Part shown: positions 1 through 64,000 of the stretch, piece after piece | Numbering within the stretch: the first letter of the stretch is position 1 | Layout of the letters: each line of letters opens with the position of its first letter | DNA from: Tilletiopsis washingtonensis | Lineage: Eukaryota > Basidiomycota > Exobasidiomycetes > Entylomatales | Length of the DNA stretch: 64,000 bases | Direction of reading: 5' to 3' | NCBI RefSeq assembly: GCF_003144115.1 | Contig: NW_020312004.1 | Span: forward strand, 456,506 to 520,505 | Made by a program: the position numbers and the translations under genes | The notes under the pieces: generated by a model | What the model saw: only the letters and a program-made list of their open reading frames with translations | Told to the model about the DNA's origin: nothing | Databases searched by the model: none

Positions 1-77
1 CCGATCAAGGGTGGAACGCGCATGGTGTGTGCTGGCTGGTTGCGCAAACTCGCTTTTTCGCTAACCCCTCGACTCAG

Positions 78-2235
78 AGCTCGTCGGGCGTGCCCTGACA
101 GACTCGGTGCGGGCTTGGCTCGCTGAGAACGGCAAGGGCGGCACGCCGCCGCCGCCGGCATCGCTGCTTGTGCTGCCGAACGAGATTGCCGCCGGCGCCA
201 ACCTGCTGGCCTTCTCGCGTGGCTTCAAGGGCGCATTCAGCGTCGACATCTTCTTCTCGTCGAATGGCTCTCAGCCGCTCGATGGCGCGGCCCTCACGGC
301 TGGCCTCGCGGCAAGTCGTGAGGCGTACGATGAGCGCCTCGAGCGCACGCTCGGCCTGCGCGCCAAGGGCTTCAGCGACAAGCTCGTGGCCTTTGCCAGC
401 GAGCTGACCAGCTCGCTGCTCGGCGGCATCGGCTACTTCTACGGCTCAAGCATTGTCGACCGCTCCTTCCGCCATGCCTACGACACGGGCTCCGGCGGCG
501 GCAAGATGGACTTCGACGAGGAGGATCCGCAGCCTGACCCGCGGCTGACGGAGGAGCGAGGACTCCTGACCGCGACACCGTGCCGCGACACGTTCCCGCG
601 CGGCTTCTACTGGTGAGCTACTGATCGTCTCCGTTCGGCAGCCACGCTGATCTGTCGCGAAAGGGACGAGGGCTTCCACCTGGCGCAGATCGGCACGTGG
701 GACAACGATCTGAGGTGAGTCCGTCGAGCGAACGAGCAGAGCGACGCTCACACTCTTGCAGCCTTGACATTCTCGACTCCTGGATCGACCTCATCGACGA
801 CGACGGCTGGGTCGCGCGCGAGCAGATCCTCGGCGAGGAGGCGCGCAAGCGGGTAAGTGGCCGGCAGTCTTCTCTGCCTTTGCTCGTGCTCATCACCCTC
901 GTCAGGTGCCGCAAGAGTTCCAGACACAGTATCCGCTCTACGCCAATCCGCCAACGCTCATCATGGGCCTGACGATGTACATCGACCGTCTGAACGCTGC
1001 GCAAGACGGCACGGCGCCCGAGATGGACATCGGAGGAGCTGCCTCTGGGCAGCAGGTGTTCGGCGCACTGGCCGGCATCGAAGGTCACGCTTCCGAGCTG
1101 CTGCGTGATGCAGACGCGGCTCGCGACTTCCTCAAGCGCATCTACTCGCGTCTGCGCACGCACTACCTCTGGTTCCGCCGCACGCAGGCCGGCGAGATCG
1201 ACCAGTGGGACCGCGCTGCGCGATCGAATGAGGCCTACCGCTGGCGCGGACGCTCAAAGACGCACGTCCTGACCTCGGGCATGGACGACTACCCGCGTGC
1301 ACCCGTGCCGCACTCGGGAGAGCTGCACCTCGACCTGCTCTCGTGGATTGGCTCGTTTGCCGACGCTATGCGCCGCATCGCCGAGGCGACCGGCGAGGAG
1401 GCCCACGCAGCCGAGTACGCCGAGCACTACAAGGGCGTCGTGCAGAACCTTGAGGGTGCGTGTGAGCGCTCTGTCATGCCTTTCATCGCTGACGTCTGCG
1501 CCAGATCTGCACTGGAGCGACGACGAGCAGATGTACTGCGACGCATCGGTCGACGAGTTCGGTGAGTCCGCGAGCCCCTGCATCTGCCAACACCCGCTGA
1601 TGCTGGCTGCAGACCAAACGTTCCACGTGTGCCACAAGGGCTACATGTCGCTCTTTCCATTCCTGCTCGGCCTGCTCGAGCCGGACAGCGAGCGTCTCGC
1701 GGCGATCTTCGATTTGGTCCAGGACCCGCAGCATCTATGGTCCGACTTTGGCGTGCGCAGCCTCAGCATGCAGGACCCCAACTTCGGCCAGGGTGCGTGG
1801 GATGTGGCGGTCTGCCTGATGCTCCGCTGATGATGCGCCTCACACAGGCGAGGACTACTGGCGCGGCGCCATCTGGATGCCGATGAACTATCTCGCTCTC
1901 CAGGCGCTGCACAAGGTGAGCGTGTCGACACCGCTCCAGTCGCCTCTCGCTCACAGCTTCACCCCCCAGAAATATGCCCGCGAGCACGGGCCGCAGCAGG
2001 AGCGTGCGCAGCAGCTGTACAGCCAGCTGCGCGACAATCTCATCAACAACACATTCAAGGTGCGCCGAGGTTCGCGGTCCTCATTTGCACACGGGCTGAC
2101 CGTGCATCGCAGGAGTACGAGCGCACCGGCTACGTGTGGGAGCAGTACAACGCTCGCACCGGCCACGGCCAGCGCAACAAGCCGTTCACCGGCTGGACGA
2201 GCCTCGTGGCGCTCATCATGGCCGAAAAGTACTGA
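78..2235 (+). CDS. GLS1: Mannosyl-oligosaccharide glucosidase (glucosidase I), 3' part
   Basis: Glucosidase I (glycoside hydrolase family 63) is an ER membrane enzyme that removes the outermost alpha-1,2-linked glucose from the freshly transferred N-glycan Glc3Man9GlcNAc2, opening the calnexin and quality-control pathway. Nine exons are visible: 78-612, 664-714, 762-852, 906-1455, 1505-1561, 1613-1792, 1848-1915, 1970-2059 and 2113-2235, giving the last 580 residues. Family-typical stretches are PRGFYWDEGFH across the first visible intron, QYPLYANPPT, KGYMSLFPFLLGLL, GEDYWRGAIWMPMNYLAL and the C-terminal NKPFTGWTSL. This is the catalytic (alpha/alpha)6 half. The signal anchor and the N-terminal beta domain lie left of the window. 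Bases 1-77 end in an acceptor-like CTCAG and may contain the end of an upstream exon, but I could not fix its frame. Introns are 47-57 bases. Identification is firm; the upstream exon border is less so. Confidence 0.93.
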
Positions 2236-2369
2236 GCATGTCCGGCCCGCTGCTGGGCCGCGCCGCTACCAACCTAATTCTATCTCACTGCTGCGCCGCA
2301 CGTCGGCTCTCTCATAACGCGTATATTGAGCAAAGGTGACGAGCGTGTCCGGACTGCGCAGCAGGGACT

Positions 2370-4322
2370 CTACAGCAGGTCGAAGAGGTCCGGCTTCTTC
2401 TGTGCCTGCTGCGGCGGCTGCTGCGCGGGTGCGTTGCTGCCCCACACCGCGCTCGAGCTCTTGTCGCGCGCCATCTCCGCCAGGCTCATCTTGCCCTTGC
2501 CCTTCTGCGCGGCGGCGCCCGTCGAGGCGGTGCCCGAGCTGGCCGCCCAAAGGTCGTCGAAGCCAAACGCACCGCTGCTCGCCGGTGCGGCCGGCTTTGC
2601 AGCAGCTGCAGGGGTGCCAGAGGACGCACGTGTGGGTGCCATGACGGCGCTGCCGCTGTACGATGGCGTGGATGCGGGTGCTGGGCGAGATGCAGCGAGC
2701 GGCGCAGCTGGTGCGGCGGCAGCGGCCGCAGGTGCGGCCTGGAAGCTGAGGGAAGGCAGCTGGTCAGCGCACGTCTTCGCAGCACACGCTACGCAGCGCA
2801 ACGCACTCGTCAAAGTCGTCAAAGTCGAGGCTCGCAGTGGGCTTGGCGGGCGCTGCAGCCCGGGCCGGAGCAGCAGCAGGAGCAGCCACAGCGGCCGGCT
2901 TCTGCTCCTCATCGTCGTCATCAAAGGAGAAGAGGTCCTGCACCACGGGCGCAGCCTTGGCTGGTGCCTCGGGGGCGCGCGCTGCCGCCCGCGTCGTGCT
3001 GGAGCGCGGTGCCGGCTTCGGCTTGGACGTGCGCTCCTCGGCGTCGCCCGCGTCGTACTCATCGAACTCCTCTGCCCGGTCACCGCCGTAGCCGCCTCCT
3101 CCACTGCCGCCCGCCGACGAGCCGCCGTAGCCGCCGGCGCCGAGGCCGCTGGCAAAGGCCGAGTCCGAGCCGAAGCCGCCGTAGCGGCCCGTGCCCGAGC
3201 CGGGAATGAAGTCGCCGGCACCGCCGCCCTGCGTGTACTTCTGCCGGTTGGCGCGCGCCTTGCGGCGCTCCTGCCGGATCGCCTCGACGTCGCCGAGCAG
3301 CGTCGAGAGCTCCTTGGAGCGCGTGCGCACTGAGCAAGGCAAGCGTCAGCACAAAGCTTGCATGCTCTGGTGATCGCATCGCACCATTGATGCCCTGGTC
3401 CTTGCCCGCCTCGTCGATGTAGTGGAAGTTGCGCAGGATCTTGATCGTGCCGAGGTGCGAGCGCGCATCATCGACGACACGCTCCGAGCCGTGCTTGACG
3501 AGATACTCGAGCAGCTGCAGCGCCTAGAAAGAGCAGCGCGTCCGGCGTCAGCATGCCAGTCGCCAGCAATAGACTGCCACGGCGGCGCACCTTGTAGATC
3601 ATGCGCCACTCGCGCGCCTCGCGCTCCATGAAGTTGCGGTAGATGGCGGGCATGATCTCGTTGAAGTCGGCAAAGTTGTTGGTCGCCTGGGCGATCTCCT
3701 GCATCTGCGTCGAGGACGCGCCCCTGAAACGAGATAGACCTCCGTCAGCGCCAGTTTGGGAATGACGCTCGGAGTCCGAGAGGCAGCGCGGCCGCAAGAC
3801 CCTGAGGCGCTTCCATCACATTGGCAGACCGACGACCACCTCTCGCCAGCACAGCAGGCGAGGCGCCCGACACCGCTGCCGAGCCGCGACAAGCCGCGCA
3901 TGCGGCCGTGGCTCTCGTCGCGCTCGCTGCGACTCAACATTCCACCAGCTGTGCGCCGCTGGCTATGCTATCCGCTCAAGCGGCACGGGACGAGCCACTC
4001 GCAGCGTCACAACCTTGCTGCTGCTCCGTGCCGCTGCTCGCAAGCCGTGCGCACGTGCTAGCCCCTGCACATTGCCCGACACCCACAACCCCAGCCGCCG
4101 CTCCACATATACCGCCGCACACGCACCACTTCTCGTCGCTGGTGGCCTCCTTGACCTTAGCCTCCATCTCGCTGACATTGAGGGCCCAGTTGAGGGCGCC
4201 GGTGTACGCGCGGCGCACGTCGTACATCGTCAGCTGGCTGATCTTGGAGCCGATGTCCTCGAGATCCTGCGCAGAAGCGTGAGTGACGCGCAGACGCGCG
4301 CGCGGCCGCGCATACACACCAT
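2370..4322 (-). CDS. ENT3: Epsin-like clathrin adaptor with ENTH domain (Ent3/epsinR type)
   Basis: ENTH-domain adaptors of the Ent3/epsinR class bind phosphoinositides and SNAREs and recruit clathrin, AP-1 and GGA at the trans-Golgi and endosome. Exons on the minus strand: 4322-4320, 4266-4127, 3723-3591, 3523-3385, 3329-2807 and 2745-2370, giving 437 residues. The start is unusual: ATG alone forms the coding part of exon 1 (ATG|GTGTGT...GCGCAG|GATCTC), giving M-DLEDIGSKI. The ENTH domain covers about residues 12-150 (MEAKVKEATSDEKW, LQLLEYLVKHGSERVVDDAR, GKDQGINVRTRSKEL). The tail is Gly/Ala-rich and disordered and holds short adaptor motifs: DFDDFDF and FGFDDLW resemble gamma-ear binding motifs, and the very C-terminus LFDLL is a clathrin-box-like motif. 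The second intron (3724-4126) is 403 bases, far longer than its neighbours. Shares a divergent promoter with the proteasome gene. Confidence 0.93.
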
Positions 4323-4754
4323 GCTGGGCAGGCGGAGTGGGTGGGCGGGTGGTGGTGGTGCTGGCGTGAGGGATGATGCAACGCCCACGCTGCGCCAGCG
4401 CCGCGTGCTTCGGGCGCACGCTCGCTGTCACCGCTCCCCGGCGGCGCAGGTGTTGGTCGGCGCGGGGGGGCGTGGGAGTGCTTACGTCAGCACACGCGCC
4501 GGGTGGTCTGAGCGCGACACGCGGCCCTCGACGGAGCTTCCGATGCTCTTGCTGCTCCTCCCACCTCCACCGCTCGCCGCATCCTCTCCTTGTGGCTCCT
4601 CACTCTCACCAGCAGCGCCGCTAGTCTCTCCGCGCCGCCCTCGAAAAGCTCACCGCTTCGGCACTTCTCCTCCGACTGCGCTTCTGCCGCCTGCTGCGCC
4701 CGCGCCGCCTGATCTCTTGCCCGCTGGCCTCGCACCCTCTGCCGCCTGCCCAGC
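4323..4754. promoter_or_regulatory. Divergent promoter between ENT3 and PUP2
   Basis: These 432 bases separate the start codons of two divergently read genes and must hold both promoters and 5' UTRs. The sequence has CT-rich stretches on the plus strand close to the PUP2 start. I see no further gene; the small open frames here have no recognisable product. Confidence 0.6.
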
Positions 4755-6033
4755 ATGTTCATGACCCGCGACGGCTACGACCGGTGCGTGTGCTGTGCAG
4801 CATGCAGACCTGCTGCCACTGCTCACCCCTTCCGCATACCAGGGGCGTCAACACCTTCTCGCCCGAGGGCCGTCTCTTCCAGGTCGAGTATGCGCTCGAG
4901 GCCATCAAGCTCGGCAGCACGGCGCTCGGCCTCGCCACGCCCGAGGGCACCGTGCTCGCCGTTGAGAAGCGCGTGCAGAGCGCGCTGCTCGAGAAGAGCA
5001 GCATCGAGAAGATCATGGAGATCGACGCGCACGTCGCCTGCGCCATGAGCGGCCTCACCGCCGACGCGCGCACGATGATCGAGCATGCACGCGTCACCAG
5101 CCAGGTGAGTCGCGCGACGAGCGGCAGCGACTGGGCTGTGACGAGACGTGAAGGTGGAGTATGGCTGTGAGGTGTAAGGGCAGAATCTGGAAGTGGCGCA
5201 AACGTCTCGTCGGCGCAGCGCAGGCGTGCGAGAGCTCGGTGCAAGGAGACTGGCTGCAGCATGCCCGGCGGTGGCAGGTGTCGGAGAGCGCATTCGTATG
5301 CTTCATGGCGCGCATGCGGAGAGCATTGTCGTGAGGGAACTGTTCCATCTCTCCGCGTCTCTGGCATTTTCTCATCTGCTGGGCTCCGGCTGACACGCCC
5401 CGCGCAGAACCACAACTTCACCTACGACGAAGAGATCAAGGTCTCGTCGGTCACACAAGCAGTGTGCGACCTGGCGCTGCGCTTCGGCGAGAGCACAGAA
5501 GACGACGAGGCGATGATGGTGAGTGCGGGCGGTGGCTGAATCGCTGCAGCCGGCGGGCGCTGATGCCGCATCTCGCAGTCGCGTCCGTTCGGCGTCGCTC
5601 TGCTCATCGCTGGTATTGACTCAAATGGGCCGCAACTGTGAGTGCTCTCCATGCTTGACACCGACCAGCCGCTCACAGCCCTCTGCAGCTTCCACGCCGA
5701 CCCGTCCGGCACGATGGTGCGGTATGACGCCAAGGCCATCGGTTCGGGCTCGGAGGGTGCACAGTCGGAGCTGCAAGACAAGTACAAGAAGGTGCGTTGC
5801 AGTTGCGGGCTGTCTGCGCTCGTCTGCTGATCATATGCCTGTAGAATATGTCGCTGCGCGATGCTGAGCTGCTGGCACTGCGTGTGCTGAAGCAGGTCAT
5901 GGAGGAGAAGCTCGACGAGCACAACGTGCAGCTGGCCGTCGTGACGCCGCGCACGTCGCGCGACGGCCGTCAGTCGGGGCAGTTCCGCATCCTGGCCGAG
6001 GCCGAGCTCAAGGAGCTCGTGGCCGCTATGTAG
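4755..6033 (+). CDS. PUP2: 20S proteasome subunit alpha5
   Basis: Alpha5 is one of seven alpha subunits in the outer rings of the 20S proteasome core; it is structural and lacks the catalytic N-terminal threonine. Exons: 4755-4783, 4843-5104, 5408-5518, 5579-5637, 5689-5791 and 5845-6033, giving 250 residues, the normal size. The N-terminus [20 protein letters not shown] followed by [19 protein letters not shown] is the proteasome alpha signature. The interior [20 protein letters not shown] and [13 protein letters not shown] are also conserved. The C-terminal exon encodes [20 protein letters not shown], matching alpha5. The first ATG is used because the RGVNTFSP stretch must follow directly. 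The intron 5105-5407 is 303 bases, unlike the roughly 55-base introns around it. Confidence 0.96.
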
Positions 6034-6170
6034 ATGCAATACACACATGCGCAGCAGGGTGAACGGGTGGACGTCGTGGGAAGGTCGGCGAACAGGGGTG
6101 AAGCCGCAATTGCGCGGACAAGGTGCGCCTCAGCTTGGTGCGAGCGCTCTCCTCTCACCCACCACAGACC

Positions 6171-7702
6171 ATGCCAGCCCTCGAGTCGTCGCTGCTCTTC
6201 GTCGCCTTTGGCTGCCTGCTCAGCCTGCTCCTCATCCGCGCGCCTCTCGACGCCTGGTCGCCGGCGACGGCACCTGCCTCGCCGCCGTGTCCGCATCCGC
6301 CTCACAACCATGCCTACCCGCCTACCGCCCCGCCACCGCCACCAGCGGCGCCTGGAGGGATGGCGCCGTACCAGCCGCCGTATCCGTATCCGCCTGGCGG
6401 GCCTCACGCGCCAGCAGCACACGTGCAGTCGCATCCAGGCGCCTCGGTCTCCTCGTTCCTCGTGCTGCTCATCGCGACGGCCATCATGGGCTGGCTCAGC
6501 TGGACGACGGTCTGGCCAGAGGCGGCTGCGGATGCAGGGGGCACGACTGGCGCGGCAGCTGCAGCGGATGGGGCGGATGCTGCGATCAAGGCAGATACAG
6601 CAGGCAGCAAAGATGATGAGAAGAAGCCAGAGGAGGCTCCAGCAGCCAAGGACGATGAGTCCGAGGTCGAGGCCGCCGCATCGCCCACGATCTCCTCTGC
6701 TGCCGCATCTGCTGGCTCGATGAGCTCGCCGACGTCGAGCAGGCATTCGTCTGGCAAGAGCAAGCACAGTCAAAGTTCTGCACGGCCCTCTTCTCCTCCG
6801 CCACGGCCGTCGAGCCCCGAGCCAGAGCCAGCGCCAGAAGAGCCGCACACAAGGATAGAGGCACTGGCCGCTGCGCTGCCGCTGCCCGAGGTCGTGCGCA
6901 ACGTCGTCGAGGCGCTGTCGAAGCCGCTGAAGGAGGACAAGCCGGCTGCGGAAAGCAGCTCTGCATTGGGCGACAAGCAGGATGGCGGTCACGAGAGTGC
7001 GAAAAAGCAGGGCGGAGGGAAGAGTGGCGGCGGGGGAAGAACAGTGGCGGCGGCAAGCAAGGCAAGTCGCCAGACAGCACGCCAGAGACTTCATCGCCGG
7101 CGCCCGAGGAAGTCGTGTCGGAGCCGCCGACGGCGATGCCGGAGCGCAGCAGCTCAGCCGTGGCCGAGCTGGCGGCGCAGCGTGGCTTGACGACACGGCC
7201 GCCAGCGGACCTGCTCGAGCGTGCCACGCAGGAGCTCGTCGCCAAGCATCCGGAGCTGGCACGTGCAGGCGCAGCGGACGTCAGAGGTGAGCCTCGTTCG
7301 GACTGAGCGTTCCAGCCACGCTGAGGTACGCCCTTGCCAGATGCGCTCGACTCGATCTTTGCCGGCTCGAAGCGGCCGGCAGTGAGTGACGAGCAGCGTC
7401 TCCCGAATGCGCAGCTGACACCGATGCAGAGCACACCCAAGCCAAGCTCCTCCGGCGCAGTCGATCCGCTGCTGCACGCAATCGAGAACCTGCGCTCCTT
7501 CGCCAGCGGCACGGCACAAGCCGCCACATCCGACGCCAAGGGTGTCGCTCGCGAGGTAAAGGGCATTCTCAAGAAGTCTGTACACTTTCCTGGCGATCGT
7601 CCATCAAGGCCGGAAGAAGCCGCACCGACACCGGCATCGCTGCCCGCCGATGCCGCCATGCAGCGCATCGCCGATCTCGCTCGGCGGCTCAATGCTTCGT
7701 AG
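6171..7702 (+). CDS. Predicted two-helix membrane protein of unknown function
   Basis: I do not recognise this protein. The ATG at 6171 is the first in frame. Residues 1-25 form a hydrophobic segment (SSLLFVAFGCLLSLLLI), followed by a Pro/Tyr-rich stretch, a second hydrophobic segment near residue 100 (SFLVLLIATAIMGWLSWTTV) and a long charged, Ala/Glu/Ser-rich disordered tail. A later part reads LLERATQELVAKHPELARAG and the C-terminus is MQRIADLARRLNAS. Introns at 7287-7340 and 7382-7429 are clear; the second is 48 bases and keeps the frame. Around 7020-7075 the frame must change: either a G-run (about 7033) is one base short, or a 50-base intron with a weak GTGGCG donor ends at about 7070. 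The Gly/Lys/Ser reading on both sides favours a missing base. The protein would be 476 or 459 residues. The stop lies only 12 bases from the stop of the convergent TRM140 gene. Confidence 0.6.
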
Positions 7703-7714
7703 CCCTGCAAGTGT

Positions 7715-9232
7715 CTATTGCGCTTGTGCAGCCGGCTCGCTGTACAGCGACTGTAGCTTGACCTGGTTCCACACGCGCCACATGCTCTTGCGCTCCTTGC
7801 GGTTGAGCAGCAGCCGCCGGTCGGTGGCAAGCTGCAGCGTCTTGAAGTCGTACTGTGTCTCGTCGACGGGCTCTGCCGGCGTGCTGGCATCGCCATCGTC
7901 GGCAGTGATGGATGGCGGTGTGGCGCGGAACATGCCCTGCAGCTCGTCGGGCGTGAAGAAGTACACTGCGCAGCGCGTCAGATGATGACTGAAGCGCCTC
8001 ACACGCGCAATGCTCACCTCGTGTGCCATCGCCACGAACTGTGAGCATCGTTGTCAGCAGATGACAGCAGCGGTACTGCGCTGCCACTCACCGTAGAAGT
8101 TCTCGTCGAGCAAGCGACCCTTACGGAAGCGCAGTTGCGGCAGGTCGTGCCGCCCGTAGTCGCGCAGAAGCACCATGCCGCCGGGCTTCAGCGCCGTGCG
8201 GACGTTGCGCACCGCGGCTTCCCACTCGCGCGGATGCAGCGCAGAGAGCACGAAGATGAGCACGACGATGTCGAGCGAGTGCGGCTCGATGCCCTCGGGC
8301 AGCTTTGCCGCAGTCTCCGCGAACGGCATGTCAGCCGAGACGGGCGGCGATGTGGATGACAGGTCCCAGACGCTGGATGTCAGTGAGCCGACCGGAGGCG
8401 ACTCGTAGAGGGGATTTGACTGCGAAATCGGGGACTGCATCAGCGAAGCACCTTAATTTGGCTGGCTGCGGCTCACCTTGACGACTCGCACAGCCTCCGA
8501 AGAGTAGTCGCAGGCGAATAGGCGCAGATGCGGGTTCTGGTTCATCTCGAGCAGGGGAAAGACTGTGTTGCCGGCGCCGCACCCCACCTCGAGGACTGCA
8601 CACGGCCCGCGCTGTGTGATGAAGAGTGAGCACGGAGGCGGCAGCCAGCACTCGACATGCTCACGTCTGCCGCCGTGGTCGCGACGAGCTCCGGGAACTC
8701 GTGGTGCAGCCAGTGCCGGTCCTTGAAGAAGCGATTGTCGTGGCTCGAGTAGAATGTGTCCCAGTAGCTCGCGGCGCTCGCATGATACTTGTCTGCGGAC
8801 TGGTCAGCGCTTGCAGCGGCGGCGAGGCGAGGAACTCACCTGCGTCTTCTTGGCTGACGCGCGTCTCTCGTTGCTTGGCCAGCAGCCCTTCCACCATGGC
8901 AACGTGCTCCGGCGGCGGCTTTGCATGATCCCTGTGATGCGCCCTCTCAGTCTCAAAGGCGCAGCCCTATTCCGCCGCCTGACTGACCATGCGTTGTGCT
9001 GCCACATGTCGTCCTCATCGCCCAGATACCGCGAGCCAAACGTCCGCCCGCCCTTGTCCGCCTCCGTCGGCTCAGTGCGATGGAATGCTTGCGGCTGCAC
9101 TTCTGAAGTAGAGGCGGCAGCATTGTCTGCAAGATGCACGTCGGCAAGTGCTGTAGCCCTGCAAACGACACCATCGTCAGCCTTGAAGCACTTTCGTGGG
9201 CCAACACTGCCCGGCCGACCCTGCCTTATCAT
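7715..9232 (-). CDS. TRM140: tRNA N3-methylcytidine-32 methyltransferase (METTL2/Trm140 family)
   Basis: Trm140/METTL2 enzymes use SAM to methylate C32 to m3C in the anticodon loop of tRNA-Thr and some tRNA-Ser/Arg. Exons: 9232-8988, 8931-8840, 8792-8665, 8611-8477, 8434-8092, 8038-8018 and 7965-7715, giving 404 residues. Diagnostic stretches are [10 protein letters not shown]...HNAWDH near the N-terminus (this family, not METTL6), [20 protein letters not shown], the SAM-binding [55 protein letters not shown], and [20 protein letters not shown] at the end. One exon is only 21 bases. The start at 9232 is the nearest in-frame ATG but is uncertain: an acceptor-like GTTTGCAG at about 9160 could mark an intron and an exon further upstream. 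Confidence 0.92.
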
Positions 9233-9385
9233 CGCAGCGCCCGGCAAGGTATGAACGAATACAATGCACAGGTGACGAGCGGTACATGGGCCCAGGTCGG
9301 GAACAAGAGAATGGCTGCACGGCCGAGCGTGACGTGCAGGGCGAGCCGCGATCAAGGACGACAGCACGGTGCCTCGTCAAGATGC

Positions 9386-10234
9386 TCACAGAGTCTGCTC
9401 CTTCGCTGCCGGGAGCGCGGCCGCCGGCTCACCACCGGCCGAGCCCTGCGTCTCGCCCTCGGTCGCTTCGGCGATGATGCCGGCGAGCGCCTCGGGGAAG
9501 TCGAGCCCGGCGACAGCGTCGCGACCGGCAGGCGAGAGCTTGCGCCACGTCTTGCGCAGAATGTCGACGAATTTGCGCCGCGGGTACTCGCCGTGCTGCG
9601 CCGCAAACGACGCGAGCTGCTCCTGTAGGAAGACGAGCACAGCGGCGTCCTCGAGCAGCTGTTCATAAGCGTCAGTACGTGTATGTACTGACGCCTCCTG
9701 CAGCACCTTGTCGCCTCTCGCAGCGACGCACTGCTGCGCGTAAGCCGTGCCTGTTCTGTTGCCCACCGCTGCCAAGCTGCTCCACGGGCTCGCTCGCCCG
9801 CTACCTGCTGAGGTGCTCACCTGTGTGCCGAGCTCGCCGCTCTCCTTGCCCGGCTGCAGGTCCGTCTTGCTGACCCACGTGCGCACGGCGTCGCACTCGC
9901 GCTCGGCGACACCCACCTGGCGCAGCAGCTCACGCGCACGGTCGCCCTGCAGCACGTAGAGGCTGCGGCGCCACTTGAGGTAGCCGGCCTTGCCCTCGGG
10001 AAACGAGTCGCGCGGCGTGGCGAAGCGCTCGAGGTGCTGGCAGCGCGCGGCGAGCGCCAGCAGCTCGGGCGCCTCGGCGGCGGCGAGCGCGGCGTAGAAG
10101 GGCCTGGCGGCGAGCGCCGCGGCCCAGCGCTCGACGCCGTCGGCGTAGTGCAGCTCCTCGCCCTTGGGGTCGGCGGCGTGTGCCTCGTCGACGAGGCGGC
10201 GCGCGGCGGCGTATGCGTCGGCAGAGGAGGCCAT
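9386..10234 (-). CDS. DUF4202 domain protein
   Basis: A small protein of the DUF4202 family, found in bacteria and fungi; its biochemical role is not established as far as I know. Two exons (10234-9821 and 9658-9386) give 228 residues. Family-like features are DEAHAADP near residue 17, HLERFATPRDSFPEGKAGYL, WRRSLYVLQGDRA and, across the splice site, GTQLLEDAAVLVFLQEQLA. The intron 9659-9820 is 162 bases and divisible by three, so an uninterrupted frame runs through it; I call it an intron because of the GTGAGC donor, a TACTGACGC branch site, the GAACAG acceptor and the conserved LEDAAVLVF junction. A perfect hairpin lies inside it. The ATG at 10234 begins a normal-length family member. Confidence 0.82.
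   Translation of the reverse strand: MASSADAYAAARRLVDEAHAADPKGEELHYADGVERWAAALAARPFYAALAAAEAPELLALAARCQHLERFATPRDSFPEGKAGYLKWRRSLYVLQGDRARELLRQVGVAERECDAVRTWVSKTDLQPGKESGELGTQVSTSAGSGRASPWSSLAAVGNRTGTAYAQQCVAARGDKVLQEASVHTRTDAYEQLLEDAAVLVFLQEQLASFAAQHGEYPRRKFVDILRKTWRKLSPAGRDAVAGLDFPEALAGIIAEATEGETQGSAGGEPAAALPAAKEQTL
9669..9694. repeat. Perfect 10-bp inverted repeat inside the DUF4202 intron
   Basis: GCGTCAGTAC, a six-base loop GTGTAT, then GTACTGACGC: a perfect hairpin. On the gene's strand its left arm contains the intron branch site (TACTGACGC), so pairing would hide it. It lies 10 bases from the acceptor. Confidence 0.85.
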
Positions 10235-10912
10235 TGCTGTGGATGCCCTGCAGTGATGCAGGGGGTTGTGGAGGCGAGAAGGAGAGCAGACCGGCCAGCT
10301 CGAGGCGCCGCATTCAGATTTCTCATCACGCCGCCGCGCGCGCGCCGCGCCGCGCCGCGCCCCGAGTCCCGCGCACTTGCCGGACCCTCACTTCACATCA
10401 AGCACCGCCCACAGCGCCGCTCGCCGCTCATGGAGACAGCTGCTGAAAGACGCGATATTCGATTCAAGAGGTTGGCTTGGTGCTGTGCCATTGCGGCAGC
10501 GGATGGCGACTGCTGGCTGGAGCTGGCGGCGGAGAGCAGCGTCAAGCGATCTTCGAGAGCTGAACGCCGGACGCTGCGTCTCGTATCTCTGCCGAGATGC
10601 CATACTTCAAGGCTGAGAATCAGATCTGACCAACAGGGTCTACTAGACGACATGTTGATTCAGCACGCGCAGATGTGAGGCAGCAAGATGGTGCAGCGGC
10701 TGGCCTCTAGCCCAGCGGATGCGGCCTCAGACACCCTCGCCGGCAGCATCAGGGACGACTGTCCCACGCTTGCACTCTACTTTGTTTGCGGGCATCGGGC
10801 AGGCACCTCCGGGGTGGCCAGAGCGTGCTGTCACGGGCTGCTCGATCGAGCGTGCTGCGGCAAGGCAGACGTCCGGCCTCGACCTTGCGCTCCTTCCACC
10901 ACCTCGCCCACC
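10235..10912. other. Intergenic, divergent promoter region
   Basis: 678 bases between the divergent starts of the DUF4202 gene and the coiled-coil gene. It contains a GCGCGCGCCGC-rich run near 10334 and small open frames on both strands without recognisable domains. No tRNA or repeat seen. Confidence 0.5.
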
Positions 10913-11767
10913 ATGGCTCCTCGCAAGGCCGCCGCCGCCGACGCGCCCGCATCTTCGCCGCCGCCGAGCGAGTGAGTGTGCCGCAGAAGACCGCACCGAG
11001 GCCCATGCTCAAATTGCACCAGGCAAGACAGCCACGACATCATGGGCCAGCTCGCCGGTGCGTGCGCCGGGCCCGCCTCGCGGACGCGCACAGCCAGCTC
11101 ACGCCGCCACAGAGGTGCAGCTAGGCCGCACACGCAAGCGCCGCTACGAGACCATCACAAAGGCACGCGTGGTGAGCATGGCAGTGCAAGAGCTTGTTGA
11201 CGCCTCTGCTGACGATGGCTGCACCAGGCCGCGACCGAGTACGAGCAGCAGGTGCGTGGATGCGCGTGACGCCGGCATCGCCCGCCTGACCGCTGCCTGC
11301 AGGTGGCCAAGTGCGTCAAGAAGTACGAGAAGGTCCTGTGAGCTGTTTGACGCACACTCAAAGACTGCATTGCGCTCATTGAGGGCCAGCGGCGAGGAGT
11401 ACGTGCGCTTTCGCGAGCGCGAGGACGAGCTCGACGCGCAGATCAGCGACAACTGGCGCGAGCTGGAACAGCAGCTCGAGCTCGCCCGCGTGAGCAGCGC
11501 GCCAAGCACACGCTGGACAGTGCTGACAACGAGGAGCACAGGAGTGCGTCCAGGCGGGCTTCGGACGTCTGCTGCCTGCGGTCGAGGAGCACGCGCAGCG
11601 CGGCACGGCGGCCATGGCGCGCTTCGAGGAGCTGACACGCGGTACGTCGCTGCAGCGGCAAGACATGGCAGATTGCGGCTGACGTGTGGTATACAGAGGA
11701 GGCACGCATCCACGAGCAGGCAGAAGGCATGTCCGAGGGCAGCCGCAAGGGAGACGCGCGCAAGTGA
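10913..11767 (+). CDS. Small coiled-coil protein of unknown function
   Basis: Not recognised. Eight short exons (10913-10971, 11023-11057, 11113-11171, 11228-11251, 11303-11337, 11384-11489, 11542-11641, 11697-11767) sum to 489 bases, a 162-residue protein. The N-terminus is Ala/Pro-rich and disordered; from about residue 30 the sequence is helical and charged (GRTRKRRYETITKAR, VAKCVKKYEKVL, EEYVRFREREDELDAQ, WRELEQQLELARECVQAGF), ending in EGSRKGDARK. The pattern suggests a long coiled coil, as in small kinetochore or tethering subunits, but nothing ties it to a named family. Seven introns of 46-57 bases occupy nearly half the gene. The 46-base intron 11338-11383 ends in an unusual TTGAG acceptor and is the least certain junction. 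Tail-to-tail with the PI-PLC-like gene, 82 bases apart. Confidence 0.7.
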
Positions 11768-11849
11768 GAGACAAGGGCGGCAGGCGGGTATCTGGGGTCC
11801 AATGACAGATCCGTGACGCATCGATGTGCGCGTAAATGTGGTCTTCTTG

Positions 11850-13558
11850 CTAGGCCTTGACGATCGGCACCGCCTGGCCAGGGGCAAAGTTTGCTTCAAT
11901 GAGCAGCGACAGCAGATCCTGCGTCTGCTCGCAGAAGTCGAGCGCATAGACGCTGCCAAGCCCGCTCGCCGCGCTCATTCGGCCCGACACAGCCAGCGCC
12001 TGCAGGTCGCCCTTGATGTCGAGACTCTTCTCTGAAGAAGCGGCTTCAGCGCTCGTCAGCGAGGCTCCAGCCGACGTCAGGCGCGAGGCGACGAGGTCGA
12101 ACATGCGGTCGTTGAGGCCGATGACACGCAGGCATGGCGGGCCGCTCTTGAACATGCCGAGCGCCGCGGGCTGCGGCAGCGCGAACGGGAACGAGCTGGC
12201 ACTGAGGAAGCAGAGCGAGAGCACGTCGTCGCGCGAGCCGTACGCTGCGAGCAGCTGCTGCACCAGGTCGATCTTGTGCGGGATCGCTGCCAGCACACCG
12301 ATCTTGTACCTGAGCGTGGCGAGTTTGCGTGAGCAACGGCAGCATTCCACGCTGCTGGCACTGCACGCACCAGTCCTGCGTCGCGATTGTCTGGCCGGAC
12401 GGCAGAGAGTACGAGAAGCTGGGCACGCTTGTGAGCACGAGGCGACGCAGGCTTGTGCTACATTTGCTCACCAGCCGTCGAAAGAGTCAGGCCACTTTGT
12501 CGAATTCTGACACGCACCGTCAGATGCTGCAGGATCCCGATGGGCTATTCATCTGCAACTCACGATGCCAGCAGGCTTGCCTGGCAGCGGCACGAAGCGG
12601 CTGAACATGATGAGCTTGCCGCGGCACTCGCCGAGCGTGGGCACCCTGTTCTCGAGCCACCAACGCTTGCGGCTGGGATCGACGTGGCGGGCATAAAGCA
12701 CCTTGGCCCACGGGTCAGAGAGCGAGCCTTCGGGCTTGAGCGAGATGACCAAGGTCTCTGGTGATGTGTGTCAGCAGGACGGCGCAATGGGAGCGTGGGG
12801 ATGCTCACCGCGCTTGCCCGGCCCGTCGAGCCACGCGTACAGCTCCGTCAGCACCTCGCCGAGCTCGCGGAACTGCTCCGTCGGGCCGTGGAAGGCCAGC
12901 AGGCGCTCCTCGCCCTGCTCGACCTTGAGCGCGAGGCGGACGTCGAGGAAGCGCACGCCGGCGTTGAGCTGCGCAGTCAGTGCGGCGCTCTGGCACTGCG
13001 ACACGGGCCAGCCGTGCATTGCGAGCGACTCGTGCGTGCCGGGCAGACTGAGCGACGAGAGCAGCGCGCTGTCCGGCAGGGACGAGAGGAAGCTGCGGCT
13101 GTCGCGCACGGGGTAGAGCAGCAGGTGCTGCACGTCGGCGCTGTCGGGCTCAGACTGCGGCGGCGTAAGCAAGGCATTGCAATGGCTGTAGTGGAGGCAC
13201 ACACCAGAGCAGAGAGGAAGGGCGCCGCCGCCGACGGCGTGCTCGACCTCCAGCGCAGCGCCTCGCTGCCGCTGCTCGCGACGCTGAGTGCCCGGCGGGC
13301 TGCGCGCACCTGCTGCGTGCGCGTCGGCGGCGCCAGGTTGAGATGCAGCGGCGCCGAGGACGCCAGCTTGCCGGCGCCCTGCACGCGCAGCACGCATGCG
13401 TCGGGCAGCTCAAAGACGGCGTGCTGGGCTGAGCCGAGGGCATGCTGCCGCACGGCGCTGCTGGCCGGCGCCGTCGGCGTGAAGGTGAGCTGCAGGGCGT
13501 GGGCGAGGCGGTTGTGCACGCGCACGCGCACGCCGTCCGCTGGCGGAGCAGGCGCCAT
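11850..13558 (-). CDS. PI-PLC X-domain-like phosphodiesterase
   Basis: Related to phosphatidylinositol-specific phospholipase C (X domain, PLC-like TIM barrel), which cleaves phosphoinositide or GPI head groups by acid-base chemistry with two histidines. Exons: 13558-13205, 13154-12809, 12757-12564, 12506-12472, 12418-12371 and 12309-11850, giving 478 residues. Motifs: SLSLPGTHESLAMHGWP (first catalytic His region, about residue 145), QLNAGVRFLDVRLAL, LLAFHGP (second His), VISLKPEGS, and GECRGKLIMFSRF. The first 118 residues (VRVRVHNRLAHALQLTF...) look like a beta-rich accessory domain. No signal peptide is evident, so the protein is probably intracellular. The same frame stays open upstream to 14008, so an earlier start cannot be excluded; I chose 13558 because the upstream part is low-complexity and Arg-rich. 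Confidence 0.85.
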
Positions 13559-14272
13559 GCTGTTTGCTGAGCGGTCTTGTCTTGTCTGCGAGGCGATGCC
13601 GGCCTTCTGCTGTGGCCTCCGGGCGATGGTGTTGCGCGGCGAGGCTCTGCGAGCGGCTGATGAGGCGGAAGGCAAGGAAGCCCCTATCCGGCAGCACGCC
13701 GCGCCCTTGCCGCTGCGCGGCGCACGGACGCGCCGCCAGCGCCAGCGCCCAGCAGCAGTCATGCTCATGCCGGCCACCGCCCACGTTGCGGCTGGCCTGT
13801 AACAGCTCAGGCCCAGCAGCAGGGAGGACGAACCTCTTCGGCGGTGTATGACTGACCGGACGGCAGCAGCGGCCTCGCTTCGAGAAGGCGCACGTTCGCG
13901 ACGCGCTCTGGCAGCGTCCTGGTCAGCGGCGTCCGCGTGGCCTGTCCAGCTACGCTCACGCCATTGACAAGAATTGAGGATAGCTACTAGAGCACCGACG
14001 GTACTCATATTAGCGTGGTGTGTCTGTGCCTAGACAGACGCTGGCGCTGGCGGCAAGAACGGACGCTGCGGTCGCGAGTCACCGCTTGCACGCTGCCCGC
14101 TGCGACTCGCGGCAGCACCTGTTTCTTCCACCCGCCGACGGCGCAAGATGCTCCGACAGCCCTGCCATCGAGGCTGCGCATACGCTGAATGAAACGTATA
14201 GAATGCATGCGTGACTGATGAACCAAGAGAATGAAGGACGGCCGAGAATGAAAGAAGAGGGTGAGGCGGCGC
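13559..14272. other. Intergenic between PI-PLC-like gene and FCF1
   Basis: 714 bases holding the promoter and 5' leader of the PI-PLC-like gene and the 3' flank of FCF1, both on the minus strand. The minus frame that extends the PI-PLC gene stays open to 14008 but has no recognisable domain. Nothing else seen. Confidence 0.5.
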
Positions 14273-15395
14273 TCAGTTGGCCATGCCCTGGTCCGGCAAC
14301 CGCTCCACGCGGTACTGGTGCTTGGCGATGTACATCAGCGGGATGCCCTGCAGAGCAAGCGTCAGCACTGGGGCCTGCAAAGAGGCTTGAGAGACACGCA
14401 AGAGCGTGCGAGTCCGCAGGCGGAGCCACCGCATCCGCCCACTCACCGGAATCTTGCGGATGCGCCGCCGCAGCTCTCTGTCGCACGTGGCCACCATGTA
14501 GCACTTGTGGCTCGTCACGCGGTCGACGATGCAGTCGTCGGCGTACGTGCCCTTGTGCGAGCACGGCAGGCGCTCGAAGCGCGGGTCGCGCGCCACGCGC
14601 AGCGCAATGCGGTACTTGGGCCCGAGCTTCTCCAGCTCGGCAAGCACGCACGATGTGATGCAGGGGATCGCTGAGAGGACCAATTGTCAGCGCCAGTCCT
14701 GCACCACTTGCATGCTAGCTGGATGGACGTTGCCCCGTCTGTGCAGCCTGCAGCCAGCAGGCGCAGCTTTGATGTGCCGGCGCTCGCCAAGCCGGCAGCA
14801 GGCAATGCCAGCACCGTGCTGACTTCTCGGCTAGCACAGCAACACACACTGCTCTCAGACAGCGCCCACAGTCTCACAGCCAAGTGCCGACAGCCGATTA
14901 CAGCGGTCGAGTTGCCAGAGGCCCAGCATCGCCACACCGCATCCGCCCTCGTAGCCTGCCCCGCCACGGCAATCTCTCCGCCATTGCTGCACCTGCCGAC
15001 ACGCAGCCCTGCCGCGCCCGCTAACCATCTGCAGCGCACACTACAACTCACACTCGGCATAGAGACAGTCCATCATGCCCTGCACCAGCTCGATCTTGTT
15101 CTGCAGGCTGAAGTTGATGAAGTTGGTGTCGACGAGCACGCGGTACGGCGGGCCGAGCGCCTCGTTGTGCGCAAAGAAGAGCGACGAGGCGGCGGTCGTG
15201 ACGCGCTTCGTCTCCTTCTTCTCGAGCTCGGCCTTCTTTGCGGCCTGCTGCACGGCGTTGGCCTTGCTGTGGGCAGTAGGTGCGTGAGCATTGGAGCGGC
15301 TGAGGCGCACGGGCGACAACGCACAGGCGCGTGTCGGCGGGATTGAGCATGCGCTTGACGGCGCCGAACTTGCGGACCTGCTTCTTCTTGCCCAT
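14273..15395 (-). CDS. FCF1: rRNA-processing PIN-domain protein Fcf1
   Basis: Fcf1 (Utp24) is the PIN-domain endonuclease of the small-subunit processome, acting on early 18S pre-rRNA cleavages in the nucleolus. Four exons (15395-15325, 15266-15052, 14670-14447, 14347-14273) give 194 residues, the normal size. The N-terminus [19 protein letters not shown] is a family hallmark. The PIN core shows [15 protein letters not shown] (metal-binding Asp), [32 protein letters not shown] and [20 protein letters not shown]. Intron 2 (14671-15051) is 381 bases; introns 1 and 3 are 58 and 99. The residue at the intron 2 junction reads ESIPCIT where Cys is more usual before IPC. Shares a 240-base divergent promoter with the METTL4-like gene. 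Confidence 0.96.
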
Positions 15396-15635
15396 GGTGA
15401 GCGAGTGGGGTGTGAGGGATGGTGGTGGTGGCGATGCAAGGTGCGGTGGAGGGAGGCAGCGGAGGCGCGGCCTCGACGGCGCCGCCAGATTTTCTCGCGC
15501 ACCCGGCATTCGGGACACGCCGCGCGCGTGCCGCCTCCTCATCGCCGCATCCGCCCAGACAACTCGACTTCCCACCACATCATCAAGACGCCAAGGCAGA
15601 GGCAGCGGCTGGCAGCTCATGCACCACCGCGCTAG

Positions 15636-17303
15636 ATGGAGCAGCCGCACTCGGCGAGCGCAGATGGGCCGCCGCGCACGAGCTTGAGCACGGCAGCGGG
15701 CGCCAGCATCCGCTGCGTGCTGCCGCTCGAGAGCCCCGCCGGCCAGCCGGACGCCGTCATCGTCCTGCGCGAGGATGCAGTGCTTTGCGCGCTGCCCGAG
15801 GATGTCCAGCTTCAGCTGGCCGCTGCACCACGATGCACTCCCTACCCGGAGGCTCCTTCGGGCGCTGAACCTGGCAAGGGGCCCAAGCGCCGCAAGCTGC
15901 ACGGCTCGCGCGAAGACGTCTTTGCGCCGCTCGCCGTGCGCGCCGCGGCGCTCATCCCGCCCGAGTCACTCAGCCTCAGTGCCAGGCTGAGGGTGCAGCA
16001 GGCCGCACAGGAGCACGACTGGCAGAACGAGGAGCGCTTGGCCGAGCAGAGCTCAGCAGCAGATGCAGCAGCGCTGCCGCCCTTGCTAGTGTCCGAGACG
16101 CAGAAGCGCTGTGAGTGCACGTTGGCGCGTGCGAGGAGAAACTCGGCTCATGCAGACCACAGCGACAGCCTCTGAGGATCTCGTCCATCGACTGGTCTTC
16201 AATGCAAGCGCTGGAGCTACCGTGCTGCCCATCGGGTCCGCTAAGTGCGAGCCGACGACCAAACATATGATCCTGCCGCCTTCGTCCGGCTTTCTGGTCA
16301 CCGACCTGCTGCGCTCCCAGCTACACCTTCCGCGTGGCTTGCAGGGCGTGCTGGAGTATGGTGAGCGCTCTAGCGTCTCCTTCACCGCCGACACTGACTC
16401 TGCAGCAAAGCGAGGGTGAAGCCTCCGTCCTTGCTCCTGCTCGACCCGCCGTACCCCAATCGCTCGGCAACTCGTCTGAACGATCAGCGGTTGCGTCGTT
16501 GTCAACAGGCGAAGCCAGACGGCAGGACCCGACCTGAGGCGTACGCTCCCACGGCTGATCTCTTCGACCTCTGGGCGCTCAAGACGCCCATCACCGCGCT
16601 GCTCGCACTGGCCGAGCCGGACGAGGCACCCCTCGTGGCGTGTTGGGTGACGAACGACGTGCGTCAATGCGAGGGCGTCAACGGTGAACGCAGCTGACCT
16701 GAGCCCTGCAGCCCAAGGCACAGCACTTCCTGCTGCACAAGCTCTTTCCTGCGTGCGATCTGGCATACATCGGCGAGATTGCCTGGCTCAAGGTCGTCGC
16801 GCCGTGTTCTGTGGCCGCGACGTGTGATCACGACCCTCAGCCAGCTGCCACTCAGCTCCTCGTCTCGCCCGAAGCGCTGGGCCGCAAGCCATACGAGCTG
16901 CTCTTCCTGGCTCGACATGTGGCGCCAGGCTCGCAAACGCAGGCAGAGCAAGTCGCACCTGCGTTCGTGGCCAGTGTGCCCCTTGGACACAGCCGCAAGC
17001 CGTACATGCTTGGTGAGCACTGACTGTCGCCTCAGTCACGTCGTCCTTGTACTCAGACCATAGGCAGACGTCCTGCGGCCCCTGCTGCCACCGTTGCACC
17101 GCCGCAGCCCGAGGGTCATCGAGTTCTTCGCCAGGAACCTCTGTGCCACGCGAGAAGATAGTGCCGCGACAGCGTCGACGGCGTCCGAGTCTGCCAGTCT
17201 CGCTGACGACGGCTACTGGCTCTCGCTGGGGAACGAGGCGTGCAAGTTCAACGTGCTGGGCGAGGGCCTTGCGCGCGATGCCAGCAAGGAATGCCATGGT
17301 TGA
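15636..17303 (+). CDS. MT-A70 family methyltransferase, METTL4-like
   Basis: METTL4-class MT-A70 proteins are SAM-dependent N6-adenine methyltransferases acting on RNA (U2 snRNA Am) and, by some reports, DNA. Exons 15636-16110, 16163-16360, 16411-16658, 16712-17012 and 17068-17303 give 485 residues. The catalytic core starts at about residue 230: LLLLDPPYPNRSA, then ACWVTND, IGEIAWLKV, GRKPYELLFLARH, GHSRKPYMLDVLRPLLP, RVIEFFARNL and WLSLGNEACKFN, in METTL4 order. The catalytic tetrad, DPPW in most family members, reads DPPY here. The N-terminal 200 residues are unconserved and contain a basic KRRK stretch that could act in nuclear import. Two acceptors (after 16410 and 17067) were chosen to keep conserved frame where a nearer AG also exists. 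Confidence 0.85.
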
Positions 17304-19380
17304 CAGCGGGCTCCGGGGCGGCACGAAGCCTGAAGTCTCAGCCGTCTCTCGACACGCCTGTCCGATCCGTCGAGCGAGCGCCGGATGCTGCTCGCTCGCC
17401 GCGACGCCATCGGGATCGGGCGTGGCTGAGCCGAGCTGGCGCAGAGATGTGCGCAGAGCACGAGGCCGCCATGCCAAGTGCTCCAGGCGTTCCTCACACA
17501 CGGTCCGTCGCACCCGTCGAGCTCGTCGAGGGCCCAGCTCGATCTCACCCTGGGTCTCACGCAGCCGTGCGGCTTGCAGCGGGCGTCGGCGGTGCTGGCG
17601 GGCTGCCCGAGCAGCGGCGGCGGAGGATGAAGTCGGCGCCACACGCGGACGCACCGCTGCAGCGGCGTCGTCGGGAAAACGCCGCAGGCGCAGCCACGCG
17701 GCACCGACGCATCCGCTGCCGAGCGACTGGAGCAAATGGAAACGAAGCTCAAGCTCTGCTGCGCGGCACCGAGGAGAGCACCACGTGCCGCAGAGAGAGA
17801 GAGCGATCCATCGAGAGGGTGTAGCGGCGGTCTGTCTCTGGCGGAGGGCTGTACAGTGAGCGCCATCCGTCCCGGTGCTGCAGCGCAGCTGCCGATGAGC
17901 GCCAGCCGTCCCAAGCTCTGCTGGCCGAATGGCCGCCCACGCCGCTCTCACGTCTGAGCACTCAGGTTGCGCCGAGGCCCCACAGACCAACGTGGAGAGG
18001 GCGAGGAGCGGCGACGGCTCGGACATGCCACAGCGGCTGTGCATGCGACGGCGCGGCGACGGCTCCTGTGCCGCCTTCCGAGCGAGCGGGTCATTGCGCC
18101 AGAGGGTTCACTCCGCCTCGGGCGAGGACGCCACGTGTCGCTGCTTCTGGCACCAGCAGAAGGCGGCGAGTGTGTGACAGGCGCGAGTGCACGACTTCGC
18201 TGAGCGGCGTGACAGCCAGCGCAAAGGCTTCGTCCGAGCGAGAGGGCCAGCGCGAAGGGGAGACGGCGGCGCACGGCGAGCTCGGCGTCGCAGCCTCGGC
18301 GTCGGCCCGGCGCCGGACGCGGCCTTGCTGTCCTGCGCTGCGCTGCTGCCGCCGGAGCGGCGAGGAAGCGCAGCATGGCAGGCAGGAAGCACAGACGCCG
18401 CGCCGCCGCCGCCGCGGAGCTCTTTGGCGCACATGCAGCCGCGTTCGACGCTGCGAGCGGTCGCGGCTGCTGCATGCTGGTGCTGCTGCTCCGCTGCCCA
18501 CGCCGCACGCTGCCTGCTGCTCATCTCGGCCTGGATGCTGCAGCGGCAGGCGCAATATTCTGCCGGGACGGCGGTGCGGGCGTCGACGGGTTCGCCGCCT
18601 GCCGCTGCCGCCGCAGCCGTACGGCAGCGTGCAGCTGTGCGAGAGAGACGACGAGCACCGAGATGGCGCCGTGGTGCGTCCCGAGATGCCTCGGCGGCGT
18701 CGTGCGAGAGAGTTGAGAGGCATCAGGGCGCGCGCGTCACCAGGCAGGCGGCGAGTGTCGCAGGCGCGGCGGCGTGCGCTGCTCTGCTGCCCGCCGAGCG
18801 TCGGAAGCGCGGCTGCTCGCCGTGGCTCGACTCTGGCGCAGAGCGTGTGAGAGGCGGCAGCGGGCACGCACGCCGCCACGCCTGCCGCTCTTGCTCACGC
18901 GCGCGCCGTCTGCGCCCGGCACTCTCGCCCTGGCCGGCCCTGAATTCAGCCAGGCCGGCCGCTCTCTCACGCCTCGGCACTGGCCGCCTGCACCACGCTC
19001 ACCCACCACACCACCACCACCGCCAGCCACACCTTGCGCCGGCGCCCCTGTGCTGGACCTGCGTCTGCGTCTCAAGTCAGCGCCGAGCTGCGTCTGCGTC
19101 TGCAGATCGAGCTCTGCTGCGCGCGCGCGTCACGCCGCCGCCTCTCGCTCTGCTGGCGGCCGCTGCTGCACTCCGACTCTCCTCCTCCATCTCACCCTCT
19201 CGCTGGAGCATCGTCACCTCGCCTCGCCTCGCCATCGCCACCTCTCCACCCTGCTGCTCCCACCGCCTCGGACCACCTCGACCACCGCGCTGAGCCCACT
19301 GCCCGGCGCTGCTCTCCGCTCGCCGCACCCGCCGTCCGAGAGCGCAGGTGCCTCTCGCGCTGGCTGCTGAAGGAGTCGGC
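17304..19380. other. 2 kb gene-free leader and promoter of the GATA factor gene
   Basis: 2,077 bases without a supportable gene. Many GC-rich open frames overlap on both strands, as expected at this base composition, but none shows a domain or splice-consistent coding pattern. Composition changes along it; the last 400 bases before the GATA ORF are C/T-rich on the plus strand, typical of a promoter-proximal leader. Position and size suggest a long regulatory region or 5' UTR for the downstream transcription factor. Confidence 0.55.
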
Positions 19381-22300
19381 ATGCCTGGCAACCCGTCGGC
19401 GCGCGGCAATGCGGCCGCGCCGCCGCACCCCTACATGAACGCCGGCGCCGCCAGCAAGGCCGGCCCGGCGCTGCACTCGGGCAGCGCCATGGGCGGCAGC
19501 GCCATGGGCCCGCCGCACATGCAGAGCTGGGACGCCGTCTTCCAGCAGCAGCAGCAGCAGCAGGCGCCCAACGGCCAGCACGCAAACGGCACGCCGCTGT
19601 CCGGCTACGAGGGCATGCCGTACGGCGGCGGCGCCGCCTCGAGCTTCCCGAACAGCTGGGGCTTTCCCAAGGCTGCAAACTGCGCCGGCGGCTCGGCGCT
19701 GCCGCCCGGTGCTGCGCGTCAGCAGCCCTTTGCCGACATGCACGGCGCTCCGCAAGCCTCGCTGGCCGGCCTCAGCGCAGGACCCAATGGTCTGCCCGTC
19801 GGACCGAGCATGAGCCTGCTCTCGCAGGCGCTGCAGATGAGCGAGGCGCGCCAGCAGGCCAACGAGGCGAGTATGCGGCAGAACCAGCAGGCGTGGCACG
19901 CCTCGATGGACCCGTCTGCCTCGGCCGCTGGTGCCGGTGCTGGTCCCAGCGGGCCGCGGTACTACGCTGCAGCGCAGCAGCACTTTGCACACTCGCGCCA
20001 GCACAGCTCGAGCACCGTGCAGTCCGGCGCACCGTCACGCGCGCAATCGCCGGGCCTCATGAGCCCTTCGCACCAGCTCTCCAGCTCTTCGCAGCCTTAC
20101 GCCGAGGGCTCCTGGGCCAGTGCCTCAATGCCGTCCGCTGCGCGCCAGCACATGCAGGGCCAGCCCATGCCGACTCCTTTCCAGGGCTACCGCCAGCCGC
20201 CGCCGTCGACGGCCGACATCCTCTCGCCTGTCGAGAGCAGCGGCCTGCAGGGCTTCTTTCCGCCCTCTGCATCGAGCGCCAACGGCTACGCCGAGTCGCA
20301 GGCCGCGCCGCTGTCCCAGGTCGGCTCGTACGGCGCGCCAGTGTCGCGCGCGCCGAGCCAGGGCACCGACCTGGGCTCCGTCTTCAGCGCGCTGGACACG
20401 ACCGTCTCCGACGAGGATGCCGGCAACCTGATGCCGCGCGGCAAAGCTGGCAGCGCGGGCGCTGAAGAGGAAGACGACGAAGAGGTGCAGGACCCAGAGG
20501 CGATGAAGAAGAAGGATCCGCTGGCCACGCAGGTGTGGCGCATGTATGCGAAGCAGAAGAGCGCGCTGCCGCACGGCGCTCGCATGGAGGTGAGTCACCG
20601 CCGTGCAAAGGACGTCGACGTGTGTCTGACGCATTGGCGCAGAACATCACCTGGCGCATGATGGCCATGACGCTGCGCAAGAAGCGCGAGCAGGAGAAGC
20701 TCGAGGCAGAGCGCGCCGCGCTGCAGGGCGGCACCGAGTCGCTCACGAGTGCGGCCGGCTCGGAGACCAGCGGCGCCGCAGAGTTCTCCGCGCCAGTGTC
20801 GCCTGCTTCCGGCTCGCGTCCGTCGCTGCCGACGTCGCGACGCAGCAGCGGCAACTCCGACATCCGCCCGGAGCTTGGCACTGCTGGGCCTTCGAACGTC
20901 TTGTCAGGGCAGCTGCAGGGCCTCACGAGCATCCAGACTGGCGCTCCGTTTGGTCCTCAGCCACCCGCACGCGGCAAGGCCAGGGCACGCTTTGCCGAGA
21001 TGGCCGAAGAGGAAGAGCGCGGTAGGCGTGGACGGAGCTCGCGCACGCCGGAGAGCTGTGGCACAGTGTGAGTCAGATCGGGCGGGCTGCAGCACGCGTC
21101 GCGGCTGACACGCTTCCAGTGGGAGTGTCGGCGTCATGCAGAGCGACGACGATGCGATGGACTGGCGCGCGAAGAGCAAGAGCCGGTCACGCTCTCGCTC
21201 GGTCGGCGCGATGGACTGGCGCGCCGCGAGCCGCTCGCGCTCGCGTGCGCCAGCGACCCATCTGAACACGATCGATGACGACGGCGGCGAGGGCTTGCTC
21301 AGCCAGTCCGCGCCCAACTCGAATGTCTTCAGCCTCGCCGACTTTGCCGCCTTCGGCGAGGAAGCGCTCAACGAGCTCGGCGTGGCCGACATGCCCGACC
21401 TGCTCGCGCTCAGTCAAATGAGCGGCGGCGATCCATTCGCGCTCGGTGACATGTCAGCCTCGCAAGGCGGCCAGCTGTTCGATCCCTCGGGCTCTTCCAT
21501 GGCGGCAGGCGCCGCACACGAGTCCGTGCCGGAGGCGCAGCGTGCAGCGCAGCGCGCCACCATGCAGCGTGCCTTCCGCAAGGCAGCCTTCACCGATCTC
21601 TTTGCGGGCACCGGCCTGCCTGGACACGGCCGTCGCGCCGCTACGAGCGACGACCGCAACGTGCCGTTCTTCGTCGGCGGCCGCAAGAGCAGCTGGGACA
21701 TGTCCTCGGTCGGTGCCGACCACATGCTCGGCGCGCCGCAGTCGAATCTTGGCTCCGTGCCGGGCTTGGCAGACTTTGGCAGCCACAGCGCCAACCAGCA
21801 CCCGGAGTACGGCTTCCTGCCGCGCCTGGTGCGCAAGACCAGCTTCGACCACAAGGTCAAGGAGCGCAGTCTCTCGCGCGGCCCTCAGCGTCATGCTTCG
21901 CCCTACGACGGCATCTCGACCGGCAATGCGCGCAAGCGCGCCTACGAGCCGTCGCCGGCGCGCCCGCCGCAGTACGCCTCCCAGGACCATCGCATTGCGG
22001 CCGGTCTCTCGCGCCAATTGCCTCCGTTTGCCTCGCAACAGGTCTCCGCCTTCTCGCACGGCCTTCCTGCCTCCTCGTTCGACTTCTCCATGCCCCCGCC
22101 GCGCAATCTCGCTCCGCCGCCGGGGTTGCATCTGCAGCCGCAGCACTTTGCGCAGGGCAACGGGCCGTACGATGTGTCGTCGCAGCCCGGTTCGTCTATG
22201 CCAAGTCCGACGTCAGCCGGCGGCTTCAGCACCGGTTTCCCTCCGGGTGCGCCAGCCAGCTCGCCTGCGGACGGCTCGCGCCCGGCAGGCAACATCGGTG

Positions 22301-23253
22301 GCGACGCCGGCACCGCCAGCTCAGACCTCGAGGCGCTCATGACCATCTTCTACAATTCGGACGCCGCCATGGGCCAGCAGCACCACCAGCCGACGCTGAC
22401 GCACATCAACCCTAACCAAGTCTTTGGCCCGACAAGCGGCGGCAGCTTCGACGCGCCGCCCGGCATGCCGCAGCACGGCATGCTTGGCTCGCTGGCCAGC
22501 TCGGCGACTGACGGCTCTGTGGCCAGCCCGTGGAACCCGTACAGCCCCGCCAGCAGCCAGACGCAGTCGCCCACCGCTTCGACTCCGCCCTTTGCCGCGC
22601 CCGGCAACGGCACGTTCCAGTCGTCACCGCTCGTCAACAACTATGTCAACAAGGTTGCGGCCGAGCAGAAGCCGCCGACCGGCCAGAGCCGTAAGGCAAC
22701 GTCGGGTGCTGCCGCACGCTCAGCGGGCGCCTCGAGCGGCATGCCGCCGCTGCAGCCCAAAGGCACCGAGACTGCCAAGAAGGCCTCCGGTACGAGCGCC
22801 GCAGCGCGCAAGTCGGCCGCTTCAAACTCTGCGGCATCCTCGCCCGGCAAGACGGGTGCGGCAAGCGGCACGGCGACAGGCGCGTCCAGCTCGAGCAGCG
22901 CTGCTGCAGGCGGCGACGGCGGCAGCATGTCGGCTGCCGATCCGCCGACGGTCTGCACGAACTGCAACACGACCAAGACACCGCTGTGGCGCCGCGATCC
23001 CGAGGGCCAGCCGCTGTGCAACGCCTGCGGCCTGTTCCTGAAGCTCCACGGCGTCGTGCGCCCGCTGTCCCTCAAGACGGACGTCATCAAGAAGCGCAAC
23101 CGTTCCGGCGCCGCCAGCAAGGACAAGGCCCGCCTTGCCGCGGCAGCTGCAGCAGCCGCCTCCAAGACGACACCGCCGCCGGCCAGCGCTCCTCAGGCGC
23201 TGACGAGCTCGGCTGCAGCCGATCTGAAGCGCCAACGTCGAGACGTCAAGTAG
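19381..23253 (+). CDS. areA: AreA/Nit2-type GATA transcription factor
   Basis: Global nitrogen regulators of this class bind HGATAR sites and switch on use of secondary nitrogen sources. Exons 19381-20589, 20643-21067 and 21120-23253 give 1,255 residues. Two hallmarks are present. The AreA N-terminal motif lies at about residues 379-416, split by intron 1 ([20 protein letters not shown], then [14 protein letters not shown]). A single GATA finger, C-X2-C-X17-C-X2-C (CTNC...CNAC), lies at about residues 1157-1181, followed by [20 protein letters not shown] and the basic KKRNR. The rest is disordered: a seven-Gln run near residue 55, an acidic EEEDDEE stretch, an Arg/Ser repeat region with AMDWRA twice (about residues 553-575), and Ala/Ser-rich segments before and after the finger. 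The ATG at 19381 is the first in frame. Unlike Aspergillus AreA, it keeps about 50 residues after the finger's basic region, ending QRRDVK. Confidence 0.93.
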
Positions 23254-23600
23254 CGTCTGCAGCGCGCTGCCTCTCCTCCTCCGATCGCGCTCACCTGCGA
23301 CTCACATATACCGAGCTGCCGAAGCCGGCAGCTCCAGCCTCTCGTCTTCTAGACTCGACCCGCCCTGCTATTCCACCCCCTAGACGAGAGCCCTTCTGGA
23401 ACCGGGCCCCCCTTACCTCACGCATCCTCCGCGCCCTACTGAACCGAGCTGGCCCCTCTGCATGTTCCCTTGTCCGTGTACCACCACTGTGCCACCTGCC
23501 AATCCACACTTCTGCGCTACGGAGCATGCGTGATGGTTGGGTATGGTGTGCGACGGAGCCGGGAATGAAGAGAAGGAGAGGTGAAGTGAAGCATGGGGGC
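23254..23600. other. Convergent 3' flank
   Basis: 347 bases between the stops of the GATA gene and the START-like gene; 3' UTRs of both. No gene or repeat seen. Confidence 0.5.
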
Positions 23601-26209
23601 TCAGCGCGACGGCGCGAGGTAGCTCGCGAGCCAGGCAACGTAGCCGGGCGCTGCAGCGGGCTGCTGGTCGGCATCACGAGGCGCGGACGGGAGCGGGTCC
23701 TGTGCTCGGACGTCTTCCTCGAAGAGAGTGTCTCGCTCGGGCGCGCGCTCGAGTGCGCGGGCCTTGAGACGGAGCGGCGGCAGGACGGCGCCGCCGCTGC
23801 TCTTTCCGAGTGAGGCAGGAAAGGGATGCAGCTTGACATTGCTCGGCGAGTAGGCCGCAGTCGATGCAGCAGGAGCAGATGAGGGCGCATGAGCAGACGG
23901 CGGCTTGGCGGAGATCTGCCGCCCAGTGCCGGCCGTCGAGCGTTTGGCGGCGGCCTCCAGAGCCATGCGCGCAGCCGAGAGACATGCGGCGTCTGTCGAG
24001 TCGCCTGCGGAGACAAAGCTGCCCTCGGCCTTGCCCGGAGCAAAGACGACGGAGCTGAGCGCCATCATGCCAAGTGCGAGCGTGTAAGGAGCATGCGCCA
24101 GGCTGCTGCCCCACGAAGTAGAGGAGCCCGCCTGGCTTACACCGCTCTCGCTGCCGAGGGCTGGGCTCGAGTGAGGACTCAGGCTGGTCGAGCGGGTGCC
24201 CAGTGACTGTCTGCTCGACCCACTGATCTTGCTGCGCTGGCTTGAGGCTGTCGTGGCCCCGCTTGCAATTCGCGCCGAGGCGGCACCGGCCAGCACCGGT
24301 GAGCCGTGCGAGACAGGTAGGCTCGCTACTGGCTCGGTCGAAGAGTCTACTTCGGCACCCTCTGCTGGGGCGTGAACGTGGCTCTCGCGCGCTCCAGGTG
24401 CGATCGCCAGAGCCAGCGCGTCGCCGCCAAGCAGCAGCATCGTGCTGAGTCTGTGTGCCTCTTGCTGCGCCCTCGAGAGCGGACGGGCTGGAGTGGCAGA
24501 TGGCTCGATCTTGCTCTGCAGCTGCATATGCACAGCATCTGCAAAGAGCTCTTGGAGCGCCTCGGCCTTGACAAGCAGCTGGTCGGTCCCGAGCGTCGAG
24601 TCCGGGTCGACACGCGGTACAGAGTCGGCCTCGACGAAGGACAGCACACGCGTCATGCGACGAAGCGCAGCTTCGAGGTGCTCGGACGTGAGGCCCGGCT
24701 CGGCGGCCGTTGCGACGCGCAGCCGTGGCAGGCGCACAGCTTCCTCTCCCGGCAGAGACGGAGCAGAGGCCGGAGAACTTGGACAAGTGAGCTCTTCGCC
24801 GCCTAAAGCTCCGCCAGATTCGGCCATCTCGCCTTGTTCCACTGCGACACTCGGGCTTGTTGTGTCCACGCTATTGTCGGCTTCCCGAGGGCCCGAAACG
24901 TCATCGCTCGCTGCGACAGTATCGCGCGGTGCAGCAACGCTGACATCGCCGGACACCTTCATGTGCACCTCGGTGCTCTGGCTTGGCTCATCATCGGCGC
25001 GACGTTGAGCAATGGCATCCGCGCCTCCAGTCCCTGCAATGATCGGCGGCTCGGGCTCTGCTGTGGCCGCCTGCGGCTTGCTAGACGGCGCATCCGACAC
25101 ATGATCGCGAGTCTCGGTCGAGGATGGCGCCGGTGTGCTGTCCTCTGGAAGGTCTGTGCTCGGTGCGCTCGATGGTGCCGCGGCTGGCTGGGCATCGGCG
25201 GTGATGCGCTCCACCTGCGCGACGATGGTCTCCAGACTCTTCGGCAGACGGCGATCGGCACCGCTGACGGCCTCATCGCGCACCTCGGCCGCGAAGGCCT
25301 CGGCGGCGCCGCGCTCCGGCTGGTAGGCCTGCGCCGCCTTGGCGACGGCCTTGAGGCTGCGCGGCACGAGCGACGAGGCGACGAGGCGCACTACGGCGGC
25401 CGGACACCACAGCGCCGCATCGCCGAGGTGCGACAGCTGCGTGAGGCGGCATGCGGCGCCGCCCGCCTCGCCCTCGAGCAGAAAGCCGGACAGCGAGATG
25501 CTGAAGACGGTGTGCGTGGCGCTGGGCGCGTGCGGCAGCGACGTCGAGAGCGACGCGAGGCGCACGGGGTGCGAGGCCGTCGGCGGCAGCAGCACGTCGA
25601 GCGAGAGGAGGTGCAGCAGACGCGGCTTCATGACCATGAACCTGCGTGTTGTGTCAGCGAGAGCGCCATGGAGCGTGCGCTGCAGGTGGCACAGGGCACC
25701 CGGCTGCCGCACAGGCCTCGACCTCGCAACCGCCATCTACAGCCCTGCCTCCAGGCATACATCTCACCAGCCCTCTCCACGCTCCACACTCACACACTGC
25801 CAAAGGCGAAGCGCTCGCGGCGCGCATTGGCGGCGGCCAGCGGCGCCACACGCGCCAGCACGGCGGCGTCCTGCACGGCGCCATCCCAGCGCGCGCGCAG
25901 GCGCGGCTCGGCGAGCAGCGGCCAGAGCACGTGCGGCGGCGCGGGCACGGCGCTCTGCACGCGGAAGAGGGCGGCGTCGGCGGCGTGGCGTGCGACGCTG
26001 AGTGCCGGCGCCGGGCCCGCAGCGGCGGCGCTGTGCAGCGGCTGCCAGCTGGCGGGCGGCGCGTCGAGGAGCGCGAGGAAGGCGGTGAGCAGCGCCAGCG
26101 CCTGTGCCGCCAGCGCCGGTGCGGCCAGCTCGGGCACGTCGTCGTCAGCAGCGCGCTGGCTGCCGCTGCCGGGCTGCGGGCGGGGTGCGCCACTGGCAGC
26201 GGCAGGCAT
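23601..26209 (-). CDS. START-like lipid-binding domain protein with long disordered tail
   Basis: Two exons (26209-25794 and 25641-23601) give 818 residues. The N-terminal 250 residues resemble a START-type fold: ADAALFRVQSAVPAPPHVLW, PLLAEPRLRARWDGAVQDAA, an Arg-rich strand before the splice site, then MVMKPRLLHLLSLDVLL and a C-terminal helix region VVRLVASSLVPRSLKAVAKA. START domains bind sterols or phospholipids in a helix-grip pocket. The assignment rests on the pattern PxxxLWPLL...RxRWD, so it is moderate. Residues 260-818 are Ser/Ala/Pro/Glu-rich and disordered, with short conserved-looking helices (SEHLEAALRRMTRVLSFVE; KAEALQELFADAVHMQLQSK). Intron 25642-25793 is 152 bases. The C-terminus ends YVAWLASYLAPSR. 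No membrane segment is evident, which sets it apart from the Lam/Ltc sterol transporters. Confidence 0.65.
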
Positions 26210-27613
26210 GGCGGGGATGGAGGAGCAGAGGCAAGCGGTAAGGGTGCTCGTGTGACGCGGACACGCGCAGGCGTGAGAGCAACACACACGCGCGCTGCGC
26301 CGCCTTCCCCGCACCGCCGCCGGCATCGCGCAACACGCGCGACCGTTGCCGGTATCGGCAAAAAGGTGCAGCCTGCCTCGGTGAGGGCAGAAGAGGCCAT
26401 ACGGCTGGCGGGCTAGGGGTGTTGCATGCAACTCCCAGCGTGGAGGGTTATGTCACCACGCGAGTGCGGCGCAGGCTGTGCTGCGCCGCGGTGCCCACGA
26501 GGCGGCTGCCAGGTGCAGTGGCGACGACGCCCGCGGCGCGAGAGTTGAACGCTCGCAGCGCCGCCGCCGCGCACGCAGACGGGTGTATCTGCGGCGCAGG
26601 GGCCGGCCGCTGCCCCATGCACAGGTGTTCTTGCGAGCGCCGGCCGCGAGAGGCGCCTCAAAGCGGCTTGATTGGCGGGCCAGGCTGGCCGGCGCGTCCC
26701 CTGAGCCGACAGCCCTCGGCGTCGCACTGGACGCGCGTGCCTGGCGAGCGTGGCAGGGTGCAAGGGTGCAGCTCACACACGCCTTCTGTGCCGTCCCAGC
26801 CTCATGGCAAAGCTGCCGCCCATTCGGGACGCTCCAGAGGCCTACGCACAGAGCAGAGAGAGGGCCATGCTCTATGCCTCGTGGGCCCGCCGCACCGCCC
26901 GCGCCAGGCGCCGCCACGCGCGCACCCGAGGAACGGCCGGCCGCAGCGCTGGCGGCGGCGCCGTCATCGGCAGGACAGCTCGCAGCGGCCACGCCGGCGC
27001 ACCGCACGCCAGACGCTGCGCTGGCGCTGCCGCCATCGGGCCGCCGCCGCAGCTGCGAGCCTGAATGCTGCCTGCTGCGAGGCGCTCCCTTCGCCTTCTC
27101 TCGAGTCTGCCCCCGGTCGCTGCGGCAGAGCCGGAGATATGCCGCTGCGAGGAGCGGCGGCGCAGCATCAGCGTTGGGGTGCCGCGCTCTCGGCCGCGGC
27201 GCTGCTCGGCTGCCGGCTCTCGGCCCTCGCCGCGCAGGCGATTTCTCCACGCCGGCCGCCTGCCGCCTCTGCCGCGCGCCGCCTGCGCTGTCGCGCGCCG
27301 TGCCTTGCGGCGTCTCGCGCCGGCAGCGCGCCGAGCCCCGCTTCGCCTCTGGGGGCCGGCAGCCTGCTCCTCGCTGCCTTCCCGGCAGCCTTCGCACCAC
27401 CACCGCCGTCACCTCAAGCTCGCTGCCTCATCACCTGCCTGCCGCTCTGCTCGTCTTCCGCACCGACGCATCTGCACATCTGCTCTGCCGCTCGGCACTG
27501 CTCCTGCACGCCGCTGCTGGCGCCGCCCCGCACCTGCGCCGAGCGAGCCGGGCACGGCGGCCCTGCTGCCATAGTCACGCCGCTGCTCCGTCGCAGCAGC
27601 ACACTCGCCGCGC
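26210..27613. promoter_or_regulatory. Divergent promoter region between START-like and pantothenate kinase genes
   Basis: 1,404 bases between two divergent starts. Extremely GC-rich; a plus-strand frame runs open from 26419 through 28200 but matches no family and crosses the kinase's introns, so I treat it as a composition shadow. A CT/CG-rich leader precedes the kinase ATG. Confidence 0.5.
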
Positions 27614-30292
27614 ATGGCCGCAGCGACTGCATCGCCGTCGTCGGCCGCTGCTGCTGCCGCTGCCATGGCGGCCGCTGCGGCGAGCGTCGCCGCTCCTGTG
27701 GCGCTGCCCGTCACTGTCGACACCACGTGCGTGTGTGCCGTGCTCTGCTTGTAGGCGCCTCACTAACCTCTGCGCCTGCCAGTGGCGCACAGATCCTCGA
27801 GCCTGACGCCGAGCCGGCGCCTGGCGCCGCCTCTGCTGCGCCGCCCAGCACGCAGGCGCAGCGCGACGGCCGCGACATCTACCTGCCCAACCACGTCGAG
27901 AGCGTCAGCCACATTGCGCTGGATGTGAGTCGCCGCTCGTGGCTCGTGCATGTGGACGTTGCTGCCAGGGCAGTGGCTGCGCTGGTCGCTGCGCTGCGGT
28001 CGGGCCGGCGGCGGGTGCAGCTGCGCCTGCGCTTGCGCGTGCAGGTGGGATGCGCGGGCTGCACAGCCGAGCGCTGCTGGGCGGACCACGCCGCTGGGGC
28101 CTGCTGTAGCTGCAGCATACAGCAGCACGCTGACACGTCGTGCGCAGATCGGCGGCTCGCTCGCCAAGGTCGTCTACTTCACGCATGCGTGCTCGCCTGA
28201 GAGTGCAGTGGGCAGCGGCGAGGGCGCCTCGAGCTCAGCCACACCGACGCTCCCGCTCTCGCCCGCTGTCGCCACGCCCGACACGCCGACGCAGGTCGCG
28301 TACACGGCCGACGGCGCCGCTGCCGTGCCGTCGGGCACGCTGACGCCGACGAGCATCTCACGCTCGCCCTCGTGGCTGGCTCCTGCAACTGCAGGCGCGT
28401 CGAGTTCTGCAGCGTCGGCGCTGCGCTCCACAGTGCTGGCGCGCCGCTCGCTGCCCGCGGCGCTCCCCGGCGGGCGTCTCAACTTCATCAAGTTCGAGAC
28501 GGCCGACATTGCCTCGCTGCTCTCCTTCCTCCACACGCTCATCTCGAGCAGCGCGGCGGCGAACCGCGTGTCGCTGGCCGACATGCGCCGCTCCGTGTGC
28601 CTCTCGGCGACGGGCGGCGGCGCGCACCTCTTCTGCGAGCGCCTGCAGGCCGAGCTCGGCGTCGAGGTGCGCCGCGAGGACGAGATGCGCGCGCTCATCA
28701 CGGGCCTCAACTTCGCCACGCTCATTCCCGACGAGGTGTTCAGCTATAGCGACGAGCTCGTCGCCTTTCTGCACTCGCCGCTGCCGGCCTCGTCGTCACC
28801 GCCGCCAGGCGGAAAGGCGCGCGCCTCTGGCTCGCGCTCGACCTCGCCGCCCTCGGCGCCCTCGCCTGACCCGCTGCCGCGCCCGTCAGCCGACCCGCCG
28901 CTGTATGCGCCCGTGTACGACTCGCAGCCCTCGCCGCGCCTGCCGTGCCTGCTGGTCAACATCGGCAGCGGCGTCAGCATCATCAAGGTCGACGACTTTG
29001 GCGCGTACGAGCGCGTCAGCGGCACCAGTCTTGGCGGCGGTACGCTGTGGGGTCTGCTGAGCCTGCTCACGGACGCGGACAGCTTCGACGGTGAGTGCGC
29101 GCGCACAGCGAGCCACAGCAGGTGTATGCTGACGCGCGCGCAGAAATGCTCGACCTGTCCACGCGCGGCGACAATGCGGCCGTCGACATGCTCGTCGGCG
29201 ACATCTACGGCTCTTCGGACGCGCTCTCGTCGCTCGGCCTCAAGTCGAGCACGATCGCGTCGAGCTTCGGCAAGGTGTTCCGCAAGGAGGGCGGCGGCAA
29301 GCGCGAGCGGCGCAAGAAGTTCCGGCCCGAGGACATCTGCAAGAGTCTGCTGTACGCGATCAGCAACAACATCGGCCAAATAGCGTGCGTATCGCTCTGT
29401 GTTGTGTGCGCCTGGGCATGCTGACACTCTGTGCAGCTTCATGAACGCGGAGAAGTACAACCTCGACCGCATCTACTTTGGCGGCTGCTTCATCCGCGGC
29501 CACCAGGCGACCATCTCGACGCTCTCGTACGCCATCCGCTTCTGGTCCAAGGGCACGAAGCGCGCCTTCTTCCTGCGCCACGAGGGCTACCTCGGCGCCA
29601 TCGGCGCCTGGCTGCGCCATGTCGGCGATCCCGCGCCGCGCGAGGCGTCAGGAAAGGGCTTTGCGAACGGAGACCGGCCCCTCGGCGTCCCGACGCCCGT
29701 GGCGGAGCTGCCCGAGCCGAGCCTCACGAACGGCTTCCCATCGCCCGCGGCACGCCACGTGTCCAATCCTCTGGCCGCACCGCAGGCCCGGGCGCCATTC
29801 TCGCCGCTCGCGCAGAGCAATGGCGACGAGCCGCCCAGCGCCCGGCGGCCAGCACTTTCGGCTTCGATGCCGCCGGCGCTGCTCGAGGCTCTGGGCGGCG
29901 TTTCGCTGGATGCGCACGCGCCGCCGCCGGCTCTCGCCAACGGTGATGCGCACGAGCAAGAAGAGCACGAACCCGATGCAGCGGAGGAAGAGGACGAGGA
30001 CGAGGATGAGGAGGCGCCCTCGGACCTGGCTGCGCTGCTTGCGTCACTCTCGCCAGAAGATGCCGCCCTGCTCGGGCCGCTGCTCAGCTCGGGCCCTGGC
30101 AGCAAGGGCGAGCCAGACGTGCTGGAGCTGCTAGCACGCATGGACGCGGCAGAGGACGCAGCAGTCGGCCTCGAGGAGCGCCTCGACGGCTTCCTGGGCC
30201 GCCTCGACGGCCTGCTGCAGGAGCAAGAGGCCCGGCAAGGCGAGCAGCCGTCAGACGGCGCGCAGGAGCACAGCAGCCCGCGGCCACAATAG
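27614..30292 (+). CDS. CAB1: Type II pantothenate kinase with large insertions and acidic C-terminal extension
   Basis: Pantothenate kinase phosphorylates vitamin B5, the committed step of coenzy­me A synthesis. Exons 27614-27726, 27783-27924, 28148-29090, 29144-29384 and 29437-30292 give 764 residues, about twice the yeast enzyme. Core motifs in order: [17 protein letters not shown] (ATP-binding ASKHA loop, split by intron 2), [83 protein letters not shown] and [12 protein letters not shown], ending in [19 protein letters not shown]. Extra material: an Ala-rich N-terminus, a Ser/Thr/Pro-rich insert of about 85 residues right after the first motif, a second insert near 28790-28910, and a C-terminal extension of about 220 residues (29620-30292) with a long Glu/Asp run and a coiled-coil-like end. 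Intron 1 has a textbook CACTAACC branch site. Confidence 0.94.
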
Positions 30293-30384
30293 AACATCGT
30301 CACCAGCATCTCTACTCTGACACTGAGCGTGCTGATCGTCGTGCACTGGCCTGAGTACGCATGACATTTGCTCCTCGCCCCCTC

Positions 30385-31999
30385 TCACTCCTGCTCCGGC
30401 TCAGCCATGACCGTCTCGTCGCCGGGCGCCGCCTCCTGGAACGGCTCGGCGAGCGCGGCGTCTGGCGGCAGCTCCTTGCTGGCCAAGTTGACGCCTGGCG
30501 ACTTGGCTGGCCGCGGCTCGTGCTCTGCGTCTGCATCAGCCGGCGCCTGCGCTTCTTCTGCCTGGGCGGCACGCTTCATGCTTTTTGTGCGCCGCGCCTC
30601 GCCCTTGCTGCTCTTGCCCTTCTGCGGCGACCCTTGCGGCAACGCAGCGGGCACGTCTGCTCCCTCTTCGCTGCCGTTGGCAGTGCCGGCTGCGTCATCG
30701 CCAAACGAGGGATGGTCGCTGCTGAGCACGTGCACGCCGTTGGACGCAGCGCCGTCGAGTGACTCGTCGGCGTCGACGGGCACAGTCTGCGGCTCGTCTG
30801 CGTCGCCGACGAGCTGCGCGTCGCGGCTCTTTGGCCGCCGCGGCAAGTCGTCCTCGTCGTCGAGCGTGCGCGACTCTGAGAAGGACGGCGCCGGCGGCAG
30901 CGAGTCGGTGTCGAGCAGGTCGTACGTGGAGACGAGCGCGAGGAAGCGCGCATATAACGACGTCTCGGCCTGGCGCAGGGGTCAGCCGGGCACTGCGGCG
31001 CCAGCGCGTGCGACTCACCTCGCACTCGAGGAAGACCTGCCGGTGCTTCTCCCACGCATGCACGAAGCAGCGGCTGACACGGCGTGCGGCGCTGCCAAAG
31101 TGGCGCAGCGACGTCGTGGGCACGTAGCTGCGGCTCGGGAAGTGCCGCGCCGACGAGAGCAGCGCGGCCGTGGCGTCGAGCGTGTGTGTGACGTAGTCGA
31201 TGGCGCAGCACTGGCGCTCCTCGCCGTGCGCCGCACACAGATACTCCCACTCGTGCGCCGCCATGCCGCTGCAGCCCTCAGAGGTGGAAGAGCACGAGGC
31301 CTGCAGCGCCACGAGCCACGGCGACGTGAAGTCGCGGATCAGTCGTCTGGCAGGAGGTGTGTGAGCATGTCTGCAGAAGGGAAGCGCAGAAACGGGATCG
31401 TGCTGGCCAGGACTGCAGCCGCACCGCTGTTCGGCGCCCACTGCGCTCCCAGTGCTACGCCGATGCGCTGCTACGCCGCTGCGCCCATGAGCTGCTTGCG
31501 CATCATCGCTGCGCTGCTGGGCTGCACCGCCGTGCACCGCCGTGCACTGCTCTGGGCTGACGTGCCGACCGCACCTCTGCATCACCCTGCCACGCCATGC
31601 GCGGCGCTGCACCAGCCTTGTGCCCTCAGCGTGACACCGTTCTCTACTCCGCCGCCGTGCTGAACACGTCTGCGCCGCGCTGCATCGCCTCGCCAGCCCG
31701 CACGCCGCGGCGTCTGGCCCGACTCACCGCAGCTGCTCGTACACCCACACGTCGGTGTCGACGTCGGCGTCGCGCGGCGGCTCCTCCTCGCCGCCGGCGC
31801 CGCCGAGCAGCAGCGCCGCGTGCGCCGACGGCGGCGGCAGCGCCACGAGGGCGGCGACGTCGTGCGGCGCACTGCGCACGCGCGCCTCGAGGAACTCCTG
31901 CAGCGCAAACGGGCCGTCGAGCGCGGCGAGGGGCTGCGCGGCGGCGGGAAAGGCGGGCGCGCCGCGGCGGACGCGCGGCGGCGGTGCGGCTGCGGCCAT
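30385..31999 (-). CDS. Mob1/phocein family protein
   Basis: Mob proteins are small zinc-binding adaptors that activate NDR/LATS kinases or join STRIPAK complexes. Exons 31999-31728, 31346-31019 and 30969-30385 give 394 residues. The Mob core is at about residues 60-215: WVYEQLRRLIRDFTSPWLV, HEWEYLCAAHGEERQCCAID, YVTHTLDATAALLSS, FPSRSYV, LRHFGSAARRVSRCFVHAWE and KHRQVFLECE. The Cys and His residues of the zinc site are visible (EWEYLCAAH, CCAIDY, HAWEKHRQ). The MAWEYLC/CCAIDY arrangement and length resemble the phocein/Mob4-like or fungus-specific subgroup more than Mob1 itself. After the domain comes a 180-residue disordered, acidic and Lys-rich tail. Intron 1 (31347-31727) is 381 bases. Convergent with pantothenate kinase, 92 bases apart. 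Confidence 0.85.
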
Positions 32000-32751
32000 G
32001 CTGGTGGGTGTGGTGGTGCGGAGGCGAGTGTCGGATGATGCGCCGGCACCTGCTGCTGCTGCCCGCCAACACGCGCGGCCCGAGCGCGCCTCTCGCTTCA
32101 TGCTTCGCGCGACACCCCTGAGCGCGCCTCGGCCGCCGGCGCGCCGCCCGCCGCATGCACCGCCAGGGCGCACCGGGCTGGCACGCCAATGCTGGACTGC
32201 GCCTGGCACAGCTCATCCCCGCTGCTGCGCTTCAGCATGTCTGCGTCCAGCACACGGCGCATCGCCGCCCGCCCGATGCGCCGCGAGCCCATCGGCGTGC
32301 TGCTCGCCGCGGCGCGCGTCTAATTTTAGCTCGCCTCTTGGCGCCTGGCTCGGGTCGCAGTGCGCCCTCGCGGCATCAACCGCAGAAGGAGGAGACGCAA
32401 GAGATGCTCGTGCTCGCTGTCCTGCGCCTCTCTGCCAGCATCAGGGGCATGCGCTGCCGCTGTGGGCGCTGTGCGGGCAGGCCGGCGGCCGTACCGCTGC
32501 GCTGGGCGGCCGTGTGCGACTCTGGCGATGCTGCGCGCGTCGCGCCAGCTTGTGCGTCTCGGCGCCTGCGCGGGACGTGCACGTTGCAGCGCCAGCAGCA
32601 TCAGCAGCATCAGCCGCGCTCTCTCTCTTGGCACCTTCCTTCCCGCACCCAACCCCACTCCACTGCGCCTTCCGCCTCGCTTCACATCAGCCGCAGTTGC
32701 GCACTCTTGCCTCACCGCACCGCACCTCCGCGCGCCGTCCGCCTGCCCAGC
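32000..32751. other. Divergent promoter between the Mob-family gene and the RNASEK-like gene
   Basis: 752 bases upstream of both genes. No supportable gene; the open frames across it are GC shadows. The last 100 bases before the ATG at 32752 are C-rich. Confidence 0.5.
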
Positions 32752-33068
32752 ATGGCTCTCCGTCCGCTCGTCCACCCGGGCCTGGGTGCGTGCGCCCGCG
32801 GCCGCTCCTGCGCCCGCCGCTGCTGACGCCCCACCCGCCAGCCGGCTGCTGCACCGTGCTCTCGCTCTTCGGCGTGCTCATCCTCGCCATCATCGGCCTC
32901 GGCTTCGCGAGCAACTGGGAGGCCTTCATGGGCTCCACGGGCGACCCCGCCGACGGCGCCGCCGTCGCCACGACGTGCTACGTCGCCGCCCTCGTCTTTG
33001 CCGGCTTTGCCTTCTTCTGCGGCTGCCAGCTGGGGCACGCGCGCTACAGCCGCATTGCGCTCGACTGA
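32752..33068 (+). CDS. RNASEK-like small membrane protein (V-ATPase subunit f type)
   Basis: An 86-residue protein from two exons (32752-32785 and 32842-33068). It has a short N-terminus, the motif GCCTVLSLFGVLILAIIGLG (first membrane helix), a polar loop (SNWEAFMGSTGDPADG), a second helix (CYVAALVFAGFAFFCGCQLG) and a short tail HARYSRIALD. The CC-x-x-LSxxGV start and two-helix hairpin match ribonuclease kappa, whose fungal counterpart is subunit f in the V-ATPase membrane sector. The match rests on length, topology and the N-terminal motif. In yeast this gene is tiny and often missed. The ATG is the only in-frame one; the 56-base intron has GTGCGT and a CTGAC branch site. Confidence 0.75.
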
Positions 33069-33738
33069 GGTGCGTCGCCGCGGAGCGCGCGGGTGCGAGG
33101 AGCGCGGAGATGGCGACGGGCGCCCACAGTGGAGGCGGCTCGACCACCGCACTGAGTGGTCGCAGGCGGTCGGCGACAGGGACTCAAGGGCCGGCGAATC
33201 GCACGGCGGATGTTGCGGTCAAGTGCGCTTCGCATGCAGCGCTAGGAGTGGGTGGCGCTGCGCTGGTGGACAGACGGGCTTGTACTGCGGCTTGAAGAGC
33301 CACGGCTGACCGCTCTTCTCCTCCTCAGCATGCCACACCGTGCTCAGGCCTCTCTTCGCTCTGCAGTGCACTCATCATGCAGCAGCAACGAGCCCTCGAC
33401 AGTCGGCGCTCCATCCTCTGCCTCTTCTTCGTCACGTGTAATTTAGTCTCGTCTGCAATACGCTCGCTTCCTGGACCGCGGCTGCTTGGTCGATGCTCGC
33501 CGCACAGAGAGTCTCAGAGGACCAGATGCGGGCAGAAAGCTGACTGCAGCGTTCACGCGGGCTGGCCGGACAGCAGCTGCTGATGAACGCGCCAGGCGGC
33601 TTTGCGGTGCCGCGGCATCCGGCTCCCACATCCGCGCACCGGACGCCGTCGAGGACAGGGGCCGCACCGATCACCGAGCCGCCGCTGGGCTTCGCTGATC
33701 TTTCCACACTGCCACGACCTCTCCATACAGAACTCAGC
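33069..33738. other. Intergenic
   Basis: 670 bases between the RNASEK-like gene and the first Myb-like mini-gene. No domain-bearing frame, tRNA or repeat seen. Confidence 0.5.
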
Positions 33739-34210
33739 ATGGTGGGTCGCTGCTCCATGCTGCATCTTGCACTTGCTCTGATGCAGACGCGGCCTTAGCC
33801 AGCCGACCGCACGCCCAAACGCGAGCCAGGAGCAGGCGCCAGCACGGCCGCCAAGCCGGCAAAGAAGCGCAAGACGGAGAGCTGGACGCCTGGTGCGTGG
33901 CCCAGCCCGCCTGCGAGAGACGGCGTCGCTGAAGACGCACCGGCAGAGGAGGAGCTCATGCTGGTCCGTGCCGTCATCGACTTGGCGCTCAGCAACATCC
34001 CTGCGCTCGTGCGTGCGCCGCGTCTGCCTGCGTACGACGCTGACGGTGATCATCCAGCACGAAGCCTCGGGCCTCAAGGGACGGCGCGGCAACTCTTCCG
34101 TGAGGACGGCGGGTAGCGATGTGGTCCGCGGCACGCTCACGCCCCGCGCCCAGGTGAACATGAAGCTGCGCAACCTGCTCAGCCGCTTCGAGAAGTCGGG
34201 CAAGCTCTGA
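33739..34210 (+). CDS. Myb/SANT-like mini-protein A (tandem pair)
   Basis: Family not recognised; the closest pattern is a degenerate Myb/SANT three-helix domain. Exons 33739-33741 (ATG alone), 33799-33892, 33935-34008, 34058-34099 and 34154-34210 give 89 residues. Residues 1-30 are basic (KRE, KPAKKRKT). The domain reads SWTPDAPAEEELMLVRAVID, LALSNIPAL, HEASGLKGRRGNSS, then VNMKLRNLLSRFEKSGKL at the C-terminus. A Trp at helix 1, acidic residues, a Leu/Val-Ala stretch, GLKGR and a basic last helix match a Myb-like layout, and the basic leader suggests a nuclear or DNA-bound protein. Exon 1 ends right after ATG (ATG|GTGGGT...CCTTAG|CCA). Mini-protein B just downstream has the same exon layout, phases and a 42-base fourth exon, so the two are tandem duplicates. 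Confidence 0.65.
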
Positions 34211-34524
34211 GCCGCCTGAGCCGCAAGAGACATGTGCCGTCGACGAAGCGCGTACAGGCAGCTCCTGCAATGAACAGCGATGCCGGTGTGCTGCCCCCTG
34301 CGAAGGCACCGCCGTGTGTGCTGGCCGGCTCTGATGAGCCCATGACTGGCCAGCCTCTGCATTCATCACGGAGGTGGGGCCGCTGGTCTGTGCACCCCGT
34401 CCGCTTCGCCCTTCGATTGATTGATTCGCTGATAGCGCCAGGTGATGAGGCTCTCCTCTGCCTCCGCCGCTGCCGCCGCTGCCGCCGCTTTGTCAGACAC
34501 CACATCCATCGCTCCCTCACAATC
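34211..34524. other. Spacer between the tandem mini-genes
   Basis: 314 bases, presumably the terminator of A and promoter of B. Contains a short GATTGATTGATT run near 34416 and a GCCGCTGCCGCC run near 34465. No gene seen. Confidence 0.5.
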
Positions 34525-35050
34525 ATGGTAACTGAGCTGTTCGTGCGAGTGTTGCAGGCGCTGAGGCTACGTCCAGCCTGCACAGCGAACGGCCAAGCAC
34601 GAGACGACGGAGGAGGAGAAGGCGCCGCGGGCGAAACCCACCAAGCCCAAGAAGCCCGCCGAGTTCTGGACGCCGGGTGAGTCGGTGCGGCGCAGCGCCT
34701 CACACGCATAACGCTGAGACACGGCGCAGAGGACGAGCTCGCGCTGGTGCGGGCGCTCTTCGAGCTGGGCCTCAGCAGCATCCCGCTCCTGGTGCGTGTG
34801 CGTCGGTGTGTGGTGCCCCCTTCGCCGCTGCTGACTCGTGCACGGCAGCACGAGCGCTCCGGCCTCAAGGGCAAGAAGACGAATCCGGGCGTGAGTGCGC
34901 TCGATCAAGCGCGTGATGGCTCGCTGAGGGTCGTCGCAGGTGAACTACAGGCTGCGTGCTCTGCTCAAACGTTACGAGAAGGACGGTTCTTTGAGAGGCA
35001 CGTCAGGTCGGCTGCTCAAGCTCGACTGCGCAATGGGCGAATGGACCTGA
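34525..35050 (+). CDS. Myb/SANT-like mini-protein B (tandem pair)
   Basis: Paralogue of mini-protein A. Exons 34525-34527 (ATG alone), 34586-34676, 34730-34791, 34849-34890 and 34940-35050 give 102 residues. The leader is charged and Lys/Pro-rich (KPTKPKKPAE). The domain reads FWTPEDELALVRALFELG, LSSIPLL, HERSGLKGKKTNPG and VNYRLRALLKRYEKDGS, with a longer C-terminal tail ending GEWT. It is closer to a normal Myb/SANT pattern than A (WTPEDELALV). Introns sit at the same codons and phases as in A: after ATG, inside the WTP(G) codon, after the LL/AL of helix 2, and before VN. Identity to A is clear over about 55 residues. Function unknown. Confidence 0.65.
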
Positions 35051-35496
35051 TGATGTATGCGTGGTGCGACGTCTGAGATTGTGACGAGCACTGCTTGCCG
35101 GATGTGCGCCTGCCGGTCGCGTTGCAGTTGGCAGGGTGAGGATGGGGCATGCCTGGCGGAGGCCGGCGTCTTGGCACGCGCTGCGTCTCTCGCAAGCGCG
35201 AGGACCCGCTCCCTGATCCAGAGCGCCGTTGCAAGCGCAGCCGTAAGCGCTGCTTCGGCTCCCTGAGAGCTCACCTCTTGGAGCAGCGTGCTTCACCCGC
35301 CTGCTTTCATTGCGAGGTGCAGGCAGAGAGGAAGCAGCATGCGCATGGGCCCGAGGTTCCGCCGTGGTGAGCGCAGGACGCCGCCGCGGCCCGACTCGCT
35401 GGCGCGCGTCAGGGGCGCCCGGCCGCTCCACTTTGCGACCTTGCGCCCAAAGTGCCGCCGCTTCTTCTTGCCTCGCAACCACAACACCAAGCAGCC
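35051..35496. other. Intergenic
   Basis: 446 bases between mini-protein B and the ABM-fold gene. No supportable gene, tRNA or repeat. Confidence 0.5.
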
Positions 35497-36057
35497 ATGG
35501 TCTACACGCTCGTCTGCCACGCCGAGGTCAAGCCCGAGTGCGTCGAGCTGATGCGCGCCAAGCTCGTCGAGGCCGCCGCCGTGTACCGCAAGGACCGCGA
35601 GACGCTCGACTGTGCGTGGCGTGATCGGCACGGGAGTGGCCGCAGCAGCTCACGCCTTGCGCAGGGTTCGTCATGCAGGACGAGAAGGAGCCCACGCGCT
35701 TCTCCATCGTCGAGCGCTTCGAGCACGAGTCGTCGCAGAAGTACCGTGCGTGCTGCTGCGTAGTGGCCGAGAGCTGGCGCTGACTTCGCGCCGCTGGCAG
35801 ACCTCGAGAACCCGGTGCGTAGGGCGCCGCACGCCGCTGCATTTCGCTGACACGCCTCTCTTTGCTGCGCCTCTAGTACTGGGCGGTGAGTGTGTGTCGG
35901 CGTCGTCGCTGCCGCCTCAGACTGACATGCGCACCAGACCTTCAACCCCGCCGTCGAGGTGAGCTAGGCTGACGTGCAGCCTGCAGCGCTCGCTGACATC
36001 CATCGGCAGCCCTGGCTGGTCAAGCCGATCACGATCCACCGCCACTACGAGCTCTGA
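35497..36057 (+). CDS. ABM-domain (antibiotic biosynthesis monooxygenase-like) small protein
   Basis: A 95-residue dimeric alpha/beta-barrel family member; ABM proteins include cofactor-free monooxygenases and many of unknown substrate. Six exons: 35497-35611, 35665-35745, 35801-35814, 35877-35885, 35938-35958 and 36010-36057. The N-terminus MVYTLVCHAEVKPECVELMR and AKLVEAAAVYRKDRETLDC, then FVMQDEKEPTRFSIVERFEH and NPYWATFNPAVE, follow the ABM pattern (strand, long helix, strand with Glu-x-Phe, terminal helix). Exons of 14, 9 and 21 bases follow one another; each junction keeps frame and has GT-AG ends. Five introns in a 288-base coding sequence is extreme even here. The Asp/Glu and aromatic residues do not identify a substrate. 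Confidence 0.8.
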
Positions 36058-36130
36058 GCCGCCGTCAGCTCAGCTCAGCACACGGGCGCCAGCTGCATGC
36101 CAAGATAATCTAGTGTGTCTAGACAGAGCT

Positions 36131-36899
36131 CTATGGTGGGCGCGAGGCGGCGCGCTGCAGCACCTCTTCCAAGATCCGCTGCTCGCGATCGGCGTCAACG
36201 ACGTCCTCGCCGAGCTCCGGCAGCCCCTCGGCGCGCCGCAGCGCCAGCAGCCGCTCTTCTAGGTCAAACAGGTGCCGGTCGGTGACCTGCGGCGCGAGTG
36301 CGCGAGTGGCACGCGCCAGGCGCAGCACGTACTCGTCGTTGCGGCCGCTCGGGCCGGCGCACGAGAAGATGCGCGCGGCCAGGTGCGTCTGCGACGGCGC
36401 CGGCCCGACGAACGCCTCATTGTCCGGCAGGCCGACGTACACGAGCACGTCGCGCATCAGCACCGAGTCCTGCTCGGCGTCGGGCGCGGCGCGGCCGTAC
36501 ACAGAGACCTGCTGCGGCGTGTAGCCGTTGATCTCGCGGTGGTCGAGGTAGGCGCGCACGTCGGCTGCGTGTGAGGGATCGACTGTGGTCGACGCTCAGC
36601 GGCAGTGGTCGCGGCGCATGGCCGGGCCACTCACTCGTCCAGCACACGCCCCACACAATGTCCTCGCCCAGCTCCTCCTCCTCGACCGCGTGTCCGGCGG
36701 CGCGAGCGGCCTCCTCAGCGGCGCGCCAGTGCTTGGCCTCGACAAGCGTGACGACGCGGCCGGGGCGTGCGTGCGTGCCGCGATGGTCGATGCTGCTCTG
36801 CGCAAAGCGCCGCACGAAGCCGCGGATGTAGCCGACGGTGCGCGCCACGGTGTACGGCGGCGGCTTGAAGATGAGCGAGCCGTAGCCAAAGACGTGCAT
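36131..36899 (-). CDS. GCG1: ChaC-type gamma-glutamylcyclotransferase
   Basis: ChaC enzymes cleave glutathione to 5-oxoproline and Cys-Gly in the cytosol. Two exons (36899-36635 and 36564-36131) give 232 residues, the size of yeast Gcg1. Family signatures: [15 protein letters not shown] at the N-terminus (the YGSL substrate loop), [64 protein letters not shown], and [13 protein letters not shown] near the end. The ATG before HVFGYGS is the canonical start; an open frame extends upstream to 37016 but adds no domain. The intron is 70 bases. Product 5-oxoproline links it in function, not position, to the pyroglutamyl peptidase gene at 49.9 kb. Confidence 0.93.
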
Positions 36900-37089
36900 C
36901 GGCAGTGCCGCGCTGCAGTGGGCTTCGCGTGAGGGACAGAGCGCTGCGGACGCATGCTGAGAGCAGCTCACGAGGAAGAGACGCCTGCCGAGGGGCCTGC
37001 GGCTGCCGCTGAGCACGCGCGCCGGCCGAGCAGCGGAGCAGGACGCATCACACCGTCAACACGCAGGCCGAGCAAGCGCGATACATTGC

Positions 37090-38155
37090 TCACGCACCCA
37101 ATCGTGCCTCGTACGCCTGCCAGCCGGCGTCGCGGTAGCGCTCGCCCTGCCGCGTCACCTCGGCGATGGCGTCGGCGCGCGCCACGCCCTCCTTGAGCAG
37201 CGCGCCGTAGATGCCGCGCCCGACGATGATGACGTCGCAGCCGCTGGCGCGCACGACCTCGTCGGGCGTGCGGTACTGCTGGCCGCGCCCGTCGCCCGTG
37301 CTGTCGAGGCCGACGCCGGGCGTGAGGATGAGAAAGTCCTTCTTGGCCTGGCCCGCCGGCGGTGCCTCGTCGTCGTCGACGCGGTGCATGGCGATGAAGC
37401 CGCAGACGAAGGGGTGCGCATATGCGGCGCGCACGCACTCGCGCGAGTACTCGCCGCGTGCCAGCGTGCCCGCCGACGACATCTCGGCGAGCAGCAGCAG
37501 GCTGCGCCCCAGCGGCTCGCCCACGGCCGCCAGCCCGTCGATGATGCCCGGCCCGGGCACGAGGTGCGCGTTGGTGATGTGCGACCACGAGGCGATCTTG
37601 TGCACGCCGGCGGCGTACTGCAGCGACACGGTGTTGCCTGGCGCCGCCCGGGTCAGCCGCAGGGCCCACAACGCACGCGCCGGCACGCACCAATGTCGGC
37701 AAACTTGCGGTCCTCGAAGATGAGAAAGTCGTGCTGCTGCGCCAGCGCCTGCAGCTGCACCACGAGATCGTCGCTGAAGTCCGAGACGATGTCGATGTGC
37801 GTCTGGCGCGGCCGGGTCAGCGCCGGGCCTGCAGCAGTGTCGGTGCCACGGCGGCAGCACCTCGAGCCGTGCGCTGTATGCCAGCGCCGCGCCCAGCAGC
37901 GGCATAGCCTCGGCACAGCGCCTCGCCTTGGCCCGATCACTGCTCCGCCGCTCATGCTGCCCAACGCACCTTGACGAGACACACGTGCGGCGCGACGGCG
38001 GCGACGACGGCGAGCAGGTCGGCGGCGCGCGTCACGTCGACGCTGACGCAGAGGTTGCTGCGCTTGCGCACCATTGTCGCGAGCAGCGCACGCGCGGCGC
38101 TGGCGGGCGCGTAGGCCTCGGCGCGTGCCTCGTAGCGGAGCGCGGCGACGGACAT
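37090..38155 (-). CDS. URA3: Orotidine 5'-phosphate decarboxylase
   Basis: Catalyses OMP to UMP, the last step of de novo pyrimidine synthesis, in the cytosol. Exons 38155-37970, 37802-37691 and 37637-37090 give 281 residues. The active site is [15 protein letters not shown] with the catalytic Lys (D-x-K-x-x-D array), split by intron 2. Other signatures: [74 protein letters not shown], and [12 protein letters not shown] with the phosphate-binding Arg. A modest insert [11 protein letters not shown] lies before the TPGVGL strand. Intron 1 is 167 bases. Divergent from MET14, whose ATG is 219 bases away. Confidence 0.97.
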
Positions 38156-38374
38156 GGCTGAGGGTGACGGTGGAGAGGAGAGAGGGAGAGCAGCGGGTGA
38201 GGAGCGAGCCATGGGGCGCGACTTTCTCTCGTGCGCCAAGAAGGCGGCGGCGCCGGCACAGTTGAGCCGCGGCTCGTCGTGCCTCTTGCGTGCTTGGACG
38301 GCAGTCGCCGGCGCGCCGCAGAGGGACCGACGCTTGGCACGCTCCCGCTTGCCCTCCCACCACCACCACCCACC

Positions 38375-39294
38375 ATGGCCACCAACATCACCCACCACGC
38401 CGGCATCACCTACCAGGAGCGCGCCCTCGCCCTCGGCGCAAACGGCGCCACGCTCTGGCTCACCGGCCTCTCGGCGTCGGGCAAGAGCACGATCGCCGTG
38501 GCGCTCGAGCGCCGCCTGCTGCACGTCGGCCGCAACGCGTTCCGCCTCGACGGCGACAACGTGCGCTTCGGGCTGAACAAGGACCTCGGCTTCAGCCCCA
38601 AGGACCGCGAAGAGAACATCCGCCGCATCGCCGAGGTGCGTCACGGCTGTGGAGCGGTGGAGCGGTGGAGCGGTGGGTGTGAGCGGCGGAGCGCTGTGCA
38701 TGCTCTGCGCTGAGAGTGTGCAGCAGTGCTGCTCGCGCTCTGCACTGCAGCTGTGCAGCACCTCTGCGCCGCACTGGCACAGCACCTGTGCCGCATGCGT
38801 GACACCCGGCTGACACGCCACGCAGGTCTCGCTGCTCTTCGCCTCGTCGGCGGCGCTGACGATCACGTCGTTCATCTCGCCCTACGCCGCAGACCGCGAC
38901 CTGGCGCGCGCGCTGCACGCCAAGCACGACCCGCCGCTGCCCTTCATCGAGGTCTTCATCGACGCCAGCGTCGAGGAGTGCGAGAAGCGCGACCCCAAGG
39001 GCCTGTACAAGAAGGCGCGCGCCGGCGAGATCAAGGGTGCGTGGTGTGCCTGGGGTGCGGCGGTCCACAGCGATTGCCGGGCTGCCGGCATAGCAGACTG
39101 CCAGCCTGCACAGTGACATCTCACGCAGACTCTGTGCTGACGCACGCGCTGCAGAGTTCACCGGCATCTCGGCGCCGTACGAGGCGCCCGCGTCGCCCGA
39201 GATCCACGTGCAGGCCGGCTCGACGTCCGTCGACGAGGCCGTCGACCAGATCATCAAGTACCTCGTCGCCAAGGAGATTGTGCCGCCGTTCTAG
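38375..39294 (+). CDS. MET14: Adenylylsulfate (APS) kinase
   Basis: Phosphorylates APS to PAPS in sulfate assimilation. Exons 38375-38635, 38826-39036 and 39155-39294 give 203 residues, the normal size. Features: P-loop GLSASGKST at about residue 30, [91 protein letters not shown] and a C-terminal helix ending KEIVPPF. All expected binding motifs are present, so it should be active. Intron 1 (38636-38825) is 190 bases and begins with a short 9-bp tandem repeat. Convergent with the CYC2-like gene, 84 bases apart. Confidence 0.97.
38651..38677. repeat. Three copies of a 9-bp unit in MET14 intron 1
   Basis: GGAGCGGTG is repeated three times in tandem just after the donor. A small repeat of unknown meaning. 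Confidence 0.8.
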
Positions 39295-39378
39295 ATGCCG
39301 CGCGCGCCGCAATAGAAGCGCCTGCACTCGCTGCGCCTTGTGATGCCATGTATTGTGCTGCCCGTCGCGCCAGCCCGC

Positions 39379-40651
39379 TCACAGCTTGTGCACGCGCTCC
39401 CTGGTGTAGCCGAGGCGCTGCAGCATGCCGCCCAGCTCGCCCTGCCCGCGGCCGTCGCGCGCCCGTCGTCCGGCGACTGCGGCCACCATGCTGTGTGCAC
39501 ACGAGGGTCAGCGGCGCGCCAGTGCCGCGCCACACACACGCAGCGGCGCACTCACCCGTCGGGCCCGCACACGAGCACGTCCTGCCCTTCGCGGCGCACG
39601 CCGCGCACGTCCTTCTCCGTCACGCGGCCGGCGTACAGCGGCATGCCATGCATGCGCCGCTGCTGCCCGCTGGCCCACGCCCACCAGCCCTGCGGCGCCT
39701 CGTCCTCGACGAAGAGCCGCACGTCGAGCTCGGGATGCCGCTCACGCAGCGCCGCCAGCTCGGGCAGCAGCAGCAGCGACTCGGCGCGCGACGTGCCGTA
39801 CAGGAGCGTCAGGCGTGGCCGCGCCGCAGCAGTCTGCGGCGGCTCGTCTGTTGCATCGGGTGCGCCGAGCAGCGTCGTGAGCAGCTGGTACATCGGCGTC
39901 AGGCCCGTGCCGCCGGCGATCTGGTGCGCGGCGAGTAAGATGGGCGCTCGCTGCGGAAAGTCTGCCGTTGCCCATGCGCCGCTCGCCCACTCACCAGCAG
40001 CAGATCGCTCTCGTCACCTCGCGCCCGCCAGCTGTACTCAGGCCCGCGCAGCAGCACCTCGTCGCCGGCACGCAGCTCGTGCGCATAGCGGCCGACCTCG
40101 CCGTCGCGGTAGCGCTTGATGAGCAGCGTCGCATCGCCGCCTGCGAGTAGCGGTGCGGCGTAGAGCGGCGTGTAGGGGCGCTGCACGGAGAGGAGCGGGT
40201 GCGCCAGGTGCAGCGTGAGGATGCCCAGCGCCGCCGCCGGTGCATCGCTCGGCGGCGCCACAGGCACGCGCAGCACGACGTGTGCGCCGTCGCCAGTGCT
40301 GTCCGTAGCCCACGTCGAGGTGGCACAGTCGCGGCTGCGCAGACGAAAGGTGCGGAAGCGCTCCGGCTCGAGACGTGGTGGCGGCGCTACGTCGGCGCTG
40401 CTGCTGCTGCCACTGGCCGTCGCTGACGGGGCCGAGCCCTCGCGCGGCGCGTGCGAGGGCCGCGGTGCCAGCACCACGACGAGCGCCGCCACGGCGCCGA
40501 GCGCAGTGAGCAGCTGCGCCGGGCGGCGCGAGCGTGGCGGCACCGGCACGCTGCTCCGGGCGTACGAGCGCCGCAGCAGCTGGGCCTGCGTCTGGCAGCG
40601 CACACATGGCAGCGTGCGCCGCAGCAGCGCCGGCGGCGGCCGCAGCGCCAT
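39379..40651 (-). CDS. CYC2-like mitochondrial FAD/NAD(P)H oxidoreductase
   Basis: Ferredoxin-reductase-type flavoprotein. Exons 40651-39995, 39920-39556 and 39490-39379 give 377 residues. The N-terminus is Arg/Ala-rich without acidic residues (presequence-like), followed at about residue 45 by one hydrophobic segment (LLTALGAVAALVVVLAP), giving an inner-membrane-anchored topology. The FAD domain shows RPYTPLYA and GEVGRYAHELRAGDEVLLRG; the NAD domain shows IAGGTGLTPMYQLLTTLL, LTLLYGTSRAESLLLLPEL, DVLVCGPDGMV and a C-terminal GGMLQRLGYTRERVHKL. Yeast Cyc2, a haem-lyase-associated reductase for cytochrome c maturation, has this layout, so I favour that role; a cytochrome b5 reductase cannot be excluded. 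Confidence 0.78.
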
Positions 40652-41079
40652 GGACGGCAGACCGCGAGGCAGCGGCGGCCCGAGCGGCCAGTCGCACGGC
40701 GCAGGAGGGCCGGGCCGAGCGCAGCAGCAGGAACGGCAGCCTAAGTGAGAAGGAGCGGCGCAGGCAGGCCGAGGCGCTTGCAGCGTGCAGCGCGGGAGAA
40801 TGAGGTGGGAGCGAGGCGGGAAGACGCAGCGGACGGGAGGAGAAAGACGAGAGGCGCGGCGAGTGCAATACAAGCAGCCACGCGCAGCTGCTATTCGCAA
40901 ATACAACTTCGCCGCCGCGCGCCTCCACCAGGCCTCGAAAGTCGCGCCTGGCCTCGCCTTGAAAGTTGCTGCGACTCAAGACTCGACTGGCAGCGCTGCC
41001 GTCTTGCCTTCCACCACCACCTGCAAGTCACAGCTCAGCGTGCGGCCGGCCATCGCCCGCCGCTCCTCCTGCGCGCAGC
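40652..41079. promoter_or_regulatory. Divergent promoter, CYC2-like / SNAP43-like
   Basis: 428 bases between divergent starts; contains the less GC-rich patch GCTATTCGCAAATACAAC near 40890. No gene seen. Confidence 0.5.
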
Positions 41080-43069
41080 ATGGCCGCCGCCGCGCCGTCC
41101 GGCCTCGTGCTCGTGCCCGCCGGCCGCTTCCTCGCGCCGCGCGCGCCGCTGCGGGGCGCCGCAGACGTGCCGGCGGCCGCACAGCCCGACGCCGACGCCG
41201 CCGCACCCAAGCGCCGCCGCAAGGTGGTCGGCCCACCGCGCGGCGCCAGCGAGGGCCAGGCGCTGGGCCGTGCCGGCCTCGAGCCGGCGGCGCCGCAGCT
41301 TGCGCGCAGCGCTGCGTTCCTCGAGCGCCTGCGCCGCGACGTCGCAGATCTGCTGGCCGCGTTCGCTGAGCGCCTCGCCGGCGCCGGCACGGCGCATGAA
41401 GAGACATTGGGTCTGGTGCAGACCTTCGTCGCCGAGTGGCGCCGCCTCGGCTGGGTGCATGTGCAGTTCGCCTGGGGCGAGCACGCCGGTACGCGCGCCG
41501 CCTTCTGGCAGTCCGTCAGCGATGCTCTAGTTCGTGAGTGACATGCCTGACGTGGCGACTCAGAGAGTACCGCCCAGTGCTTCATGCCGGCATCAGCTCG
41601 AGACAGCTTTGCTTATGGAGCAGGACGGCGAGGTCGATGTGCCTGCGGCTGACCCTTCTGGTCGAACAGAGCATCTCGTGCCGCTTCGAGAGCAACTGGC
41701 AAGCGCTGCCTCTGTGACGGACGAGTCTCTCATTGCTGCTGTCGGCGCCGTCATCGGCCTCTACGTGCTGTGCGGCACGACGCTAGATGTCTCTGCGGCC
41801 GCACAGCGGCTGGGCCCGCAGATCGACGCCGCAGCTAGCGCTGGAGCTTCGTCTCCTCCAGCACTGGGCAGCAACGAGCGCCTCAACGATGCCATGGACG
41901 AAGACTCGGGCATGTCTACTGCTCGCGATGATGCTCCTGCTCCGGAAGACGACGGCGTGGTGCAGCCCTGGCATCTCGAAGTGCCCAGCGGTGAGTCTCG
42001 CGTGCGGGTGGGCTGCGTGGGGCGCTGCTGATTCTCGACCTCAGACTCGCATGCCACAATCCTGCAGCTGCCAAACGCCTTCAAGTGCAACTACCGTTCG
42101 CCTGCGCCACTGCTCGTCGCCGAGCTTTCCGCCGTGGTGCAGGCGCTGCGCGGTGAGCTCGCGCCGCCACGCACCGTCACTGTCGTGGGCGAGCGACAGT
42201 TGTTTCCCTCCGACGCGATGCTTGCCGCCAAGACGTATCGGTCGAATGTGCGCCCGGAAGCGTTGCTCAGCGAGGCGCAGCGACGGTCCATCCAGGCTAG
42301 TGCCCGCCGCCGGCAGCGCGCGGTGCAGCTCCACAAGACGCCAGAGCCAATCACGCCCGACGAGGAGGCGCTCGCAGCGCATCGCGCAGCACAGATCGCT
42401 GCGGCAGGGCCGCCGGCCGACGAGGAGCAAGAGGCTGTCTCCTTTGAGGCACCGAGCGGCGCAGCGTCGGTCTTTGCCGTCACTCCGTGCGCCGGCTCGG
42501 CGTGGGCGCATACGCGGGAGGCGGCAAGACTCGGCAACGCCGCCGACGTGGACCGGACGAGCGCCAAATTCGGCGAGCTGCTCTTCGAGCTGCCTGCTCC
42601 GCGATCTGCCTCTCCGTCCGCGCCCGGTCCAGACGACACGGCGCACGCCGCTGCTGCCTCGACGTCCAGCGGCAGCGACCAGCTGTCAGTGCCGCTCGCG
42701 CGTGCCGAGCTGGTGCGCGAGCTGGTGCGCGAGCGTCTCGAGCGCACCGCACCGCCGGCGCCGCCGTCGGCGCTGCGCGCAGAGCGCGTCGGTGCGCGAG
42801 TGCCGCTGCCGAACAAGCGCGCGTTCCAGGCGGCCTCGCAGGCCGGGCTCGACGGCCTGGAGGCAGCCACGGTGCCGCTGGAAGCCAGTACGGTGCAGTA
42901 CCGCGCCGCCGTGGAGCGCACGCTGGAGGGCAGCGGCGACCTGCCGCCGGCACAGCGAGCGCTGCGCCACGACGTCGTGCGCACGGCCAAGGAGCGCACG
43001 CGGCGCGCCGTCGACGAGGCCCGCCAGCGCGACGGTGCGGCGGGTACGGCGCCGCCGCATGGGCAGTGA
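41080..43069 (+). CDS. SNAP43/SNAPC1-like protein (tentative)
   Basis: Exons 41080-41533, 41607-41990 and 42045-43069 give 620 residues. An N-terminal region (about residues 60-290) resembles SNAP43, a subunit of the complex that starts snRNA transcription: LRRDVADLLAAFAERL, TLGLVQTFVAEWRRLGWVHV, AFWQSVSDALV, then HLVPLREQLAS, LIAAVGAVIGLYVLCGTT and LPNAFKCNYRSPAPLLVAEL. The order helix-W..LG..hv / GxxxxLY.L / pLxVxxELxxVV fits the family, but similarity is low. Residues 300-620 are Ala/Glu/Arg-rich, with PLPNKRAFQAASQAGLDGLE and a basic C-terminus. The first intron's acceptor (GAGACAG at 41606) was chosen because nearer AGs break the frame. Confidence 0.5.
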
Positions 43070-43879
43070 GGTGGGAAGTGGGGAACGGGTGGGCCAGTGG
43101 GCGAGCTTGTACTGCGAATGTCACCGATACCCTGTGTGCTAGAGGCGGGCATGTTGCACGCGTTCGCCAAGTCTGCTCGTGCGTCGGGGCTGAGCATCGC
43201 GGCAGCACCGTCCGGCAGCCTCGCTGTCGCGAGCTGACGTGCCTCCTGGCACTAGGACTCGAGAGGTCCCAGCCCGGCCCAGCGCAGAGCATCGCTCACG
43301 GCTGCCAGTCTGAGTGGACAGACTCGCGTCTGCCGCAGCCGCAGCAACGCCGGCGCCGCCTCCACATGCGCTGCTGCTGCGCCCACCCCAGCACAGGCAG
43401 CGGCTCTCCAGGCCGGCCTCAGGGGCATTTCTGCAGAGCTGCGTCTGGCTGCTGCTGCGAGACGACCGCACGTCTCATGTCCCCGCAACTGGCCGCCGCC
43501 AACGAGGGGCGACCGCTTGCCTTGCGTGGTGTGCGCCCGCCGGGCAAGCGCACAGGCCGCCTTGCAGTAAGAGTCTTAGTGGGCGGTGCGGTGCCTGCTG
43601 GCTGGCCGAGCCGCGTCCGCGCGCCCGGGCCGCCGCGCGTGTGTTGCTCTTTGTGATGGCCGCGCTCCTTCGCTCCGCTCTCCATCATCACCCGTGTCCG
43701 CGTCCGGCCTCACCGCTGCCTCACTATTGCTGTCGCAAAAGGCCACCCGCGCAGGCTGCCTCGCGCTGCCAGCCCTCTTGCCCCAGCGCCCACGTCAGCC
43801 ACGACTGCCGCGCCCGCCATCACCGGCTCCTCGTCCGCCACCCGCGCCGCCACGCCCACCTGCGCCGCCGCCGCTCGCC
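43070..43879. other. Intergenic
   Basis: 810 bases between two plus-strand genes: 3' flank of the SNAP43-like gene and promoter of the RBR gene. A C-rich leader (CCGCCACCCGCGCC-like) precedes the ATG. No supportable gene. Confidence 0.5.
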
Positions 43880-46710
43880 ATGCCGCGCCGCGCCGCCGCC
43901 GCTGTGGCCGACGAGCACATTGCGCCGCTGCCTCGTCGCGGCCGCGCCTCGCAGCCCATCCTGCTGCTCAGCAGCGACAGCGAGGACGCCGACGGCGGCG
44001 GCGACTCGAGCGACGAGATGCGCCTCGACGGCCGCGCGCGGGCGCTGCCTCGCATGGCCGCTGCCGCGGGCCGCCGCGGCCGTGAGCGCTCGCCCGAGTA
44101 CGCTCACGCCGGGCCCTCGCACGCTCGCGCTGGCCCCTCGCGCGCTCGTGCCGGGCCGTCGCACGCGCGCGGCCCCGCGTCGTCGCCCGACGCCGGCGCC
44201 GACGAGGTCATCTTCGTGCCGACCGAGGGCTACCTGGCCGCACGCGAGGCGCGCCTGGCGCAGCTCAAGTCCGACGCTGCGCAGCGCACGTTCGAGGAGC
44301 GCGAGCTCGCCGTCGTGTATGCCGTGCTGCCCGACGTCGAGCCGGCGGCGGCGCTGAAGCAGCTGCGCAGCGTGTGCGCCACGATGAGCGAGGCGCACAG
44401 CAGCGACGCCGGCGTCGCGGGCGAGCGCGTGCTGCTGCAGCTGCTTGACCTGCCCGGCGGCTATCCGAAGAAGGCGGCCGAGGTCCGTGCCCCTGAGCCG
44501 GAGAGCGACGATGAGGATTCGGCAGACGAGCAGGCGGCGTCCGGCAAGAAGCGCCGCTCCGGCAACGGCAAGGCCCGCCAAGGTGAGACGCCTGCGTTTG
44601 CGTCGCTGTTGCGCAGAGCTCATGCCACGCCGTCCGTAGGCCGCCGCTCGCGCCGCAAGGTCAGCTCGGCAGCCGGCATCGAGTGCCCCGTATGCTGCGA
44701 CGACTCCTTTCCGCTCGATGCGCTGGCGCAGTGCCCCGACGGCCACGTCTTCTGCAAGGCCTGCTGCCGCCGCATGGCCGAGGAGCAGATCGGCATGCGC
44801 AAGCACGAGCTGCGCTGCATGGACGAGGACGGCTGCGAGCTCGAGTTTGCGACCAGGTGAGGCTGCCCGGGCTGCAGCGCATCGGTGCGTGCTGACCGCC
44901 TCGCGCTGCAGCGTCGTGCGCGCGTTCCTGCCGCGCAAGACGTTCAAGCTGTGGGAGAAGATCAAGGCCGAGCGCTGCATTGCCGACGCCGGCATCGACG
45001 GCCTCGAGAGCTGCCCCTTTTGCTCGTACGCGTGCGTCATGGACGCGCGCCCAGACGAGAAGCTCTTCACCTGCCAGAACAAGGCGTGCCTGCGCGTCTC
45101 GTGAGTGTGGGCCAGCGCGGTGCCGGTCCAACGCACCGCTGACGCATTGCCCGATCCCAGGTGCCGCGGCTGCAAAGAGGAGGGCCATGTGCCGCTTTCG
45201 TGCGAAGGTGTGTCCGTCTCTGGCCTCCCTGGCGCGCCGTACTGATGTCGTCTGCAGAGTACAAGGAGTCGCGCAGCGCCGATGGCCGCCATCGTGCGGA
45301 AGAGCTGCTGTCGAATGCACTGTGAGTTGCCCGTGCCAGAGCAGCTAGTTTCGCTATCTGACGCATGCTTTCTGCACCCGTGCCTCAGCATGCGCCGCTG
45401 CCCGCGCAAGGGATGCGAGCAGCCGATCGTCAAAGATGGTGAGCCGACTCACCCTGGCTCTTGCACGGCAGCGCTGACCCGTCTTTGCAGATACTGCGGC
45501 GAACTGCAACAAGATGACGTATGTCCAGCAGGAGCGCGGTTGCGACCTAGCCGCTGACGCTCCTCGCACTTGCAGGTGTCCCTCGTGCCGCATGGTGCGT
45601 ACCCTTGGCCGGCTGTTGACAGCGGCCCATCTTACCCCTTCTCTCTGCAGCTGTTCTGCTACGTCTGCAAGGCCGATGTCTCGCAGGAAGGCTATGCGCA
45701 CTTCGATCAGGATCCTAGCAACTACGCCGCTGGCCGCAACGCACAGAAGTGGTGCGTCGCGTCTCACATCCGCTGATGCACGCCCACTGACCGATACCTG
45801 CTCCGCAGCCCTCTTTGGTGCGCGAATGCACCTACCAGCGCGCGTCTTCTGTTGCTAACCGGCCTTGCTGAACCTTTAGGGAAGACACGGCCGCGCGACA
45901 CAAGCGCGAAGTCGCCGCTGTGCGCGAGGCTCTCGGCGACCAGGCGCCCGAGGACGTGGAACCCGAGCCTCTTCCGGCGCCTCCGCCTGTCACTCTCACC
46001 GAGCAGGTGCAGCGCGCGCTCGCGGCGTTCGGCTTCGGCCACGTGCCGCACGAGCACGAGCAGCTGCGAATGATGGCACAGGTTGCCCCTGTGCTGGACC
46101 AGCGCTATCTCGCAGCTGTCCGCCCCCTCGCCGATGTTCAAGCTCGCGACGTCCTCGCACAGCACTACCAAGCGCTCCGCATGTTCGGCCACATGGCGCG
46201 CGCGCGTCTCGCCGCCGAAGCTGCTGCTCTTGCCGCTGCGCCGCTCCACCGTCATGCGGGCCCGATGGCCGCGCTGCACGATGCACACGCTCGTCTTGCC
46301 GCCCTCGGAGCCGTGCGATTCGGCCACGGCGTGGCCTTCGCTGCGCCTGATCACAGAGCTGGCCCTGCTCGCGTGAGTCGACGGCACGTGGCGCGAGCTG
46401 CAACTGTTGTTCGCGTACTGACCAATGACTCGACACGCAGGCTCCTCCTGCCCTCGCCGGCGATGTGCTCTTCCTCGGAGACCGCGACGTCCTCTACCAG
46501 CACGCTGTTGCTCCTGGCCAGGCCCTGGGCGCGGCTGGTCCGCCAGCTCGAGCTGCACGGCGCGACGTGGCGGCAGCGCCTCCAGCCGCAGAGCGCGCTC
46601 GCCGACAAGCGCCAGCGCAGCCACCGCCGCCTCCGCCGCAGGTCGCTCGCGACGGCTTCGAGATCATCGTGCCTGCCCGCCGTGCCCGTCGTCGTGGCGC
46701 TGCCGCGTAG
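43880..46710 (+). CDS. RBR E3 ubiquitin ligase, RNF216-like
   Basis: RBR ligases pass ubiquitin from E2 to a Cys in RING2 and then to the substrate. Eleven exons (43880-44856, 44912-45100, 45161-45207, 45258-45321, 45389-45438, 45491-45518, 45576-45594, 45651-45751, 45809-45817, 45880-46372, 46441-46710) give 748 residues. RING1: CPVCCDDSFPLDALAQCPDG then HVFCKACCRRM, residues about 271-303. IBR: ESCPFCSYACVMDARPDEKL, CQNKACLRVSCRGCKEEGH. RING2: MRRCPRKGCEQPIVKD, NCNKMTCPSCRMLFCYVCK; the Cys after NCNKMT is the likely catalytic one. KCPLWEDTAARHKREVAAVR matches the RNF216 tail. The N-terminus is disordered with SDSED-type acidic motifs (SUMO-interaction-like LLLSSDSED). Exon 9 has only nine bases and exon 7 nineteen. 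A possible extra 34-base intron at 44581 was not adopted. Confidence 0.88.
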
Positions 46711-47100
46711 CGGCCTGGCTGCGCTGCGCGATGACCTCCATCCGCGAGTCCTTGCCGGGTCGTCCATCTTCGCCCGCACCCACCTCTTCCGTCTCTCTCT
46801 CTCTCTCTCTCTCTCGTGCCGCCTCTGATCATCACCCATCGCACTGTCCGTTAATGCACACGCCCGCCACTTCAAGCGTCCGCCGTCACCGATCATCGTC
46901 CCGCCACCTTTTCCTCATCCTTCACCCGCTTACCTCACATCACCACTGTCATCGCTCATAGCCACCGCTGCCAATGTCGTCTCAACGTGCTCTCTCGCGA
47001 GCGTAGCTACGACGCGCATCTGATTACTTCCACGTCGTGTGGAAGAAGCTGCGCGAGAGCCGACGTCAGCTGTGCCGCTGCGAATGATGCATGAGGTGAC
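46711..47100. other. Convergent 3' flank with a dinucleotide repeat
   Basis: 390 bases between the stops of the RBR gene and ALG2. Contains the (TC)12 microsatellite at 46792-46815 and C/A-rich DNA of lower GC than the surroundings. No gene. Confidence 0.55.
46792..46815. repeat. (TC)12 microsatellite
   Basis: Twelve uninterrupted TC units in the 3' flank of the RBR gene. Confidence 0.95.
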
Positions 47101-49150
47101 TCACAAAGCGGCCATGAGGGCAAAGACTGTGAGGCAGAAAGTTGAGAAGGCGCCGTAGCGGCAGCACTGCGTGCGACTCACTGGCAAAGGTGCTGCCCCA
47201 CAGGAAGAGATTCTCCTCGTTGCGCAGACGGCCGAGGGCCAGCGTGTCGCGCAGTGCGGCCTCGAGACCGTCGGTCATGACCTCGGTGCTGAAGCGCGCC
47301 CGCACACGCTCTCGGCTGGCCTTGGCCATCTTTGCCCGCTGGCTGTCGCTCATGTCGAGCAGGCTGCCAATGGCGCCCGCCCAGATCGCCGCGCGAGGCT
47401 GGCGCAGCAAGCCTGTGCCGTCGGGGTTTGTAAAGCCTCCAGTGGGCGTAGGCGTGCCGGCGTCGACGACGGTCTCCACTGGTCCGCCAGAGTTGGCTGA
47501 CAGCACCGGCACGCCGCACGCCATGGCCTCGAGCGGCACAATGCCAAAGTGCTCGTCCTTGGGCGTGTACAGCAGCGCGCGCGTGTTGGGCGAGAGCAGC
47601 AGCGCCGGAATCAGCGCGCCTGGCAGCGACGGCAGGAAGATGACCTGCAGGGCCTCGAGCTGGTCTTGTGGAGGTGCCGACGCCGGCGGCTGGTGCGGCT
47701 GCGCTGTCCAGAAGAGCGTCGTGTGGACGAGGCCGAGCTGAGTCGCGCGCTTCTCGAGCTCGTCCAGCGTCTCGATATTGTCGCGCACGCGCCGGTCGTA
47801 GCCACCGACAACCACGAGCCGCAGCGGCTGCTTCTTGCCGCTCTTGTTCTGCTCCTTGACACGCTGGGCAAACGCCTCGAGCGCCAGAGCCACATTCTTC
47901 TTCGCCTCGAAGCGGTTGATCGAGACGAGCGTCGGAACGTCGCTGCTGCGCAGCGTGTCAGCCGCCTCTGCGCGCAAGATACACAGCGAACACGCACGTG
48001 CCCATGCACAGATCGCGGATGCAGTGCCGCACGCTGGACGCCGAGCCGAGCTCGCCCAGCGCGTCGACAGCCTGCTTGACGCCCTGCGCGTCGTAGTGCT
48101 CGGCGTCGATGCCCGGGTAGAGCACGCGCGGCTCGCGGCGCAGGCGCGGGAAGCTCTTGCCGAACTGGCGCTGCGTGAACTCGGAGTTGACGAGAATCTT
48201 GTCGGACGAGTCTGCGTGCGGTGTCAGTGATGGGTCCGAGGGCCACAGCAGCGGCGGACGCACCGATCGTGGCTTCCTCGAAGAAGTCAAAGGGGATGCG
48301 GTACAGGGCGCGCAGCAGGCCCGGCCCGCCGTAGCCGCGGTCGAGGGCGCGCTGCCGTGCGATGGAGCCGCCGATCTCCTTGTCGGGATAGTGGCAGAAG
48401 AAGACGACGCGCGTGGCCGTCAGCGTGCGCACCCACGGCACGATGGCCGAGAGCTGGTCGACAAAGACGACGTCGTACGGCTCGCTCGGCGGCAGCGACG
48501 TGAGCAGGCGCAGCAGCGGGCCCGGCAGCGTGCCTGGGAAGCGAAAGGCGAAGAGCGCCACGAGCAGCTGTGCGAAGAGCGAGAATTGCTGCGCGATGGC
48601 CATGGGCAGCGTGAAGGCGTGGAAGAGCGAGCGCGGCAGGCGGGTGCGCACATGGCGCACGACGAGGGTGCCTGCGGGGCGCTGTCAGCCGCGATGCGAG
48701 CCCAAACGATGCCAGCATGCGATGCCAGCATGAGCGATGCCAGCACATGCGATGCGCATACGTCGACAGCGCATGTACTCGGCGCATACATCGACGTGCC
48801 CAGCACCAGCGCATACATCGACGCAGGCAGCAATCTGCTGCCTCGCCCGTCCCGTGCACCCAGCACGCAGCACGCACCGTCGCGCGTCGCCTCGAAGCAG
48901 TGTGCCAGGTCGTGGTGCGAGGTGAGGATCTCGACGTCGTGGCCGCGCGCCTGCAGGCCGAGTGCGGCGTCGACGACGAGCTTCTCGGCGCCGCCTGTGC
49001 CGCGGCAGGGTGAGCGGGGTGGCAGGGCAGAAGCATGCCAGCTCGGCATGGCAGCCCACGCGACGCACCGATGCCGAGGTCGGGGTGGATGAAGGCGATG
49101 CGCAGCTTGCGCTCGGGCGTCTGCGCCGCGGCGTGCGTGGCTGCGGGCAT
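47101..49150 (-). CDS. ALG2: Alpha-1,3/1,6-mannosyltransferase Alg2
   Basis: GT4-family enzyme on the cytosolic face of the ER that adds the second and third mannose to the dolichol-linked N-glycan precursor. Exons 49150-49069, 48994-48878, 48671-48264, 48211-48033, 47965-47182 and 47126-47101 give 531 residues. Motifs: [51 protein letters not shown] (acceptor loop), [69 protein letters not shown] (the E-x7-E nucleotide-sugar site) and NSGGPVETV. The last intron (47127-47181) makes the protein end FAIFALMAAL; without it the frame would run on to 47066. Intron 2 (206 bases) carries degenerate tandem repeats. The junction of exons 4 and 5 (GCAGAG acceptor) is the least certain. Confidence 0.94.
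48707..48825. repeat. Degenerate short tandem repeats in ALG2 intron 2
   Basis: Three to four copies of a 13-15 base unit (CGATGCCAGCATG and variants), then two copies of GCGCATACATCGACG. All inside the 206-base intron. Confidence 0.75.
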
Positions 49151-49901
49151 GCCGGCGGTGCAGCAGAGGGGCGGAGGTGGTGGAGCGGAGCGAGAAGCAG
49201 AAGGAGCGAGGCTGCCTCGCCGTGTGCGGCCTTGCCGGGCGCGCACGTGCCGCATCGCCGCCGCCGCGCCTGCCGGCCCCGCTCGACATCTTCGACGACA
49301 CCCGCTCTGCACCGCATCGCACATACCCGCCACGGCCACGCAGCCGCAGTCACACTCATGTCTCAGCCGTTCTCGCAATACGGCATCGCCTCAGTGTCGC
49401 ATGCCGCCATGGCCTGGCCTGCGGTGCGTGCGCTTGCCCCGCGTGCCGCACGGATGCGCCGGCGCAGCGTGGGAGCAGCATGGCGATGGCGGCAGGCAGC
49501 CGCAGCCACAGCCCGGAGTAGTCTCGCCAGGGACCTGACAAAGGCGCTGCAGAGGTGGATGCTGGGCCTCCTCGAGCTGGGCGAGAAGGAGCGCTGGCCT
49601 GCCGGCGGCACGCCGTGGTGTGTCCGTGCGGGCGGCGCGAAGGAAGCGCGAGAAGGCGCGAGTCAGCGTGGCGCGCGGGGGCTGCGCTGCGCTGGCGGCG
49701 ACTCCACTTCGCACCGCCGCCTCCACTCAGTCTCGCTGCTCCACTCTGCGCCCCTGTCAGGCCATCCGCCGCCGCCAGGGGCGCTGCACTTGCACACCCT
49801 GAGCTGTGCAGCGTCGGCTGCCTCCCACCACCACCCGCAGCACGGCACCTCGCCGTCTCGCAGCGGCGCCGTCCTTCTCGCCGCGCCCCTCGCCCTGCAG
49901 C
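49151..49901. promoter_or_regulatory. Divergent promoter, ALG2 / pyroglutamyl peptidase
   Basis: 751 bases between divergent starts. The small frames here (for example 49391-49726 minus) show no domain. Confidence 0.5.
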
Positions 49902-51145
49902 ATGCCGCCGCCGCCGGCCGCGCCGCCGCCGCTGCAGGCCAGCGCGCCGCCGCGCGCCGGCGACACGCACGTCCTCATCACGGGCTTTGGTGTGAGTGGG
50001 CACGGGCGCAGCAGCGACGAGACGCATGAGGGTCAGAGCGGCAGGGGCATGGGCGCAGCATGTGACGTGCTTGGGCGGCACCGAGGCGGACATGGCGCCG
50101 GCCCTGGACCTCGGCCTCGCCCGTGCGCTCGCTCGCACGCTCGCTCACACCTCGCACGCAGCCGTTCGGCAGCATCGTCACCGACACGAACCCGTCGTGG
50201 CTCGCCATCCAGGCGCTGCACAACACCCTCCTCGCGCCCGCCGCGCCACAGCCGGCGAGCGACTCGGACTCGCGCCGCGTCCACATCCAGGTGCTGCAGA
50301 GCGCCGTGTGCTACTCGCACATCCTCTCGCTCGTGCCGCGCCTGCACGGCTGTCCGCCGTCGCTGCACTCCGAGCCGTGGCTGGACCCGCGCGGCGCGGC
50401 GCCCGTCGCCGGCTGCGGGCCGCAGGGCAGCGGCAAGCCGTACCCGGCCGGCTACGCGCTGCAGCACCCGCCCGGCGGCTTCGACGTCGTGCTGCACGTC
50501 GGCGTCGGCCACGCCGGCAACCTCGCCGTCGAACAGCTGGCGCACAAGCGCCGCTACCAGATGACCGACGCACGCGGCGAGCATGCGCCGCGCGCTCTCG
50601 ACCAGAGCGCGCTGGCCGAGGTCGTCGGCCAGGCCGAGGCGCGCGAGCGTGCCCGCCTCGAGCGTGCCGCGCGCGGCGAGCCGGCGGCGCCGCAGCGTGT
50701 CGCCGACACGTCGTGCGTGCGCGGCTTTGCCGAGGGCTACGAGGCCTTCCAGGAGGAGGAGCGCAGCAGCGTCGACGTCGCGGCGCTCGTGGAGTGGCTC
50801 AAGCGGCAGGGCACCGAGGTGCGTGCAGATGGCGCAGCGACGCACGGCCGCTGACACGGCGCACTCCGCAGCATGTGCGCCCGTCCCTCGACGCTGGCCG
50901 CTTCCTGTGCGACTTTATCGTGAGAGCAGGCGCGCCCAGAGCTGCGAGCGGCGCTGACAGGCAGCACGCAGTACTACGCCTCGCTGTGCGAGGCGCAGCG
51001 CGCCCGGCCGCGCCGCGAGCAGGCCGGCAAGGCCGGCGCCACGGTGCTCTTCATCCACGTGCCGCCCGTGGGCGAGCCGCTGAGCCTCGCCGAGATGACC
51101 GAGGGCCTCCGCGGCGCGGCCTGGTGGCTGGCCACGCAAAAGTAA
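49902..51145 (+). CDS. Pyroglutamyl-peptidase I (peptidase family C15)
   Basis: Cytosolic cysteine peptidase that removes N-terminal pyroglutamate. Exons 49902-49991, 50162-50818, 50872-50919 and 50972-51145 give 322 residues, about 100 more than bacterial enzymes. Signatures: THVLITGFGPFGSI across intron 1, then NPSWLAIQAL; DVVLHVGVGHAGNLAVEQLA; LDAGRFLCDFIYYASL with the catalytic Cys; and VLFIHVPPVG with the catalytic His. A charged helical insert (QAEAREARLE-type, residues about 165-200) separates the second and third motif. The catalytic triad region is intact as far as can be read. Introns are 170, 53 and 52 bases. Convergent with NDUFB7, 80 bases apart. Confidence 0.9.
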
Positions 51146-51225
51146 CTTACCTCGGTTGCGTCTCCCGTCTCTGTGCACGTCCGTCGGGCAATGGCAGCGT
51201 GTATGCGTCTCATTCGCGGGCCTCC

Positions 51226-51950
51226 TCATGCCTCGTCGGCGCGTGCAGCCAGCGCCTGCTTCGAGAGCTCCCGCTGGCGCCGGATGAAGCTGTGCAGGGG
51301 CGTGCGTCTAAGCGGCGGGCGCGGCCAGCGCTGTGCGTGCCACTCACTCGTCGTACTGGCACTTCTCGTATGTGTGCCTGAGGGCGGCAGCGTCAGCACG
51401 GCTTGAGGCAGGGTGACGTGCCTCGTGCCGGCGTCGCGCAGTGCGCACGCTTCAGCGCCATCCCAGACGCCGTGTCGCCATCTGTGCAGCGCCCACGACG
51501 CAGAGACAGGGCGCAGGCGCGGCCACACGACGAGCTTCGTAGCGCCATCATTGACGAAGCCGCAGTCTGCAGCGCATGCTGCGTCTTGCGGCGGACGGCC
51601 TGCCGCGCACGAGCGCAAGGCCAGGCACCGCCGCAGGCCCAACGCTGCCCGCCCTCGCCCGCTACGCGAGCCAACACGTCGATCGCAGCACCGGGCCAGC
51701 CGTCGATGCGCCCGCCAGCCTGACCACTCGAGCGCACACACGCACCTCTCGTCCTCGCACTTCCACGGCATGTAGAGCGTCTGCTTGCGGCACTTGTTGA
51801 GCGGGATGAGCAGGCTGGGGGATGCGCAGGCGTGAGCGGGCACGGCGGCGGCGGCAGCACCCCGGGCAGCACGCACGCGCTGCACTGGTCGCGGAAGCCG
51901 AGCGGCAGGCGGGCGGCGTTGGCCTCCTCGAGGCTGGTGGTGTGCGACAT
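51226..51950 (-). CDS. NDUFB7: Mitochondrial complex I subunit NDUFB7 (B18)
   Basis: Accessory subunit of NADH:ubiquinone oxidoreductase on the intermembrane-space side, with twin CX9C motifs oxidised by Mia40. Exons 51950-51877, 51814-51746, 51377-51348 and 51289-51226 give 78 residues. The protein reads AARLPLGFRDQCSALLIPLN, then KCRKQTLYMPWKCEDERHTY and EKCQYDDFIRRQRE; the four Cys (QC, KC, KC, KC) give CX9C-type spacing. Exon 3 is 30 bases. Intron 2 (51378-51745) is 368 bases, longer than the whole coding sequence. Presence of this subunit shows the fungus has a standard respiratory complex I. Confidence 0.93.
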
Positions 51951-52226
51951 GGTGAGTGTGCTGGGTGTGGGGAGCGAAGGAGGGGGTGCGTCAGGCGCGG
52001 TGTCGCTGTGCGGCGGCGACAGCGGCGGCGGGCGCGCGTCGGCGGCACGCGGCCGAGCTGGCCCGCACTACAATCGGGCCGCTACAAGCGCCGCGCAGCA
52101 AGTTGTAGTGCAGGTGTTGGTCGGGCCGCGCCCGCCACGCGACGCGCCTGCTGAGCAACGCGCTCCTTTCCTCCACCCCACCTTCGCCCTCTCACACTCG
52201 CACCTGTCCGACAGCACGCCGCCGCG
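51951..52226. promoter_or_regulatory. Divergent promoter, NDUFB7 / TQPL-repeat gene
   Basis: 276 bases between divergent starts. No gene seen. Confidence 0.5.
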
Positions 52227-54494
52227 ATGCCGGCGCACGGGCCGCGCTGGATCCGCGAGCAGCCGGCGCGCGCGCTGGCCGAGCGCACCAACTCGTCTGC
52301 CTCGTCATCGTCCGCAGCAGCGCCGCCGCAGAAGCGCGCGCCGGCCAAGCTGGCCTTCTCCGACTCGCCCGCTCCGTCGGCGGCGCGTGCTCTGGCGCGC
52401 CGCGGTGCCGCACCGCCGGCCAGCTCGCCGCACGGCAGCACTCCGCGGCTGCGGCAGGCCACGCTCCCGTTCCTGCGCACTGCAGGGCCGTCCGCCGCAC
52501 CGGGCGGTGGCAGTGGCAGCACGATGCGCTCGTCGCCCGCGCCGGCGTCGAGGCCAGCCAAGCGGCCTGCGTCTTCTCCTCTCTCCTCTGAGAACGAGGC
52601 GGCAGCAACTACCGATGCGCCGGTACAGCGTCGGCGGCTGCGCAAGCAGAGCGTACTTGCCGACGCCGTGCCTGCCATCGCGGCGGCCTTTGGGCCCGCG
52701 CCGCCCTCGAGTCTTCGCAAGCAGCCGCTGCCACAAGACGAGAACAGCGAGCCCAGCAGCCCCGAAAGTTCGCCGCCACGCCGCGCTGCGATGCATCAGT
52801 CGCGCTCAGCTGTGGCCTCGTCGTCGCACCAGCCGCGGCCGCGCCGCCCGCTGCAGTCTCGAGCGCTGGCAGGGCCCAGCACGCCCCAGCACGCCAACAC
52901 GTCGCCGCTCAAGGGCACCACGCCCTACATGCACGACACGCTGTCCGAATCTCAGCGCCTCGGCTGGGAGGAGCACATGCCCTCTACGCTCGCGCAGTGG
53001 CGCGACGCCGCCGGCATCAATCAGTCGCGCGAAGACCAGGCGGCAGCGCGCGAGCGCGAGCGCCTGCGGAATCGGGAGCGTGCAGAGCAGGAGCGCAGAG
53101 CGGCCTTGCAACGCCTGCAAGGCACGCGCAGCAATGGCAGCGCTCGCAAGAAGACAGCGCGACGAGCCGTGTCGCCTGCTGCGCCGCATGCGTCGGACGC
53201 GTGCGGTGGCGCAGAGCAAGCCGAGGGCTCTGGCTCGGCGAGTACCTCTGCGCTTCCGGCACCTCGACAGCCGCGCATCCTCGCATACGAGACGCAGCCC
53301 GGCGCCACGCAGCTCGCCACGGCCAGCTCTGCGCGGCGCAAGCCCCTGGTCGCAGCGTCGCGTACGCCAGTCTCGGTCTTTCGCGACTCGCTCGAGCTCG
53401 GCCCGACGCAGCCCGATCTGGGCGGCCGCGCTTCGCCGCCTCGCGACTGGTTCGGCGGCTCGAGCCCGCTGACGTCGGAGCGGTCCGACACGAACTACGA
53501 GGCGCTTGCAGTCGAGGCTGCGGCGGCAGCGCCTCCGCCGCATGTGGTGCAGGACTTTGACGAGCAGAGCCAAACTGCGCCCGGCGGCACGTTCTCCGTC
53601 TTTCAGCGTGGCTCCAGCACCGGTCCGCTCGATCCGACGGGTGCCGCCTTGCCGCCTCCACGCAGCACATCGCACCGCTCAGCAAGCCAGATGGCACGCG
53701 ACGAGCTCAGCGCCGAGCTGTTCGCCTCCTCATCACCGCGTCAAGAATCCGCGCGAAAGGCCGACAGTACTACACGCGCGGCGCGCCACTCGTCGCCGCG
53801 CCGCAAGAGCGCACTCACGCAGAACGACGCATCACGAGCCGGCGCAGCCTGGGCCCAGCTCGACCAGACCTGGCTCGGCGTCGACGCCGGGCAGGCTGGG
53901 CCGTCCAATGCGCGTGCAAGCACAAGTAATCCGCTGGAGCAGGCGCAACTCGGCCACTTTGGCTTCCGGCACACATCTGCGCCGTCTGCTCAGCGAGAGC
54001 ACCGTCGCGCTCACGAGCCCAGCGAGCTTCTCATGCGTGGCTCGCGCGCGTACCTGAGCGACGACGAAGGCGACGAGGAAGATCCGCAGCGCGCGCGGCT
54101 CGACGCCGACGGCGAGGCGACGCTGCCGCTCGCGGGCGCGGCATCGGACGACGAGACGCAGCCACTGGACGGTAAGGCGTCCGACGAAGAGACGCAGCCA
54201 CTGCCGCACGCTGCCGACGGCGAGGAGACGCAGCCGCTGCCACACGCCGGCGACGGCGACGAGGAGACGCAGCCGCTGCCGCACGAGGGCGACGATGACG
54301 AGACGCAGCCGCTGTCCGTCGCGTCGTCGCAGACGGAGTCCTCGAGCGGCGAGGACGACGTCGTGCCGCACGGCGCTCTCGCGGCCATGGAGCGGGAGAT
54401 GGCGCGGCAGCGCGCGCCGGCCGAGGCGTATGCGCTCGTGCCGGACATGGAGTCGATGGACACCCAGACGAAGGCCTTTTTCTCGTCGCTGTAA
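52227..54494 (+). CDS. Large disordered protein with C-terminal TQPL repeats
   Basis: Not recognised. A single uninterrupted exon of 755 residues, unusual in this intron-rich window. Ser/Ala/Pro/Arg-rich and disordered throughout. Near residue 75 it has RLRQATLPFLRT, reminiscent of but not equal to a PCNA-binding (PIP) box. Near residue 225-260 comes a more conserved-looking stretch (KGTTPYMHDTLSESQRLGWE; STLAQWRDAAGINQSRED) followed by a charged helix. At about residues 637-698 an acidic region carries five copies of (D/E)ETQPL spaced 11-14 residues apart, then SSQTESSSGEDD. Tandem acidic TQ motifs are typical of phospho-dependent docking (FHA or BRCT partners) in DNA-damage and replication proteins. 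The C-terminus is DTQTKAFFSSL. Role inferred only from motifs. Confidence 0.7.
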   Translation: MPAHGPRWIREQPARALAERTNSSASSSSAAAPPQKRAPAKLAFSDSPAPSAARALARRGAAPPASSPHGSTPRLRQATLPFLRTAGPSAAPGGGSGSTMRSSPAPASRPAKRPASSPLSSENEAAATTDAPVQRRRLRKQSVLADAVPAIAAAFGPAPPSSLRKQPLPQDENSEPSSPESSPPRRAAMHQSRSAVASSSHQPRPRRPLQSRALAGPSTPQHANTSPLKGTTPYMHDTLSESQRLGWEEHMPSTLAQWRDAAGINQSREDQAAARERERLRNRERAEQERRAALQRLQGTRSNGSARKKTARRAVSPAAPHASDACGGAEQAEGSGSASTSALPAPRQPRILAYETQPGATQLATASSARRKPLVAASRTPVSVFRDSLELGPTQPDLGGRASPPRDWFGGSSPLTSERSDTNYEALAVEAAAAAPPPHVVQDFDEQSQTAPGGTFSVFQRGSSTGPLDPTGAALPPPRSTSHRSASQMARDELSAELFASSSPRQESARKADSTTRAARHSSPRRKSALTQNDASRAGAAWAQLDQTWLGVDAGQAGPSNARASTSNPLEQAQLGHFGFRHTSAPSAQREHRRAHEPSELLMRGSRAYLSDDEGDEEDPQRARLDADGEATLPLAGAASDDETQPLDGKASDEETQPLPHAADGEETQPLPHAGDGDEETQPLPHEGDDDETQPLSVASSQTESSSGEDDVVPHGALAAMEREMARQRAPAEAYALVPDMESMDTQTKAFFSSL

Positions 54495-55405
54495 TTCAGA
54501 CCATTGTGATTGTGCGCTCTGACCCTCGCTCGGGGCAATGGATGCTGGTGACAGGGGCAGCCGGCGCGGACAGACGGCGCGACATGGAGCAGCAGCAGCG
54601 TCACAAGGGGGCAGGACGCTTGCATCAAGCAGCCAGATGCATGCCACAAGCAGCAGGAGACATGCTGCACCAGCCTTGCCACGTGACGGGCTTGCAGCAA
54701 GATGCAGGGCATGCTTGTCACTCAGCTTGTTGAGGATACCAAGTGTTGCACTGCAGTTGCAGCTGAGCAGCAGCAAGAACAGGTGCAGCAGAAATGTGCT
54801 GCTTACCTCAGTAAGGCCGCTAATGCGCAGCAGAAGCTGGGTAGTCACCAGCCAGACATGCGCCAGAGGTAGGTTGATGTGCAAAAGACAAAGGTTGCCA
54901 CCAATGCTGCACAGATTTCCAAGGACAGTCTGTGAATTGCTGCATGCCAGGCGCAGCAGGACAAGGTCAACAGCAAGCAGGCCAACTGCAGCAGGCGGCA
55001 GATGCTGTGCAATGTGCATCAGAACAAGGCGGGGGAGAGGCCTGATGTGCTGCTGCTAGAGTTAAAGCGTGTGCCAAGAAGTTCAACAATGCTGCATTGC
55101 ACCTTGGTGCGGCCTGCGGGCAATTTGACTGCAATGCAGACACACTTGGCTCTGTGCAGCTCAACATTGCCAATGAGTGGCTTGCCTTTGAGGTTGAGAT
55201 CAAGTCATGGGCCAAGATAGCACTGCATGAGGAAGCCAAAGTCAGGCTCAGTACTGCCTGGCTGTAGGAGCGCAACAAGGCAGCCATTGGCACAAGCAAG
55301 ACACCTGTGGACCCTTGCAAGTAGGCCACTAGCAATGCTAGGGCGCCAATGTTGCATTGCTTGCGCAAGGCATGCGCAAATGCAAGACGGAGGATGCAGT
55401 TTGCA
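54495..55405. other. Decayed, compositionally foreign DNA left of the LTR element
   Basis: From about 54590 the GC content falls and the codon texture of the neighbouring genes disappears; CAG/GCA/TGC-rich, A/T-richer DNA continues to the LTR. Short open frames on both strands have no recognisable domain. It may be an old, decayed repeat or gene remnant; I could not name a family. Confidence 0.5.
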
Positions 55406-55868
55406 TGTCATGAACTGAGCGGAAGATTGCCTACAGAACCCTCTGGAACCCCGCGGAACTCTATAGATCCTCAGAGAACCCTCTGGAACCCCATGGAACG
55501 TCCTAGAACTCTACGGAACCTGACAGAAGCGTACGGAACTGTGCAGAAGGTTACAGATCCTTACAGATCTGCCTGGAACATTCTACCATGTTCCATCTGT
55601 TTCCACTACCTTCCATCCCCTTCCATGAGCTTCCCTCACAGAACACTGTAGAACCCGCATTGCGTCTTCCCTGCTCTGCCCTCTAAGGTATAGAAGGAGG
55701 GCCTCCCCCACTCCCACATGTAGATAGTCAGTTCTGATCTTGCATTGTCACACCCTCCTCTCTGGCAAGGGTCTAGGTTCTTGACTAGGCTTCCAGAGCT
55801 TACTCAGATCCTGCGTGGCTGCCTGCCAGACTCCTGTTGCCTTCCTCCTGGGCCTTGCCCACGTGACA
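55406..55868 (+). repeat. 5' LTR of the chromovirus
   Basis: Begins TGTCATGAAC and ends CACGTGACA; 463 bases, aligned without gaps to the 3' LTR. Contains repeated AACCCTCTGGAACC-type units and a TATA-like region about 150 bases before its end. Confidence 0.93.
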
Positions 55869-56429
55869 GAAGATTAGAACTCCCTCTGGCGCTCAGCCAC
55901 ACCCGGACTCAGCGGTGTATCTACGGAAAAAGCGAATCTACGGACAGCCCGGCGCCGTGGGAAACCAGTGACCTCTGCCATAGGTGGTATCTGCAGCCCT
56001 GCCACTGCGAAGCTCTCCTGGGGAACTGCAGCGTGCGGAGGGGCCTGAAGGCTTGCTGAAGCTACTGGAGTCCTAGGCACCCCAGGCAGCGGAGCGTGAG
56101 CGCAGGCTTCCTTAGCTAAAAGCTTCCTGACCCACACAGGCAGGGAGGCCTCAGAGGCCAGCCGGGCAACAGCCCACCTGACCTGTAGGGAAGCACCACT
56201 CCCCGGACAACTCAAGCAACTCAAGGAACACTCTACGCTGCGCACGCTCTGCGCTTCTCTACGCCGCGCACACCACATCCTCTACGTTGCTCTACGTCAT
56301 CCTCGCTTCTACGTGAAATCCTCAGTGCTCTTCCACGTCATCTGCGCTTCTCAGCGCTTCCAGCCACTTCCAGTCTGCGCAGCAAGTATCCTCAAGGCTT
56401 CTGCGCTTCCAGCACCATCCAGTTGGCGC

Positions 56430-56700
56430 TTCCACGCGCTTCCAGTCACTCCTAGGCTGCGCAGCATAAGCATCAGCCCCCTGCGCCTCTAGGAGAATCC
56501 AGTCTGCGCTTCCACGCGCTTCCAGCACCATCAAGTCAGCCTTTCCACAGGCTTCCAGCCTAGGCTGCGCAGCATTACCATCAGCCCCCTGCGTCTCTAG
56601 GAGAATCCAGTCTGCGCTTCCACGCGCTTCCAGCAACATCAAGTCAGCCTTTCCACAGGCTTCCAGCCTAGTCTGCACGGCATAACCATCAGCCCCCCGT
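56430..56700 (+). repeat. Tandem repeats (period about 108 bp) in the element's leader
   Basis: The unit starting TCTGCGCTTCCACGCGCTTC at 56503 recurs at 56611; partial, more diverged copies lie on both sides. The wider leader 56330-57050 is full of the shorter motif GCTTCCAG. This is non-coding DNA between the 5' LTR and the gag part. Confidence 0.8.
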
Positions 56701-57217
56701 GCGTCTGGGAAATCTCCAGCCAGGACTTCCACGTCCTTCCAGCAACCTCCAGCCAGCGCAACAGCGCTTCCAGTCACTTCTAGACTGTGCAGCAACACCA
56801 TCAGCCCCCTGCACTTCTAGAAGCTTCCAGTCAGCGCTGCGGCGCTTCCAGTACCTCCAGACAGCGCAGAAAGCGCTTCCAGCATCATCAAGTCAGCGCT
56901 TGGTGCCTTCTAGGCCCTTCCTGGCCTGCAGACCTTCTCAGGGTTTCTGCAGGTAGCGCTTCCAGCAAATCCTAGTCTGCGCCTGGTGCTCTTCCAGCAG
57001 CTTCCTGGCCTACAGAAGCTTCTGCAGTCTTCTCTAGGCGGCGCCTCCAGCAAGGCCCCAAAAAGGTATAAAACCAGGGCCTCTCCAGCACCTCCAGATC
57101 CCCGAAAAAAGCAACAACCAACCAAGAACCAAGTCAAGGATCCTCTCTGCGTCTCTCTGGCCTCAAGAAACCTCTCTGCGCCTCTCTGGCCACTCTCAGC
57201 ACCTCCAGTCAAGAAAC

Positions 57218-58309
57218 ATGTCCGGCAACAACGTCCAGATGAACACCATGGAACAGCTCTCTCTGCAGCTTGGCAACATGTCTGCCATGATGCAGCAGAT
57301 GCAGCAAGCTCTTGACCAGCAGCAGCATGAGCTACAGGCCCAGGCCCAGCTCCTGCAGCAAGCGCAGCAAGTCCAGGCTCAAGCCCAGCCTGCGCCTCAA
57401 GTAATCCAGGTCCCCGTCCAGGCCCCTGCTCAGGCACCAACCTCTGCGGCCAAAGCCCTTGGCAAGGCTCTCCAGAAGCCTCCTACCTACGACGGAAAGA
57501 ACAGGAAGGAGGCCCAGACGTTCATTGCGCACCTCAAGCACTATATCAACGGAAATCCGGAAACCTTCCTCACAGATGACGCCAAGATCACATTTGCGGT
57601 GTCATATCTCCGCGACGCCGCCTTCAAGTGGGTGGAGCCTCATCTCCTCAAGGGCTCCAGCCCCCTACTCCATGACTTCCAGCTCTTCCTAGATGAGCTT
57701 CTGCGCAATCTGGGAGATCCGGACCGCACCAGGACCCTCACTAAGGAACTTCAGGCCCTCAAGCAAGTAGGATCTGCGGCGCACTACACCTCTCAGTTCT
57801 ACCAGGTCTCTTCCTTCCTGGGATGGAATGATGAGGCTCTGCGCGGGCAGTACTACACTGGCCTCAAGCCTGAGGTAAAGGATGCGCTTGCGTAGGCTTC
57901 TGAGGACCCTCAGACCCTCAAGGACCTCTCAGACCTTGCCATCAAGCTGGACAACCGCCTCTACGACCGCTGTATGGACAAGTTTGGCCCCAACAGCCGT
58001 CGTCAGGCATTCCAGGCCCCCCAGGCCTTCCAGAAAGCGACGCAGCGTACGTACAGGGCCCCCAATCATGGCCCTGCTCCCATGGATCTTGATTCTACGG
58101 CCACGCGCAAGTTCAAGCCACTCACAGACGCCGAGAAGAAGCACCGGCGTGAGAACAACCTCTGCATGTACTGCGGCAAGGCTGGCCACATGGCTGCACA
58201 GTGCAACCTCAAGAACAACAACCCCAGGAACAGCCGTCCTCCTGCGCGTATCCAGGCCACTATCCTCCCTGAAGGAGACTTTGAGCTGTCAAAAAATGCA
58301 GAGGCCTAG
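57218..58309 (+). mobile_element. Gag-like part of the chromovirus with zinc knuckle
   Basis: Begins with MSGNNVQMNTMEQLSLQ and a Gln-rich coiled segment, then a retrotransposon gag core (PPTYDGKNRKEAQTF; YLRDAAFKWVEPHL; GSAAHYTSQFYQV) and a CCHC knuckle (CMYCGKAGHMAAQC). Fossil; not intact. Confidence 0.88.
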
Positions 58310-58416
58310 AGCAAAAGATTAGTCACCCCTCTCTAGGCCAAGATTCCGGGTGCCACATCAACTCTCAACCAGTTGGCCCCCTGTATCTGTCAGCCAGCCT
58401 CGCTTCAGAACCCCTC

Positions 58417-59553
58417 TTGCTCCCTGTCGACCTCCTAGGACTCCTCAAGCCACTGCCCATCCCAAAGGCGCCCTGGCAGTCCCTATCCATGGACCACATC
58501 ACAGACCTGCCCAAATCAGGCGGATACAACGCCATCCTAGCTGTAGTGGACCGTCTCACCAAGGAAGCGCACTTCATACCGGCCAGGAAAAGTGACTCTG
58601 CGCAAGTCCTAGCCCAACAGTTCCTGGAGAACATCTTCCGCCTCCACGGCTTGCCCTCAGACATAGTCTCAGACCGTGGGCCCACCTTCACCTCCAAGTG
58701 GTGGAAAGCCTTCCTCAGCAACCTCAAGGTCCAGCCTAACCTCTCTACGGCGTTTCATCCTCAAAGTGACGGCCAAACAGAGCAGGTCAATCAGTCCATT
58801 GAGCAACATCTACGGATTTTCTGCGACCACCTCCAGGACAACTGGCAAGCGCTGCTCCCACTTGCTGAGCATGCGTACAACAGCACCTTCCACTCAAGCA
58901 TAGGGATGACTCCTTTCTATGCCAACCGTGGCTACCATCCCCGGCTCTCAATCACGCTTCAAGAGACCACAGTGCCATCTGCCACTGAGCAGCTGCGCCA
59001 TCTACAGGCGGTTCATCAACAAGCACAGGCCAACATCCAGCGCGCACAAGAACAGCAAGTCTACTGGGCAAACAAGAAGCGTCAAGACGCCCCTGACTTC
59101 AAGATAGGAGACCAAGTATGGCTCCTCCGCACCAACATCACCACCACACAACCAAGCAGCAAATTGGACGCCAAGCGCCTGGGCCCATTCCCCATAGAAG
59201 CAAAGATTGGGGACCGCGCATACCGCCTCACTCTGCCACCTACCATGCACATCCATCCGGTCTTCCACGTCTCTCTCCTTGAGCGTCACAAGCCAAACAC
59301 GCTCCCATCACGGCGCATCAATCCTCCGCCACCACCTGTGGTCAACAGTGATGGCACAGAGTCCTACGTGGTAGAGAAAATCCTGGACTCCCGGCGCTAC
59401 GGACAAGGACGCCGCAAGTACCTGGAATACTTTGTCCACTGGGAAGGCTATCCCATCTCGGACAGGTCCTGGATCCCAGCATCAGAGCTGGACCCTTCAA
59501 GCTCCCTGGTCAAGAGCTATCACCGGCGCTATCCCCACCGTCCAGGGCCCTAA
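58417..59553 (+). mobile_element. Integrase core and chromodomain part of the chromovirus
   Basis: Integrase motifs SMDHITDLP, IVSDRGPTFTSKWW and HPQSDGQTEQVNQ supply the DDE pattern. A GPFPIEAKIG region and a C-terminal chromodomain (YVVEKILDSR, YFVHWEGYP, SWIPASEL) follow. The upstream pol parts are not recognisable. Confidence 0.9.
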
Positions 59554-59590
59554 CCGCGCTCATCGAACAAGCGCTTACACCCGGGGGTAC

Positions 59591-60053
59591 TGTCATGAAC
59601 CAAGCGGCAGATTGCCTACAGAACCCTCTGGAACCCTGCGTAACTCCATGGATCCTCAGAGAACCCTCTGGAACCCCATGGAACGTCCTAGAACTCTACA
59701 GAACCTGACAGAAGCGTACAGGACTGTGCAGAAGGTTACATAACCTTACAGATCCGCCTGGAACATTCTACCAGGTTCCATCTGTTTCCACTACCTTCCA
59801 TCCCCTTCCATGAGCTTCCCTCACAGAACACTGTAGAACCTGCGTTGCGTCTTCCCTGCTCTGCCCTCTAAGGTATATAAGGAGGGCCTCCCCCACTCCC
59901 ACATGTAGATAGTCAGTTCTGATCTTGCATTGTCACACCCTCCTCTCCGGCAAGGGTCTAGGTTCTTGACTAGGCTTCCAGAGCTTACTCAGATCCTGCG
60001 TGGCTGCCTGCCAGACTCCTGTTGCCTTCCTCCTGGGCCTTGCCCACGTGACA
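59591..60053 (+). repeat. 3' LTR of the chromovirus
   Basis: 463 bases, same ends as the 5' LTR, with a clean TATATAAG box near 59873. Preceded by a purine-poor stretch and ACCCGGGGGTAC. Its right end abuts an unrelated ORF stub. Confidence 0.93.
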
Positions 60054-60157
60054 GGCTGGCCGGTGGTGCACATGGCGTAGAGCTCATCACGCGCCTTGTT
60101 GAGCATGCGCATGCCCAGCAGCGTGGCCGTCTTGGCGTGGGGGAGAAAAAGGTCCAT
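60054..60157 (-). pseudogene. 5' stub of an unidentified gene cut by the LTR element
   Basis: Reading away from the tRNA, an ATG at 60157 in a good context (CACCTCCACCATGG) opens a frame of about 34 residues: MDLFLPHAKTATLLGMRM, then LNKARDELYAMCTT. It looks like a real amphipathic N-terminus and has host-like GC. It runs straight into the 3' LTR boundary, and the DNA beyond the other LTR does not obviously continue it. I do not recognise the family. It may be a first exon destroyed by the insertion, or chance. Confidence 0.4.
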
Positions 60158-60505
60158 GGTGGAGGTGGTGGAGCGCAGCAGCGAGACGCGCCGCGGCGTG
60201 GGAGCGGTAGCTGCCGCACGAGACGCACCGCGGCGTGGGAGCGGCACGAGACGCGTGCGGGTGGCGGCAGCGCGGCAGCGACGAGATGCGGCGGCGGCGG
60301 CGGCGCGGCAGCTCCCGCACGAGACGCGTGGCGGCGTGGGAACAGCGCGGCGCCGCAGACGCGTCCGCCGCAGCGCGCAGAATTGGAAATTTCCGCCTTC
60401 GCTGCTCGGCCCTCCTCGCTGTTGCCCCTCCTCGCTGGCAAAAGCATGTCGCACGCGCATGTCGCACGCCTCGCATCTCGCAGCAACAGCTGCAGCAAAA
60501 GACGA
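60158..60505. other. GC-rich spacer with imperfect repeats
   Basis: Contains an imperfect series of GAGACGC(G/A)CC and GCGGCGTGGGA(G/A)C(A/G)G units between about 60183 and 60350, plus a CGGCGGCGG run. TTTT at 60497-60500 lies just downstream of the tRNA on its strand and is its likely Pol III stop. Confidence 0.6.
60497..60500 (-). terminator. RNA polymerase III terminator of tRNA-Leu
   Basis: A run of four T on the tRNA strand, five bases after the discriminator base. Confidence 0.7.
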
Positions 60506-60596
60506 TGACACCAGTGGGATTTGAACCCACGCCCCGAAGGACAAGAGCCGGACGGTAGCCTTAATCTTGCATCTTAGACCACTCGATCATAGTGCC
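60506..60596 (-). tRNA. tRNA-Leu (anticodon AAG) with an 11-nt intron
   Basis: Read on the minus strand: acceptor GGCACTA pairs with TGGTGTC (with G-U pairs) and discriminator A; D arm ATC...GAT with GAGTGGTCTAA loop (A box); anticodon stem CAAGA/TCTTG; loop TTAAGG, an 11-base intron (CTACCGTCCGG) after position 37, then C38; long variable arm TCCTTCGGGGC as in class II tRNAs; T arm GTGGG/CCCAC with loop TTCAAAT (B box). The anticodon AAG reads CUU/CUC Leu codons. Confidence 0.93.
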
Positions 60597-60905
60597 GGAG
60601 CGGATGGGCAGCGGCGATCAGATGGCGCATGAGAGCTGGCCGGCCTCGGAGCCGCTCGTGGGCGCTTGGCAGGGCGGGCGGGTGCGGCTGCGTCGCAGAG
60701 GGCGGCGCGCGCGGCGTGGCTGCCGCGTCTGCTCACGTCAGGCGCCGAGCAGCGCCGCCGCCCGAGTGCCGCACTCGCCGTGCTTCGCTCGTCTCCACCA
60801 CCTCCGTCTCCACGCGGCTTCGCTCGTCTCCACTACCTCCGTGCTTCGCCCGTCCCACCTTCACGCTTCGCCCTTCCCCCTCTTCTGGCGGTCCCTGCAC
60901 AGCGT
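60597..60905. other. Promoter region of the FAD oxidoreductase gene
   Basis: 309 bases between the tRNA 5' end and the oxidoreductase ATG. Contains two imperfect copies of CGGCTTCGCTCGTCTCCAC-like DNA (about 60780-60845). No gene. Confidence 0.5.
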
Positions 60906-62904
60906 ATGCTCGCGCGCGTCGCCCGCGCCATGCCCGCCTCCTCCTCCGCCGTGCCGCTGCGGCGCGCCCTCGCCTCCTCCACCTCGCCCGCCGCCGACGC
61001 CGAGGCGCCCGTGCAGAACGTCGTCGTGCTCGGCGGCAGCTACGGCGGCATGCACGCCGCGAGCGTGCTGGCACAGACGCTGCCGCCGAGCCACCGCGTC
61101 GTGCTCGTCGAGCGCAACTCGTGAGTCGCCAGGCCCGGTCGGCTTGTCCGCTGCAGCGCCGTCGAGCCGCTTGCCGCCGTACTGAGCCCATCCCCCACGC
61201 TTCACGCCTTGCCCACCACCCAGTCACTTCAACCACCTCTACGTCTTTCCCCGCTTCTCCGTGCTGCCCGGCCACGAGCACAGCTGCTTCATCCCCTACA
61301 CGTCGCTCTTCGACGCCGCGCCCGTGCGGCCACGGCGCAGCGGCGCCCGGCGTGCAGGCAGCAGCGCCGAGGGCAGCGCCGCGAGCGGCACGCAGCGCGC
61401 ACGGCACGGCCCCGCCGGCGACGGCGCAGCGCTGCTCGGCTTCTCCGCGCGCTCGCGCTCGCCGGCCGACAGCGAGGGCACGAGCAGCGCGTCGGCGTCG
61501 AGCGACACGGCCGTCTCGAGCAGCACGGCCGCCAGCACGCCGCCGGCGAGCGCGGCCGGCGACGACGACAAAGAGCGGCCAGTCGTCGTCGCACACCTCG
61601 ACGAGCAGGGCCACGTCCACGCCGAGGCCTCGTCCTCGTCTCAGATATCACCCGGCTTCGAAGACTCGCACGCGCACATGGTGCTGCAGGGCAGCGTCGT
61701 GTCGCTCAGCGCCACGCACGTCTTCGTCGAGCCCGCACACACGTCGAAAAAGAAGCTGTGGGGCATCGACTCGATTGCGCTGCCGTACACGCACCTCATC
61801 TACGCGCTCGGCTCGCACCTGCCCGACCCGCTGCGCACGCCGGCGCGCACCAAGGCCGACGGGCGCGCGTGGCTCGTCGCCATGCAGGAGCGCATCCGCG
61901 CGGCGCGCGACGTCATCCTCGTCGGCGGCGGCGCGCTGGGCGTCGAGTACGCGACGGACATCAAGTCGATCTACCCCGAGAAGCACGTCACGCTGATCCA
62001 CAGCCGCAAGCAGCTGCTGCCGAACTTCGACGTGCGCGTGCACGACGCCGCACACAAGGCGCTGACGGAGCTGGGCGTCGAGCTGGTGCTCGGCGAGCGG
62101 CTGGCGCTGAGCGAGGGCTGTCCCATGGGCAGCACGCAGTCCGCGCCCGTGCCCGTGACGTGCGACTCGTCTGCGCCGGGCGAGGGCGCGCAGGCGGCCG
62201 CCGAGGGCATGTGCATCGGCAACGGCCGCCGCCGCGTGCGCACGACGACGGGGCGCGAGCTCGAGGCGGACATGCTCCTGCTGTGCACCGGGCAGCAGCC
62301 GGCCTCGTCGCTCATGGCGCAGCTCTCGCCCGGCTCCGTCGACGCCTCCTCGCGGCTCGTGCGCGTGCGCCCGACGCTGCAGGTCGCGTGCCCCGAGGAG
62401 GCCGTGCCGCACACGATGGCGCCCACGGCGCCGTGCGGCGACTGCGACTGCTTCCTCGACAAGAAAGCAGACAGCGCAGAGCGCGAGAAGCTGCTGCGCG
62501 ACGAGGAGGGCGTCGAGTGTCTGCCAAACGTGTACGCCATCGGCGACGTGGCGGATGCGTTTGGCGCGCTCAACGCGGGCTACCAAGGTGCGTCGCATGT
62601 GCCCCACCTTATTGCTGCTTCTGACGCGCCGACAGCGTGGAACATGGCCGACGTCGCGGCTTCCAACATCCTCTCGCAGATCACCGCGCCCGCGTCGCCG
62701 CTGCCCGCACGCTTCAAGCCCGCGCCGCACATGCTCAAGCTGTCGCTCGGCGTGGGCAGGATGGTGTCGCAGGGCCCGCCCGAGCTCGACGAGGCGACCG
62801 GAGAGTCGCGGCCCAAGGTCGAGGTCAAGGAGGACCCGCTCGACCTCGGCGTCAAGGGCGTGTGGGGCATGGCGGGACACGGCACCGAGGACCTGTATCT
62901 CTAG
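60906..62904 (+). CDS. FAD-dependent pyridine nucleotide oxidoreductase, AIF/FSP1 (AMID)-like
   Basis: Two-dinucleotide-binding-domain flavoprotein. Exons 60906-61120, 61224-62587 and 62636-62904 give 615 residues. An Arg/Ala/Ser-rich start (MLARVARAMPASSSAVPLRR) resembles a mitochondrial presequence. FAD fold: NVVVLGGSYGGMHAASVLA; then HFNHLYVFPRFSVLPG; NAD fold: DVILVGGGALGVEYATDI; FAD-closing motif LPNVYAIGDVADAF; and ADMLLLCTGQQPASS. These match AIF/FSP1 or type II NADH dehydrogenase relatives; HFNH...FPR and the length favour AMID/FSP1. A disordered insert of about 110 residues (61330-61660) interrupts the FAD domain. Intron 62588-62635 is 48 bases, in frame, and easily missed. The stop lies in a short tandem repeat. 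Confidence 0.86.
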
Positions 62905-62947
62905 CTCCGGCTTGCACCTCTAGCTCCGTCTCTAGCTCCGGCTTGCA
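62898..62947. repeat. Short tandem repeat overlapping the oxidoreductase stop codon
   Basis: TCTCTAGCTCCGGCTTGCA (19 bases), a truncated CCTCTAGCTCCG, then the 19-mer again. The first copy contains the TAG stop. Confidence 0.9.
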
Positions 62948-62976
62948 TGGAATATGCAGAGCATTGTAGCATTGTG

Positions 62977-64000
62977 TCATTGCTCGCGCTCGACGGCCTC
63001 TGCCGCCCGGCCCACGAGCGCTCGTTTCCGCTTCATCTCGCCCTTGCCCATCTCGCCCGCGATGCCGACCTGCGTCTGTGCGATGCCGCGCTCGATGCGC
63101 CGCTGTCTTTGTGCTTCTCGCGACTGCACCGCCGCGGTCACAGACGGGCGTGGCGGCGGAGCGGCTGCAGCGCGCAGTGCACGGCGCCGATCTGCGACGG
63201 TAAAGACGCCGTTTTGCACGAGTGTGTACAGCGACGACGAGAGCCAGTAGACGAGCACCGCCTGCCGCGCGCGTCAGCACCGAGACGCCGACAGTACCCT
63301 GGCAACTCACAGCAGGCGCCTGGCTTGCCACCACGACAAAGACGATGCTGCCCGCGCGCAGAACGTTCGCCAGCACGCGGTTGCGCAGCGGCTCTGCGAC
63401 GCTCTGCTCAATCTGCTGCTCCATCTGCTCCTCTGCGGCCTTCTTGCCCTCTTGTTGTTCTGTATCTCGTTCGCGCTCGGTGCGCCGCATCCACTGCGTC
63501 AGCTCGACACTCGAGAGCGTGCTCATGCCGAGCGCGATGGGCCCCATCATGCTCCGGTCCACCTCGCGCAGGTCTGGGCCCATCGGACGCGTCAGCGCCT
63601 CGAGCGCCTCGCCTTCCAGGCCGCGCGCGGCGAGCACCTTTGCACCCTCGGCGAACTGCGCCTCGAGGCCGGGCGGCGCAGACCACCAGGGCTGCACCTC
63701 GGAGCCAAACGAGGAGTCGGGCAGGCCGATGGAGAGGCGGATAGTCTGCGACGCGATGATGAAGAGCGGCACTTGAATCGCCAGCGGCATCACGATGGTC
63801 GGAATCGGCGCACAGCGGTGCTGCGCCAGTAGCGTCTTGAGATGTGCTCTGAGCTGCAGAGAAGCAGTGTGAGCCAGCCGCACGGCAGACAGGCACCTTC
63901 AGCTTGACTGGCAGCTCGCCTGCAGAACGCCAACTGACGGGCCGCCTCTTTCCGGTCAAGCGCGCAGCTTCTCCCCAGCCGATGCACCACGACGGGTGCT
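62977..64000 (-). CDS. COX18: Oxa1/Cox18-family mitochondrial membrane insertase, 3' part
   Basis: Oxa1-superfamily insertases place mitochondrially made proteins into the inner membrane; Cox18 exports the Cox2 C-terminus. Visible exons: from at least 63959 to 63897, 63853-63311 and 63261-62977; the 5' end is outside the window. The YidC/Oxa1 pattern is visible: a cytosol-facing helix LRAHLKTLLAQHRCAPIP, a membrane segment TIVMPLAIQVPLFIIASQT, SMMGPIALGMSTLSSVELTQ, then LRAGSIVFVVVASQAPAAVL and VYWLSSSLYTLVQNGVF. The tail is basic (GEMKRKRALVGRAAEAVER). The short C-terminus without a long ribosome-binding coiled coil, and the 'QVPLFI..S.TIR' loop, favour Cox18 over Oxa1. Introns are 43 and 49 bases. 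Convergent with the oxidoreductase, 72 bases apart. Confidence 0.82.

Follow-up and report, generated by a model that had tools for sequence, protein, structure and literature searches.

The window, by which we mean the whole 64 kb stretch of DNA analysed (contig C7, positions 456506-520505, from the 18.7 Mb Tilletiopsis washingtonensis genome in 32 contigs), has a GC content of 56-74% in 2-kb bins and carries at 33739..35050 two neighbouring small genes. Each of them, hereafter gene 1 and gene 2, is composed of five exons that form an open coding sequence after predicted splicing (Table 1). All eight introns are of the GT..AG type and 49-57 nt long, and they interrupt the two genes at matching positions in phases 0, 1, 0 and 0, the first directly after ATG. 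Exon 3 (62 nt) and exon 4 (42 nt) have the same length in both. This is the architecture described in the first-pass annotation, which had pointed to introns at the same four places and to an exon 4 of 42 bases; the protein lengths of 89 and 102 residues given there were corrected on recount to 85 and 105. The roughly 55 alignable residues that it reported correspond to an ungapped stretch of 54, in which 34 residues, counted by eye, are identical. Splicing of both genes in this manner is predicted from the consistency of the gene models.

Table 1. Exons of the gene pair (window coordinates) and further family members (contig coordinates).
Feature	Position	Strand	Remarks
Gene 1 exon 1	33739..33741	+	ATG alone, followed by a 57-nt intron
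Gene 1 exon 2	33799..33892	+	Basic N-terminal tail with KKRK, ends at SWTP
Gene 1 exon 3 (62 nt)	33947..34008	+	Putative helix 1 and start of helix 2, EEELMLVRAVIDLALSNIPAL; 21/21 in P0005
Gene 1 exon 4 (42 nt)	34058..34099	+	HEASGLKGRRGNSS turn; 14/14 in P0004
Gene 1 exon 5	34154..34210	+	VNMKLRNLLSRFEKSGKL, the basic last segment, then stop; 18/18 in P0004
Gene 2 exon 1	34525..34527	+	ATG alone, followed by a 49-nt intron
Gene 2 exon 2	34577..34676	+	Charged, net basic tail, ends at FWTP
Gene 2 exon 3 (62 nt)	34730..34791	+	Putative helix 1 and start of helix 2
Gene 2 exon 4 (42 nt)	34849..34890	+	HERSGLKGKKTNPG turn
Gene 2 exon 5	34940..35050	+	Basic last segment and 18-residue extension
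g3, third paralog	C7:450571-451007 (L006)		89 residues; 39 kb upstream of the pair, beyond the window
c11a	C11:67533-68114	-	Hand-made model
c11b	C11:68389-68967	-	Hand-made model
c11c	C11:69464-70031	+	Hand-made model
c11d	C11:70381-70870	+	Hand-made model
c20	C20, ~69.1 kb (L017)	+	Domain opens a longer protein; partial, hand-made model

GC content at third codon positions reaches 0.85 in gene 1 and 0.84 in gene 2, compared to 0.56 and 0.55 at positions 1 and 2. The three pairs of C7 paralogs show dN/dS values of 0.39, 0.47 and 0.44 (NG86), which are rough estimates from 54 codons, all below 1. Nucleotide comparison of the two genes showed exon 3 as the best kept segment (77% identity, z 5.0 against shuffled sequences), followed by exon 4 (z 2.9), intron 2 (z 2.8), exon 2 (z 2.3), intron 3 (z 1.7) and exon 5 (z 1.6), while introns 1 and 4 stay at the level of shuffles (z 0.7 and 0.2). 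Because intron 2 is as similar as exons 2 and 4, and exon 5 is low, this comparison by itself does not separate exons from introns.

For this reason unspliced ORFs predicted from public metagenomes and aligned to the gene models are more informative. Sequence P0004 is identical to gene 1 in exons 4 and 5, with 6/15 matches in intron 3 and 17/18 in intron 4. In P0005, exon 3 is fully retained and exon 4 nearly so (13/14), in contrast to introns 1-3 (7/17, 6/15 and 6/16) and the upstream region (30/52); intron 4 gives 5/5. Exon 2 of the same sequence scored 6/31 in the scripted frame because frames slip, and 27/28 when the matching frame was followed by eye. The paralog g3 has a comparable relative, P0002, with 32/34 matches in exon 2, 11/16 in intron 1 and 30/40 upstream, and with a 35-residue exon 3 that appears identical by eye. 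Near-identity of P0001 extends through exons and introns alike, making it uninformative on exon boundaries. As judged from these alignments, introns 1-3 of gene 1 diverge around conserved exons, whereas intron 4 does not.

These data bear on the alternative that the genes are decaying or non-coding copies whose exons are open by chance. Such a view could draw on the fact that splicing of gene 1 and gene 2 is predicted from sequence and on the C-terminus of gene 2, for which P0001 uses another frame. It is nevertheless very improbable in view of the conserved phases, dN/dS values under 0.5 and relatives that keep exons beside diverged introns.

Iterated searches, in which each new member served as the next query, disclosed at least eight genes of the family in T. 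washingtonensis, three on C7, four on C11 and one on C20, in agreement with the earlier suspicion that further members exist. The models on C11 and C20 were made by hand and are less certain than those on C7, and the c11c protein was derived by eye. A hand-made consensus and further C11 sequences used as genome queries yielded no additional member. Four candidate sites were rejected as chance matches on inspection of their surroundings by eye: C29:74380 (AAA ATPase-like), C18:151273 (acyl-CoA oxidase-like), and C4:800666 and C19:252692 (unrelated-looking coding sequence). Weak matches at C17:349203 (E 0.4) and C11:127038 (E 1.7) were left out of the count.

The third C7 paralog, g3, is interrupted by introns directly behind ATG, inside the codon that follows WTK, and ahead of the last helix, which are three of the four positions found in the pair, while a single 104-nt exon replaces exons 3 and 4 (62 + 42). 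Shared positions and the fused exon together indicate that the architecture of the pair is more than chance. Certain intron positions are likewise common to different clusters and, in the models, join them. A phase 0 intron directly before the last helix occupies the same alignment column in gene 1, gene 2, g3, c11a and c11b; a phase 2 intron inside the last helix is present in all four C11 genes; and a phase 1 intron after P-G-L occurs in c11c and, one column off, in c20. The four C11 members are confined to 3.3 kb (C11:67533-70870; L039 5534-6968 and 7465-8871). They form two tandem pairs in head-to-head orientation, and about 500 bases lie between the middle two, so that the promoter region of these may be common.

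The seven complete members are 83-118 aa long and consist of one domain, with no effector region. Six of the eight end soon after the last helix, the exceptions being gene 2, with its extension, and c20, which continues. The c20 protein begins with MPPK, followed by an intron, and a WTSDQN domain, and proceeds into a K/E-rich region; the family domain can thus also form the start of a larger protein. The extension of gene 2 (18 residues; window 34994-35050) is missing from other members on C7 and C11, and in the near-identical P0001 the C-terminus is in a different frame relative to exon 4. These two features suggest that the extension is probably private to gene 2, the end of which seems, from this comparison, to vary between strains. 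With SGRLLKL it resembles the last residues of a linker-histone globular domain; we rejected a relationship of this kind as the motif sits in the unshared extension.

To describe the protein, we used an alignment of the eight members, with gene 2 truncated at residue 87 and c20 represented by a partial sequence of 79 residues; c11b was stripped of a 20-residue insert for the profile-profile (hhalign) comparison that included the Vanrija domains, for charge analysis and for one of the genome queries. The common plan comprises a basic tail, a W-T-x-E/D-E/Q-like helix (W-D in c11a) with the tryptophan invariant in all eight, a turn of the P-G-L or S-G-L-K-G type, and a last helix with K/R-L/I. 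Clusters resembling nuclear localisation signals (KKRK, PKRK, KKPK) are located in the tails, and the isoelectric point of the sequences as used is 9.3-10.5. In every member, acidic residues prevail over basic ones in the first 18 positions of the domain, and basic over acidic ones in the last segment. Basic (K+R) and acidic (D+E) residues among the final 26 (22 in c20; extension of gene 2 excluded) number 8/1 in gene 1, 8/2 in gene 2, 6/1 in g3, 8/2 in c11a, 6/1 in c11b, 5/1 in c11c, 7/1 in c11d and 3/0 in c20.

A basic third helix characterizes Myb domains of the DNA-binding type, as opposed to the histone-binding SANT type, and by this measure all eight members resemble the former. The core of a Myb domain is built by regularly spaced aromatic residues, tryptophans, in helices 1, 2 and 3. 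Here the helix-1 tryptophan is present in 8/8 members and none has a tryptophan at the aligned core positions of helices 2 and 3; the tryptophan core of Myb domains is therefore lacking, only its first residue being kept.

Search against Pfam gave for Myb_DNA-binding (PF00249) a best score of 15.1 bits, compared to the curated cut-off of 24.4, and a best E-value of 0.026. Three of the eight members match this family at E <= 10, none reaches the cut-off, and gene 2 has no Pfam match. For single members, matches to unrelated families are equally good or better, although below significance (Dppa2_A, 0.019; GeBP-like_DBD, 0.047), and the two weak NCBIfam matches are both to enzymes (E 0.046 and 0.23). 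In a profile search against PDB, Myb or SANT domains make up six of the eight matches obtained at E <= 10 with the eight-member alignment, the best two (E 0.012 and 0.049) being the ADA2-type SANT domains 1x41 and 2elk and the other four ranging from 0.26 to 1.7. Three of the four matches of the C7 genes alone are also Myb/SANT, and the sole match of gene 2 alone is tryptophan synthase (E 1.2).

Among 5.8 billion protein sequences, the same alignment found P0008, annotated as a "Myb-like domain-containing protein" of Vanrija albida (E 1.2e-6), and, weakly (E 0.19), P0009, which bears a real PF00249 domain. P0004 and P0003, the latter being the window's own sequence, were also returned, together with P0006 and P0007, by eye unspliced frames of c11b and c20 from the same or a very close organism. 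Comparison with P0008 by hhalign gave a probability of 85.8 over 55 columns, which fall in its second domain and run from the tail as far as NSAIHMRIKTLL.

As a reference for canonical Myb/SANT domains we used eight of the 15 PF00249 matches in the same genome, after dropping seven because of internal stops, partial length or scores below the cut-off. Eleven of the 15 exceed the cut-off alone and two more do so with neighbours, several being located in one protein. The family alignment alone scored 24.6 against this profile in local mode, and none of 200 column shuffles exceeded 14.1. Inclusion of the two Vanrija domains raised the local score to 27.0 (0/100 shuffles above 14.6), and the global one was 23.1 (0/100 above 11.5; probability 20.8). 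A circular-shift control, half of it reversed, reached 25.2 compared to the real 24.6, and was set aside because unreversed shifts keep the signal. Local alignments comprise helix 1 and part of helix 2, while helix 3 is matched only in the forced global mode and by the Vanrija repeat. AlphaFold2 gave no reliable model of P0008: mean pLDDT was 48.8 for the sequence alone, and 63.2, in the form of two implausibly long helices, when five homologues were supplied as an alignment.

An alternative to be weighed here is a different fold that is likewise small, basic and helical, such as a winged helix, and in which resemblance to Myb is limited to the surroundings of WTPEE. It is in line with good alignment being restricted to helix 1 and the first part of helix 2, and with the mixed nature of the weak Pfam matches. 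We hold it to be improbable, since the global profile comparison holds register through helix 3 and no linker-histone or named winged-helix family occurs among the five Pfam families matched by members.

Significant profile similarity thus supports membership in the Myb/SANT superfamily, albeit a remote one. Consequently, the Myb-like character proposed in the first-pass annotation stands as far as profiles are concerned (Vanrija, PDB, hhalign), and not with respect to the Pfam cut-off and to the tryptophans, only the first of which is kept. The same division applies to the profile search against Myb/SANT folds that it had suggested, in which PDB matches and hhalign scores above all shuffles contrast with Pfam scores below threshold. 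Considering the weak Pfam score, local alignment that stops in helix 2 and the lost tryptophans, we call the family Myb/SANT-like and do not assign it to PF00249. It carries no family label of its own and forms a divergent branch of a very large known superfamily, with local expansion. Literature on small fungal Myb families found by search, PMC3998117 and PMC12730594 included, was not recognisably about this family.

The closest known protein, and the only homologue with a named source, is Q8F55_002471 of V. albida (P0008, 169 aa), from Tremellomycetes, another class of Basidiomycota. It shares with gene 1 the MPADRT start and with the family a basic tail, domain starts WTPEEE and WTSDED, and the NSAIHMRIKTLL segment, which resembles NSSVNMKLRNLL. 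It differs in having two domains instead of one, a longer linker, and helix-2 tryptophans (MW, IW) that are absent in the family; used as a query, it had no match in the T. washingtonensis genome. PF00249 domains have in common with the family a WTxEE-like start and, in the forced global alignment, the register through the basic third helix; in the family, the GL-type turn is longer, only the first tryptophan is kept, and scores stay below the cut-off in all eight members. The ADA2 SANT domains, the best profile matches among solved structures, resemble the family in helix 1 and at the beginning of helix 2. ADA2 itself is a large coactivator with several domains, whereas the family proteins consist of a tail and a domain, and the E-values do not go beyond 0.012 and 0.049.

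We also considered that the domain may be a SANT-type binder, contacting proteins or histone tails in a chromatin complex and not DNA. The identity of the two best PDB matches and the loss of tryptophans in helices 2 and 3 speak for this reading. Histone-binding SANT domains, however, tend to be acidic in the last segment, which is net basic in 8/8 members here, and Pfam detected no other chromatin-complex domain in the eight proteins, so that we regard it as rather unlikely.

In our opinion, the pair probably arose by tandem duplication in a family of eight or more mostly minimal Myb/SANT-like proteins that would act as small nuclear binders of DNA or chromatin. Nuclear location and DNA binding are suggested by the basic tails and the basic last helix, and the three-helix fold and mode of action are proposed by inference. 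With KKRK/PKRK/KKPK-type clusters in its tail, the protein would enter the nucleus, where the last helix would contact DNA, as in Myb repeats, and the basic tail could add unspecific contacts with DNA or histones. As most members have nothing beyond tail and domain, binding of DNA or nucleosomes through the last helix and the tail is the simplest reading. Lack of an effector domain would in turn suggest that the protein is a DNA-bound adaptor for larger partners, or a competitor of these.

The competitor branch of this explanation overlaps with a further alternative, in which single-domain Myb-like micro-proteins titrate away what larger Myb proteins bind as partners, a behaviour known from the single-repeat R3 MYBs of plants. 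Sizes of 83-118 aa with a single domain in the seven complete members would suit such a role, and larger Myb proteins exist in the genome, as indicated by its 15 PF00249 matches. By analogy it might apply here, yet the family differs strongly in sequence from the genome's canonical Myb domains and we find this alternative quite unlikely; a literature search on Myb micro-protein competitors gave no match.

The finding delimits a defined and testable small family, the domain of which lies below the Pfam Myb cut-off and is broken up by exons in genomic DNA. It is of interest for annotation and as a test case for very small regulators. If the proteins bind DNA, transcription factors in such fungi are undercounted when Pfam hits are used, and regulators of very small size with a single domain would be a class worth seeking. 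A broader and more doubtful conjecture is that this lineage-expanded, minimal single-domain family, which automatic annotation would easily overlook because two to four tiny exons make up each domain, provides small chromatin architects or micro-protein regulators, and that comparable families are hidden in other intron-rich, compact fungal genomes.

Finally, we addressed the surroundings of the genes. The Myb/SANT protein of PIF/Harbinger (Nuwa) transposons would be expected beside a transposase and terminal inverted repeats. In a sample of ten ORFs near the pair, near g3 and near the C11 cluster, no transposase family was detected, three of the ten having no Pfam match, and a transposon origin has no support in this sample. 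The scanned neighbours of the pair match housekeeping families: Fumble pantothenate kinase, V-ATPase subunit f, ChaC and OMP decarboxylase. In addition, a retrotransposon-like stretch of lower GC content, strongly C-rich, lies 23 kb downstream of the pair (window 55400-59750). It includes an ORF (58417-59553, plus strand) with integrase- and chromodomain-like sequence, as recognised by eye, flanked by similar repeats of 40-nt units at 55430-55520 and 59615-59705, and is probably a Ty3-type LTR retrotransposon. On the minus strand, Rfam, and not ARAGORN, detected a 91-base tRNA gene (window 60506-60596), which perhaps contains an intron.
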